A stretch of DNA of 64,000 bases from Cantharellus purpuraceus (taxonomy: Eukaryota; Basidiomycota; Agaricomycetes; Cantharellales; Hydnaceae): NCBI GenBank assembly GCA_025174535.1, contig JALBUN010000048.1, positions 434,001 to 498,000 of the forward strand, read 5' to 3'. The position numbers and the translations under genes were made by a program. Each line of letters starts with the position of its first letter. The stretch's first letter is position 1. Shown here piece by piece: positions 1 through 64,000 of the stretch. The notes below the pieces were generated by a model. It was not told where the DNA came from, did no database searches, and worked only from the letters and a program-made list of their open reading frames with translations.

Positions 1-1646
1 TGGGCGAGACCCAACACCTGAGGAGGCCGCTGAGATGAGTATGGAACTTATGGGTGTCCTGGAACGGGACGAATTGCGTGAGACCCTTCAAAAGCGGGAG
101 AAGGAGCTCCAAGCAGAAAGGGCCCGGTTTACGGAGGCGACTGTTAAGCTTGGAAAAGAGAAGGCGGTGTTGGAGGTATGTTGTGCGCGTATGATCTAGA
201 GTTTCTATTGATCAATTATAATGACAGGTGGAGCGTCTTAAGCTGCTGGAAGAAAAACGGAGATGGGCTGTAGACCAGATGCTTGCAGAACTTCCTCCAA
301 CACCGGGCCCGGATCCTGATTTGGTTTCTCTTCGACCTAGCAAGACAGGAGCAAAGCAGCCGTCACCCACTCGAGTACGTCCACGGAAAGTGGGAGGGTC
401 AAAAGGGTGCTCGAAATCGCCATCAAAGAAAACGACTTTGGCTAGACGAATGCCAGGAAGCATTGTGTCTGCAAAGCCGGACTCTTCGAAAGAGCTGGAT
501 TTTGGAAGGGGAAATGAAGTAGTTGAGAAGGTAGACGCCCTCGACGAAGCAGAGACTCTAGAAGTCAAACCTACAGGTGCAGCCGAAGACGGGCTTCAGC
601 GGTCGACGACACCGGAAGAATGGCCACCACCCACGCCTCCTGCTCCAACTTTAGCAGCTGAGATGAAGGCATCACTTCCACTCGTCTTGTCCACCACATT
701 CACACTTCCACCGCCTTCTCCGGCTTCGTCCCTCGCCCCTCTCGACCTTGGCTCCATCTCACCGAGTGCACCAGCCGTCCAAACGCAGCCATCATCTTCA
801 ATGGTTCCGAGCTTTGATGCTATCCCTCTCGCTACGAGTGCACATCCTCCTCTTATGCCGTTGGTTAGACCCCGCATATTTCCCTCCCCCTGTACTCCCA
901 GGGCGGTAGTAGGCACGCAGAAGAAACATGCATATAGTCCTGCACGGCCGTCTCCACTCTCGAGAATCCTGATGATCGCTGACTCACCACCTTCGCCGCT
1001 TTCAGTGTCTACCGTTCAAGAGGAGAACGAAGAGAGCGAAGGTGCCTTGGACTCGCCGACAGATGCAGCAGCAGGTACGTTGCCTAACAGATTGTTGGCT
1101 CGAAAGCGATGGGACGCTCCCATTGATGAACCAGGTCCATTGCGACAACGCGCGGGAGAGTTAAATGGTTCTATGGGGGCGGATGCAGGGCTGACTAGCA
1201 ACTTTGGAGAGAGTAAAGTGATAAATCACGACGAGAAGAGATTCACAGCCGAGGAGAAGGGCAAGGGACGCGTGGTTCCTACCTCCAACAAAGTTGTGGT
1301 GACGGAGAAGGAAAATATCGCGAGCACAGCAAGGGTGACGCGTCCTGGAAAGGCAAAAGTGACGTTTTCTTCAAACGGAGAAATTGCCACCGGTACGGTC
1401 AAACCGTCTAAACCCCGTGGGTCAGAGATTCGGAATACATCTACTGCCGTGAAAGGGGGCCTCAAATCAACTTTGACTAATGCAACGAGCGGGACATCGA
1501 GTGGTCCAGTCAGAAGTGCGGGGGGAACATCTCAGTCCAGCGCCAGAATGACAGGTGTGGGTGCAGCCAGGGTGGCAGCGGGCGGTGCGCGACGGGTGCC
1601 TAATGCAGGTGCCAATGTGGGTAAATTAGGAATAGGAAGACTATGA
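1..1646 (+). CDS. Coiled-coil protein, 5' end outside window
   Basis: The window opens inside an exon that reads in frame to base 175. A 52-nt intron (176-227, GTATGT...CAG) leads to a second exon that starts at the GTG at 228 as an internal codon and ends with TGA at 1644-1646. The exon junction sits inside a strongly charged coiled coil (about the first 85 visible residues, rich in E, K, R and L) that ends in the short motif LAELPPTPGP. The remaining 440 residues are low complexity, rich in S/P/T/A, with basic patches, and look disordered. The coiled coil followed by ELPPTPGP resembles fungal afadin/alpha-actinin-binding-like proteins, but I recognise this only weakly and assign no function. 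The N-terminus is missing. Confidence 0.75.
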
Positions 1647-2010
1647 GATATGCAGTTGGCGCTTTTTGACCCTTTGTTTGTCTACTTTCGTCGGTATCAA
1701 GATTTATAGGCAGTCTGTCGTGTTTGTGCGCCCCTACGATACTACTTCGAATACAGTGGTTTCAGAGGATATGGTAATTGTTCCTTTTATACCCCTATTT
1801 CGCAGGAGGATGTGCTTCCCAGAACAATGGCATGAATTGCATCACTAGGCCCTTGATGGTCCCAGATGGGACCGTCGGTCTGTGCTATTTATGAAAGCGC
1901 TGCAGCCTCGAGGTTCGAGGTGCCAGGCAGTGAACCCTGGGCTGCACCACCCACTCACGTCCTAAAGCAGAAAGTAGACATCTCGCTGAACCTCGTTGAA
2001 CCCGACCGCC
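1647..2010. other. Intergenic, no gene seen
   Basis: About 360 bases between the coiled-coil gene and the first BCS1-like gene. It must hold the 3' UTR of the former and the promoter of the latter. I see no other gene or recognisable element. Confidence 0.5.
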
Positions 2011-4400
2011 ATGGACGCAGCTACAATAAGTAGCTTTGCACCGTTGAACTATGCTGGAGAGTCGTGGCAGATGATTGGTATATCGAACTGGGTGGCGACG
2101 TACCTGGGGATTACAACTCCTTTTCCATCGTTTGTATCCAATCCGTTGATATGGGATACCCTCAAGCTCCTTGTATTGGGCTCTGTCTTCAGCACCGGGC
2201 GTAAATGGTTTTGGTGGCTCATTAATCGGTTTAGAATACGTATGTATGATCACAGGTAGGGTCAGAAGATCAGCCCTCTGACTCAAGTGGCATCCATATA
2301 GGCCGGTATGTTGCTGCAGGGTTCAATGCGAATGATCCGACCTACCACTGGCTCGTCGCGTACATGGTGGAGCCCCTCTCTCATTGATGAAGTATTGTGA
2401 ATTTACTTCCCTTCATTTCAGAGAGATGCAAAAGTTTGGAATACGCCTCGCGAATATATTGTTGAAATGAAGTCCTCGCAGCGAAAGTGGAAAGAAGAGA
2501 ATCACGCCGTCGCAGACGGACAAGTGGATTACATCCCACTGTACGATTCTGTGCAATTCTTCCGCTGGAAAGGATATGTTTTCGAGGTGGCCCAATACCA
2601 ATCGCGAGAAGATCAGAGAAATGGTTATGATGATAACTATGGCAATGCTTCTGTTGAACCGGGCACTGGTCACCTGTATTTAACGTAAGGTGGGGAACCT
2701 GATCTTATTCGATGCTTACACCCCATCCAAGGATTCACACACGGAAGGCATCGGTGCTCTTCTCATTTGTGGAGGAGTGCCGTTCGAAATATGCTGAGGC
2801 TACGTGCGTTCCTGTTCGAATTTGGTTTTCAGATTCATATAGGACCATTTCCCCCTAGAAAACCCCACGTTATAGTGCATTCTATTGGGGTGAGCGTGGT
2901 ACGGTAAACATTTAACTGACATGAACTATAATCCCGTGGCAGGGAATTCGTAGAAGAAGAGGTCATGATGACGGAGTTTGGGGGTCCGCAAAGACCAAGC
3001 ATCGCAGACCACTGGATTCTTTGTTACTCGATGGCGGTAAGATTGACTCCCTTTTGGCGGATGCTCGTGAGTTCCTGGGGGTCGAGGACTGGTGGGTTTG
3101 AAAAGTCGTCTGTGTAGACGAATAGCTTGGAAATAGTACGACTTCAGGTACATTCAAGCTGGGATCCCTCATCGCAGAGGCTATTTGCTACACGGACCTC
3201 CTGGCACTGGAAAAAGTCAGTTACATCACTTAATGACTCATGGAGGCTGAATGCATCTGACCTTGCTAGCTTCGACTGTGTACACCGTTGTGCGTTTCGC
3301 TTCTTCACCACAATGTCCTAGAAAAGTAAAGACGTATGTTCAGGCAGGAGAATTAGGACTGGAGATATATTCCCTCTCACTCTCGTCAGCTGCGTGCGTA
3401 AGGCTCCAGCTTCTCAACCTTTGGCACTGACTTGCACTGTCATCAGTATGGATGATAATCAGCTGTCTGTTGCTGTCTCTCTAATTCCCCCTGGTGGTAT
3501 ACTTCTTATTGAGGATATTGATTGTGCATTCCCGTCACGAGATGACGAAGAGGATGACGATGGACTTCCGCAGTCTGGATCATTACATTACCCTCGATCG
3601 CAAATCACCCTATCTGGCTTATTGAATGTGCTTGATGGTATTGGTTCTGGTACGCATGGCAACATCGCTACGAATTATTCGAGCACTCATGTTCTATTCT
3701 AGAGGAAGGCAGGTTATTTTTTGCTACGGTGATAATTTATTCCGCAGCGATATCACAAAGTACATACAATCACTTACATTTTTATCAGACAAACCACATT
3801 GACCGCTTGGATCCGGCACTCCTCAGACCAGGACGTATTGATCGTAAAATTGAATACAAGCTAGCCTGCCGGCAGCAGGCTCGTTCTCTGTTCACGCGCT
3901 TCTTCCCAGCTGCTCGTTTCCAAATGCGTTCAGATAATACCAAACCCGAAAACGGCACATACCTCAAAATGCAATTTGTGTCCAACACAGAGGAGCTAGC
4001 AGACTCATTCGTACATGCGGTCCCAGAGCACGAGTTTAGCGTTGCAGAGCTCCAAGGGTATCTTCTTGAATGGAAGATGAAGCCACTCGATGCTGTGCGT
4101 GGTATCGAACAATGGGTTGAAGGGGAACGTACGATGAGGCGTGAGAGGGTGGCTCGGGAGAGATGGCGGAAGCAGCGCATTGCAGCGGCAAAAGCGAGAG
4201 AACAAGTACAACTCAGTTCAGCTGTGATTGCAGGCATCGGAAACGCAATGGCTAAAGGTAACATGTATGGCCAGCCTCCACCCCCTGTCCCTTTCTCACC
4301 ATCGTCTGATGTCCCGTCGCCAAAAATTGGCCAAGCTGTCCCTCCAATCCCGGCTTGGCAGGCGGGCCGAAAGAAACCACAGAGGACAATGTCGATATAA
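2011..4400 (+). CDS. BCS1-like AAA ATPase, copy 1
   Basis: Twelve exons by hand: 2011-2239, 2302-2366, 2422-2684, 2732-2803, 2859-2889, 2943-3091, 3148-3215, 3270-3289, 3344-3393, 3447-3649, 3703-3728, 3789-4400; the frame closes at 595 residues. The start is the ATG at 2011 in a GCCATGG context. Seen: one hydrophobic segment near residues 40-60, a BCS1-type N-terminal region, Walker A GPPGTGK (about 286-292), Walker B ILLIEDID (about 334-341), the second region FFATTNH and the arginine stretch RPGRID, then a charged coiled coil and a proline-rich tail. In yeast BCS1 is an inner mitochondrial membrane heptamer that translocates the Rieske protein of complex III. Agaricomycetes carry many BCS1-like genes and this one need not be the orthologue. 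Its closest relatives in the window are the three other copies. Confidence 0.9.
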
Positions 4401-4838
4401 TCTTGCAACATAGCGTCCAATGACGTGCATTGCATGCTATAAACATATATACACACGCCAGATCCAGACGTTCAGTCGTGTAGCAATTGAAAACCCGTGC
4501 TATTTACTATGTCAAGTAAATGGCACAGACGCCGCGAGATCCAAACCGTATAGGACAGGCTGTTGCCACACGCTCCATGGACCCTGTGCCCTCACGACAC
4601 TTTGCCAGATATGCACAACAGGTTGACATCAATCGGAAGGTTTGTTCAAGTAGGGTGGATCAAAACTGATGCACGAATTATTCATTAGCCTGAAGAACCT
4701 AGACTGTCTAGTATTTCCAGGTACTCTGTAGGTATGCTGGACGTGTGAGATACGAAAAAAAATTGTCCAAGGAAAATTTTTCGTTGTAGACGACGGTGAT
4801 CGGAGATGGATAGGATGGATGCAAATACATCGTGTGTA
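4401..4838. other. Convergent 3' spacer
   Basis: Spacer between the convergent BCS1-like copy 1 and phosphoglucomutase genes, holding both 3' UTRs. Around 4755-4785 there is an imperfect A/T-rich inverted repeat that could belong to the phosphoglucomutase 3' end. Nothing else is recognised. Confidence 0.45.
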
Positions 4839-6768
<1,930 letters not shown>

Positions 6769-7892
6769 TGGAGGTCGTGGTTGAAGTCGTGAAAGAGGGA
6801 GAAAGGTGAAGGTGAAAGAGTTTTCGCAGCCCTGGTTTATGTATGTACCGCGTATTCTTCACATGAAACGTGCGTCACTACTAGTCACGCCGTCGCCTGG
6901 TAATAATTCGTCTGATATTTCGTTTGCGAATACCTTCTGCCCGTATGGCATTCGTGAGGCCGCCGATCATGATATGGTCATAACCCCTTGGCCTGTGGGT
7001 CACGAGGAATTACACAAGGCTCCACTCCAACTCGTAAGTTTCACTAGAAGCCCAAGTGCATATTGCATCTCTGAACAGAACTCCAACCAGGGGCGTGTTG
7101 CAGATATCTCATAAATCAAGTATTCCCAAGGCAGGCAGGCCTAGAACAGCACACTGCCTTAGCGTTCGTGCCTCGACTGCGAGCCTCGACAAAGCCTATG
7201 ATAACATGCTAATCATGGCATCTACGACAGCCAGGACAAGAAGTTCCTGATTGTCATGATGTACAGACCAGGATTGACTCCAAGTGTTGTTTACCACAGT
7301 GCGTTGACCATACGTTGGGCTTCGTTCAGCAGCCATGTGGCCAGCGCAACATAATTTCAGCATACGTACCGCTGGCGTAGTAATCAACCTTTTGCTTTCC
7401 ATAAATATTGATGCAATTTTTGGCCAGCAGTTCATCCTTTCCATTCAGCATGAGTGACCCTAGGCGACCTTTTGGTAGCCAGTCGTTTTACTAAGTTAAA
7501 CGTCAAATCCCATTTCTAAGGCACGCATATTGCCTTACGATGATGAAGATTTCTTCCAGTAACGGATTTTCTGCATCTCAAGACCAATAAATGGACTATG
7601 TTTGAAGGTCTCTTTCAACGGAGGTCTCACAGCAATCATGAGTTGCTCAAGAGTAGATTTCCTATATTACTGTAATTGTTCCCCCGCGTATGCACTGAAT
7701 GTGGCCGACCTGTTCAAATATTTTAGTCTGGGAACTTCCCGAAAGTAATGTTTGTAAACACATGAGGATTATATAACACATTGGAGAAAAGTGAAGTAGG
7801 AAAAAGTGGAGTTGAGGATATACTGAGGGGTCTTATTCCTCGCCTAGGTTCGCACCCCACTATTCGCAATAATATTGCATCATGAGATGGTG
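6769..7892. other. Intergenic, no gene seen
   Basis: About 1.1 kb upstream of phosphoglucomutase and downstream of BCS1-like copy 2, both on the minus strand. It contains the phosphoglucomutase promoter. Short open frames (for example 6806-7114 +) show no domain, no convincing splice pattern and no known motif. Confidence 0.5.
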
Positions 7893-10311
7893 TCATTGGA
7901 TGACCTCTGGAGCACTTGACACCGGACTTGTTGGGGGCGAATCAAGAACTCCATTTGTGACTGCATCATCAGGACCTTCTCCTGAAGTTGTAGAGGGAGA
8001 GACAGTCCCGGAGTCAGCTTTCGACGGCGGCGGCGGCTGCTTATTCGATGACGGGGGCGTCGTAAAAGCAGTGATCTGACCTTGAGCCATCGCGCTACCA
8101 ATGCCCGCAATCACAGCTGAGCTGACTTGTAATTGTTGCTGCACCTTTGCGACTGTAACTCGCTCCTTGCGTTCTGTCTCGCGAGCCTCCCTTTCCCGTC
8201 TCAACTTGCGTTCGGCTTCTATCCATTCTTCGACGCCTTGGACAGCGTCAAGAGGTTTCATCTTCCAGTCGAGAAGATACCCTTGAAGCTCTGCAACACT
8301 AAACTCGTGTTCTGGGATCTTGTGTGCAAATTCATCCGCCAGTTTGTCCGTGTTCGGTGCATATTGCACCTCGAATTGCTTACCCATCTTACGGTTGGAG
8401 GTTTCGGCAAAGCGGGCTGCAGGAAAGAAGCGACTATACAAAGCACGAGCCTGCTGTTGACTGGCTAGTTTATACTCGATTTTGCGATCGATGCGGCCCG
8501 GTCTTAAGAGTGCCGGGTCAAGGCGATCGATGTGATTTGTCTGAGGGTGAAAGATGGGAATAAGTAAACTGACCCCCAAGACAGCGTCAGCTATATAAAA
8601 TCTGACCGTAGCAAAGAATATCTTTCCTTCCTCTAGAGATACGCTGTTAAATTGAACTAAAACGTAGCTGTTTGTTACATACCTGAGCCAATGCCGTCGA
8701 GCACATTGAGCAAACCTGAAAGAGTAATCTGGGACCGCTGGTAGACTCTTTTCCCACGATGCCTCGGTACTGGAGAATAGAATGCTCCCTCCATCTCTTG
8801 TTCCTCGTCTCGCGAGGGGAAAGCACAATCAATATCCTCTATGAGCAGTATGCCTCGAGGAGGAAGACGTGAAACAGTCATTTCCAACTGGTTGTCATCC
8901 AATCTGAGCATATGTAGATCAGTACTAGGTCTGAGGGATGAACGTTCATACACGTGCCCCGCGCAGGAGAGAGAGAGGGAGAATATTTCTAATCCCAATT
9001 CTCCTGCCTAAACAACCGCTCTGTTCAGAAATCTTGATGAGGAGCAGTGCGAGACGTACAATTGTATACACAGTTGAAGCTACAATGAATCGTGAAGGCT
9101 ATCTCATGATCCGCCAACGATACGACAGAACGTACTTTTACCCGTGCCTGGAGGTCCATGTAGCAAATATCCCCTGCGATGTGGAATCCCAGCCTTGAGG
9201 TACCTGTAAATCCTCTTAACACCGCCGTTCAACTATCGAGTGTGTAAACTCGCCAGTCTTCGAGCTCGAGGAACTCGCGAGAGTCTGATAAAAGTGAGTC
9301 AATATTATTTCCATCTAGTAGAAGTGAATCCAGTGGTCGGCGGTGTTTGGTCTTCACAGGGCCCCATCGTCCCGGTGCTCCATCTTCATAACCTCCCCTT
9401 CCCTGTCACCAGACTTCAGGCGCAGCCAAAGGAAAGCATAATGGCCAGCTTACCGCTACGGAATGTACAATGACATGCTGTCTCCTAAGAATTGACATCA
9501 TCAGAGCCAACGAAACGAGTTCTGTGAATGTGACGCACGTAGTTTGTGTGTACCTTAGACGACACTCTTCCACAAAAGAGTATAACACGGAAGGGTCAAG
9601 TGTGTAAATTCTATAGGGGGAGAGGCGTATCATCATCAACAAGGTCTGAATGGAAATCAATGCTTAAGCCCGTACGTCAGAAACAGGGAAGTTGAGCCAG
9701 GCATTTGTGGTGGACCATAAGGGTTAACTGGTTCGTCCACAGAATTATTTCTTGGTGGCGCTCGTGTCACTTCACATATGTATCCCTTCCACCGGAAGAA
9801 CTGCATAGAGCCATGGACTGGTACGTAGTCCACATTATTGTGCTCGGGGCCGGTCTCCATCTTCCACTTCCGCTGTGACGACGCTATCTCGACCAAAAAA
9901 TCCCGCGGCTTCCGCCACACCTTTTCTTTTGTCTAAAAAGAATTCACACATGATTTATAGCTCTATGAAAAGCAACGCTTTACCAGGTATGAGACAAGCC
10001 ATTCGTAGGTAGGGTTGCCTGGCCTAAATTCGGCAGAGATGGAATATCCTATGAGCAATGTAAGGCAAGTTACATAGATGCGTTTACAAGAACAACACAC
10101 GAATCTTGAACCGATCAACGACCCATCGAAATAACCTTCGCCCAGTCTCGACAACAGAACCCAGTACGAGAAGCTTAATGCTATCCCAGAGGAATGGATT
10201 TGACAGCAACCCCGGGAAAGTCGTCGACGCGCCAGCTAAAGCGACTATCCAGTTCACCATTCCAATCCAAGACGTGTCTTGAGCAAATGGGGTACCATTC
10301 ACAGTGGCCAT
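7893..10311 (-). CDS. BCS1-like AAA ATPase, copy 2
   Basis: Twelve exons on the minus strand: 10101-10311, 9984-10048, 9676-9932, 9539-9610, 9454-9484, 9254-9402, 9136-9203, 9060-9079, 8958-9007, 8683-8903, 8607-8632, 7893-8540; 605 residues. Seen: the N-terminal hydrophobic segment, Walker A GPPGTGK, Walker [22 protein letters not shown] and a charged coiled-coil tail ending in a P/S-rich region. Two introns (9204-9253 and 8904-8957) must use GC donors (GCGAGT and GCACGT), because the conserved exon lengths of 149 and 50 nt and the reading frame allow no GT site; the paralogues have GT there. This is the only copy on the minus strand. The function is inferred from the family as for copy 1. 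Confidence 0.88.
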
Positions 10312-11378
10312 TATGCAGAAACCCTCAACGTGAGCTATTATTAATACTTGCAAGGCGGTGCGGTTAGCTATCTCGGTTAGATGGCCTCGAGGCTGCAACG
10401 TGACTCACGCTTACCTTTCCATCGTCCATTGACTCGAGATCACGCTCAACTATGACTTCCCTGGCGCTTATCATCCTCGACACTTGGCGTTCATTGGAAG
10501 AAACAGTGATGCGGCTCCGCTGCGCGCTAGGCGGCAGAGGCTGAGGCTCTTGATTTCGGCCGCTGATGATGGACAGCAGACGGCGTTGATGGATTGTTAA
10601 ATTGGTTTCGCGTACGATGCGTTAGTGCTTCACGATAGCCTGAAGATGCATATCAGTATTGCTCAGTACATATTCCAAGAATGTTTACATGTTATCCGCC
10701 TTGTGATCGAAATTTCGTCCTTTCGAATCAGATACCCCATTTGAACGTTGAACGCTTGAGGGACTAACTACAACGCTGCCTAGTATGTAAGTGCCCGCTG
10801 GCCCATGCGTGCTGCCCACGGCAGAAACACACTATATTGACCTACATTGATACTTACTTACTTCATCCTCAAGTGTGACATCAAGTTATCGGACTTCATG
10901 ATTATGGTAGAGGGAAACGCTAGTTACAGACGCTGGTGAAATCGCAGTATACATAGTAGTGACTAGCGGAAACTTGCCTGATCACTAATCATGGAATACA
11001 ACGGGGGACATATCATTAGCTAGTCGGTCCTTCTTTGTATCGATGTCATTTTTACTTCTCTGCCAGTGACCCACACTTACCCTGAAAGGCCAGTCTTTCA
11101 GGTCGAGAAAAGTCTAATGGGCAGATCGATCGGAATGTTTATAGCAAGTGGAAATTAATAGCATTATTTGTCCGATCATATGGAGAGTTCTGAAAAAAAC
11201 GAAATGCGGCCAGGACGCTATGTAATGGGGGAAAAGAAGAAGAAAATAAAAAGAGCATATACCCATGTCCGCGTAACAATCTAGTTTCTATCTAAGCATG
11301 AATTGTTAGGCTGCGCAAAACCGGCAGAAGAGCGCACTTCATGATTCTACGATGAGTAGTCTAGTGAGGAAAGATTTT
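10312..11378. other. Intergenic, no gene seen
   Basis: About 1.07 kb between BCS1-like copy 2 (its promoter side) and the 3' end of the three-module Cys/His gene. A/T-rich, many stops in all frames, no repeat or gene recognised. Confidence 0.5.
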
Positions 11379-12873
11379 CTACTCAGTACTCTCAAAGCGC
11401 CAGTACCTTGATGGCAGAGAAAGAGAGAGGGGTGTGCGTTCGAGATATGGCGGTGGTCGCGAACTTTGTTCGGAAGTTGGAGAGCAGGACGAGAGTGACC
11501 GAAGGAGAGACTGGTTCGCTAATGCATTGATCCCTACTTTGCGTTCTTCATGCCCAGGGTCTTGCAGGGCAGGCCGGTCGGCTGAGAATGGGTGGCGCAA
11601 ATTGGGAAACAAAGATTCTCCACATCGGGGACTTGGTAATGGCGTGGGTGCCATGCTATTCGGGACAGAAGTAGCAGTGCCGAATGGAAGATGTGGTGGT
11701 GATATAGATGGAAATCTGTTCTCGCCGTAAGTCCGAGCTATAGGTGACATATGAGTCCAAGCCCTCGTTGCTGTGCGTCTCAACAAAGTCGATGGAGACA
11801 GCGGGTTATCACCGGGAGAATCACAGGTGTGGTTACTCATCAACTCTGATCCTGATCCGAAACGGTTTCGAAGGCGGATGAAGTCCGGGCGAGTCCGGGC
11901 TATTGTATCGCTTGCGAACTATGATAACATCGTTTTATTTTGTCAGCTTAAACATCATTACGGGTGACAGGGAGTGATAGGAAGAGGATGAGGGGAGGTG
12001 ACAGAATGAGTACCCACATAGCCAGCCATGCAAGTGGTACGATGTCGACGCCACACATGCAAAGCCTGGTTTTGTTGGAGCTCGACATCAATCCAAGCAA
12101 GGCAAAGCGCACATTTTATGCGTTGCGACTCGATTGACGCTACGAGAGGGTCAGTCTTCAGTGTGCCGTATAAGTGTGTCTCCGCGCCTAGGTGCGGGAG
12201 TGAAAATGAAGTCAACCCAGATCCCAGAGAAATGGACGGACGTAGTGCCCTACGAACAGCCATGAGCGTTTAGTGAACCACCAACTAAACGTAAAGCGCA
12301 CATTTGACATGTAGACTTATGCTGGGTCCAACAGGATAGGCCATAAGGTCGACCCTTGCGCAGTCTCACCACCCCGTTGCACTTACCGCACACCACTCGA
12401 TCAGGTTCGACCACCTTGGCATCTTCATCTGCATCGAGAACAGCCTTGCGTTCAGTTAGACTAAGAGACTTTGCCCTGGGAGGGGGGCTGAAGCCGCATT
12501 CAGATCAGCTATATGCGGTGTTTCGCGAAATTAGCAAGAGTACATACTCCGTACGTGCACGGTCACAGCGCCATCTGTGGTCGAGCCAATGTGCCAGATG
12601 ATAGCTTTTACCCTTCTGGAGACGCACAATTTTTGCACAATGTGTGCAGGTAACCTGCTCGGGTTGTACATCTCGCGCGTATGGATCCTCGAGGAGGAGC
12701 TGCCGGCGCCCCTCTGTTGTTGATGCTGAGCTCTTTGATCTCAGATGGTCAGCATAAGGTGCATATCCTGATATTATGCGCGGGTTTGTAGAGGGGCCCG
12801 TTCTTTGGAAATTGCGCAACTCAATATACTGATTTAGTATGCATTTTCGATACAGAACTCACGTTCGGGGCAT
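11379..12873 (-). CDS. Protein with three C-x2-C-x16-W-x2-H-x3-C modules
   Basis: Five exons by hand: 12863-12873 (MPRT), 12548-12802, 12302-12487, 12014-12249 and 11379-11899; the frame closes at about 402 residues. Exons 2, 3 and 4 each carry one module: CTHC...W-LD-H-RWR-C, CGKC...W-TQ-H-KST-C and CALC...W-RR-H-RTT-C, each with exactly 16 residues between the second Cys and the Trp. Each module is preceded by an acidic stretch and a P-x2-V/I-like turn. The spacing suggests a zinc-binding C2HC finger; binding of DNA, RNA or protein is not shown. The last exon is S/P/R-rich and its 5' splice pair is the least certain. Introns between modules are phase 2. Same module family as the gene at 20683-26178. 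Function unknown. Confidence 0.7.
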
Positions 12874-13054
12874 TTGGCTTACGGGAGGAGTGCTTAGAGT
12901 AAGAGAGGCAACATGATTATGATACTTATACGAAAACATAAACAGACATCCTGGTTGGAAGCTGCGGGCCGATAATTCCCCATATACGTCACGTGATTTA
13001 GAACATGCTTTTGATGTACTTCGCGTCGACCCCATGTTGCTGTTCACTGAGTCT

Positions 13055-14326
13055 ATGTTCGCAGTCGCGTGTGTTCTGATATTGACTGCGTTAGGAACGG
13101 TGAGTCGTCTGTCTTGGACGAGACATTGCTAGTTTTCTATGATGAGCATATGATCATCCTTGTTCTAAGAGCCATAGGCCTTCTTCACTTGCGAGTTCTA
13201 GCATGCGCTGTGGCTGCGACGACAATGCTAGGCATGGCCTTGCCTTTTCTGACTTTACTCTTATCATCCGTTCTTCCCGCTTGGGCTAAAGCTAATGTTG
13301 AGCAACTATGTTAGATATATCTCGTTATTATTATTGTCTCACCACACCTCCTTGTTGCAAGCCCTACAGAGAAACAATATATCTGTGCGAAATCCCCATC
13401 ACATGGTTTACCTCTTCCAACGCTATCCGATTTGGCATCGCTATCCCTGTCGGTGGTCATCCCCGCCTATAATGAGGCTGAGCGGCTTACACCCATGCTA
13501 GAGGCCACATTGACTCATCTCATCTCAAATACATCTCGCACGTATGAGCTCATTATTGTCGACGATGGGTCGAAAGATGCAACCGTTTCCCTTGCTCTCT
13601 CCATTGCAGAGGCACATGCTGGCGTAGACATCCGTATCGTAAAAATGGACAAGAACGTTGGCAAGGGTGGCGCAGTGAAGCATGGGTTCATGCACGCACG
13701 TGGAGAACGCATACTGATGGTTGATGCGGATGGGGCAAGCCGGTTTGAGGATTTGGAAAAGTTGTGGAAAGAAATGGACCTGGTAGAAAGAGACGGGTAT
13801 GCGGTGGCTATTGGAAGTCGAGCGCACTTAGTTAAGACAGAGGCTGTGGTGAAGGTGTGCACTGGTTGATACGTTCCTCAGCCCACATTCTCTTAAATGA
13901 GGTTATCCAACAGCGATCCGCGGTGCGGAATTTCCTGATGCACGGTTTTCATTTCGTATTACGGACAGTGGGCGTTGGACACATTCGGGACACACAATGC
14001 GGATTCAAAGTGAATTGACTCCTGAACATTTCAGTGTACTCGCGTTTTACTGACAAGCCACTTAGCTCTTTTCTCGCAGAGCAGCACAGCGACTATTTCC
14101 ATACCAACACCTTACAACGTGGGTTTTCGACGTTGAGCTCCTCATCATGTCCCAGCTACTCGATATACCTGTAGTGGAGGTACCGATAGCATGGAATGAG
14201 GTAGCAGGGAGCAAGCTATCTCTCATGTCAGACTCAGTTGGCATGCTCAAGGATTTGCTTGTCCTTCGAGCAAACTATGCACTGGGAAGGTGGTCAGTTA
14301 ATCGAGAGAAGATGAAAAATGATTAA
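13055..14326 (+). CDS. ALG5: Dolichyl-phosphate beta-glucosyltransferase
   Basis: Four exons: 13055-13099, 13315-13854, 13914-14009, 14066-14326, closing at 313 residues. ALG5 transfers glucose from UDP-glucose to dolichyl phosphate at the ER membrane, supplying the donor for the last steps of N-glycan precursor assembly. Seen: an N-terminal membrane anchor (about residues 2-28), then a GT2 catalytic domain with SVVIPAYNE, DDGSKD, the nucleotide-binding NVGKGGAVKHG, the metal site DADGASRF, and the family signatures AIGSRAH, RDTQCGFK and VFDVELL. The first exon and its 215-nt intron are inferred from frame, donor GTGAGT and the hydrophobic anchor; the other junctions are secure. It lies between the Cys/His gene and BCS1-like copy 3. 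Confidence 0.93.
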
Positions 14327-15033
14327 GTGGTTTATCTTAAGCATATCTGTGTGTATTCACTGCACACCGTATTTTGATCAAGATACCGCATGAGAGATAC
14401 TTGCATTTAATCGAGGGGCACCTAAATGCCTTCAAATATTATCTAGATATCTCTTCTGCGTTATGCGACTGATTGTCCGACATGTCAATCTAATGTTGCC
14501 AGAATTATATGGTGTTCGCACCTCGGAGCATCGAAGCGAGAGCTCTGGCACGCTGCCGAATCGGAGATGGACCCTGCAGTTTTATCTACTGTAACGCCCC
14601 CATTACGTTTGTTTTGGCTCCTAATTGAAGGATCGAAACTTTTCCGAGAAGGCGTAATCAGTACAGGAGTGCCTCCCATGTATGTATTACTGTCACTGAA
14701 CCTTTTGCCTTGGTATTATTTCCTTCCCGTGAGTGTGGGAATATTGGATTGGGGATTCTTTAGTCTCTAGTCACGGAAACTGAAGCTAGCAACTAGCGCA
14801 GATTAATGGTGGCGCAATCATGGCCCTGGATTCGTGAAGACTTCCTTATAGAATCTAATAGTCCTATAAAACGCCACAAACCGGTAACATCAATCGGACT
14901 CTAAAGCTGTGCACGGCATGGATGACAAGTTGGTGCCCGGCGAAAAGCCCTTGGCCAAAGCGTTTGGCGCACGCCCTTAGATAACCAGTTGGCACAGACC
15001 TCAATATCCTTTCCACTAGTCTCCGCCGCCACC
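14327..15033. other. Intergenic, no gene seen
   Basis: About 700 bases between ALG5 and BCS1-like copy 3. Short ORFs (for example 14567-14770 +, hydrophobic) have no supporting signal. The promoter of copy 3 should lie at the right end. Confidence 0.5.
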
Positions 15034-17455
15034 ATGAATTGGACGAGGTTACCCAGAAATGAGCCACCCTGGTCGAGCACACTCAGTTGGGTGGCCGCGC
15101 TCATGGGTGCTTCGAGTGGCGCTGCCGCCATGTCTTCTAGTCCGCTGGTCATTGATGGCCTCAAAATACTTGTGCTCGGTTCCGTCATTGAGACAGGAAG
15201 GAGGATGTTTCAATGGATAGTAGATCGATTCGAATTCCGTGAGTCGACTGCTCTTTCTCATGGTGAATTTTCATACTTATTGCAAGACAGGCTATGCGGT
15301 CTCTGCTGAGTTCCAGGGTGGCGATAGTTCTTATGAATGGCTTGTGAACTATCTGGTGAGAGGGTTCCCGCATAGCCGGTGCTTCGTGCGCTCTTGTGAC
15401 ATTTCCTGAAGCGACCTCATAGATGACAGAACAAGTTTGGCAAACGCCACGCACTATCTACGTCAAATCCAAAAATTCACAGAGGAAGTGGAAGATTCCG
15501 AGTGATGCTGAGAATGGACAAGTAGACTATGTTCCAAACTTTGGAGCTGTTCAATTTTTTCGCTGGAAAGGATACTGGCTGGATGTCAGTAGATTGCAGG
15601 CAGGTGTCCCCTATGAGCCACACATGGGAGAATTCGACCAAATATTGCCTGATGGCCCGCCACCGAGTGCATCAATATCACTGAGGTCAGTAATGTTCAG
15701 AATTGAGGCATTTAGTCCCCTAATGTCTCAACTATTTTAGCATTTACACTCGTGATATGTCTGTGCTCTTTGAATTCGTAGAGGAATGTCGCTTGAAATA
15801 TCTTGAGAATACGTGAGCTACATAGTTATTGTCACCAGCATTCACTCACGGCATTATAGCAAATCCGATATCATGATCTACACCATTGATCAAGTGAGTA
15901 TGTTCTCTATCAAGTCAGATAGTGTTTCCAACCCCCACACCAGGCGCCCCGTTATGGTGACGAGGAGTGTTGGACCAGCGTGAAGACGAAACGCCGTCGT
16001 TCCTTAGACACCCTCTTACTTGATGAAGGCGTGATTGAGTCGCTTCTGGCAGACGCCCGCGAGTTTATGAGGACGGAGGATTGGTGAGTGAAACGCTCCA
16101 AATATGCCGAAAGTTGTCATAAGGCTTGACCTAGGTATATCCGGACTGGTATTCCCCACCGTCGAGGTTATCTACTATATGGTGCTCCTGGAACAGGAAA
16201 GAGTGAGTGGTTCTCACTTCTTACTTGGTATCATGAAACTTTACCACTCTTCTCAGCCTCTACAGTATACACTATGGTGAGTTCTGAGCCTCGCTACCTA
16301 TGTCCTGTCTGAATATTCGTTCTGCAGGCGGGAGAACTGGGATTAGAGATCTATGCGCTCTCTCTTTCAGCCAGCGGGTATGTGTCTTCACCGTCCAATA
16401 ATATCCATCCATTTCCTACAGCTGTTTCACAATTTGTAGGATGGATGACGATGGTCTGGCTCGGACTGTGTCGTCTCTTCCTCCGAAAGCAATTCTTCTT
16501 ATCGAGGATATCGATTGCGCGTTTCCATCAAGAGAGGAATTGGATGAACAGATCCGTCAATCACAATATGCATCCTATCAGCTCCCGAGGTCACAAGTCA
16601 CGTTATCTGGTCTATTAAATGTACTGGACGGAATCGGCTCAGGTGATGTAACCCTTGCGGTCGGCTGGCAAAGACGGTCAGACTAATTCACAGAACGTCT
16701 TTAGATGAGGGGAAGCTGTTCTTCGCAACGGTAAATCAATGCTTGCTGGGGGTTATTCAGACTGACATGTTTTCAACATGAAGACTAATCACATCGACCG
16801 CCTCGACCAGGCACTTGTGAGACCGGGTCGAATTGACCGCAAGATTGAATATAAGCTAGCCAGTCGAAGGCAGGCTCATAGATTATTCATGAGATTTTAC
16901 CCAATATTCAAGCCTGGGGTTCCGTCATCGAGCCATTCAGAAGCTAAAGAACTCTCAAAAGTGCCTGAAATGGCCGAGGAGTTTGCGCGCGCTATTCCTG
17001 AGAACACATTTAGCATGGCGGAGCTCCAGGGGTATCTTCTAGAATGGAAGCAGGATCCCATTGGCGCTCTACATGCCATTGGTGCATGGGTTGAGGGCGA
17101 ACGAGTTGCCCGACAGGAGAGGGCTGCACGTGAGCAACTTCGCAGGGAGAAGGCAGTAGCAGCAAAAATGCAACAGCACCATACCACTTATGAACCAACG
17201 ATTGCTAGAGTGGGGAGCGGGACTTCCATGAAGTCTGGACCTCAGTCAAAAGTGGCTCGCCCGTCTGCAACCTCATCTGAAATCACTTCCGATGTGGATT
17301 CCGATCCTGAAACACAATCATTTGATACCAAGAATACCTGCCACAAACAGACTATTTCCCTTGGCCCCAGCAAGGTCATCAAGGCTGCGAATGGTGTCCA
17401 AGTTTCGCCCCAGTCGGATTCGCCAACTGTGGTATCAGATGCTGTTGTTTCTTGA
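15034..17455 (+). CDS. BCS1-like AAA ATPase, copy 3
   Basis: Twelve exons: 15034-15238, 15291-15355, 15423-15685, 15741-15812, 15860-15893, 15944-16083, 16135-16202, 16257-16276, 16328-16377, 16440-16642, 16705-16730, 16784-17455; 605 residues. The ATG at 15034 sits in a GCCACCATG context. Walker A reads GAPGTGK where the other copies have GPPGTGK. Walker B ILLIEDID is intact. The second arginine stretch is preceded by LDQALVRPGRID, where the other copies have [13 protein letters not shown] charged coiled coil follows, then an S/T-rich tail. All splice sites are GT-AG. It is in tandem with copy 4, only 346 bp apart. Confidence 0.9.
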
Positions 17456-17801
17456 AACATTGCTAGACAGGATAGATGGGCTCGAGCTCTGTCAGATACT
17501 TGGCTCTTTCATGCGCAAGTCGATAGATGTAATGCTCTGAGTTCGGTCGCAGGTAGAGTATGACCATGTACATGTAACTACATAGAGCAAATTTGGATTG
17601 ACAAGAACTGAAGACATCGTCAAGCTTTGGTGCCAGGCGAGAAACACCGCTTTGGGGCTATTTCTTATAATATTTCGCGTTTCTGGGGTTATAGAATTAA
17701 GTGTGTGTGCGTGAGCAGTCGGAATAGTGAAATGCTGTGCCGTGCCACCCCCGTTTTGGTTATAGCACGCTAAGCGAGGAAGCCACTCCTCTGCCTCTGC
17801 T
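17456..17801. other. Spacer between tandem BCS1-like genes
   Basis: 346 bases separating copy 3 from copy 4. It must contain the terminator of one and the promoter of the other. No ORF or element is recognised. Confidence 0.5.
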
Positions 17802-20125
17802 ATGAATGGGTTGTCATGGAAAAACGTAGCTTCTCTCATAGACATACCGACGAGTTTTCCTCCTTTGCTTGCTAGATCTGTTTTTTGGGATGGACTCAGA
17901 CTGCTTGTACTAGGCTCTGTCATTGAGACCGCGCGTAGAGTATTCATCTGGATCATCGACAGGTTTAGACTTCGTATGTTGCTTTCAGGTCATAGCCTGT
18001 AAACACCTACATAATTAACCATAATACACAGGCTGGTCCACTACTGCGGAATTTGAGGCCGGTGACGTTACCCAAGAATGGATCATCAATTACTTGGTAA
18101 GGCTTTCCCTTGAAACGAGTTTTTAAATCAAATAATGCTCGACTCTCGCTCTGCTGGCTACAGATCCAAGAAAGGGTGTGGCGAACACCACGCAATATAT
18201 TCGTCAAGACGAAGAACAACAAGCGAAAGTGGAGGCTTCAAACCAGTACCAAGTACGATCAAGTAGATTTCATTCCACAATATGGATTTGTGCAGTTCTT
18301 TCGTTGGCGAGGACATTTGTTCGAAGTCAGTAGCCAAAAGGACAAACCTCGCCACCCGTCACATTACGCTAGAAGATACGATTCTATGCATTCGGAGAGT
18401 CCTACACATTCTAACTCTATCGCCTTGACGTCAGTCATTCGTACAAGATTTTCGGCTCTCTATAGCGTCTTCTAATCTCTTTATAGAATCTTCACTCTCA
18501 ACAGGTCTGTTCTATACGCGTTCGTGGAGGAATGTCGGTTGAAGTATGCGGATCATACGTGAGTAAATAGAAACAGCACTATTCTCCCTTGGATTGAAGT
18601 CTTCTAGTAAATCTGAAGTTACCTTGTACACTGCGAGTGTGGTAGGTGTCCGTTACATGAACACTTAACTTGTCTCTTGATTTCTCGCTAGTATCATGGG
18701 GGAGGGTCCATATGGAACGATGTCAAAATGATGCGTCGCCGACAACTGGACTCCCTCCTTCTAGATAAAGATGTCATTGGTTCCCTTCTTAAAGATGCCC
18801 GGGAATTCCTGGATGTGGAAGATTGGTTCGTGAACAAATATGGGGTAAGAGTAGCACAACTAACTTGCGATGTTCTACAGGTATATCAGTGCAGGGATCC
18901 CGCATCGCCGAGGTTACTTGCTTTATGGGCCTCCTGGAACCGGGAAAAGTAAGTAGTTGGTTCTTCCCATATGCAGGCTACACCTCACCTCCTCATCAAG
19001 CTTCAACTATATACACCATAGTGAGTCGCCTATCGTGTGAGTCTCGATGGCAAGTGATGTCAAGCAAACAACTCTGCAGGCCGGAGAGTTGGGGCTAGAG
19101 ATCTACGCTCTCTCTTTATCGTCCAAGTCGTATGTATTCTCGTGGGTTGTATTACTTCTTTGGTCAACCTGGGTGCCTTCTAGGTTGGATGATGCTTCTC
19201 TGGCCCATTTGGTCTCGCTTCTCCCTCCCCGGGGAATCCTCGTCCTTGAAGACATCGACTGTGCATTTCCGTCCAGGGTTGACAGCGATGAAGACGATTT
19301 CAAAGCCAAACAGTTGTTTTCACTGACAGTTTCTCGGACATCACAAGTCACCATGTCTGGATTGTTAAATGTCTTGGATGGAGTTGGTTCAGGTGAGTAT
19401 TTCTTGTGCGGTTAGAGTGGTTTGATTCAGGCTGACGGCGAGATCAACTTAGAGGAAGGCAAAATATTCTTTGCAACCGTAAGTCCCCCCTATCCTTCCT
19501 CTCTCAATGCTCATTATCTTTTTTACAGACCAACCATATTGACCGTCTCGATCCTGCGCTTCTGAGACCAGGAAGAATTGATCGCAAGATAGAGTATCGA
19601 CTTGCCAGCCCACAGCAGGCTCGCGGCTTGTTCTTGCGCTTCTTTCCCAGCTCTAACACTGCGATATTGTTCGAGACGTCTGATGAACACGCAGATGCCA
19701 AAGGACAAGATATGTCGCAACTGGCGGATGAATTCGCAACAGCCATTCCTCCTTACGAATTCAGCATGGCAGAGCTTCAAGGTTATCTCCTCGATCATAG
19801 GGTAGATCCCCTGGAAGCCTTGCGTGACATCCAAGTATGGGTAGAGAACGAACGTCAAGACAAACGGGACAGAGAGGTCCGTGAGCAGTTGCAGAGAGAG
19901 CAAAAGGCAGCAGCACAAGCTCAGGAGCAGTGGCTTAGCTATGGTGCAATGGCTGGGGGATTTCCGACAGCGATGTCTCAGCTACCAACGCCGATGCCGT
20001 ACTATCCAGGGTACGGTACATATCAACCTCCCACTCAATTTACTCCGACCATAAATGCAGAACCTATCCAGGAAATAGCACAGAATGTAGGGAGTCCTCC
20101 AATTGCGGAACATGAAAGTTCATGA
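17802..20125 (+). CDS. BCS1-like AAA ATPase, copy 4
   Basis: Twelve exons: 17802-17973, 18032-18096, 18164-18429, 18487-18558, 18608-18641, 18692-18825, 18881-18948, 19001-19020, 19080-19129, 19184-19392, 19453-19478, 19529-20125; 570 residues. The N-terminus before the hydrophobic segment is about ten residues shorter than in the other copies. Walker A is GPPGTGK, Walker B ILVLEDID, then FFATTNH and RPGRID. The C-terminal tail is rich in P, Y, T and Q. The exon plan is identical to the other copies, with small length differences only in exons 1, 3, 6, 10 and 12. Its function is inferred from the family only. Confidence 0.9.
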
Positions 20126-20682
20126 CACATGTAGCTGTGAATTATGTGCACCTTGTCTGTGTGTAGGATACTTTCTCGGAAATTGTGTAGATTATATTGT
20201 TTTCAGGAAGCTTCGTTACCATAAAACCAGGACCTGAGGCCGTATATACATTGGAGGAATTATCTTCATCATTCGGCATTATAATAGGCCTGGATTTACA
20301 TAACTCAGGTCAACCAATCACGTGGGAGAGCATGTGGGCCAGCGCTCTGGCGTACTCAATTTTTTTGCGCTGTGACAGCCCACAGTAAGCGCTTAAGCAC
20401 CTTGGTCATGATAACGAAACGCTTCAGTTATTCGACTAATCCTTCTTTTATTACATGCAATGGCGCGTACACGAACTCGGATGCACACTGTCGTGAATTA
20501 TGTAACAGATAAGGAAAGAACAAAACATCTATAATAAAAACTCTACAACCGATAGCAAATGAAAACAAAGCAAGCTGATGTCCTATGAACAGCAGAAATT
20601 ATACAGAAAATCTTGTCAGATCGGTATCACCGCAAGAGCGCGATGGAATTAGTCGCAGAGAACCGTGCTGGTACTTCAAATG
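20126..20682. other. Convergent 3' spacer
   Basis: About 560 bases between the 3' ends of BCS1-like copy 4 (+) and the eleven-module Cys/His gene (-). A/T-rich; holds both 3' UTRs. No gene recognised. Confidence 0.5.
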
Positions 20683-23600
20683 TCAATCCACCGCCTCCAT
20701 GGCGTCGATCCCAAGCTTACAGATGCGCACCTTGCCGTCTGTAGTGAGTGTCGTGAATGGCGCCGGTCGCCGGCGGAAGAAGGCATCAAATTCTGTCTCC
20801 TCCTCCCGCGTTCTCTTGCGTGGCACCCAGGACTCTGCGTCAGGCGATGGTGACGACCTCGGGGTGGGTGGTGCCTCCGAAACCTCCATGGAATCATCGT
20901 CGTCGCTGTCTTGTCGCAGACTTTTTGTGGCAGGTCGGCCTTCCGATGCCATGCCATTGCTGGCTGATTCAATGACGCTGGTGAGGCGACCTGAAGCGAC
21001 GAGCTCCGCGGCAATCATCTTCAGGTGGGCAGCATTTTCCGCTTCAATGCGTGCCTTTGCAGCCGCAACAGAAGCTGCCGTTGGGGAAGGGCGAACCACA
21101 CGTGAGCGCCGCTTGAACATATGTGTGGGATTGATCACCAGAGGCGTCGTGAAGAACGAGGTGGGACGTGGTCGAGGGGCAGAAGAAGCGTCCGAATCAT
21201 CCGAGTCACTCGAGTCAGTGATTGCTACACGGTCGTGGACCTGATCAGGGCTCTCGAGCAGGAGTTGGAGGTCCTCCCGACCATGCGCTTCAGCTGCTCT
21301 GCGCTTTTTGGACATTCGTTCCTGAAATGGAATCATCGGACAGCGGGAGCGATGGGCTCGCCAGTGCGATCCCTCGTACTTGTATGTCGTATCCAGGCGT
21401 ATATACGTGCCACAGGCTTTGCATGTCACACGATGAGGATTAACATCCGTGGCATAAGCGTCGTCGTCAAGCACTTGTTTACGGGCATCCTCCTTCTCGC
21501 TCTTAGCTCGAATTTTAGCGTCTCCGGGACTGGGGATTTAGTCATAAAACACATCAATAAGAGAGTAGATGATAAACCGCACACTATGAGTTCGATATCC
21601 TGGCATGAAGCCTTGTGCTGTGGCCATACGCTCTGAGCATACCGGATGATGGGGTGTAGCCTAATCCAACAGCTACAATGCTTGCACAATAAGCGGTGGG
21701 GTTCGATTTTCTCGACGTCTGGATCATCAAGGAACTGCTGCTTCCTTTCATCCTCACTGGGCCACCTTGGTCGTGGGGGCAAGGGTGGCAGCATCGTCGG
21801 AGAAGGTGCCCGCCTGAAGTTGGTTCCTTTACCTTTGCCCTTCGGAAATGGGCGTATGGGTCGATTGGTAGACGTATTCGTACGTGGGGTGTGGGCAGGC
21901 ATCGCATCTATCGATCGACTAGCAGGTTCTCCAGCATTGACCACTCGTGAATGCAAAGGCCTGCCGACAGAATAAATGATACATGGCGATAGCAAGGACA
22001 CAAGGAGGATGCTTACTTGTCAAGCTGCCTATTATGGCAAATGTCTACATGCGCGACCCACGACTCGAACATATACGGCTCGGGACCTTCTAATGTGACG
22101 CGATTCTCACACCGCCTACAGATAACAGACTGCGGCTTCACTTCAAGAACATCCATGTCCATCAGGAATTTAATTCGCCGAGTTGCTCCATCGGTTTGGG
22201 CAGGCGTCGTATCTGGCACTCGTGACTGCACAGGCCTGCCGACCGAATGAATGATTAACGTCAATGGCAAAGACAAAAAGAGGATGCTTACTTGACAATT
22301 TTCTTGGGGCAAATCTCCTTATGCGTGAGCCACGACTCCAACATATACGGCTCGGAACCCTCTAATGTGATGCGATTCATGCATCGCCAACAGACAACAC
22401 ACCGTGGCTCCACTTGACAAATATCCTCGTCCTCCATTAACTTAAGGTGCCGATGCTTCGCTCCATTGGTTTGAGCAGGCATCACATCTAGTGATCGAAT
22501 AGCAGGTTTTCCAGCGTCAACCACCCGTGACCGCAAAGGCCTGCCGACCGAATGAATGATTCATGCCAATGGCAATGACAAAAGGAGGATGCTTACTCGT
22601 CAATCTGCTTACGGCAAATTTCTTTATGCGTGAGCCATGACTCGATCGTATACGGCTCTGGACCCTCTAATGTGACGCGATTCTCGCATTGCCGACAGAT
22701 AACAGACTGCGGCTCCACTTCAAGAGCATCCAAGTCCATCAGCAATTCAATTCGCCGACGCTCTACTCCGGCTTCTACTTTAGCCTCTCTGAAGAGTAAC
22801 TGTTTAGCTTCTAGGTGCAGTGGACAAGTGTAAACTAACGTTTGCTGTTCAAAATCGTTTGCACATTCGCCGTGCGAGGGCCTAGCACAATAAAATGAGC
22901 TGGACTGAGATCGCTGTGAATTGAACGTGGAATGATAGTCACGTACTGGTCGAGCTGATTCTCAGACATTTCAACATCGCCGTCTTTATCTTCAGCACAT
23001 GATGAGAAACGCGGTCCTTCCTTTATGAAGCTCAGGGAGCTACACGGACAAGGCGGGTCAGATAAGCATGGAAGAAGGGACAGGGGATAAGGAGTGTACC
23101 TTTCTTCGTTGTCAGGCGCACTTGCTTCAGGGGGTTTTGCGTCGAGCACTTCCTTCTCGTTTGTATTACTAGGCTCGCCCTGCAGGACATCTTCTACATC
23201 CATTGCTTCTTGATCATCGTCTAGCTCGTCAGACTCGTCGTCTGCCTCATTAGCTTCGACACTGTTCCTTTGGGGAAGATGACTATGTCAGTAGCAAAAA
23301 TGCTCATCGATCAGCAGTACGCACTGCATCTCCATCCGCGCGTTGGATCCACACCGTCTCTGATGTCCCACCCACTTCCCTAGACTGTAGGCGTAATCTT
23401 GACGCAACCCCACCCAAGTATTACATACTGCGCAACGAATGCGGTGCGGTTCCACTTCGGCAGCATCTGGATCTTCCGCGAGGGTCTTCTTGCGAGCCTC
23501 AAGAGCAGCCAAAAGCCTCTTAGGAGAACTTCCAGCCATTCATAAGTTTCATAATAAGAGAATACAGGGAAGAACTCACTCGATTGTCTGTCCAGGGCAG

Positions 23601-26178
23601 GACTCTTTGTGAGTAAGCCAATGGCTTGGACTGTACTCCACTGGCAGAGACAGTTTGATCCAACGACCGCATGGTCGACATTGAACTCTATCAGGGAAGA
23701 GTTGCAGGATGTCTGGATCGGCAACAAGTATTGCCCGGCGGGATTCAGACGTGGTAGAAGGTGGAGGAACTTTGTGATTTGATCGCCTTGAATTTAAACA
23801 TCAATTCGTTGTGTCAACACGACAGAAAGTCCCAATACATACTTTTCAGTTCCAGACGCTGCAGGAGACTCTGTTGTCTCGTGCTGGGCTGTCCCACTCC
23901 TGGCTTGTGCGAGACACTTTCGCTTATGTTGCACCCAATGGCTAGCGGAGTACCGGCTTCGGCTACACAATTTGACCCACTGGCCACGCGAATGAGTGAC
24001 TCGTTGTAAATAAACCGTATTACTACGAAGCACCTTTACCTTATTGCAGATGCCGCAGAGGGCCCTGTGTGGCTCAAGAATGTTGACAGTCAGGTCGGCC
24101 TCCAGATGAGCTTTCCGCGCTTCAGCCGGCTCGGAAAAGCGATCGGTCACATCAGTCCTGAGACGCCTGCATTTGCGCTTGTGCTTGAGCCAGTGGTGTG
24201 CTGAATACTCCTGGGAGTTGCTGCCTTTGATCCAACGCTCACAGAGACCACATTTGACGCGACGAGGTTCTACGATAGCTGCATCTGGATCAGCCATCAT
24301 CGCTTCACGTCTTTGCTCAAGTGCCATGAGCGCAGACCTGAAGTGCAAGATGAGTATATATACGGTGTAAACAGAGAGATAGTTGAACGTGAGATTGGAC
24401 TGACGATTTGGATGGCGAAGCATGGCTAGCCAAAGACCCTTTCTGAGCATCGCCCTCACTGCTATCTGTCAACACTGGCATATCATCGCTCTCTAAGAGG
24501 CTGACTTGAGAGCTCGTCGACTCAGGCAGAGGATCCGATGACAAGGGTTTGAGTAACCCAAGACCTTCCTTTGCGAAGGCCTCCCGAGCGAATGGCCATG
24601 TCTCCGTAGGAGGAGAATCTAGTTTGCGGGGGAGCAGTGACGAAAAGGGAATCTGAGAGTCTGTGCGAGGGCCATGGTCTTGTGGAGTGACAGGATCGTC
24701 AATCTGGTCTGTTGGGGAGGCAAAGCCGTTGTTGGGTTCTACCTTCAAGATGGAAGGCGTCACTAAAGGCGGTGTGAGTTCGGTATGTTCTCTCGTTACT
24801 GATGTGTTGTCCACCACAGGTCTATTGTCTGGAGGAGCATCTGGAACCAGGGGAGGGCCCATATCTTCGTGAGAGTGTTCGCTGGCCGTGTCGTAATCGT
24901 CTTCGCCATTGATGGACTGGAGGCGGTTGCTAGAGTAAGATGCGTGAGCCTTATCGTGAGCGGAGTAGTAAAGACAAAGAAAGAGATGGGCTCGTTCTGG
25001 GATACTGACGCCAGATGTTGGGTGACACTTACTGTTTTTCTGTTTTTCTCAAGTGTCCTTTCCATACGCCGTAGCTGTACGGGGTTCGAGAAGAGAGATC
25101 CACCCAGCGATCGCACAATATGCAGAACGCGCGAAACGGCTCTAAGTCCCCAATGTAAGGCTCAGCGACGAGCGCTTTATAGCTTGCTTTGCGGTGAGGC
25201 GAGAGTCGCTCCAACGAATGTATTGTCGCCCGTGCTGCCGATGGGGATTCCCCGCAATCCTTGCTAGATGTGGAGGTAGAGAGCACATGGGTAGAGTGGT
25301 TTAGTGCACTGGATATCTGAGAGGAGACTAGATGCTGGGTGGGTGACCCCGAGGAATTAGAATGCGCGTCTAGTGGAGCAGCTCTATCGGAAACCAAAGG
25401 TATTGGTGGCGGTGGCGGTGGAGGTGGCGGTGGCGGTGGCATCGACTCGTGCGATATCTGTGACTGACCGCTTTCTGGTTGAGGTAGGTCGATGATCTGG
25501 GAATCGATCCCATGTAATCTACTTGACACTCTCCTATTTGCCACTCGTGGTGGAAGAGGATGAGCAACTGTTCGAGCATTTGAAATTACGGGCGGATGGT
25601 CGCTCTCACGACCTGTCTGAGGCGGGATGGGACCGCTGAGCCTGCCATATACGTCTAGTAAGCATATACGACTGTGCAAGGTATGAATGAATCTATTACA
25701 GGGACGGTAGTGGTCCTGCTGGAGCTGAAGAAGACGAGGTCTCGTCAGCGCGCTGCTGGGAATTGTCTGCAGAGTGCGTATCTTGAGAGGACGATGCTGT
25801 CAGTGAGTTGTTCCCTCCACCTGTGGACCGAGAGGAGAGCGAGGCAGCGCTGGCTTTCCTTTGCTCAGAGGGACCCACCACCTTCCCATCGAGTATCAGA
25901 TGGGGAGTTGGGGCAGACAAGTTGAGCGGTCGGGAATTGCTAATGAAGGGACTCAGTATTGGGTCGAGAAGGAACACACTAGATTATGATACTAGTATCG
26001 TGTATACTTACTGCGACTTGGTGGCCTTGTGGCACCTCCAGACGGAGGCAGCGAAGAGCTTAGTCTCATCTAGTTTGAGCCACTTGTCACAGCGATTACA
26101 GAAGACGCGGTGAGGCTCTACCGCGGAGACATCTACGTCATCGAGTAGCATCTGCTGCCGTTCCTCAAGCGTGGCCAT
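20683..26178 (-). CDS. Large protein with eleven C-x2-C-x16-W-x2-H-x3-C modules
   Basis: Fifteen exons by hand: 26012-26178, 25700-25978, 25033-25641, 24405-24929, 24040-24337, 23843-23979, 23580-23786, 23325-23528, 23100-23267, 22840-23039, 22597-22810, 22292-22540, 22017-22235, 21583-21960, 20683-21529. Every phase matches and the frame closes at about 1,566 residues. Eleven modules, typically preceded by D-P-D-x-x-x-V-E-P-H-R-V, have exactly 16 residues between the second Cys and the Trp. Modules 1 and 2 lack the last Cys; module 4 is completed only after removing a 60-nt intron. Between them lie a polyproline run (about 25410-25440), acidic linkers and S/P-rich stretches. The last exon has basic clusters (KKRRAAE, PRKRTREEE), suggesting a nuclear protein. 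The C2HC spacing suggests zinc binding. I do not recognise the family. It could be two genes (an in-frame ATG exists at 23539), but phase continuity favours one. Confidence 0.72.
21961..22810 (-). repeat. Tandem duplication of one module exon with its intron
   Basis: Three consecutive module exons (22597-22810, 22292-22540, 22017-22235) are close copies, sharing long identical runs around the C-x2-C and W-x2-H parts. The three introns that follow them (22541-22596, 22236-22291, 21961-22016) are each exactly 56 nt, all starting GTAAGCATCCTC and ending GTCGGCAG, with only scattered differences. Flanking phases are 2-2 for the last two exons, so each copy adds a module without breaking frame. 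This shows recent unequal exchange within the gene. Confidence 0.85.
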
Positions 26179-26320
26179 GATGATTTGTGAGGGGAGCGAG
26201 GGGAGGAGGGGAGGGCGAGAGGGAAAGAGACGCGTCAATATACGAGAAAAGGGGGGGATGTGGAAGCTAGGATGGTAGGGGGGAAGAGGGGGAGAGGAAG
26301 TGCGTATGAGAGGTTGCCTA
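26179..26320 (-). promoter_or_regulatory. CT-rich tract before the start of the eleven-module gene
   Basis: Immediately upstream of the ATG at 26178 the coding strand is strongly pyrimidine-rich (on the plus strand runs such as gaggggagcgaggggaggag and a run of seven G near 26250). CT-rich tracts ahead of the start codon are common in fungal promoters and 5' UTRs, so this supports the start chosen. No TATA box is clear. Confidence 0.4.
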
Positions 26321-28330
26321 CGGTAGAATGGGGGTGTTGAGCGTGGAAGGTGGTGGGAATCTAGTTATCAAGATTGGGAGCTACTGAACAGTATCCTAAG
26401 GGGGTAGGACAGGAATTGGATGTCAGTGTGGTACTCGGGGGTGTGATTGAGTGAAGGGGGAGGAGGTGGTGGAAGAGGACGGAGGAAGATCGCCTGAAAG
26501 CTATCTTTCCCTGGGAAACGCTCCAACTCCGCCGCTCCGCCGGTAAAAGCCGGGCGGTCATCGCACCCATAGCGCGCTGTACCACACAGGCTGTACACAA
26601 TGCTCACCTCATGCATCACACTTTTGCTAGTTAGACACACTTGTTACCATAAATTTTAAGTAGTACCGCATCGCATCCACCATCTCATCTTGGCCTCTTG
26701 CAGGATGCCTGACCGTGTGCTTTCTTGTGAACAGCCTCACTGATCTGCGACTCGAAAGCCAAATAGATATTGGCTGACGTGGTCCTACGCGTCCCCCTAG
26801 TCACCATGCTGATATTCAGCCTATCCTTGCATGCCAATCAAAGATTATAAGCCCGCGATCCGCCCCGGCACTATTTAGACTGCACTTGTGGCGCCAATGA
26901 AATTTAATACTGAACCTAGAGGTCACGCGCACTTGAGGTTCATGTGCCTCCCGTTCAACGATCTCAACACGCCCTCTCCCCTTGCCCCTGACGCTGGTGA
27001 GCGACGAAAAGGTCTCGCCGCTCGACATTGTTGCTGGAATCGACCTGCACTGTGGCAGTATACTAAGCGCTACTCTCACCGAGATGTTACTGGATCCTGT
27101 GGCCACATCTCGCAATCTTTGCATGACCATGCTATCCTCGTGAGCACCTCATGAGCACCTGGTACTGGTCACGGAGTCCACTCCAGCTCGATAGGAGCAA
27201 GTCTGGAGAAGTACCAAGTACTCATGCTCACGAATGCAGTTCTAACGCTCATATAACCGACTTATCCACTCTTTGGTTCATCAATCCCACAGAAAGACTG
27301 GAGGTTGTCACCCCGTTGATCTTTTGGGTCTAACAAATTTCTTCTGTTTTGGAAGCTATACTGCATGACCAACATGCACCATGGAACCTTCACACCCCAT
27401 AGGGGCTATTGTCATCTTCAGTGTCATAGTTTTGTATTTCTACCCTAATGGGATGCAGCACTTGCCTAGGTGCTTGTATGGGGACGGCGTGGGGCAACAA
27501 GTATCCCTCTCTCCTTAAGACGATCCAGGCATCGATCTCAATATACAGAGGTGCTCTGTTACCAGAACACTAGGGATGGCCTGTGGCGGTATCATGCAAT
27601 GCCTTGTTAAGCTCCTGAGTAGCTCCCCCTCTCATCAGGACGAGCCAGGCTTCGTTCTCAGGATCAAGTCATATACAGATAAGAACACAGAACATCAAGG
27701 ATCACCCATGGCGGTGTCATGTTGAGATTGAACAGCAGCCAGACTGGAGTCACGAATCATACAGAAAAGAATTATTTCAGGGAGTTCTGGAAGACAACCG
27801 CTTTCAGCCTTCAGAGATATTTTTGTACAAACGCATGGGAGCACAAAAGATTTCATGCGCAGCGTCTATCACGAGATGTGATATCCTGGACACTATATGC
27901 GGAGAGGCTTATAACAAGGTTAGCCTATGAGTGCCTCCTGTAAGTCGTAAGCAAATAACACTTACCTGTAGGCCCAGGAAGTCCGGAAAGTGTTAGATTT
28001 TGGGTTATCGATGAAATAGCTAGCTGCTCGGGAAAGATGAGCTATTGTTGCAGTATTAGGAGTGGTTCCTCGGGAAACAATGATAACACTCCTGATATCA
28101 AGACCACAATAGCAGGTGCCCCCCCCCCCGTAGTCTTGAGAGTGAGTGGTCCTCACACCTTGTCTGTCCGAGCGACGCTAAGGTTGGTGATATGAGGTCA
28201 TAATGACGGACTATCGCAAGGCGCCTTGGATGGGCAGTAAATATACGTTATCACTACCGTCCGAGAGATTGCTCAGGAGCCTTGATGTCGCTGTTTGCAC
28301 CAAGTACACGGTCTATAATTAAATCAGTAA
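26321..28330. other. Long intergenic stretch, no gene seen
   Basis: About 2 kb between the head of the eleven-module gene and the 3' end of PEX7. I found no domain, no RNA gene and no transposon signature. It contains a diverged direct repeat near 27507-27721 and a run of C residues near 28118-28130. Short ORFs lack support. Confidence 0.45.
27507..27721 (+). repeat. Diverged direct repeat, two units of about 90 bp
   Basis: Bases 27507-27596 and 27627-27721 align in order: ccctct..., a GACGA/GACGAGCCAGGC core followed by TCGTTCTCA/TCGATCTCA, then ATATACAGA, AGAACA, and a GGCGGT(A/G)TCATG end. The match is imperfect with indels. It may be an old tandem duplication or a transposon relic; nothing more can be said. 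Confidence 0.4.
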
Positions 28331-29524
28331 CTAGACCCGATATACGTTCACTTTACAGTCCCAGCTACAGCTAGCGAGCAGACCCTCATCGTACAGTGAC
28401 CAGGCACAACCTACAACAAATTCTGTATGCAAATCGTGGATATGCAAGAGCGACGGTGCAGGGGGATTGGGCTGCGTGGACCATCTGTGGGAACGTTTAG
28501 TGAATGAGCCATTCATTGGGCCAGGCACACTTACACTCGACAAGTCATATCGTAACTTGCGCTGGAAACAAGATCCGCTCGATGGGGGCTCCATTGCACC
28601 TTTCGCACAGCGTACTCATGGCCTCTAAAGTCCCTCTCACAGATACCGCCTACCTCAGCGGCACCACCGATCTTGACCATTCTACAGTCCCAAACCTTTA
28701 CGTTCTTATCAACACCGGCCGTGGCAATATTGAACGGCCGGTATTTGTTCCAATCCAACGTGAGGACTTCAGTGACACTGGCTGGAACAGTCAGCGCAGC
28801 GTGAGCGGGAGGGTGAGGGGAATTGAGTAAACCGAGAGCTGATGTGGATGGGGGAGAGGGGGCACGGAGGTCGAATATCTTCATTGTACCGTCTAGGGAG
28901 CATGTGGCAAGCGTGGAGGGATGATGAGGTGAGAATATGGCCTGATAGATACATGCCGAATGGGCATGTAGTGTCTGCACAGAATGAGAGCGACTAGGTG
29001 TCCACTGGACGTGGCAAGTTAGCTGTATATAGACAATGACATAAGGAACAGAAACATGCGAGCTTTACGGTGCCATCCCAAGATGAAGATATAAAGAGCT
29101 CTTTATCTATGTTCGACCAGTCCACAGAGAAAGCTTCGCGAGTGTGTTCATGCCATGCTCTGATAGGAAGATCCTAGTCCTTGCGCGTCCGCATCGCACG
29201 TCACCGTCATGAGTGACAGCTCTGAGATTGTCGACTCACGTTGAGCATGACATCCCATAGCTTGATCGACCCATCCCCAGATGCCGTCGCTATCTGGTTC
29301 TCATGTATCTCCGACCAGGCAATGTCATATAGCCCGTCTTGCGTGTCATACGCTTTGTCGAGCTGCAGCGTCGTCGGAGCGAGAGAAACGATATGGAGCC
29401 GACCGTTGCCTACCAAACCGTAGTTTGCGGCAGATGCAAGCGCCATACGACCATTGTGGAATGGAGACCACGCTAAAGAATAGTGAGAGAACGCGGGCGT
29501 GTATAACGACCCGAGCATGTTCAT
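28331..29524 (-). CDS. PEX7: Peroxisomal targeting signal 2 receptor, WD40 protein
   Basis: Four exons: 29240-29524, 29060-29173, 28535-29004, 28331-28484, closing at 340 residues. PEX7 is the cytosolic receptor that binds PTS2 proteins and, with a PEX5- or PEX20-type co-receptor, docks them at the peroxisome. The start MNMLGSLYTPAF and the following ASAANYGLVGNGRL match the family N-terminus. WD repeats are visible as GDGSIKLWD, SWDGTVKLW, SLDGTMKIFD, GVDKNVKVWD and the terminal SCSWDCKVNVYRV. The second intron (29005-29059, 55 nt) needs a GC donor (GCATGT): only this restores the WD core VKL-WTP, and a CTAAC branch-point-like sequence lies about 15 nt before its AG. Confidence 0.94.
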
Positions 29525-32500
29525 CGTCGACAACCACTACTTTAGACGCCCGTGATTTCCCCGGCCTCTTGCTTGCCGAGTAAAGCGCTCAAGCGCCCTC
29601 TCCCAGGACGGCTTCTCCAAACTGGCAAGGCTCTCCAGCAGGGACACTACGCGATCACTCTTGGTAATGGAAGGACATGGAGGGACATATGCATCTTTTT
29701 CGCACATGAATCTCGCCTGTTACGCACTACCTCCAGTTTCCTACTTTCCGACAGTTTTTGAAACGCAATAGCGATAGTTTGTTACCACAACTGCGCTCCG
29801 GCTCTCCTGTGCCGTCTTTCTATGCGACTGCGTGCTGTTCCTGGTGTCATCCTCATGAGGCGTTATTGTCTCTCAATATACACTGTGTTTTGTACTACCG
29901 CAAGACCCAGAGGTGGGCAGACAACTCCTGATGTCTCAATCACTCTATTTCTCAATCCTGATATTTGCCTAGGGAACTGTTCCCCAAGCTGCGAGATTTC
30001 ATACCTCTACTCAGTTCGTACTCACGCGTAGCGCTTCTGATGGGAATCAAATAGTACCACACCCACAGCACTCATGGTCAGGTCGACAGAACAAGCACAA
30101 TGGGAAGGGATCAGTGTCACCGCTTCTCGAGTACTTTCACAAAGAATATCGAGAGTTCTTTGAAACCTGCTATTGCCAAATTTTCCATGTCGGACTTACC
30201 CGATCGTGGACAATTTAAAGCTCTTGCATACTAAAGCTCTGCATAACACTATCAGCAATTTCTTCAATACCTAGATGTAGGGAAATAATCCTTCCATTAT
30301 GCGCATCGTAATAGCGCGGCAAGTCGTGTTTTGGGTGCTGTTTCGCCTTTGACTAAGATTGGGGACAGACACCACTTCCAGGGCTGGAAGGAGGGAGGGT
30401 TTATTTGACATCGTGCTACAAATGCAGAAGGGCTTTTGTCATATTTTGCGGCACTAAGTAAGCATCACTATCGGCAGAGCATCGAAGTCAGCAGCAAGAG
30501 TTCACTTGGAACATTTGAAAGCGCAAAAGCTACAAGAGGGTGTTGCACACGACGGCAGCTACGTGAGGACGGAGAGGAGGCTCGATTAAGTATTAATTCT
30601 AACCTCTGATGTCACTTTGAGGTCTACTGGCGAATATGACAACAAGTATAAGCACACTAACACTCCAGTTGGCGATTTCGAGCTCAAATCCCCAACCATG
30701 GCCTGCTTCAACTATCGGGGGGGCCAGTTAGACAGTCACGGTTGGGGACGATTGTTGACGCACATGGCTTTCTGGCAGAAAGCGGCCATTAGCCCCATTA
30801 GCCGCGCGCACATCACCGCAGTAGGTCTTATCTCTTACAAGTATTTGGTGCTTTCAATTGACCCTGGCGGTATAGACATCGGTATAGATATCTCTGGCGA
30901 AGTGGAGGTTTCTATTCCATTTCCGAGCATGCCTCGGAGGAACAGTGGTACCTCTCGTGAATATCTGAATACAGTATATACCCCGGACATGTATCTCATA
31001 CACAAAGGCGGGACTGAGACTAAGCCACACCAGGGCAACCCTGTGCAATAGGAAGGTAGGCGAGGTTCAATAGGTAGTGCTCTTGGCAAATGAGGCTGAT
31101 AGGCGATGACAACGCTCTTGAAATACTTCAACACAGTTTACTCTGGATCGACCGATATAGCTCAGTACGTGAAGAGGCCTTCCTATGCTGAAGCCATGTG
31201 GCACTAAAGGGCTCGACATCCGCGGATGATGGGTACCAAAATAGGGTACTACCGATAATGCGTGAGGCTGTTGTATAAGGCTGGCTGTATGAGAGGCCAC
31301 ACTACACAATCCGCAGTGGTGACACAGTATTCATTTCACTTGCAGAGAAGTTAAGACGGTTCGGGAACAATTGGTACATATCGCAACACTCCCACCATTA
31401 TACACTTTAGGAAAGGGGAAACGAATTGCTTGTTTAACGGAATCTTGACGGGTCTGAAAATAGAGCATCAGTTCGAAGGTGTATCAGAGTCACTTTGCCA
31501 ATATTGTTTGTCAAATCTACTAGCCATTGCAGACTTCCCAAATAATGACATCGTTCTGAGAAGTCTCTTAGGTATATCAATCCACAGGAACCATGTTTTT
31601 GTGCGATAGGTAACCCGGCGTAAGTCCATCAAGCTGGCCAAGTGCGGTTACGTAAACATTAGGTTTTAAACTTTTCCAGCGCGCATACTTATTATACCTG
31701 ACCGCCAACTTCTAGCCTTTGGTCAAAACCTTCAATACGCTTCCTTCTCAATATGATTAGTTCGCACCGAACGGGAAATGCTAAAAATGATCTACGTCTA
31801 GTTATCCCTGCGAGTGATACTGAATTGGGCATAGATCTGTTATCCTGCTCCCTGATCGTCTGCAGTACCTAGTGTTTGACCTTCATTTTTTTCCGTTCCA
31901 GCAGGATTATGTTCTTGAGGCAGATGTCAACCAAGGGCTGGTATCAATGCTTATCTTTCGCTGGATCCTGGTTGATTTCTTAACCTGGGCTGGCTGACCG
32001 ACCATTTTACCTTTATATCTATGACCCACATTCTGTGACTCCTTGCTACAGAATGAATTGTTTTGTAGGTGCGTCCCAGCGATAAAGGGCGGTGCGACCT
32101 TTGTACAAGGAGCAGCTGACGTGCTGGCACCTCATGCTGGTGAATGCATCCTAGATGCGTCGTGTTCGACACAGTTGTGGGCATCCCGAACGCTGCGTGT
32201 CATATACTGTCAACTTTGAAAGCATGTCTAGACATTCTGACGACGACGCACACGTGATTGGATAGAACCTTGCACCCCTATCTATCTTGCTGCACTGCCC
32301 ATTGATCCAGTTGAAATCAGCTGGCGACTTGTCATGGCGGCATTGAAACTCACAGAGTATTGCCCTCCAGCTCAAAGAATTCTGAGCTCTTCTGTGGCTT
32401 TCCTACCCCCACCAGTGGGTCGCCTATACTTGAGCGCCCCACGTCATGGCAACGTATTACCGTGTTTCCTCTTAAGCCGATTACTTGGCTGTCAATCAAA

Positions 32501-32947
32501 TATGTTACGCGTCAAGAACAAAGCCTTTTGGAAGCAATGAACAAGGCACAAGGCTCGATCATCTCAACTATCGATACTTGTCCTGAACAAATCAAATGCA
32601 CCTCTTGCAATATTCCGAGAACTGACGGTGTGACTCTCAACATTTGACATGTCAAACAAGCTTGATACAATGCTACGGGTCGAGCCGGAATGGAATAAAC
32701 TATGTTTTACAGGCATCACAGATCCGAAGCAGATTCAACTCCGGGCGCAAGCAAAGGTTAATTGCATACAAGGCAAGTTTTGATCGGAACGATTTTCCCT
32801 CACTCCCACACTCTCCTACACGGATTCTCAATTTGCGGCATGTTCGGAATCGGAACCTGGCAGCCCCAAAGCCAGGGTCAAGTAATATAGCCTCTCGGTT
32901 GTCCATCCCTCTTTCTACCGCCACTCACCCTTCCCCCTCAACACGAC
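29525..32947. other. Long intergenic stretch, no convincing gene
   Basis: About 3.4 kb between the divergent PEX7 and Zn2Cys6 genes. The longest ORF (30617-31051 +, 144 codons) has no recognised motif and unremarkable composition. There is no LTR, no clear tRNA and no tandem repeat. The promoter of the Zn2Cys6 gene should lie at the right end, where the sequence before the ATG is CT-rich. Confidence 0.4.
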
Positions 32948-34423
32948 ATGCCAGCTCCTCTCGCCCACATTCTCAACCCTGTCGATGTCAGTCCGTACCA
33001 GGCCGCGGGTCAGTCTGTGAACACCGAAGGGCAAGGGCCTGGCGAGACAACAGCCTCCCTCGTCTCTAACAAACGTGTGCCCAAAGCATGTACCCAATGC
33101 CGTCGTAGCAAGTCTCGATGTGATAAGGCTAGGCCGTGCTATTCCTGTGTGCGGAAGGGGCGAAGCGATACATGCATTGACGGATGTGTGGCTTGCAGAC
33201 AGGCCAGACTAAGGTGGGGTCCTTCGATTTATTTCCTGGCTTTGTGAGACATGGAAATCGCTGACATGTGGTCGATTAGTTGTGATGAGACTCGCCCCTG
33301 CAATTCTTGCATTCAATTTGGGTGTACGTGCATTGAAGACGACCTTACCATCATTGCCACACGCAAAAAACAGAAGCTTCCTCCCTCTATGCTACTTGCA
33401 CCCCGGAAAATCAGACCTCAGCCTCGCATCAAGATTTCTACAACACAGCCTCATACCGAACTGGAATGCATCTCTTGCCAGAGACACAACGAGAAGTGCA
33501 CAGGCGGTCTTACCTGTCATCGTTGCGAGGAGCTCGGAGAGCAGTGCGTGTATGGCTCCCGACTATCCATCTTCACCAAGCAGCGTTGTGCTCAGTGTCG
33601 CAAGAAAAACAAGAAGTGTGAGCGCATCCGCCCGTGCGTGCACTGTGTCAGGGCAGATGTCCCATGTGTCGATCTGCCGAGGAAAAGCATAGGGGTTGGC
33701 TTAAGGGTGAAGAGGGCATGTGCAGGGTGTCGCGCGGATAAGACTCAGTGCGAGGAGGCGTGAGTTCTCATGTCCCTGAGAATACTTCTATTGTTCGCCG
33801 CTGATCATCTCATCTATGCTAGGCGTCCGTGTGGAGCGTGCAAGAAGAAAAATATGGACTGTGTGGAGCGTGCCTGTAATACTTGCTTTATGAAAGAAAG
33901 CAAGTGCGCATATTGCACAAAGGAAGACCAAATTCATCGGGAGGAGTGTGAAAATAGCTCGACTGCTTCGTACTCGGAAGGTGATCTTGTCGTTTCCTTC
34001 CGTGTATGTCGGATCATTGACTCCACACTCACAGAGGAGAACGACAATGTCTCAAGTTTATTTTCCCCATCGTCTGCCTCATCTCAATCGTGCAATACAC
34101 TATCATTCGACCCCAATTGTGCAGGCAAACTAAAGTCACCCTTGTCGCCTCACGATGGTTCAGAATCTAGGTATGCAGTGGCGCTGAGTAAACGCTTGGA
34201 ATCCCTCCACAGGTTGCCGAGTTTCGATACTTTTGATCCCTACTACAAACATTTGAACCACTCGGCGGCGTCTCCCCGACCCCTGGATCAACATTTATCT
34301 TCGACATTACAGACTTCTAAGACCAAGCTTCCATCGTTTTCCGACGGCTTCTCCTCACCTTCACCCGCTGCATTTACAAGTCACATGCAGACGCGCCCGA
34401 GCTCTGATCGCTCAAAAGACTAA
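32948..34423 (+). CDS. Regulator-like protein with five Zn(II)2Cys6 clusters
   Basis: Three exons: 32948-33213, 33280-33759, 33823-34423; 448 residues. Five binuclear zinc clusters follow each other, each C-x2-C-x6-C-x5-C-x2-C-x(6-8)-C: Cys 48-76, 80-104 (completed across intron 1), 152-178, 192-218 and 236-262 (completed across intron 2). A further Cys-rich stretch (CNTCFMKESKCAYC) follows. Fungal Zn2Cys6 proteins are normally DNA-binding transcription factors with one cluster. Here no fungal transcription-factor middle region is visible, and the C-terminal 170 residues are S/P/T-rich and probably disordered. DNA binding is inferred from the fold class. The start is the ATG at 32948 after a CT-rich leader. 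Confidence 0.85.
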
Positions 34424-35376
34424 CTGCTCGATCTTGAGCTTGTTTCCGGACATCTAATCGATTTTTCCCGACGTCTAGCTTCTATAATACTGCGTCGACA
34501 TTGAATTTTCTTGGCTATCACTTGCTCTCCACTTACATTGGGTCCCCTCTTGACAATCAGACCCTGCACATAAAACGTTCACAATGCAATCTTTTTGTAC
34601 TCTACTACTATCCATATTTCTTGTTAATGCTTTTGTCATTGTCCCAGGTGCAATTGTTCAACTTGTCGCATAATGTATCGATATATAGAAATACCTATGG
34701 CCAAAAGTTCATGTCTCGACACTATCATGATACGAGGATTGCGTGTTACACTGGATAGTTGGTGCTCGAGGGGTGCCAGGTACCAATGACCCCAAACTAG
34801 GGTGTCACGAATCACGATCATTACTAAAACTAAGTTGAAACTAAGTACCCGGTGAAATGAATGGGATGCAATGGAGCTCTGATGGGGGCCTCGCAATATG
34901 CACGCCTAGGAAATACTGAAGTTGAAGCGTGAAGTATTAGACTGTGGGATGTGGAGCATATCCAGTGCACATGTCTACATGCATAACGCGGCAACCTTGC
35001 TATTGTAATCGAACTCACTCCGTTCCACATCGGCTGTGTTCTATTGATTCCACTGTATCCACTTTCCACACCCGTGACCAATATGTATGTATATATATAA
35101 GATGGTCGCTGCTCACTCGGATCTTGCTACATACCGACTGAGGTAAGGAGTTAGACTCTATCTTTTTATTATTATATTACTTATGTACTTCGTCGTACAG
35201 ACGTACCCGACAGATTCCAACGTTTGTATGGCCTTAGATCAATAGCCTTGGGTGGAGCTTTCGACACGTGTACAAATCATTTGATGTGACCAATACAGGC
35301 CGCCCTTTCATGTTCTACCCAACCAGTCAACAAGTCTGATTGACGTGTTAGCTAATAAGTTTCAAAGAGTACCTCT
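34424..35376. other. Intergenic, no gene seen
   Basis: About 950 bases between the convergent Zn2Cys6 and P450 genes. A/T-rich with no recognised element. Confidence 0.5.
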
Positions 35377-37619
35377 CTATACTCTGTCTTCTCCAATGGA
35401 ATCCTTGATCAAATCTACAATTGCAGGGAATCTCGGCTTAATGTCGCAACGGAACGGTTTGGGATGACTGTCGAATATTGAAGGCAGTTAACGAGGAAAA
35501 CACAAGTTGCCTGTGAGACACATACCTGATAGTTCCCGGTAGCCATTCAAATACAGGCTCAATTAGCTCCCCGGTAAGTTCATTGTGAGCTTTCGAGATG
35601 TTGAGTGTCGCAAGGGTCATCGCAATAGAAAGGAATAGAGATGGCTCTGCAAGATGCCGACCAGGGCAGATCCTGTCCATATACAAAACATAGGTGTGAA
35701 TCCCTCGTTATTCTCAGGAAAGATTGTATTGAGCACCTTCTCCCAAACCCGAATACAAGTTGAGTGGGGTCTGTGAAAGCACCTTCGACCTTGTTAGGTC
35801 CCACGAAACGATCGGGACGGAACGCGGAAGGCTCAAGGAAAAGTTCAGGATCATGTGTCATCCCCCTGCTTGACATGGGTGACCGAATGGGCGTGTCCAA
35901 ACGAAGAATTTCTTACCAAATATTTGCTATAACGATAGATCCTGCTGGGATTCGATACCCTTGATACTGGTGACGCGTCAAAGGGATGGAGAATTAGAAT
36001 GACATAGAAATTCACGTTGTCCTCTTTTACCAAGCGATGAGGGACTCCTATTATTATGCAGGTGTAGCGAAGGAATCAATAACACACTGTTGAGGATGTC
36101 TTGTGATTTCGTACCTCCCGGCACTACAGGACCCCACCTCATGACCTCCTTCACGATGGCATTGACATATGGCAAAGATGGCCTGTCCGCCATAGAAGGC
36201 AACCGTTCGTTCCCCACTACTCTATCTAGTTCAGCTTGTCCAGCACGTTGAACTTCTGGATGTGTGCACATGGCGAGGAAAAATGTCGTGATTGCAGAGA
36301 CAGTCTAAGCGGGTAAATTGTTAACAAGCAATGCATCTTTAGATGACTACTCACCGTGTCGGCTCCACCTTAGGTTGGCGTGAGAATCGTGCAATCATGC
36401 TCAGTGTCTAAAGACTACTGGGAGGCATGAAGCGTGAACGAGTGACCAACTTACCGCCATAAATTGAGAACGCTGTCCACTTGATTGCAAACTCTGTTTC
36501 TGGAGAGTGTGGAACACTCAAATGTTCTGATGTGAAGGATACTGCAGCCGTGCCTTTTGCCTACACAAGGTTACTGTTGAAGATGAGGGAAAAATAGGTA
36601 TACGTACCATTTCGTCTTTTGTATAAGTGTGAACCGCATCCGCTGTGTGAAATAGGTCTTTCCTCCAAGCTGCAGCCATACGACGAAATCCAGCTCCGGG
36701 AAACCAGCTGGGAACGTACTTGACTATCTCACAGTCGTCATGACACGATGATCTTTGTTTAAAAGTGCGTGGATTAACTCACGCCAGGGTAAAACGTCAA
36801 CGAGGAACGCTCCGGGGGCTGTAGACAAAGAAAACTCCTCCAAGGCAGTCTCTGCTAAAGTGACAAAGGGGTCCTTTTCCGTTTCCAGGACTGTGTACCC
36901 ATGTGAAATTTTCAGGACAGTCGCTGCTGCTGTACTGGAAGTTTAGGAATGTGTCAGTTACTTTGCGCAAGGAAATAATGGATGACGAACTGTCTAATAT
37001 GATTGACAAGCTGTTCCGGCGTGTTGAGCAGACGATTGACAAATTTGGCGGTCTGCTGTTCCACTGCTGGCCAGAACACCTGGACAGGACGCTGGCTCAA
37101 GATCTGATGCATAAGTCGACGCCGTTGGCGAAAGTAATCGCCATAAGGAGTCAGAGAAAGCGCGTGATCCCAGCCAACACTGTAAAAGAAACAGAAAGCA
37201 TGAGAGATGGGTCGAAAAGGAAGTACACGACTATTGGTTACAGGTCGCCACCCATGGCCATGTACGGGCGGTCAGAATATATCGAAGACCGTTTGTGAAG
37301 GAGATCAAAAGCAGCTTTTGCAGAGTTAAGGATCACGATATTACGCCTAAATACCGACAGAGACACCACTTCGCCTGTGGACCAACTTTAGTCAAAAATT
37401 TCAAGGGCGTACCCAGGAATACTTTGAACCACCGTATCGTTTTCCCCATTCCGTATATTTAAGCCATGCTTTCTCTTTTGGCATGTCAAGGGCATTTCCA
37501 ATAATTGGCCACGGTGCTGGTCCAGGTGGTCGGGTATCCTGCTTGTTCCAACGGTAGTAGTAGATAAGGACCGAGACGATAATGGATACAATTGTGGGTA
37601 CATATACGTGTTGAGTCAT
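35377..37619 (-). CDS. Cytochrome P450 monooxygenase
   Basis: Thirteen exons on the minus strand, from the ATG at 37619 to the TAG at 35377-35379; the frame closes at 511 residues, normal for the family. Seen in order: an N-terminal membrane anchor (VPTIVSIIVSVLIYYY), the hinge RPPGPAPWPIIGN, the I-helix oxygen-binding motif GGADT, the K-helix E-x2-R (KEVMRWGP), the PERF-like region FRPDRF, and the haem loop FGFGRRICPGRHLA with the ligand Cys. It is an ER-bound haem-thiolate oxygenase; the substrate is unknown. The overall style (KYVPSWFPGAGF, GGADTVSAI) is that of the large basidiomycete clans often annotated O-methylsterigmatocystin oxidoreductase-like. The GGADT motif depends on a 14-nt exon at 36355-36368. 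Confidence 0.92.
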
Positions 37620-39876
37620 CTAGATTGCCGATGCGAGATGGAGTCACTAATTTGTTTTGTTATGACCTTTGTGTTGAAAGGTAGATGGGTACAGAATTCG
37701 CAGTTATGCAAGACGAAGGAGGAAGCTAGAGGTTTATAGCTGATGGTGGGGCTCAAGCACGATCTTTGAAAGGCCAGACTTTTGTAAGTGGGTGAGTCCG
37801 CATATCCGCAATTGCCAAGCAATGAAGCAAAATTATTGAATTACATACACGAGGATGTGAGTTCATAAGACTCGCCGAACGCTCGATGTAAGCTGTAGAT
37901 CGCGAAAGCGGGTAGTAAATATCTCATTACCAACGCAGAAACCTACACCAAATACGTGGGAGACGTAGCAAGTAATCTCATAGCCAAAGTGTTCCAGGCA
38001 TCCAGCAATTCTCAATTTTGATAACTATGGAGAACCCTACTAATACCTTTGAATCCATGACGGTACCAAGATGGGACGAGGGGAGGTTTCTATGGTGTAC
38101 AAAGAAAAGAAATTTTGAAAACTTTCATACTTTTTGTCACAAACTTGAGCTTCTAGAATGTGAGGAGCAGGCGGCCTTTGATGCAGGGACTGTTGAGATG
38201 ATGCAAACAAAGAATGTGCTTCTCCCAGAAGGTGTTGTCAAACACGTTGATTGCATCTTATCCACAGCGAAAGAAGCAGCTGGAATTACGACTGGGCCAT
38301 GCTGGATATATATGTGGGTCTCAATATGTCAACACCTTCCTCTCTCGTACATGTTCAAATATTCATATATTGCCTCACCCTCGCCGCTCTCCCCGAGGTG
38401 CAAAGTACCCCCATTCCTTCTCTTATACCACCGATACACAACCACCCCCTCTGCTGCTCCCGACTTCGCCAACCTTTGATCTTCCGCAACCCTTGGTGAA
38501 CTCGGCTAACTCGGGATGAGCACTGACCTATGTTAACAACGCAAAACATCACCCCTTTATGATAATCCGCTCCACCGGCGACATTGGGTCACTGAAGAGG
38601 AGGAGAACTGTTACACCGGGAATACAATTGACAGCAAGGCCATCATACAGCCTCACCACGAAACCCGCAGGGAACAAGCTACCCCCCAAGAGTCCTGCCC
38701 CCAACAACTCCACACGCACGCAGCTATCACATTATCGCTGCCATACCCTCACCAATTAGATGGTCCGAAAAAAGGTCTACACAACCTGAATTGGTGGCAG
38801 TGTATGATTGAGGTATACTCATTAAACTCAGATGATATTTTGTATGAATGTGGAAGAGGATGCTTTATCGGTAGACGTGGAATGCAAAGTGGGAGTGAAC
38901 ACCATTGAGACGAGAGGGAGTATACTGTGAGTTCTGTGATATTTCAACGGGCATTTGACGCGTGACGCATGACCGGGAACTAGGCCCGAGACAGCTGTGA
39001 TGCGTGACATAACTTTATGCACAAAAAAGTTAACATTTACGTACTGGTAGCGTGGGAGCCATGACGGGTGACGCGTTATGTGCCACACTGGCCTTGCACC
39101 TTCCTCCATATGTTCTGCAGAGCATGGCCAGATAGTACCTGCATAACCTCAAGCAAAAACTCCGATCATCAAGAATTATGCGGTAATACCAGGGCGAGCC
39201 CATATGAGGCTATGAGTAGCGCCCTACAGCGTCCAGGGGTCGCCCAGACAGCAGTCTCCAGTGAGATCAGACAACTCATGCAAACTGATGGTGGTAATGA
39301 CACGAGTGAGGTTACTCAAAGTTGGTATATACCCAATGTGAAATTCCAACGTTTGTCCGAGTCGACCAAAAGTACAGCAGCACAGGTAGTAGAGAAACAG
39401 CAGTTATCTGCAAGAAATTTCGTTCACAGTACACTGCCTGGTACTAGATCAGTTTCTGAGCGTAATTGTACTGAGATGATGCGAGATCGCGCTCGGCAAT
39501 GTAAAAAGCTCCATGCAGGTGATGACCCGTGATGACGAGATCTTGGATTGTTCACTAGCTATTCTCTGAACTCAACGAGGACTTATCTTTCGACTTTTGC
39601 ATCATTATCAGCTGATTCTAAGACAGGGATATTATTTGAGATTATGATTACAGTGTTGAAGTGAATTAAAACTCCGTGTGCGAGACAATAGCAAAGTAAA
39701 AATAGTGTGCGCCGCAAGGGATGGCAGCTATGTCAACCACTATAATAAGGCCACTCATGGTACCTGGTAGACAGCCCCTTTTCTTTTCATTCCACCTCTG
39801 GCAGGTGCTTCTGGTGACCTCTGCGAGGTAGTTAGTGTCAAGTCATCATCTTTCTCCTCCCTTACACACGTTCAGT
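37620..39876. other. Long intergenic stretch, no convincing gene
   Basis: About 2.26 kb between the divergent P450 and GH16 genes. ORFs at 38018-38479 and 39068-39532 (both +) lack known motifs, though 38018-38300 has a protein-like composition and could be a relic. The GH16 promoter lies at the right end. Confidence 0.4.
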
Positions 39877-41159
39877 ATGTTTCTTCTTCACCCAATCTTC
39901 GCCATCTTTTCTTTAGCAGCTCTGGAAGGCTTGGCCGGCTCTCCTCTGCATTATTTGCCTGCGCGTTCCCGCAAGCATCGCAGGCAGATACATGGTGACA
40001 TTGCTCGCCATCTCACCACTCGTGATGCTCCTCTAGCCAAAACCGGACCCATGAAATTGGTAGACAAGTATGCGGGAAAGACATTCTTTGAGTGAGTGTG
40101 GACGTGTTTAACAGTGATTTTCTGGTAATTTACTTTGATAGTGGTTGGGACTTCTTCATAGATCCGGACCCTACACACGGCAATGTTCAGTATGTGAGTA
40201 AAGAAGAAGCGGCTTCCTCGGGACTTGCCTCAGTGGGTGACGACAATGTCGTCCTCATCGCCGTTGATGACAATTCCACGATACCTGTGGGTGGAAACCG
40301 CAAGTCGTGAGTCTTTCTACTTCACAAAATCTGTCAGGTCAAATGACCCTCAAATCATCAGGGTACGCATCAACTCACGGAAAACGTATTCGGGAGGCCT
40401 CTTTGTCATGGATGCGAATGCAATGCCGTGAGTTGTTGCAACTATAACAATCAATTCTCACTTACGGCTGGCTGTGTTTAGTTCTGGTTGTGCCACTTGG
40501 CCAGCTTTCTGGACTGTAACCAATCAAAACTGGCCCACGAACGGCGAAATAGACATAGTAGAAGGAGTTAACACTCAAACAAAGAATCAGATGACACTCC
40601 ATACGGCTCCGGGCTGCACACTCGATACGTCCGCTCCACCCTTGAATCACAGCACCAAAGCCTTTCTGGGTAATGTTTTGAGCACGACATGTGATGCTCT
40701 CGTAAATTCAAACTCCGGTTGTGGTGTCATGGATCCCGACCCTACTTCTTTCGGGGCAGGCGTCAAGAACAGCGGTGGTGGTGTTTTCGCCATGTTATGG
40801 GACAGTGTTGGAATTCGAATCTGGCATTTTAATCGTGTTAGCACACCACCCGACCTCACCATATTCGCACCAGATCCCTCTACATGGCCTGTTCCGTCTG
40901 CCTTCTGGAGCACCACTACCTGCCCTGTGAATCGGTTCTTCAAGGAGCACACTATTGTCATCAACACGAGCTTGTGCGGGTACGTTAAGGTTCCTTCTTT
41001 ATGATGACACGTTGCGTCTTACTAAACGTGTGCAGAGATTTCGCGGGAAGTGCATATCCAACCAGCGGGTGCCCAGGTACATGTGCGGAGCATGTCGCAA
41101 ACCCGAGCAATTTCAAGGATGCCAAGTGGAAGATTAATTATGTTGCGACGTACCAATGA
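39877..41159 (+). CDS. Secreted GH16 endo-1,3(4)-beta-glucanase
   Basis: Five exons: 39877-40091, 40142-40306, 40362-40427, 40482-40979, 41036-41159; 355 residues. The N-terminus is a signal peptide (MFLLHPIFAIFSLAALEGLAG), followed by a basic, possibly processed stretch (RSRKHRR). The catalytic region shows the fungal GH16 landmarks DGWDFF, CATWPAFW and the active-site motif NGEIDIVEG, with Glu171 and Glu176 as expected nucleophile and acid/base. Two C-terminal Cys-rich blocks (CPVNRFF; SGCPGTCAEHV) fit the usual disulfides, and the protein ends in the typical WKINYVATYQ. It should hydrolyse mixed or beta-1,3-linked glucans outside the cell, in wall remodelling or feeding. All five exons join in phase. 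Confidence 0.95.
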
Positions 41160-41594
41160 TGTCATTATGTGGTTGTAGCAGTAGCAATTATTTTTTTTCA
41201 GTACGTTAGGCGAAAAGTAAAGTGGCAGAGTATGTGCCGGATATTGGGGAGCGGCTTATAATATGTTGAGTAGTGTAGCCAGTTGCGAGATGTCAACAGA
41301 CAGGATTACGAGAGATGGTTATCCTGTGTGTTTTGAAGCCTAAGATGCAACAGAAGTAGCATCTGTATATCATCCGATTCAAAGTCAGTTAGCCGCTGAC
41401 CACGCATGTGTGGTCTCAGTCCAAGTCGCTTTTACGCCGTGGTGAGTCTATTCCGGCTGTTGTTCCAGGGAACGAAGGGGAATTCCAGAGGTGAGCTATA
41501 TCTTCATGACGCCATGAACCTGTTTTGGAACCCACAAAATTATGGTGTTAGGGCAAACTCTAAATCACCACAATTCTGTGAATGAGCAGCTGAG
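41160..41594. other. Spacer before the transposon-rich part
   Basis: About 435 bases between the GH16 stop and the left target duplication of the first copia element. Holds the GH16 3' UTR; nothing else is recognised. Confidence 0.5.
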
Positions 41595-41599
41595 AAGAA

Positions 41600-41767
41600 T
41601 ATAGAGATAGTACAATCATTATTGTGTATTCTAATATGCATGTACTTATAGTAAACATAGAGATCTCTACATAGTAATCCAGTGCGCATTTCCAAGCAAC
41701 CATCATGGCCATCAGTCTAATGCATTGGCAGGCCGAGGTTGTCATGGTCTCTCAGCGATCCTCAACA
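41600..41767 (-). repeat. 3' LTR of copia element 1
   Basis: 168 bp; in element orientation it begins TGTTGAGG and ends CTCTATA. Equal in length to the 5' LTR, without indels, with 12 transition differences. A purine tract lies just inside at about 41768-41780. Confidence 0.93.
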
Positions 41768-41794
41768 CTCCCCCTCAACCTTGCATATGCCAAC

Positions 41795-43315
41795 TCAAGT
41801 GACTAGGTCTTCATGCTTCGGTCGTGGCAGTGACTTGGTGAATATGTCAGCAAGATTGTCATCGGTAGCACAGTATTGTACTGTAACTTCGTGAGAAGCT
41901 ATTTTATCGCATATGTAGTGGTGTTGAATATCGATGTGTTTGCTTTGCATGTGGAATCTGATAATGTTAGAGAAATTGATGGCTGACTGACTGTCAACAT
42001 GCAGAGTGGTGGGTTCCACCGGGGGCAGGTCCAATTCAGTGTATAGTGAGTGAAGCCATGCAATTTCTCGTGAGGCACAACTAGCTGCCATGTACTCAGT
42101 TTCCATGCTTGACATAGCAACGGTGGGCTGTTTCTTGGATGCCCATGTGATGGGTCCTCCAGTGGCTAGAAAAATGTAGCTTGTGATGGACCATCTGTTT
42201 CCCCAGTTGGTGTCAGCATACCCAAAGACTTCTGTAGAGTCTGATTTAGTGTAGGTGATGCCTAGAGACCTGGTACTGTTGAGGTAGTGAAAGATGTGTT
42301 TTACGGCCATCCAGTGCTCAGGAGCTGGGTTGGAGGTGAATTGGCTAAGACATTGCATGGCATGTGCTATGTCTAGTTGTGTCCCAAGGGCTGCATACAT
42401 GAGTGAGCTGATGGTGACACCATACATGGGTATGTCATATCTTTTCTCAGCCGGTGTTTTGGACAACTTGACATTCAGATCCAGTGGCATGGACACAGGA
42501 TGTGATTTTGCCATTCCAAAGCATTCCAGTATCCTTCTGACATATTGAGATTGCATCAGTGCAATGGTCTCTTTGTTTGGATCACGTAGGACTTGTAATC
42601 TGACAATTTGGTCTGGTTTGCTGAGGTCCGTGATCATGAAGTGCTTGGCTAGGTGTGTCTTGACAGCGTTTATGGCAGTGAGTCCAGAGGTGAACAGAAC
42701 TATGTCATTGACATAAACTGCAGCAATGACAATTTCAGCATTGTCATGTCTAAAGTAAACACACTGGTCCAAATATAGCCGTTTGAAATCTAGATTGATG
42801 AACACTTTGTTGAGTTTCTTGTTCCAGACTCTTCCTGATTGCTGCAGTCCATAGATGGACTTGAGCAGCTTGCACACACGGCCCGTTCCATCTTCATATC
42901 CTGGCAGCTGAACCATGTAGATGGTCTCATCCAAATCTCTGTTTAAGTATGCTTCTACCATGTCGACCACATGTATGACTAGGTTGTATTCTACAGCAAT
43001 AGTGAATAGGATTTGGAGGGTTTCAAGTCGCATCACCAGTGCGAATGTTTCATTGAAGTCGAGCCCAGGGATCTGGGTGAATCCCTTGGTGACTAGTTGG
43101 GACTTGTGCCTGGTGACACTGCCGCAATGGTCACATTTGATCCTGAAAACCCATCTGTTTGCAATCGCAGTTCTGTTTGGCAGGTGGTTCACTAGAATGT
43201 AGGTCCCGAGGTCTAGGTGCTGTTGGATCTCCCTGTCCATTGATTTGCGCCATTCTGGCCAGTCCGGACATGTCTGCACTTCTTGCATGGACTGCAGGTT
43301 ATCCTCAAGGGTCAC
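41795..43315 (-). pseudogene. Copia 1 reverse transcriptase and RNase H, inactive
   Basis: A 506-codon open stretch covering the copia RT domain (WVFRIKCD..., KSIYGLQQSGRVWNKKLN) and RNase H (GYADTNWG, SSMETEYMAAS, LHVDSQSAINFSN). The RT catalytic motif that should read YVDD reads YVND, which removes a metal-binding Asp. Several other conserved residues are changed, for example MVEAYLNRD where FKSAYLNGD-like is usual. It belongs to the element at 41600-45975 and cannot be active. Confidence 0.9.
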
Positions 43316-43446
43316 GCTTACCAGTGTGTAGTCACTGCTGGCATTATGTACATGGTGTCACCATTTGTGAGGTCCATGGGCTCCTGGACTGTTCAGGAGT
43401 CAATAGTTGACTGGTGGCTTAGCAGCAATGTGGCTGCTTCATTCTC

Positions 43447-44307
43447 TCAGTTCCACCGCTGTGCAATTGTGGATTGGAGGTGGGTCTGCTGTACTGGTGG
43501 GTTTGAGGCTGGCTGTATGGGTGATGATGTTGCATTCAAGTGTGGGTCCAGACATGACAGTGCAGGTGATGGTGTTGCATTTGAGTGTGGCTTGTCCTGC
43601 TCTGTGCTCTTCCCCTCAAGCTGCATCAGGTGCGAGATCATTACCTCTTGTGCAGGGGGGTCAGGACTGGCTGTAAATATGATGTTCCAGCTTGTCTGAA
43701 TCTGCTTTGTGGCTGGATTGTAGTACCTGTAGCCTTTAGTCCTCTCAGAAATGCCAGTAAATATGAAAATTTTTGCTTTTGGGTCTAATTTGGACTGCTT
43801 GCCATCCTGCTGCAGCACCCAACATTTCCGGCCAAATTCCTTGAGTAGTGACACATCTGGTTTCGCTTTTTTGAATAGCTTGTCTGGGGTTACTGAGTCC
43901 GTCAGTGCGTGAGTCGGTGATCAGTTTTTGAGGTAGACAGCATAAGCGATGGCTTCCTTCCATAGCAGGTGAGGGAGCTGGTGTTGTGCAATCATCGTGC
44001 GTGTGTGCTCCACTACAGCCCTGTTGATCTGCTCTGTGATTCCGTTCTGGGCAGGTGAATGTGTGGCTGTGACTTCGAGTAGTATGCCAGCTTCGAGTAG
44101 GAAAGTCTCTAGGCCCTTGTTTATGTACTCCTTGCCACCGTCAACGTGCAGCTTCTTGAGTTTCTGACTGGTCTGAGTCTCAAGGTAGCTCTTGTAATAC
44201 CTGAACTTTTTTAAGACTTCAGACTTGTGCTTCATGAAATATACTGCAGTTCTGCATGATTTCCCATCAGTGAATGTGATGAAGTATCGGTCACCTCCAA
44301 TTGCCAT
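43447..44307 (-). pseudogene. Copia 1 integrase, broken
   Basis: Two frames together cover the integrase core and its C-terminal part. 43921-44307 has the first Asp in FTDGKS, the second in HVDGGKEY and the Glu in GITEQINR, in DDE spacing. 43447-43854 has the C-terminal segment (KIFIFTGISERTKGYRYYNP). The frames are joined by at least one frameshift near 43850-43920. An in-frame TGA at 44323-44325 separates it from the protease part. Confidence 0.85.
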
Positions 44308-44322
44308 TGTGCATGCTGGCCC

Positions 44323-45130
44323 TCATGTGTCTGAAACAGTCAGGTCTCTGATTTCAGCTATTTTTGTAAGTGACTCTTTGGGGAATGATTGCACATAATG
44401 CTTAGCTTTGATGCAGGCTTTGCATTGGGAGGACACTGGAACCGACTCGTCTACATCCATCCTGGCAACCATCTGCTTCTGCTTCAGCAGCTTTACTGCA
44501 TTCATATTCATGTGGCCAAAGATTCGGTGCCACTTGTCCCAGGTATGTGTATTCTTGGCCAGGTATGTGTGATCCAACTGATTTTTAGCACGGATGTTCA
44601 TGTGATATAGGCAGCCTTCCTTGGCCCCTTCAGCCAGTATGGTGCCATCGGGTGCCTTAATTACAGCATGTGAATCTTTGAAGAGAACAGCGAAGGCAGC
44701 ATCCATGATCTGTGATATGGATATGAGGTTGTGGGGGGCACTAGGTGTGTGCAGTACATTGTGAAGGGTTATCAGGTATGTCCTGCCATTGACATTTGAT
44801 AGCAGGCAAACAGTTCCCTTTCCTAGTGTGTCAGCATTGCCAAGAATGGTTACTTTGTGACTGGGGGTCTCTACATAGTCAGTGAATAGACTCCTATCTC
44901 TGGCTATGTGTGATCTACAGCCAGAATCAGCTAACCATGCTGATGAACTTTGTGCCGACAGGACCAAGTGATCATCCGTAGTGAAGGTGTACTCATCCTG
45001 TGTTTCATTGGCCTGATCCTTGCCATCGTTTTTCACATTGGTCTGGTTGTTCTCCTTCTTCTTTGATCTGCACTCTGCAGTGTAGTGACCTCATTTGTTG
45101 CAATTGAAGCAGGTGATTTTAGCATTGTAC
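44323..45130 (-). pseudogene. Copia 1 protease, integrase head and zinc knuckle, broken
   Basis: The ORF at 44323-45036 contains the protease motif WLADSGCRSHI (Asp-Ser-Gly present), then the integrase zinc-binding H...H...C..C (WHRIFGHMN, CKACIKAKH). Just upstream, near 45070-45111, the nucleocapsid knuckle C-x2-C-x4-H-x4-C is visible, but the codon between CFNCNK and GHYTAEC is TGA (45091-45093). The frame also ends in TGA at 44323, where a Trp codon is expected before GPA. Both stops fit TGG or CGA decaying to TGA. Confidence 0.85.
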
Positions 45131-45180
45131 TTCTTTTTTTTGGCCACTAATGCAGCATCATCACCATTCTGCAGGTGGAT

Positions 45181-45741
45181 TCAGCAATTGTGTTTGAGGA
45201 GTCTGGCTATGAGCTTGGTGGCATTGGTTAGGGCAGGGGTGTCAATAGAAGCAATGTAGTTGTTCCAGGAATCTGGGAGCAAGGTGAGTAGGAGGATAGA
45301 GAACTCCACACCGTTGATTTTCTCTCCCAAATTGTGTAATTCCTCTTGGTAACCACACATGGTACATATGTGTTTGTCTATTGGGGTGCCATCCTCACAT
45401 TTTGCTTGGAATAGCTTTCTTTGTGTCAGCACTATGCCCAGTGGTCCTTGAGCTTCAAGTAGGCTCTGGAGTGCATCCCAAGCTTCTTTTGATGAGGATG
45501 CACTTGATATATAAACCAGCATTGAGTCAGCTACTCTCAATCTGATAGTGGACAGTGCCTGGCAGTCCCTCTTCTTCCATGCATTGAGATTCGGGGCTTG
45601 GGCTGCAGGTAATGTCCCCTGTTCGATGTATTCCAACAAGCCTTGGTCTGTTAATATGTCAATCATTTTTATCTTCCAGACTGCATAATTTTCCACGCCT
45701 TTAAGCAGGTCAATGCAATAGACATTAGTGTGTTCTGCCAT
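45181..45741 (-). pseudogene. Copia 1 gag capsid region
   Basis: A 186-codon frame from the ATG at 45741 with the gag pattern of copia elements: NYAVWKIKMIDIL, AWDALQSLLE, and a long helical region (KLFQAKCEDG...LHNLGEKINGVEFSILLLTLLPDSW). It ends in a stop before the zinc knuckle. Capsid protein of the retrotransposon particle; no host role expected. Confidence 0.88.
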
Positions 45742-45795
45742 GGATTTGATGTCTTCATGTTATGGTGCTGGGTGTGGGTACAAGGTTAGGCAGCA

Positions 45796-45807
45796 GGGCC
45801 CATAACC
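45796..45807 (-). promoter_or_regulatory. Primer-binding site of copia 1
   Basis: Directly inside the 5' LTR the element-orientation sequence reads GGTTATGGGCCC. This is complementary to the anticodon region of initiator tRNA-Met rather than to a tRNA 3' end. The Drosophila copia element is known to use such an internal (half-tRNA) primer. Inferred from sequence only. Confidence 0.7.
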
Positions 45808-45975
45808 TATAGAGATAGTATGATCATTATTGTGTATTCTAATATGCATGTACTTATAGTAAACATAAAGATCTCTACATAGTAATCCAGTGCACATTTC
45901 CAAGCAACTATCACAGCCATTGGTCTGATGCATTGGCAGGCCAAGGTTGTCATGGTCTCTCAGTGATCCTCAACA
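45808..45975 (-). repeat. 5' LTR of copia element 1
   Basis: 168 bp, beginning TGTTGAGG and ending CTCTATA in element orientation; followed on its outer side by the target duplication AAGAA (45976-45980). Confidence 0.93.
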
Positions 45976-45980
45976 AAGAA

Positions 45981-46506
45981 TATCAAACCCTGCTGCAGCA
46001 CAACTCCAGAAACAATTTAACATTTGTACTTTGGTTACAATCCCTTGTATTGGTCAATGCAGATTATATGCAGAAAAGTAATACATTTCTTAGCAGCAAG
46101 AAATGAATAAGACTTCCAGAGTCTAGAGTTCACAGATGCTTAGGGGTCCAGATATTCCAAAATGAGGGGAATGCACTTAGAGGCTAAAGGAATTAGGTGG
46201 ATGGATTCAACTATCCAACCAGTGACACTCTGAAGTGGGTAACAGCAATATGTGAAGTAGTCTACAACTGCTTCACATGAGTTCAAGCTTCTAATGCTCT
46301 GCAAAGGCAGTACACACTAGTAACTTAAACAAGAGCACTAATGGCAGGACTATCAACAGACAATCTCACCCTGTAGATTCATAGTCATGTGAGGCAGATA
46401 TTACACTCACGCCCAAAGCAGGAATATCACTACTTTGAGTGCAATCAAGTACAGTTACACAACTGTAAAAGATCCTTGAACTGGTAATCAACAGTTACTG
46501 AGATAT
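45981..46506. other. Gap between two retrotransposons, nothing recognised
   Basis: About 525 bases between the copia 1 target duplication and the gypsy 5' LTR. A/T-rich, no open frame of note and no LTR ends seen. Confidence 0.45.
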
Positions 46507-47012
46507 TGTTATGACTATATTCATTAACGTCCAGATCCCCACGCATATGAAATCTATACTCCATTTGGAAACCACTGTCTCCATCTACCTGTCTGATTGT
46601 CACCGCCAATTCTGCCCATCCGTCTCCGGTTCCGATTGATGTATCAACATCACTATAGGAACCCAGACATCTGTCCCCATTGGACTCAGACATACTCATG
46701 TAAGGCCGTTGGCCTCGGAGACCCATCACCGGAGTAATTATTATTAGATTTCAAAATATGTATTTAAGTTGCCCGACTGGGGACTTCATTCCCCAGTTCG
46801 AATATCAAATCGCACCTAGTTCCTAAGTCCGATCCTAACTCTCTAAGTTGTACTCCATCTCCGAAATCTCGGACACCGGTATTAGTGAGGGCGCAGCACA
46901 TAAGCTGAAGCCAAGTCCGTTCTGACCCCAACGACATGCTCCAACTCTGACCCAGCCTCCAACCCGACCTCTGACCCAATCTCCGACCCCCAATCGGACC
47001 TAGTGTGTAACA
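46507..47012 (+). repeat. Gypsy 5' LTR
   Basis: 506 bp with perfect terminal inverted repeats TGTTA/TAACA. It lacks 21 bp present in the two other copies in the window (lost between two AGATCCCC direct repeats near 46540). It contains a 7-bp-stem hairpin CTGGGGA-cttcat-TCCCCAG near 46780-46800. Confidence 0.9.
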
Positions 47013-47044
47013 GTATATTTGAACTGCCATACTCACTCCTACCA

Positions 47045-47935
47045 ATGCCACGATCCACCGCCAATTCCAAATGCGCACGAACTGTTGAGGTGCCTGCTCC
47101 CAGCATCGACACCATCCCTGAGGTCGTTGAAGAACCGACGGACCACATAGAGGCTGTCAATGAAGAAGACAACACCCCACCCACTCCAAATCTGGTGCAA
47201 GCCATCTCCCTGCTTGCCAGCAGCATCCGTAACCCACAAGCTCCTAAGTCCCGGACCAAGGTCCGAGAACCTGACCCATTCGATGGCTCCGATCTGCGAA
47301 AGCTCCAGCTGTTCTTGGTGCAATGCCGGTTGAATTTCTGTGACCGCCCCGACACATTCACATCCGATCAGGTGAAGGTCACCTTCGCCATGTCCTATCT
47401 CAAGGGCACCGCACTGGACTACTTTGAGCCAGCGCTCATGGACGACTCTGATGACCTGATATGGTCAGAGGACTACTCCGACTTCATCTCTGAACTTCGG
47501 ACCAATTTTGGACCTTACAACCCTGAGGCCGATGCCAAGAATGAACTTGATCGACTTCAGATGAAGGAAAATCACAAAATCACAAAATACATTGTGAGCT
47601 TCCAGCAGCTAGCTCCAAAAGTCCAATGGGGTGATGCCACACTCCAATGCCAATTTTACATTGGACTCCCATCCCGCATCAAGGATGAGATATCACACGT
47701 CGGTAAGCCAGATACTTTGGTTAACCTCCGCAAACTCGCCCAATCCATCGACGCCTGTTATTGGGAATCAATCTGAGGTCTCCCACGAAAATTCAGCCAA
47801 CAACAAATCGGACAAATCATCGGACAAGACCCCAAAGTCCAACAAGGGGTCCGATAAGAGGGCCATGCCGCCAATGCCATGATGGACAAGTCCAATGCAA
47901 AAGCAACTGACCCAAAAAAATAGTAAGCAGTCCTA
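47045..47935 (+). pseudogene. Gypsy gag, broken
   Basis: Starts MPRSTANSK at 47045 and runs openly to 47776. It contains the retrotransposon gag core (DLRKLQLFLVQCRLNF, VKVTFAMSYLKGTALDYFEPAL, DRLQMKENHKITKYIVSFQQLA). It stops soon after YWES, where the nucleocapsid should begin; the S/K/D-rich continuation to about 47935 is in other frames. Particle-forming protein of the element. Confidence 0.85.
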
Positions 47936-48049
47936 TAGCCTCTGTACGGGCTGAGGGCTGCGTTGGTACTCCCCATACGACAAACGAGGTCCGCCTGAAT
48001 GCATCCACTCTTTCCCACTCCGACTCCCTTACCCTCCTCGTCTACTCCG

Positions 48050-48824
48050 ACTCCATTCCCTATACCGCTATTCAAGCATTAATTGACTCCAGTTCTACTC
48101 ACTGTTTCCTCAATTCCTCTTTTTCCGATTTACATAAACTCCATACATACATCATAACTCCGATATCACTCTGATTATTTGATGGCACTACTAATGCTGT
48201 TATTTCACGAGCTATAGATCTGTCCATCCGTTTTTCTGTCAGAGAAATCCAGAACCTTACATTCTATGTTACTCTGCTTGACTCCAGCTGTTCTGTGGTT
48301 CTCAGACATAATTGGCTCACCCGCTACAATCCATTGATTGACTGGGCATTGGGCCATATCACATTCTGTTCTCCAGTACAGGCTGTGTCATCCCCGATGT
48401 CACCAGCAACTTTAGGTGTGAAACTATCTTCCGCCTCTGCTGACTCCACTCTGATAGATACTCCGTCTACCCCTCCGTTTATATCAATGGTGGATGCTAT
48501 GGTCTTTGCCAGACTAAGCAAACTGGATGGTTCTCACACATTCCAGGTCCACCTCTCCGATCCGATATTCCTCGCCGCTCGTTCCGCCCGATCAACTCCA
48601 CCAGACCTATCTATGGTTCCTAAGGAGTATCATGAGTTCACTGACATGTTCAGCAAGTCTAAAGCCGACTCCCTAGCAGAACACCGACCATACGATCTCA
48701 AGATTGAACTGGATGACAACTCCACCCCTCTGCTTGGCCCTATCTACTTGCTATCCCAAAAAGAGCTACTGGCTCTCCGAACATTCATAGACAAGAACTT
48801 GGCCACAGGCTTCATCTGCCCATC
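48050..48824 (+). pseudogene. Gypsy protease and start of reverse transcriptase, broken
   Basis: The aspartic protease is readable from about 48050 (LIDSSSTHCF), with Asp-Ser-Ser where the catalytic triad Asp-Ser-Gly is expected. It continues through DLSIRFSVREIQNLTFYVT to VLRHNWLTRYNPLIDW. A TGA interrupts it near 48170, where the family has Arg (CGA to TGA). The RT N-terminus (EYHEFTDMFSKSKADSLAEH...ATGFICPS) is cut at 48824 by the solo LTR. Confidence 0.85.
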
Positions 48825-49331
48825 TGTTACGCACTGGGTCCGATTGGGGGTCGGAGATTGGGTCGGAGGTTGGGTCAGAGTCGGAGTACGTCGTGGGGGT
48901 TGGAATGGACTTGGCTTCAGCTTATGTGCTGCGCCCTCACTAATACCGGTGTCTGAGATTTCGGAGACAGAGTATGACTTACAGAGTTAGGATCGGACTT
49001 AGGAGCTAGGCGTGATTCAATATTCGAACTGGGGAATGAAGTCCCCAGTCGGCAACTTAAATACATATTCGAAATCTAATAATAATTACTCTGGTGATGG
49101 GTCTCCGAGGCCAATGGCCTTACATGAGTATGTCCGAGTCCGATGGGGATGGATGTCCAGGTTCCCATGGTGATGCTGATGCATCAATCGGAACCAGAGA
49201 CGGAATCGGCGGTGACAATCAGACAGGAAAATGGAGACATAGCGGTTTCCAAATGGAGTATAGATTTCATATGCGCGGGGATCTGAGGGGATCGGACGGG
49301 GATCTGGGCGTTAATGAATACAGTCATAACA
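48825..49331 (-). repeat. Reverse-oriented solo LTR of the same gypsy family
   Basis: 507 bp, the reverse complement of the 5' LTR at 46507-47012 with scattered differences. It is flanked by a 5-bp target duplication CCATC (48820-48824 and 49332-49336) and sits inside the RT reading frame. RT resumes in the same frame on the far side (CPS | [10 protein letters not shown]), so this is a clean insertion followed by LTR-LTR recombination. Confidence 0.92.
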
Positions 49332-50397
49332 CCATCCCTATCTCCTCATGGAGCTCCAGTCCTATTTGTCCACAAAAAAGACGGATCACTCCGTCTATGC
49401 GTCAACTTCCGTGGACTCAACAAGATCACCAAGAAAGACCGATACCCAATACCCTGCACCGCGGACCTACTTGAGAGTCCTCGAAAGGCTAAGATCTACT
49501 CCAAAATAGATCTCCGACATGCCTACCATCTAGTCCGTATCCGAGAAGGCAACGAATGGAAAACAACCTTCCACACACGATATGGATCTTTTGAGTGGTG
49601 CGTCATGCCCTTTGGACTAACCAATGCTCCGGCTGCCTTCCAGAGGTTCATGAATGATACCTTCGCTGACCTTCTTGATGTGACCGTCCTCGTTTACTTA
49701 GATGACATTCTGGTATATTTGGACAACGAAGAAGAACATCGGACACATGTCCGAGAGGTACTCTGACGTCTCCGAAAACATGGCCTCTTCGCCCGCGCTG
49801 ACAAATGTGAATTCCACTCCGACTCGGTCAAATACCTAGGCTATATCCTCTCCCCGGCAGGATTAACAATGTCTGATGACAAAATCAAAGCCATACAGGA
49901 ATGGCCAGAACCCCGGAAAGTCAAGGATGTACAGTCCTTCCTCGGGTTTGCCAACTTCTACCGCCACTTTATTCACGGCTACTCCGATATCACTGTTCTG
50001 CTCACCCAACTCACTAGGAAGGGTATCCAATGGAATTTCACTGACGAATGTAGACAGAGCTTTGAGACCTTGAAAAAGGCCTTTACTTCCACTCCGATAC
50101 TGACTCATTGGGTTCCAGACATTCCTATCCTATTAGAGACCGATGCCTCCGACTATGCACTTGCCGCAATCCTGTCCATCATCTCTCCAGACGACGGACA
50201 AGTCCACCCGATCACTTTTCACTCGCGTACATTTACACCCCCCGAACTGAACTATGACATCCATGACAAAGAGCTCCTTGCCATATATGAAGCCTTCTGG
50301 ATATGGAGACACTACCTTGAGGGTCCCTCCGATCCGGTGGACGTCATAACTGACCACAAGAACTTGGAATACTTCTCCACAACAAAACTGCTCACCC
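49332..50397 (+). pseudogene. Gypsy reverse transcriptase and most of RNase H
   Basis: RT with [21 protein letters not shown], the fingers-palm motif [16 protein letters not shown] and the catalytic VYLDDILVY, all well preserved. One in-frame TGA at 49764-49766 sits where Arg (CGA) is expected. RNase H follows (LETDASDYALAA, NYDIHDKELLAIYEA, ITDHKNLEYFSTTKLLT) and is cut at about 50397 by the 1.4-kb insert. Confidence 0.88.
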
Positions 50398-51820
50398 AGT
50401 GACGAGCCAGGACGCATCGAGGACGCATATCAAACCACTCTAACAGTCCAACTCCACCAGCATCTTTTTGTATCAACTTTTAAATAGCACCGCAACTCCC
50501 TCTCCACCTCAGTCTCTAATTCTAGCCATCGATCGTCACTCGTGTTTCATCGCCATCGATCATTATCAGCCTTCTATTCACACCGATCCTTTCATCATCA
50601 TTCACATGGCTTCCCATTCTATTCCCCTCTCCAACATCGCTTCTAATAATACATCACACTGGTCTCTGGACACAGAGGACTATCAAAAATATGCCGAGCT
50701 CCACGGGCATGTTAAGCCACCTCCACGTGTCAAAATACTTCCAAAACTCTTTCAACGTCCAAGATCCCCACCATGTCTCTCTTATGCCATTGGCGATCCC
50801 ATATTCTTTCACAATTCTGTTGAACCATATACATTCCTCAACATTTCACCTCCATATCGTAACATGGATAGAAGAGTCGAACATGAGGTAGAATTTCAGT
50901 CGCCATTGCCAACCTATCCTCCCACTTCAATCCGACTCAGGTTACATCGTGTCAGGCAAAGGGACCGAATACTCTTGGAATGGGATACCATATGGAGACG
51001 GATCACTAAGACAATAAGGAGTATTTGTTGTGGATGCTGACTGAAGTCCTCATGTGACTCAGGGTCAATTTACCTTCGGAGCCGTAGGGAAGATGGTATT
51101 GGTGGACGTTTCTATTGTTCTTTTATATGACTCACCCCTGTTTCATCTTTTAATTCATTCATACACAACTTACTCATCCTTGTTCTATTTTTGGTTCTTT
51201 TATTACTCATCACCCCCTATTCTTACAAAGATTACCCCTATCTGTCGTTTCATTTCTCCATGATTTCCCCATTAGTAGTTCAACTTCACACACTTCGTCA
51301 GCTGGCTTGATCAGCATTTCTTGCATCATATTGCATCATTTGCTCCTCATATTGTGTCGTTGTGCCCTGGGGATTTGTATATAAAAGGGCGCTAGTTTTC
51401 GCCTTTGGAATCAATCAACAAGTTTTCAGCCAACGCTCTAAAGTCAAAGTCCAAGCTCTAAGTCTACGCTCTACACTCTACATCACAATCCATCATCTCT
51501 ACACTGAGGTAAAACACCTTGGTTCAACGATCAGATTTCCCTCCACCACCAAGAGGTTGCTTTTCTTGAAACCAGCTTTCGCATACCTCCCAACTGGGCT
51601 CTGCATTGTCATCCAGTCACAGAGCACGATCAGCCATTGGGACCGACCTTTAGCTCCCATCCCCATCCAACTACAGAGCACTATCCCACTTTCCTATTAC
51701 TCAGTGCCGCCCCTACCCCTGATTGATCTTTGGAGTGCTGAACAACTGCATTACACACTGTCTGTTTGCTAGGACCATTGCGCGCAGGCTTATAGGATCT
51801 ATTCCTTAAGCAAACCGACA
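50398..51820. mobile_element. 1.4-kb insert of unknown origin inside RNase H
   Basis: RNase H coding breaks off after KLLT at 50397 and resumes at 51821 ([10 protein letters not shown]). The 1,423 bp between are foreign to pol. They contain a 144-codon ORF (from the ATG at 50607, MASHSIPLSNIAS..., no known motif) with TTTTAAATA upstream. A second part has a TATATAAAAGGGCG promoter-like sequence (about 51377) followed by a C/T/A-rich leader of the type seen in basidiomycete LTRs. The insert may be a solo LTR (TGACGAGCC...CGACA) or a short non-autonomous element; a target duplication is not clear. Confidence 0.6.
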
Positions 51821-53525
51821 CCGGAGACAGGTCCGATGGTCTGAATACCTATCTCAGTTCAATCTCATTATCCGTTTCCGTCCAGGTCGACTCGGAGCAA
51901 AGCCCGACACGTTAACTAGACGCTGGGACGTCTACCCTAAAGAGGGGAGTAGCGACTATGCCACTGTAAACCCACACAACTTTCGTCCTGTGTTCACTAA
52001 TGAGCAGCTGGCATTGTCCCTATGAGCATCCACCCTCATGACTCCCACCCTCTGAGCTGTCACCATTATGGACATCGACCAACTCCGCTCCGACATCCGC
52101 TCATCACTCCGATCTGATCCTGTTGCGGTTAAACACTTGGACAACCCTTCCGATCCGAAATGGTCACTTGACCCTGAAGGGCACCTCCGACACAATGACT
52201 GGATATATGTCCCCAACGCCAACAGCCTCCGACTCCAAATCTTGCAGTATTATCATGATCACCCGATCTCAGGCCATTTCAGGCAAAATTGCACACAAGG
52301 ATTAATCCGACGAGACTACGTATGGCCAAAAATGCGGGAATACATTCAACACTACTGTAACTCCTGTACCACGTGTATGCACTCAAAATCACAAAGGCAC
52401 AAACCCTACAGAATGCTTAAGCAACTTCCGATCCCGGAGCAACCATGGAACTCCATCTCCATGGATTTCATAGAGAAGCTCCCCCCATCGCTCAGATATG
52501 ACACCATACTTGTGGTTGTTGACAGGTTCACCAAACAGTCCCTATTCATCCCGACGCATGACACCATCACCTCTGCCTCACTAGCTAAATTGTTTGTTCT
52601 CCACATATTCTCTAAACACGGAGTCCCATCGCATGTCACGTCTGATCGGGGCTTGGAGTTTGTATCCTCCTTCTTCCGCACATTAGGAAAGGCTCTCAAC
52701 ATGAAGCTTCATTTCACCTCTGGATACCACCCTGAAGGAGATGGACAAACAGAACAAATGAATCAGTCCCTGGAACAATATCTCCAAATTTATTGTAACT
52801 ATCAACAAGACAACTGGGCTGATCACTTCCAATCGCAGAGTTTGCCTACAACAACGCTCCAAATGCGACTACTGGCATCTCTCCGTTCTTTGCTAATAAA
52901 GGCTACCATCCGAACATCTCCATCCACCCCGAAAAAGAACTTGCCTCCACCAAAGCCCGCCAATTCATAACCGACCTTGATCAACTACACCAACATCTCC
53001 GATGCTCAGAAACAATATCAAGTCTCCGCAGACCGACGCTGCATTCCGGCTCCGGACCTGCAAATCGGAGACAAAGTATTCATTAAGGCCGAACACTTCC
53101 GGACCACCCATCCATCGAAGAAACTCTCTGAGAAATACTTAGGTCCTTATGAGGTCATTGCTCACGCAGGCAGCAGGTCTTTCACCCTCCACCTCCCGGA
53201 CCACTTCCGAGCAGTTCATCCGGTCTTCCATATATCAATGCTCAAACCTGCCACTACAAACGAGATCTCTGGTCACACGCAACCTCCACCTCCCCCGATC
53301 ATCATCAAAGGAGACAATGAATATGAGATCTCGGAGATCCTGGACTCGAAGATTGACCATCGATACAAGTGCAAGCTCCAGTACTTAGTCAAATGGACTG
53401 GATACAAAGGCACCGATGAAGAATCCTCATGGATCTCCGCGTCCGAACTTGATCACGCATCTGAATCCATCTCCGACTTTCACTCCACTTATCCAGACAA
53501 ACCTGGCCCTCTTATGAATCTTTAA
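51821..53525 (+). pseudogene. Gypsy RNase H end, integrase and chromodomain, frameshifted
   Basis: RNase H ends with [23 protein letters not shown]. Integrase shows the H-H-C-C zinc region (YYHDHPISGHF...CNSCTTC) and the DDE residues in SMDFIEKLP, TSDRGLEF and GQTEQMNQ. A frameshift near 52830 breaks the C-terminal part. 52977-53525 continues with the GPY/F-type segment (SEKYLGPYEVI) and a chromodomain (YEISEILDSK...LQYLVKWTGY...SSWISASEL) that in such elements directs insertion to marked chromatin. Confidence 0.88.
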
Positions 53526-53672
53526 GTTCAATTACTAATGCTAATGCTATTATTTTGCATCATCATTTTATTACAAGTCAAGGGAAATTGCATGCCTGCC
53601 CAAAAGCTCTGAAGGAATCACTCCGCCTCATTTTTCTCCGTTCCGAAATTTATAATCATTTTCATTCTTATT

Positions 53673-55352
53673 TTATACATTGCATTTCCTTTTTCTCTTT
53701 CCCTTATCTACCTCAGGCTCCGTCTCCGACTCCTCATCACTCTCTACATCCAACACCCAATCCTTCTCATCTCCCATGTCCAAATCCTCGTCCAATGGGG
53801 CCATGAACTTCTGCAACCGACGTAACTCGGCTGTCTGACGACCCTCCAGAACCTCCTTCCGTTTCATCGTCCTCACCAAGTCTACTAACAACCCCTCCGT
53901 CCGCCGAAGGTGCTCTGACTGCAGGTTAACCAGCCGGATAAGCTGGCCCACGGTGCTATTGGGTGCCGAAACGCACCCCATACCTGCACCGGTCGTCGCC
54001 CCTTCCGATCCAACGCTGCTACCCCCGGCTGCCACAGCACCCGTCTCCGTCCACCTCTTTTTGGTCAGACGACCCTCCGATTCCTTCTCTGCCCCTCCTT
54101 GTACCACTAGTCGGGGCTTGAACTTCCCATCTATCCTACACCCTCCTTTCCAACCCCGACAACGATTGTAGGACCGAAGTCGGCGAGTTGGGCCGGTAGG
54201 CCACACGCACTCCACACCTGCATCACGACATAAGTCGCAAGTTACGCCGGGTCCACCAAATGGCTCCGTTGGAGCCAGAGCCTTGGGTGGACCGCCCCTT
54301 CTCGCTGTGGCCTCCAAGTGTTCCCTCTCCTCCTCCTTGTCCTGCTGTTCTGCCGCCGCCTTCTCCATCTCGCGCTTGCGAAGCTGGATCGCCGACCTGG
54401 CGACACGCAGCTCCTTCTTACGGGTCACCAACATCCGACTCTCCGCCTTGCACCATATGACCCTCCGGTCTGCCTCTCGCTTCTCCGTATCAGCACTTGG
54501 GTAGGCCTTCAATGAAAAGACTGCGACATTGAGATTCTTCTTGGTGGTAGCGGCATAGAGCTCTGCTCTTTTGCGAGCCTCGACCGCAGCTACCCAAGCC
54601 ATCTCCTCGTAGGAATTCGAAGTGGGATCCAGCTCCGCATCCGTCCCAACATCCATGCCCGCCTCAGGCTCCGCATTCACACTGAGATCCACATTGGCAT
54701 TGGGATCTGCCTCCACCTCCACCCTCTCCATCTCCACCACATCATCTTCCTCAGCTGCCCCCAACTCAAATAGGGGCCGTGCCCATGGACGTAACGGCGA
54801 GTCCTCCGCAGTGACAGTCCTCGAATGAGTCATCTCCGTTACACGGACAGAGATGATGGTGACTTCCAGAGTCCCTGGCCATATTGGCACACTCGGACTT
54901 CCTGGGTGGCTGGTTCCCCCTGCCCTGGTCACCTCCTCCTCTACCTCCATGGCGGCCTCTAACTCGTGCGCCTGCTCCTCCACTTCTTTCAGTCTCGCAG
55001 CCTCCATCGCTGCCGCAAGTTCCTTCACCATGCAGGCCCTCTCGACTTTGGCTTCCTCCTCTTTCCTTCTCTGTTCTGTTTTCGCCGCCTCTTTCTGCCG
55101 CTGCTCTTCCTCCTCTTTCCGTCTCCATTCCGCCTCCTCCTCCTCCTTCCGTCTCCGTTCCGCCTCCTCCTCCTCCTTCCATTTCCGTTCCGCCTCCTCC
55201 TCCTCCTTCCATCTCTGCTCTGCTTCCTCCTCCTCTTTCTGTTTCCGCTCCTCTTCCTCTTCCTTCCGTCGGGCCAAGAGCAACTGCTCCAGCTCAGCCA
55301 CACTCATGCTTGCCAAAGGGTTTGACATCATTGAGGATAAGACCTCAATCAT
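53673..55352 (-). CDS. Antisense ORF in the gypsy element, coiled coil plus Cys cluster
   Basis: An uninterrupted 559-codon frame on the minus strand between the chromodomain end (53525) and the 3' LTR (55470). Residues about 20-130 are a long E/K/R coiled coil built on ten-residue repeats (R-x-K-E-E-E-E-A-E-like). Then come an acidic D/E/V stretch, a second charged helix, a Cys cluster (CDLCRDAGVEC, then CRGWKGGC) resembling a fungal Zn2Cys6-like motif, a leucine-rich helix (LVNLQSEHLRRTEGLLVDL) and a basic KGKRKRK end. It stays open while the sense ORFs are full of stops. The ATG at 55352 lies 118 bp from the 3' LTR. Function unknown; it could be an element accessory gene or a captured host gene. 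Confidence 0.65.
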   Translation of the reverse strand: MIEVLSSMMSNPLASMSVAELEQLLLARRKEEEEERKQKEEEEAEQRWKEEEEAERKWKEEEEAERRRKEEEEAEWRRKEEEEQRQKEAAKTEQRRKEEEAKVERACMVKELAAAMEAARLKEVEEQAHELEAAMEVEEEVTRAGGTSHPGSPSVPIWPGTLEVTIISVRVTEMTHSRTVTAEDSPLRPWARPLFELGAAEEDDVVEMERVEVEADPNANVDLSVNAEPEAGMDVGTDAELDPTSNSYEEMAWVAAVEARKRAELYAATTKKNLNVAVFSLKAYPSADTEKREADRRVIWCKAESRMLVTRKKELRVARSAIQLRKREMEKAAAEQQDKEEEREHLEATARRGGPPKALAPTEPFGGPGVTCDLCRDAGVECVWPTGPTRRLRSYNRCRGWKGGCRIDGKFKPRLVVQGGAEKESEGRLTKKRWTETGAVAAGGSSVGSEGATTGAGMGCVSAPNSTVGQLIRLVNLQSEHLRRTEGLLVDLVRTMKRKEVLEGRQTAELRRLQKFMAPLDEDLDMGDEKDWVLDVESDEESETEPEVDKGKRKRKCNV

Positions 55353-55469
55353 GCCCCTCCTTTTATATGTCTCCAGACCCCCAGTATAACTCCGACCGCA
55401 CCCAATCGTCTCACCTATTCAATCCATGGACATGAGGCCTCAGGGGCTCGGCCTTAAATGGAGAGATAC

Positions 55470-55567
55470 TGTTATGACTATATTCATTAACGCCCAGATC
55501 CCCATCCGATCCCCTCAGATCCCTGTGCATATGAAATCTATACTCCATTTGGAAACCGCTACGTCTC
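55470..55567 (+). repeat. Gypsy 3' LTR, first 98 bp only
   Basis: Begins TGTTATGACTATATTC like the 5' LTR and follows the solo LTR (including the 21 bp missing from the 5' LTR) up to GCTACGTCTC, then changes abruptly at 55568 to copia coding sequence. The remaining roughly 400 bp of the LTR is absent. Confidence 0.85.
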
Positions 55568-57475
55568 AAGAGTGAATGCCATTGCTGCTTCTCCCCAGAG
55601 AGAAGGACCTAGTTGAGCATCATGTAACATGGAGATAATGCTTTCTTCCAGTGTCCTGTTGTAGCGCTCTGCAACCCCATTCTGCTGTGGTGTGCCCAGT
55701 GCAGTCTTTTGCCTGAAGATCCCAGAGGACATGGTCAGGAAGGAGAACTGGTGCAATGAGTACTCTCCTCCTTTATCATCCCTCAGGGTCTTGATCCGTT
55801 TGCCAGTCTGGTTCTCCACCAGTGCTTTGAACTGCTTGAATGCATCCAATGCCTGGTCCTTGGTTTTGATCAAGTACAGGCTCACAAAACGAGATTTGTC
55901 ATCAATGAATGTGATCCAGTACCTAAACCCTTGTCCAGTGGGCACCTTCAATGGGCCATGAACATCAGAATGAATGAGTTCCAGGATGTCAGAGGCCCTG
56001 AAGGAGGCTTTCTTGGGGAATGAATCACGGTGTTGTTTACCATGAATGCATGCTTCACAGATTTTGGGGAATGGATTGTCTGATGTGGTGTCCATCCCCT
56101 CCACCATGTTCTGCATGATCAGCTGTTTGACAGTGTCAATCCCAAGGTGCCCAAAGCGATGGTGCCATAGTTGGAGATCCAGTGACTTGGACGCAGCAAT
56201 GTGTGCAGTGTGAGAAAGCGTGTTGCCATCCAGGTATGCCAGTCTCCCCTTGACCGTTGCAGTACATAACAGTTTGCCCAACTTGTAGAATTTCACAACT
56301 GGTCCTATGATTTCCACACGAATCTGACAGTGCATGGTCAAGAAGAGGAGTGAGAGGAGGTTGTTTGCAAGTTTGGGAATGTATAGTACATTGCTGAACA
56401 GTATAGGTTTCAAGTTTGGATCATTTGGGCAAAACATCACTGTGCCAATCCCTTCAGAGTACACAACACTACTGTCCGCCAATTCAATGGGAGCTCTATG
56501 AGGTTTGAGCTCCTTAAACCAATGGCGATGTGGAGTCATATGTAATGAGGCTCCTGAATCAGTGCACCAAAGGGAACTGGTATCAGAGACAAGGTGTGCA
56601 TGAGGAAGAGAGGGAATGCTTGCGGTGGTAAATGCCAATCCTGCAACTTCAACAACAGAGGAGGTAGATTCATCTGCCTGTTTAGCCTTGTGCCTCTGCT
56701 TCTTCTCCTGCTTAGCCATCTGTCTGTGCTCCAGATTAGCCTTCTTGGCATTGGCTAGAGAAAAGCAAACATCGGTGTTATGAGTAGATGATTTGCAGAA
56801 GTTACACCATTTAGAAGAGGGTGTTGAAGCAGGTGGTTTGGATAGCATGGCTGATTGAACAGAACGGTGCAGATGGTTGTTCTCCTCTGTGATAAAGGCT
56901 TCAATAACTTTGGCGGCCTTGTCAATGTCCTTTTGAAGCAGTAATGCAGACGTGAAGCTGTCAAACTCCTCAGGAAGGGCTCTAATCAGTGTCATGATCA
57001 CCAGTTCCTCGTCCTGTCTGGCTAGTGTATAGGAGCCATCTGGACAAAGGTTCTGGCAGAGTTGCATGGCAGAGCTGACACGACCAATCAGTGACTGGAG
57101 TGTCTCATCAGGAGCCTTGCGTATATTGAAGAGTGCATCATAGGCATTGAAACAAGTGCCTGCCTGCTTCTGAACATGAACCTTGTGCAGAGCCTCCCAC
57201 ATTTTCACTGGATTGTCCTCTAATCCCTGAATGTGAACTCACTGCCCTTGTTCCAAGGTTGATGCAATGAGTCCAGCTGCTACCTCCTGATCCAATTCCC
57301 ATTTCTCCATGTCTGGAGGTTCAGTGGGGTGCTTTTTTCTGCCACTGACAAGCATCCATAAGCCCTTTGAACATAAGCTAGCAGTCATGTTGAATGCCCA
57401 GTGATGATAATTTGAGTCTGAGAGGATGGAGAAGTTAGGAGAGGGAGTGTAATCATTGGAGATGGTTGTAGACAT
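55568..57475 (-). pseudogene. Copia 2 gag, protease and integrase fragment
   Basis: On the minus strand from the ATG at 57475: gag (NYHHWAFNMTASL...), an in-frame TGA at about 57240 (GQ*VHIQG), the rest of gag, a zinc knuckle CNFCKSSTHNTDVCF, protease CTDSGASLHM, the integrase zinc region (WHHRFGHLG...CEACIHGKQH) and DDE core (ITFIDDKSR, LRDDKGGEY, NGVAERYNR). The frame ends abruptly (WGEAAMAF) at the junction with the gypsy LTR at 55568, so the RT half is missing. The long open frame suggests this fragment is younger than copia 1. Confidence 0.88.
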
Positions 57476-58046
57476 GGTCTAGAGGTGTGTGGAGCAAGGG
57501 ATAGGTATGACTAGATGATTTGGGTGAGATATGAATGAAGTTTGGTTGAGTGTATAAGAGTCCAAATGGAGATATTGATAATTGCAAGTGAAGGGATGAT
57601 AGGAGAGGTTCTCAGAGTTGTGGGATGGTGATAGACACCGGAAAGACTGCGGACACAAAGTGTGGGAGGTGGTATGGGCATAGGGAGTGCAGGAGAGTAA
57701 AAATGAGTGCAGAGCACTAAATCCAAGTGGGGTAAAAGCCCTAGGGAGTCCAGAGGGATCCTGAGTTGTCCAGGGGGGTCCTGAGTCGTCCTAGGAATGG
57801 AGAAAATGGTCCAAATGGCACCAATCACCTTCCAGCAACTTCAGGGACAACAGGACTCAGAATGAGATGGCACAACCTCGCCGCAAATCAGGTGAACTGT
57901 TATGAGTCTGCAGACCACAGACTCCAGCACCCGAGGTTAACAAGAGGCCTCAGTCAACCGGCAAACTAAGGCCAGGGTGTGGCTTTGTAACACTAGGCAA
58001 TGAGGAGGGATCCTTTCTCACCACTGGAACCTGAAAGGTACTTACA
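57476..58046. other. Copia 2 leader and remains of an LTR end
   Basis: About 570 bases upstream (in minus sense) of the copia 2 gag start. There is no gene. Its right end, GGTACTTACA at 58037-58046, is the inverse of the LTR start TGTAAGTACC at 59772, and so looks like the 3' tip of a truncated 5' LTR of the next unit. Confidence 0.5.
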
Positions 58047-58196
58047 TATAGTGGTGCTGCCATCCATCACCCTCATGGGGGCAACAAGTGCAATGCATAT
58101 GTGTTGCACTTAATCGAGGCCCAAAATGGAGGCTGACTAATCTTTCCACCAAAGTGGTGGAAAGAGCATTAAGAGTCGCATGGCTGTGACTTATAC

Positions 58197-59729
58197 ATGA
58201 CATTGAAGATGATGTTGCGACACCTTTTTGTAGACTATGATAAGATGTACAAGGATAACTCAGACCTGTTTGCACAGGTCCAAGAACTTGAAGGACTTCT
58301 CGACAATGAGAAGTCTGAAGTGACTTGTCTCAGAGATGAGTTAAAAACACTGAAGGAGGCTGCAGATAGAGCACCTCCTACATTCAAAACCAAGCTCACG
58401 ATGGTGCGCTTGGCCCCAGTAGCATTGCTATTGCATGCTACAGCAGGCAAATCATTGCCTGCCATTATGCCATCACAAGCCATGGCTTCATCGTCATGGG
58501 AAACAATCAATCTCACCAAAGAGGATGATCTCCCAAGCAGATTGCCTCAGGTCAACCCTCAAGGGTTCAAGGGTCAAGATTGGGACAACACCAACCCAAT
58601 CTGGGAGGGATATGACCACAATCGTAGTCTCCTCCTGGCTAGCATCCTCAAGGGTGCTAAGCAGCCAGGCAAACTCTTTGAGTTTGCCCTATCCAAAATC
58701 AAAGCTGAGATTGATCAGCGGATGATTTCAGGCATGCTCTCAAGCATGCCAATGCAGGGAAATCATTCCTCAAATGGGCACCATGGTTCATGACTGCAGC
58801 TGACCCTCCCAGAGCAGTCACTGGCCACCTGCTGCGACCTCTGGGCAAGTCTGCCCCTATCAGGGCAGACTGGTTCAACATCTGCGATATGGACACTCTA
58901 GAGTTTGTATCACTCCATAAAAAGGCATTGGCCACGCTGTTCACAGAGCAGACTGTACCAATGTGCAGAGTCATCAAGAGAATGACTCTGCTAGCTTGCA
59001 CTGATAATGTGAGCCTTATCTTAACTCTACTGACCATACCAGTAGACACACTTGCTGTCATACAGGGGTGGCAAGTAAACCATCTGACAGGAGTCAGGTG
59101 GTACTATGAACTTGTCTGATGTGGACATATGGATGTGGCTGCACAAGGCCACTCCCAAGAAGGGTTCTTCTGCATTTAAGAAGAAGCTCTGGACTATGTT
59201 CCAGCTATGTTCCAGAATCCTGGCCACTTGGGATTATTGACCAGTGGTCAAAAGTTCTCACCAACTCTTTGTGACACCTTTCATGCTTCAGTCACTGGAG
59301 CGTATGATTGGGGGAATTGCTGAACATACTGAATTAGAGCTTGCACTCTGGTTTTGACAATTGGGAGGCATCACCCCCGATTGTGCTGCTATATTAGAGG
59401 AGTTTGCTAAACGCATTGCCTCTGGAGCAACATGTAACCAGCCTGCCAGGGTTGGTAAGCGAAAGCAGGAGACTCAGGGAGTCTCCCAAGCAACTCATAA
59501 AGCTGCTAAACACTCTCTTGCTGAGCATTTAGGTCACGATCAACTTAATCATGAACTTGATTGGGATGCTACAGTAGCAATTGCATCCTCCTCATCCATT
59601 CAAGTGGATGAGGATACTGCAACCACATCGGGGATGACTGAGAGCCATCCCCCTCTGGAGCCATATGAACAAGATGACCATATGGACACCGACTTGTCAG
59701 AACAGCTTCATAAGGAGCTGTATGATTAA
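58197..59729 (+). pseudogene. Decayed gene of unknown function inside the pol-less LTR unit
   Basis: Three successive frames look like parts of one broken protein. 58197-58793 has a short coiled coil, then DNTNPIWEGYDHNRSLLLA, KGAKQPGKLFEF and MISGMLSSMP. 58790-59119 has PPRAVTGHLLRPLGKSAPI and MTLLACTDNVSLIL. 59361-59729 has an acidic C-terminus with a basic patch (GKRKQE). Frameshifts and stops lie between. No known domain is recognised; its position suggests a gag-like or passenger protein. Confidence 0.5.
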
Positions 59730-59771
59730 AAAGTACTGAATGAGATTGTGTCTCATTCAAAAAGGGGAGGG

Positions 59772-59874
59772 TGTAAGTACCCAAGGTACTTACTTAATAT
59801 AACATATAAGTACAATTAATATATGTAGTATTCCCTGAAGGAATGCTGTCCTCTTGGTAGATATATGCACCCAT
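59772..59874 (+). repeat. Start of an LTR, truncated
   Basis: Begins TGTAAGTACCCAAGGTACTT directly after a purine tract and is interrupted at 59875 by the terminal sequence of the copia 3 LTR. Confidence 0.55.
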
Positions 59875-60028
59875 TGTAGAGCTCAAAAGCGAAGATGTGT
59901 CTTATTAGAAAAGCCAAAATACAAACTCAGCAAAAAAGCAAAATTGTAACACAAAAAACACTCATATCTCCTCACAGAATAATCCAATCCATACCAATCT
60001 TTTTAGGGACCTTCAGTGCATTCCAACA
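59875..60028 (-). repeat. 3' LTR of copia 3, copy A
   Basis: 154 bp; in element orientation it begins TGTTGGAATGC and ends GAGCTCTACA. A purine tract (GAGGGGGTG) lies just inside it. The same LTR is found at 61735-61889 with scattered differences and one indel. Confidence 0.88.
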
Positions 60029-60035
60029 CACCCCC

Positions 60036-61731
60036 TCAATGAAGCGTTCCTTCAATCCTACCAATCCCTAATCCATCTCTGAACTTCACATGCTTGGCAT
60101 GTACCAGGCTCTTGGTTAGCACATCAGCTACCATCTCATTCGTCAGCACAAACTGGAGTTTCAGCAATCTCCTTTCCACCTTTTCCCTCAACCAGTGATA
60201 CATAACATGAATGTGCTTCATCCTGGAGTGGTGTTCAGGGTTCTTGGATACCGCAATGGCAGGTTGGCTATCACAATAAAGCGTGACTGGAGGAAGGTCG
60301 TAACCAAGTTCAGTTAGCAACTGTTTCAACCACATGGCTTCATGTCCTGCAAAGTTAGCTGACATGTATTCAGCATCAGATGAGGATGTTGCCACTGTGG
60401 GTTGCCGTTTGCTGCTCCAACTGACTGCTGCTCCACCAATGAAGAAGGCATATCCAGTTGTTGACCGTCTCCCCTGCATAGCTGGCATCGCAGTAGGCCT
60501 GGAGCATTGCCTGGGAGCCAGAGTCTGGAGGTCCATACATGTGTCATCCCCAGTTCAGCAGTCCCTTTGAGATATTTGAGCACATGCTGAACCGCCTTCC
60601 AATGACCTAAACCAGGATTTGAGTTGAATTGGCAAAGTTCACCAACTAATGTGAAATGTCCGGTCTGGTTCCAATTGCAAGGTGATTCAGGCTCCCAACA
60701 GCGGCAAGGTACGGAACACCTCTCATGGCCTCAATGTCCTCCTTTGACTGTGGACAGAGATCCTTGGAGAGATGACAGCCTGGATCAAGAGGAGTTGACA
60801 CTGGTTTGCAATTCTCCATGTTGAACTGCTTCAAAACATCCAGTGTGTACTTGTGCTGATTAATGTGCAATGCCCCCTTCCCGTCCCTGTGGATTTCCAG
60901 ACCAACAATGTACCTAGCAGGTCCCATGTCCTTCATTTTGAAGTGTTGCAACAGCTCAAGCTTTACTTTGTCAAGATGGGTGCAACTGTTGCATGCTATA
61001 AGCTGATTGTCAACATAGACAGGGATGTAGACTTTTTGACGGGTCCTTGGATGTAGAGGTAAAGGCAGCTGTCCACCTTGGATCTGGTGAATCCCATGTC
61101 ATGAAAGGCTTGGTCCAGTTTGGTGTGCCACCTGTTTCCCCCTTGTCTGGTTTCATAGATCGCCTTGTTTAGTCTCCCAACCTTGTCTCCTTGCCTGTAC
61201 TCATCTGGAAGTTCCATGTAGACCTCCTCTTTAATATCCCCATTCAAATAGGCAGATTTGAAATCAACTTGGTCCAATTCCAGATCCTCAAGGGCAGCAA
61301 GAGCCAGGAGCACTCTGAGCGTGTTGAATCTCACAACAGGGGCAAATGTTTCCATGAAGTCAATCCCTGCCTTCTGTGTGTATCCTTTTGCAACCACTCT
61401 AGATCTGAAATGCTCAATGGATCCATCAGGGTTCTTCTTAAGTTTGAATACCCATTTGGAACCCACAGCCTTCTTGCCTGCAGGGAGATCCACTACCATC
61501 CAAACATTGTTGTCCATAAGCAACTGATATTCATCATTGCAGGACTCTCTCCACCATGGTGCATCAACTCTAGACATGGCCTCCTGATAAGTGGATGGTT
61601 CAGGGAGGTCAGGAGCATTGCTGAGGTTGACAAGTTCCTCAAGTGGATGTTGAACAGATGGTATGGCAGATTCTGCCTGTTCCACCCCCTCAGTTGGATC
61701 ATCTCTCTCCTGTGACTCAGGTGGAGGATTC
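60036..61731 (-). pseudogene. Copia 3 copy A, reverse transcriptase and RNase H, broken
   Basis: Three frames: 60996-61685 (linker, then WVFKLKKNPDGSIEHFRSRVVAKGYTQ-type RT with VDFKSAYLNGD), 60646-60951 (MKDMGPARYIVGLEIHRDGK, LAAVGSLNHLAIGTRPDI), and 60036-60536 (RNase H with SSSDAEYMSANFAG, YCDSQPAIAVSKNPEHHSR). The RT catalytic motif reads YVDN instead of YVDD. There is a frameshift just before it. The 5' part is cut at 61731-61734 by the LTR of copy B, at a GGATTCCTG site that is uninterrupted in copy B's own pol. Confidence 0.88.
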
Positions 61732-61734
61732 CTG

Positions 61735-61889
61735 TGTAGAGCTCAAAAGCGAAGTTGTATGTTATTAGATAAGCCAAAAATACAAACTCAGCAAAAAAGC
61801 GAAATTGTAACACATAAAACACTCATATCTTCTCACAGAATAATCCATATCATACCAAACTTTCCAGGGACCTTCAGTGCATTCCAACA
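61735..61889 (-). repeat. 3' LTR of copia 3, copy B
   Basis: 155 bp, same family as 59875-60028. Its outer side abuts the interrupted pol of copy A; the last bases of that pol (TCCTG) are the expected target duplication, whose partner would lie beyond the window. Confidence 0.88.
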
Positions 61890-61896
61890 CACCCCC

Positions 61897-63999
61897 TCAA
61901 TGAAGCGTTCCTTCAATGCTCCAAATACCCAATCCATCTCTGAACTTCACATGCTTAGCACGCACCAGACTCTTGGTTAGCACATCAGCTACCATCTCAT
62001 GTGTCGGCACAAACTGAAGTTTCAGCAATCTCCTTTCCACCTTTTCCCTCAACCAGTGATACATGACATCAATGTGCTTCATCCTGGAGTGATGTTCAGG
62101 GTTCTTGGATACGGCAATGGCAGGTTGGCTGTCGCAATAAAGCGTAACTGGAGGAAGATGGTAGCCAAGTTCAGTCAGCAACTGTTTCAACCACATGGCT
62201 TCACGTCCTGCAAAGTTGGCTGACATGTATTCAGCATCAGATGAGGATGTTGCCACTGTTGGTTGTCGTTTGCTGCTCCAACTGACTGCTGCTCCACCAA
62301 TGAAGAAGGCGTATCCAGTCGTTGACCGTCTCCTATCCTCATCCCCTGCATAGTTGGCATCACAGTAGGCCTGGAGCATTGCTTGGGAGCCAGGGTCTGG
62401 AGGTCCATGCGTCAATCCCAGTTCGGTAGTCCCCTTGAGATATTTGAGCATGTGCTCCACCGCCTTCCAATGACCTAAACCAGGATTTGAGTTGAATTGG
62501 CAAAGTTCACCAACTGCATGTGCAATGTCCGGTCTGGTTCCAATCGCAAGGTAATTCAGGCTCCCAACAGCGGCAAGGTACGGAACACCTCTCATGGCCT
62601 CAACATCCTCCTCTGACTGTGGACAGAGATCCTTGGAGAGATGACAGCCTGGATCAAGAGGGGTAGACACTAGCTTGCAATTCTCCATGTTGAACTGCTT
62701 CAAAACATCCAGTGCATACTTGTTGTGCTGGTTAAGGTGCAACGTCCTCTTTCTCCTGTCCCTGTGGATTTCCAGACCAACAATGTACCTGGCAGGTCCC
62801 ATGTCCTTCATTTTGAAGTGTTGCAACAGCTCAAGCTTTACTTTGTCAAGATGGGTGCAACTGTTGCATGCCATGAGCTGATCGTCAACGTAGATGGGGA
62901 TGTAGACTTTGATGGGTCCTTGGATGTAGAGGTAAAGGCAGCTGTCCACTTTGGATCTGGTGAATCCCATGTGATGGAAAGCGTCATCCAGTTTGGCATG
63001 CCACCTGTTTCCTCCTTGCCTGGTTCTGTAGATGGCCTTGTTCAGTCTCCCGACCTTGTTCTGGAAGTTCCATGTAGACCTCTTCTTCAATATCACCATT
63101 CAAATAGGCAGATTTGAAGTTGACTTGGTCCAATTCCAGATCCTCAAGGGCGGTGATGGCCAGGAGCACTCTGAGCGTGTTGAATCTCACAACAGGGGCA
63201 AATGTTTCCGTGAAGTCAATCCCTGCCTTCTGCGTGTATCCTTTTGCAACCACTCTAGATCTGAAGTGCTCAATGGATCCATCAGGGTGCTTCTTAAGTC
63301 TGAATACCCATTTGGATCCCACGGCCTTCTTCCCTGCAGGGAGGTCCACCACCGTCCAAACATTGTTGTCCATGAGTGACTGATATTCATCATTGCAGGA
63401 CTCTCTCCACCATGGTGCATCAACTCTAGACATGGCTTCCTGATAACTGGATGGTTCAGGGAGGTCAGGAGCATTGCTGAGGTTGACAAGTTCCTGAAGT
63501 GGATGTTGGACAGATGGTATGGCAGATTCAGCCTGTTCCACCCCCTCATTCTGGGCATCGTCCACCCCCTCAGTTGGATCATCTCTTCCCTCTGACTCGA
63601 GTGGAGGATTCCTGTACTGGGCAGCATTTGGGACAAGCCACCATGGTTGGGGAGGGATGCGGATGCGTGTTGAATGTCTCAGAGGTGGTCAGGTGGTAGA
63701 GGTGGAGATGGGGATGGTGGAGGGGATGTAGGGGATGGTGTTGCAACGTCTGGCAATGGTAGTAAAGGGGGGGTAGCTGGAGGAATAACTGGAGGGGAAG
63801 TAGAGGTTTGGTGAATGGCCACATCATCAGGAAGTTGCACAAGTTGCTGTGGTGGATTGTGCGTGGTGGATGTATGTGAGTGACCAGATTCATCAAAAAT
63901 GACATCCCTGCTTATCAATACCCTCCTTCCAACTGGGTCCCACAGTCGCCATGCCTTAGTCCCATTTTCATATCCAATCATGACACACTTGGTAGAGTG
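61897..63999 (-). pseudogene. Copia 3 copy B, integrase end, RT and RNase H, continues off the window
   Basis: From the right edge: the integrase C-terminal segment (CVMIGYENGTKAWRLWDP), a proline-rich linker, RT in two frames (62984-63565 and 61897-63099) and RNase H to the stop at 61897. The catalytic YVDD is intact (PIYVDDQLMAC), but a small deletion near 63060 (after EVYMELP) shifts the frame. It is very similar to copy A and less damaged. The 5' LTR, gag and protease must lie beyond 64000. Confidence 0.88.
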
Positions 64000-64000
64000 T

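Follow-up and report, generated by a model that had tools for sequence, protein, structure and literature searches.

The window, i.e. the whole stretch of 64,000 nucleotides of Cantharellus purpuraceus DNA that was analysed, carries on its minus strand two genes in which one and the same module of cysteines, tryptophan and histidine recurs. Gene 2 (20683..26178) was modelled with 15 exons (26178-26012, 25939-25700, 25641-25033, 24929-24405, 24337-24040, 23979-23843, 23786-23580, 23528-23325, 23261-23100, 23039-22947, 22881-22597, 22540-22292, 22235-22017, 21960-21583 and 21529-20683), which encode 1539 amino acids and eleven modules (M1-M11) in an open frame without a stop; 13 of its 14 introns are in phase 2 and the joins are of the GT-AG type. 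Gene 1 (11379..12873) has five exons (12873-12863, 12802-12548, 12487-12282, 12187-12018 and 11918-11379), with an open reading frame of 393 amino acids and three modules. The outer coordinates in these reconstructed models are the same as those proposed earlier from the letters of the DNA (the sequence-only reading). The exon joins are models from the sequence and related proteins. Five of the 14 joins in gene 2 are backed by the related Sphaerobolus protein P0001 (547 of 1193 aligned residues identical) and seven lie outside the reach of that comparison; in gene 1, which shares 221 of 387 residues with Ramaria P0002, a related protein backs three of the four joins, the one at 12282/12187 being uncertain.

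The pattern CxxC-x16-WxxH is present in all 14 modules, three in gene 1 and eleven in gene 2, with 19 residues from the second Cys to the His in every case (14/14). The sequence-only reading had counted the same eleven and three copies, and both pattern search and splicing bear this number out; it had also called the longer signature C-x2-C-x16-W-x2-H-x3-C invariant, which holds up to the His in 14/14 modules but for the final Cys (His+4) in 12/14, this residue being absent from M1 and M2. A search of the unspliced DNA with the strict pattern CxxC-x16-WxxH-xxxC gives 11 matches, all on the minus strand, namely eight in gene 2 and three in gene 1 (from C1 to last Cys: 12565..12648 for module 1, 12307..12390 for module 2 and 12030..12113 for module 3). 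M4 (unit 23911..24135; C1 to last Cys 24057-23914) becomes the ninth strict match of gene 2 once splicing takes out an in-frame intron of 60 nt (24039-23980), in line with the earlier remark that exon reconstruction is needed to reveal modules. After splicing, M1 (unit 26014..26178, C1 at 26100) reads H-x5-H (WRCHKATKSH) and M2 (unit 25038..25202, C1 at 25124) reads H-x6-H; the second His of M1 is also found in P0001, that of M2 is not. When the window was scanned with spacings from 4 to 30, the only matches were 11 with a spacing of 16 and a single one with 19, which is M8 counted from an earlier Cys, and 60 dinucleotide-preserving shuffles of the window contained 0 matches to the pattern.

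Seven of the eleven gene 2 modules best match their own positional counterpart in Sphaerobolus. Identity to that counterpart amounts to 77% for M1, 82% for M2, 68% for M3 (24166..24330), 56% for M4, 47% for M5 (23594..23758), 74% for M10 (21600..21764) and 79% for M11 (21337..21501), and M6 (23348..23512) has no clear positional counterpart; M3, M5, M6, M10 and M11 are strict matches in the DNA. M7 (22611..22775), M8 (22306..22470) and M9 (22034..22198) form a tandem exon-intron triplication, the introns of which (22596-22541, 22291-22236 and 22016-21961) are identical at 45-51 of 56 positions. Their dN/dS of 0.68-1.26 is near 1, a value that also fits relaxed constraint. The core charge is positive in 8/11 modules of gene 2 and negative, -1 to -2, in M7-M9, and the distances from first Cys to first Cys are irregular, ranging from 65 to 282 residues. 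We would regard M1-M5 and M10-M11 as a conserved outer frame and M6-M9 as a middle that appears to evolve fast; the copying in tandem of one exon plus its phase-2 intron that gave M7-M9 is seen in the DNA, and it may alter the target.

The unit of about 57 residues is predicted by AlphaFold2 to consist of a helix, a strand, the CxxC hairpin and a helix with WxxHxxxC. The model of M11, made from an alignment with 53 other modules, has a pLDDT of 87.9, and both modules of a Ramaria relative of gene 1 show the same helix-strand-hairpin-helix order in a model from a second alignment (mean pLDDT 71.0, with residues 1-35 and 98-100 below 50). The conserved helix and strand precede the first Cys, and the unit is thus longer than the module from Cys to Cys described earlier. 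A Foldseek search of PDB and viral models returned nothing at E 0.001 or better, with ZBED1, ZBED2 and ZBED3 as well as BIR and IBR/RBR chains among the weak and insignificant matches, and searching PDB by sequence with the modules produced best E-values of 0.17 and 0.34, i.e. no confident solved structure.

The same module occurs, in 1 to 9 copies each when the pattern is given a variable spacing, in the unnamed Agaricomycete proteins P0001-P0018. P0001 is the counterpart of gene 2, with nine modules versus eleven here, and in a comparison limited to proteins 0.55-1.75 times as long such a counterpart was found only in Sphaerobolus; P0002-P0008 are relatives of gene 1. The best relatives of gene 1 belong to Gomphales. 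The family extends to Schizophyllum (P0014 is its member in Schizophyllum commune), Punctularia and Mycena, where spacings of 17 and 18 occur too. When any spacing from 10 to 24 was allowed in 20 proteins, 55 of the 62 stretches had 16 residues and the others 13 (one), 17 (three) or 18 (three); gene 1 module 3 has a spacing of 13 in Gautieria P0003, and a match to a third module was not found in Sphaerobolus P0005 and P0006. The constant spacing of 16 claimed at first is therefore true of the window (14/14), but not of the wider family with its 13, 17 and 18.

P0009-P0018 differ from the window genes in that some have an AT-hook-like motif or a winged-helix-like end, and neither an AT-hook nor a winged helix was seen in the two genes of the window. 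RGRP AT-hook-like motifs are present in five of ten related proteins, and similar ones were recognised by eye in paralogues from the same genome (KRGRGRPRKRK at C48, KKRGGRPPKN at C47); in P0011 and in the C48 paralogue Pfam AT_hook remained sub-threshold, and for the other proteins it was unlisted. WH_MCM3_C was the best match for the cut-out ends of P0014 (E 1e-4) and P0013 (E 0.077), as well as for the frame downstream of the C48 paralogue (E 0.003), all below cut-off. It was unlisted at E up to 1 in the whole-protein scans of P0013-P0015, and PDB sequence searches using the winged-helix-like ends gave no useful match.

Pfam scans of the modules, of both genes and of P0001-P0018 gave no family at its cut-off, which agrees with the earlier statement that no named family could be assigned. 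The module sets that were scanned are alignment A1, which holds 30 of 38 modules (a count that excludes the spacing-13 module of P0003), and alignment A2, which holds 54 of the 55 spacing-16 modules, M4 being omitted because it is spliced. Of the several families that score below threshold, Rua1_C (PF14616) fits best, in that its second finger matches the whole finger most closely. It matches 6/30 and 5/54 modules with a best E of 0.0029 in these two sets, and its best score is 18.3 bits versus a gathering cut-off of 27 bits, which is not reached. The eight module matches that reach the profile end all finish at position 121, and of seven re-scanned modules, partly picked for earlier matches, four match with their last Cys on position 121; three other matches (P0003, P0012 and P0013) end earlier, at 119, 104 and 103. 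All module matches begin at profile position 60 or later, and the first Rua1 finger (before about 60) is absent. Comparison of the modules with this genome's two Rua1 tails gave an hhalign probability of 0.2, and the module HMM scored 5.3 bits for one tail and nothing for the other, the best shuffled control scoring 14.3 bits.

Other candidates were set aside. Classical C2H2 fingers (PF00096; spacing C-x2-4-C-x12-H-x3-5-H) and UBZ/Rad18-type CCHC fingers (C-x2-C-x11-H-x3-C) are ruled out by the 19 residues from second Cys to His; PF00096 is not among the families listed in the scans of genes, relatives or module sets, the specialised C2H2 models ZN292 and ZNF451 each turn up a single time, sub-threshold, with E 0.036 and 0.039 respectively, and zf_UBZ (PF18439) is below cut-off in three of eight proteins (P0005-P0007). 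Zinc ribbons, CoiA_N, DUF5817, DUF7828, zf-CW, the Trim66 B-box and others each match fewer than half of the modules, either below cut-off or, in the 30- and 54-module sets, at E of at least 0.0029. DUF5817 and DUF7828 match six of 54 modules each, the same as or more than Rua1_C; the lowest E of any single match (0.00047, in P0003) is that of DUF5817, but it covers only 23 residues around CxxC. NCBIfam gave four families with one module each (best E 0.032). Among the titles and abstract beginnings listed by literature searches none names the module, which is no proof of unpublished status.

We put at about an even chance the reading that both genes encode multivalent nuclear arrays that bind DNA or chromatin, probably in transcription control, with zinc and DNA binding as its inferred parts. 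The proteins, which are probably nuclear judging from their basic clusters and their relatives, would be assembled from zinc-finger modules of about 57 residues. The pattern and the predicted fold suggest that the two Cys of the CxxC hairpin grip one zinc together with the His and Cys of the C-terminal helix, that the Trp sits one helical turn before the His, and that basic residues near the second hairpin strand and the His make the core positive in most modules; several modules per chain may then act as a scaffold with many contacts to DNA or chromatin. The original interpretation as a modular reader of nucleic acid or protein is partly supported, a binding role being plausible in view of the AT-hook-like motifs in relatives.

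A less probable explanation, though one to be taken seriously, is a protein-interaction platform (for instance for histone tails, ubiquitin or partner proteins), with AT-hooks or other domains contacting DNA in the relatives. The irregular spacing in gene 2, unlike that of the tightly packed C2H2 arrays that read DNA, the acidic cores of M7-M9, the BIR and IBR/RBR chains among the fold matches and the separate AT-hook-like motif of some relatives would suit such a platform, whereas most gene 2 cores are basic and the fold matches are insignificant throughout. That the module binds RNA in RNA processing seems to us unlikely. Still less likely are highly diverged BED fingers taken from transposases. 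BED fingers have the order Cx2C-xn-Hx3-5[HC] and two conserved aromatics N-terminal to CxxC. The module resembles them in the order of cysteines and histidine, in a hairpin followed by a helix and in the weak matches to ZBED1, ZBED2 and ZBED3, but it differs in having a Trp at the third position ahead of the His and in lacking a curated match and the aromatic pair: in 38 modules none of the columns between -26 and 0 is conserved as aromatic. PF02892 matches one of 54 modules at E 0.015 (one of 30 in the smaller set), below the Pfam cut-off, and no Pfam family, transposase or other, exceeds its cut-off in P0001-P0018. For the resemblance to BED-type fingers noted at the outset, membership of that family is not supported, and the likeness is a weak one of fold only. 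Misjoined exons or a decaying gene are very improbable: seven of 14 joins in gene 2 and one of four in gene 1 are unsupported by the compared protein, M7-M9 show dN/dS near 1 and M1 and M2 miss the last Cys, yet there are 1539 open codons with GT-AG joins and 13 of 14 introns in phase 2, separately annotated relatives agree at the testable joins, and in conservation M1 and M2 rank near the top of all modules.

Under the DNA- or chromatin-binding reading that we prefer, the family, if its modules bind DNA, would represent unexplored regulators of mushroom-forming fungi. The domain lies below every Pfam cut-off in the scans and recurs in proteins without a name from at least five Agaricomycete orders or lineages, and it could therefore be made into an annotation profile; gene 2 in addition documents, exon by exon, how an array of fingers has grown in a fungus.

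In Ustilago maydis the synthesis of cellobiose lipids is regulated by Rua1, which is described as a zinc finger transcription factor (PMC7673458). This genome has two Rua1_C genes, which differ from the module in their spacing of 20 (16 in the module), and the modules match the profile in its final portion only, but the two genes similarly read CxxC-x2-W[VI]xI...WxxHxxxC with the last Cys at 121. A more speculative parallel, which we consider improbable, is that gene 2, as part of a mushroom-fungus zinc-finger family that has no curated model, with conserved outer modules and a middle that duplicates and diversifies exon by exon, is an independent fungal counterpart of the fast-evolving animal poly-zinc-finger proteins, possibly tracking shifting targets in the genome such as retroelements. 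Compared with C2H2 arrays in general, the module has 19 instead of about 12 residues between the second Cys and the His, a unit of about 57 residues and irregular linkers; it shares with them a CxxC hairpin and a helix with paired ligands, repeated within one protein.

A six-frame search of the window for the strict pattern C-x2-C-x16-W-x2-H-x3-C gave 11 matches. Every one of them is on the minus strand, and as read from unspliced DNA 3 lie in gene 1 (12873 to 11379) and 8 in gene 2 (26178 to 20683); 60 dinucleotide-preserving shuffles gave no match at any spacing from 4 to 30. M4 of gene 2 becomes strict upon removal of a 60-nt intron, which agrees with the sequence-only reading that exon reconstruction is needed, and window search and exon joining together return the eleven modules in gene 2 and three in gene 1 that it had counted. 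The supposed invariance of these fourteen modules applies to CxxC-x16-WxxH (14/14 after splicing) but not to the last Cys, which is absent from M1 and M2 of gene 2 and thus present in 12. Similarly, a spacing of exactly 16 holds throughout these two genes, but across 20 proteins, searched with the spacing free from 10 to 24 (a pattern that overlooks C-x-C variants), it was found in 55 of 62 stretches, the other 7 having 13, 17 or 18.

By exon reading and joining, gene 2 comprises 15 minus-strand exons encoding 1539 residues without a stop, with 13 of its 14 introns in phase 2, and gene 1, on the same strand, has 5 exons and 393 residues. The protein-database search recovered one relative of gene 2, a Sphaerobolus protein of 1200 residues (P0001; E 7.9e-94 over residues 541-860), and 547 of 1193 aligned residues are identical in a global alignment. 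Near-gapless alignment to P0001 spans joins 1, 3, 5, 7 and 14 (5/14); join 2 is weakly aligned, join 4 has a gap on one side, and at joins 6 and 8-13 (7/14) P0001 is gapped or too divergent. For gene 1 the Ramaria relative backs three of the four joins, the third being without backing.

The best match of M1-M5, M10 and M11 is the positional counterpart in Sphaerobolus (47-82% identity; the mean among gene 2 modules is 32%), and M6-M9 have no best match at the same position there. M7, M8 and M9 are tandem copies, each including its copy of the same 56-nt phase-2 intron (45-51 of 56 positions identical pairwise); their dN/dS values over 49 codons are 0.92, 0.68 and 1.26, and none of the three has lost either Cys of the CxxC, the Trp, the His or the last Cys. 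In 8 of the 11 modules (M1, M2 and M5-M10) an exon ends 30-37 residues past the first Cys, and the module exon can therefore be duplicated without a frame break.

Gene 1 has seven protein-database relatives, including proteins from Ramaria, Gautieria, Hysterangium, Clathrus and Sphaerobolus (two). A taxonomy look-up places Ramaria, Clathrus and Sphaerobolus in the subclass Phallomycetidae, to which Gautieria and Hysterangium also belong. Judged by these relatives, the window is from a fungus that is probably close to Gomphales. In the Gautieria relative (P0003) the spacing of the third module is 13, and in both Sphaerobolus relatives (P0005 and P0006) the pattern search left this module unmatched; it has therefore been lost or altered in places. 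A composite query from the paralogue loci on contigs C48 and C47 recovered ten further module-bearing proteins (P0009-P0018), and since Punctularia, two Schizophyllum and Mycena proteins are among them, the module extends to Corticiales and Agaricales.

The genome itself holds at least four module loci, all such counts being lower bounds: gene 1, gene 2, C48:272.8-273.3 kb and C47:798 kb. The C48 paralogue shares a contig with gene 1, at a distance of ~172 kb; within the cut-out stretch C48:269001-277500 its two modules are near 3916-4350 and a winged-helix-like frame runs from 5641. In the C47 paralogue (minus strand, C47:794001-802500) apparent introns, read by eye, split the modules directly after VEP, and a C-x-C variant, GRFKCGCLEWVSL, lies close to the N-terminus; P0009-P0012 and P0017 have the same variant. 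An AT-hook-like RGRP motif occurs in five of the ten relatives (P0010, P0011, P0012, P0016 and P0017) and a similar one 3' of the modules in both paralogues, that of C48 reading KRGRGRPRKRK. Pfam AT_hook was listed for P0011 alone among P0009-P0018 and for the C48 piece, both below the cut-off. WH_MCM3_C is the best match, also sub-cut-off, of the cut-out ends of P0014 (Schizophyllum; E 1e-4) and P0013 (Punctularia; E 0.077) and of the frame downstream of the C48 paralogue, a candidate part of that gene (E 0.003); whole-protein scans of P0013-P0015 did not list it. Two Rua1_C genes, at C15:859.6-860.1 kb and C23:195.2-195.6 kb, exceed the Pfam cut-off.

Around these genes, a BCS1-type AAA lid domain occurs in four frames of the window, at 3729-4397 (+), 7896-8828 (-), 16778-17452 (+) and 19628-20122 (+), and the BCS1-like genes form a local cluster around gene 1 that also adjoins gene 2. 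Gene 1 further adjoins a glycosyltransferase family 2 exon (13468-13860, +), presumably resembling dolichyl-phosphate glucosyltransferase. Elsewhere lie the C-terminal part of phosphoglucomutase-1 (4711-5532, -), a fungal Zn2Cys6 binuclear cluster domain (33251-33760, +) and several Copia-type and Ty3-type retroelement frames (41798-63099).

In alignments of 38 and 55 modules, conservation begins far upstream of the first Cys, with R at -19, L at -15 and D at -12 (often within DPD), after which VEPxRV runs up to the first Cys; from there CxxC-x-K-W-[VI]-x-L, Y 16, W 21, H 24 (followed by K/R) and C 28 are conserved. The first two Cys, the spacing of 16, Trp and His are invariant in the 55-module set by the selection pattern, the other columns being free; 48 of the 55 carry the last Cys. 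AlphaFold2, run on M11 with 53 other modules, predicts a helix (2-14), strands (18-22, 25-28 and 34-36) and a helix (46-54), with mean pLDDT 87.9 and pTM 0.68, and these elements recur, twice over, in the Ramaria gene 1 relative modelled with six others (mean pLDDT 71.0; below 50 at residues 1-35). Structure modelling, proposed earlier for the zinc sites, thus sets CxxC on the hairpin and puts the His and the last Cys on the C-terminal helix; that these residues ligate zinc we infer.

The most likely function, to which we give an even chance, is multivalent binding of the arrays to DNA or chromatin. Indirect support comes from the basic cores (charge +2 to +7 in eight gene 2 modules), the finger fold, and the AT-hook-like motifs and perhaps winged-helix-like end of the relatives; against it count the acidic M7-M9 (-1 to -2), the irregular linkers and the fact that no AT-hook was seen in gene 1 or gene 2, and the sub-cut-off outcome for AT_hook and the whole-protein outcome for WH_MCM3_C in P0009-P0018 lower its probability slightly. 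The main rival is that the arrays bind protein instead. Wrong gene models, in favour of which it can be said that seven gene 2 joins lie beyond test by P0001, are very improbable.

What stands out most is the eleven-module array of gene 2, which is in part fast-changing. The modules constitute a genuine zinc-finger-like family that, as the initial failure to name one had suggested, is so far unplaced among named families; as modelled, the module is a C2HC finger of the hairpin-plus-helix type with an extra N-terminal helix and strand.
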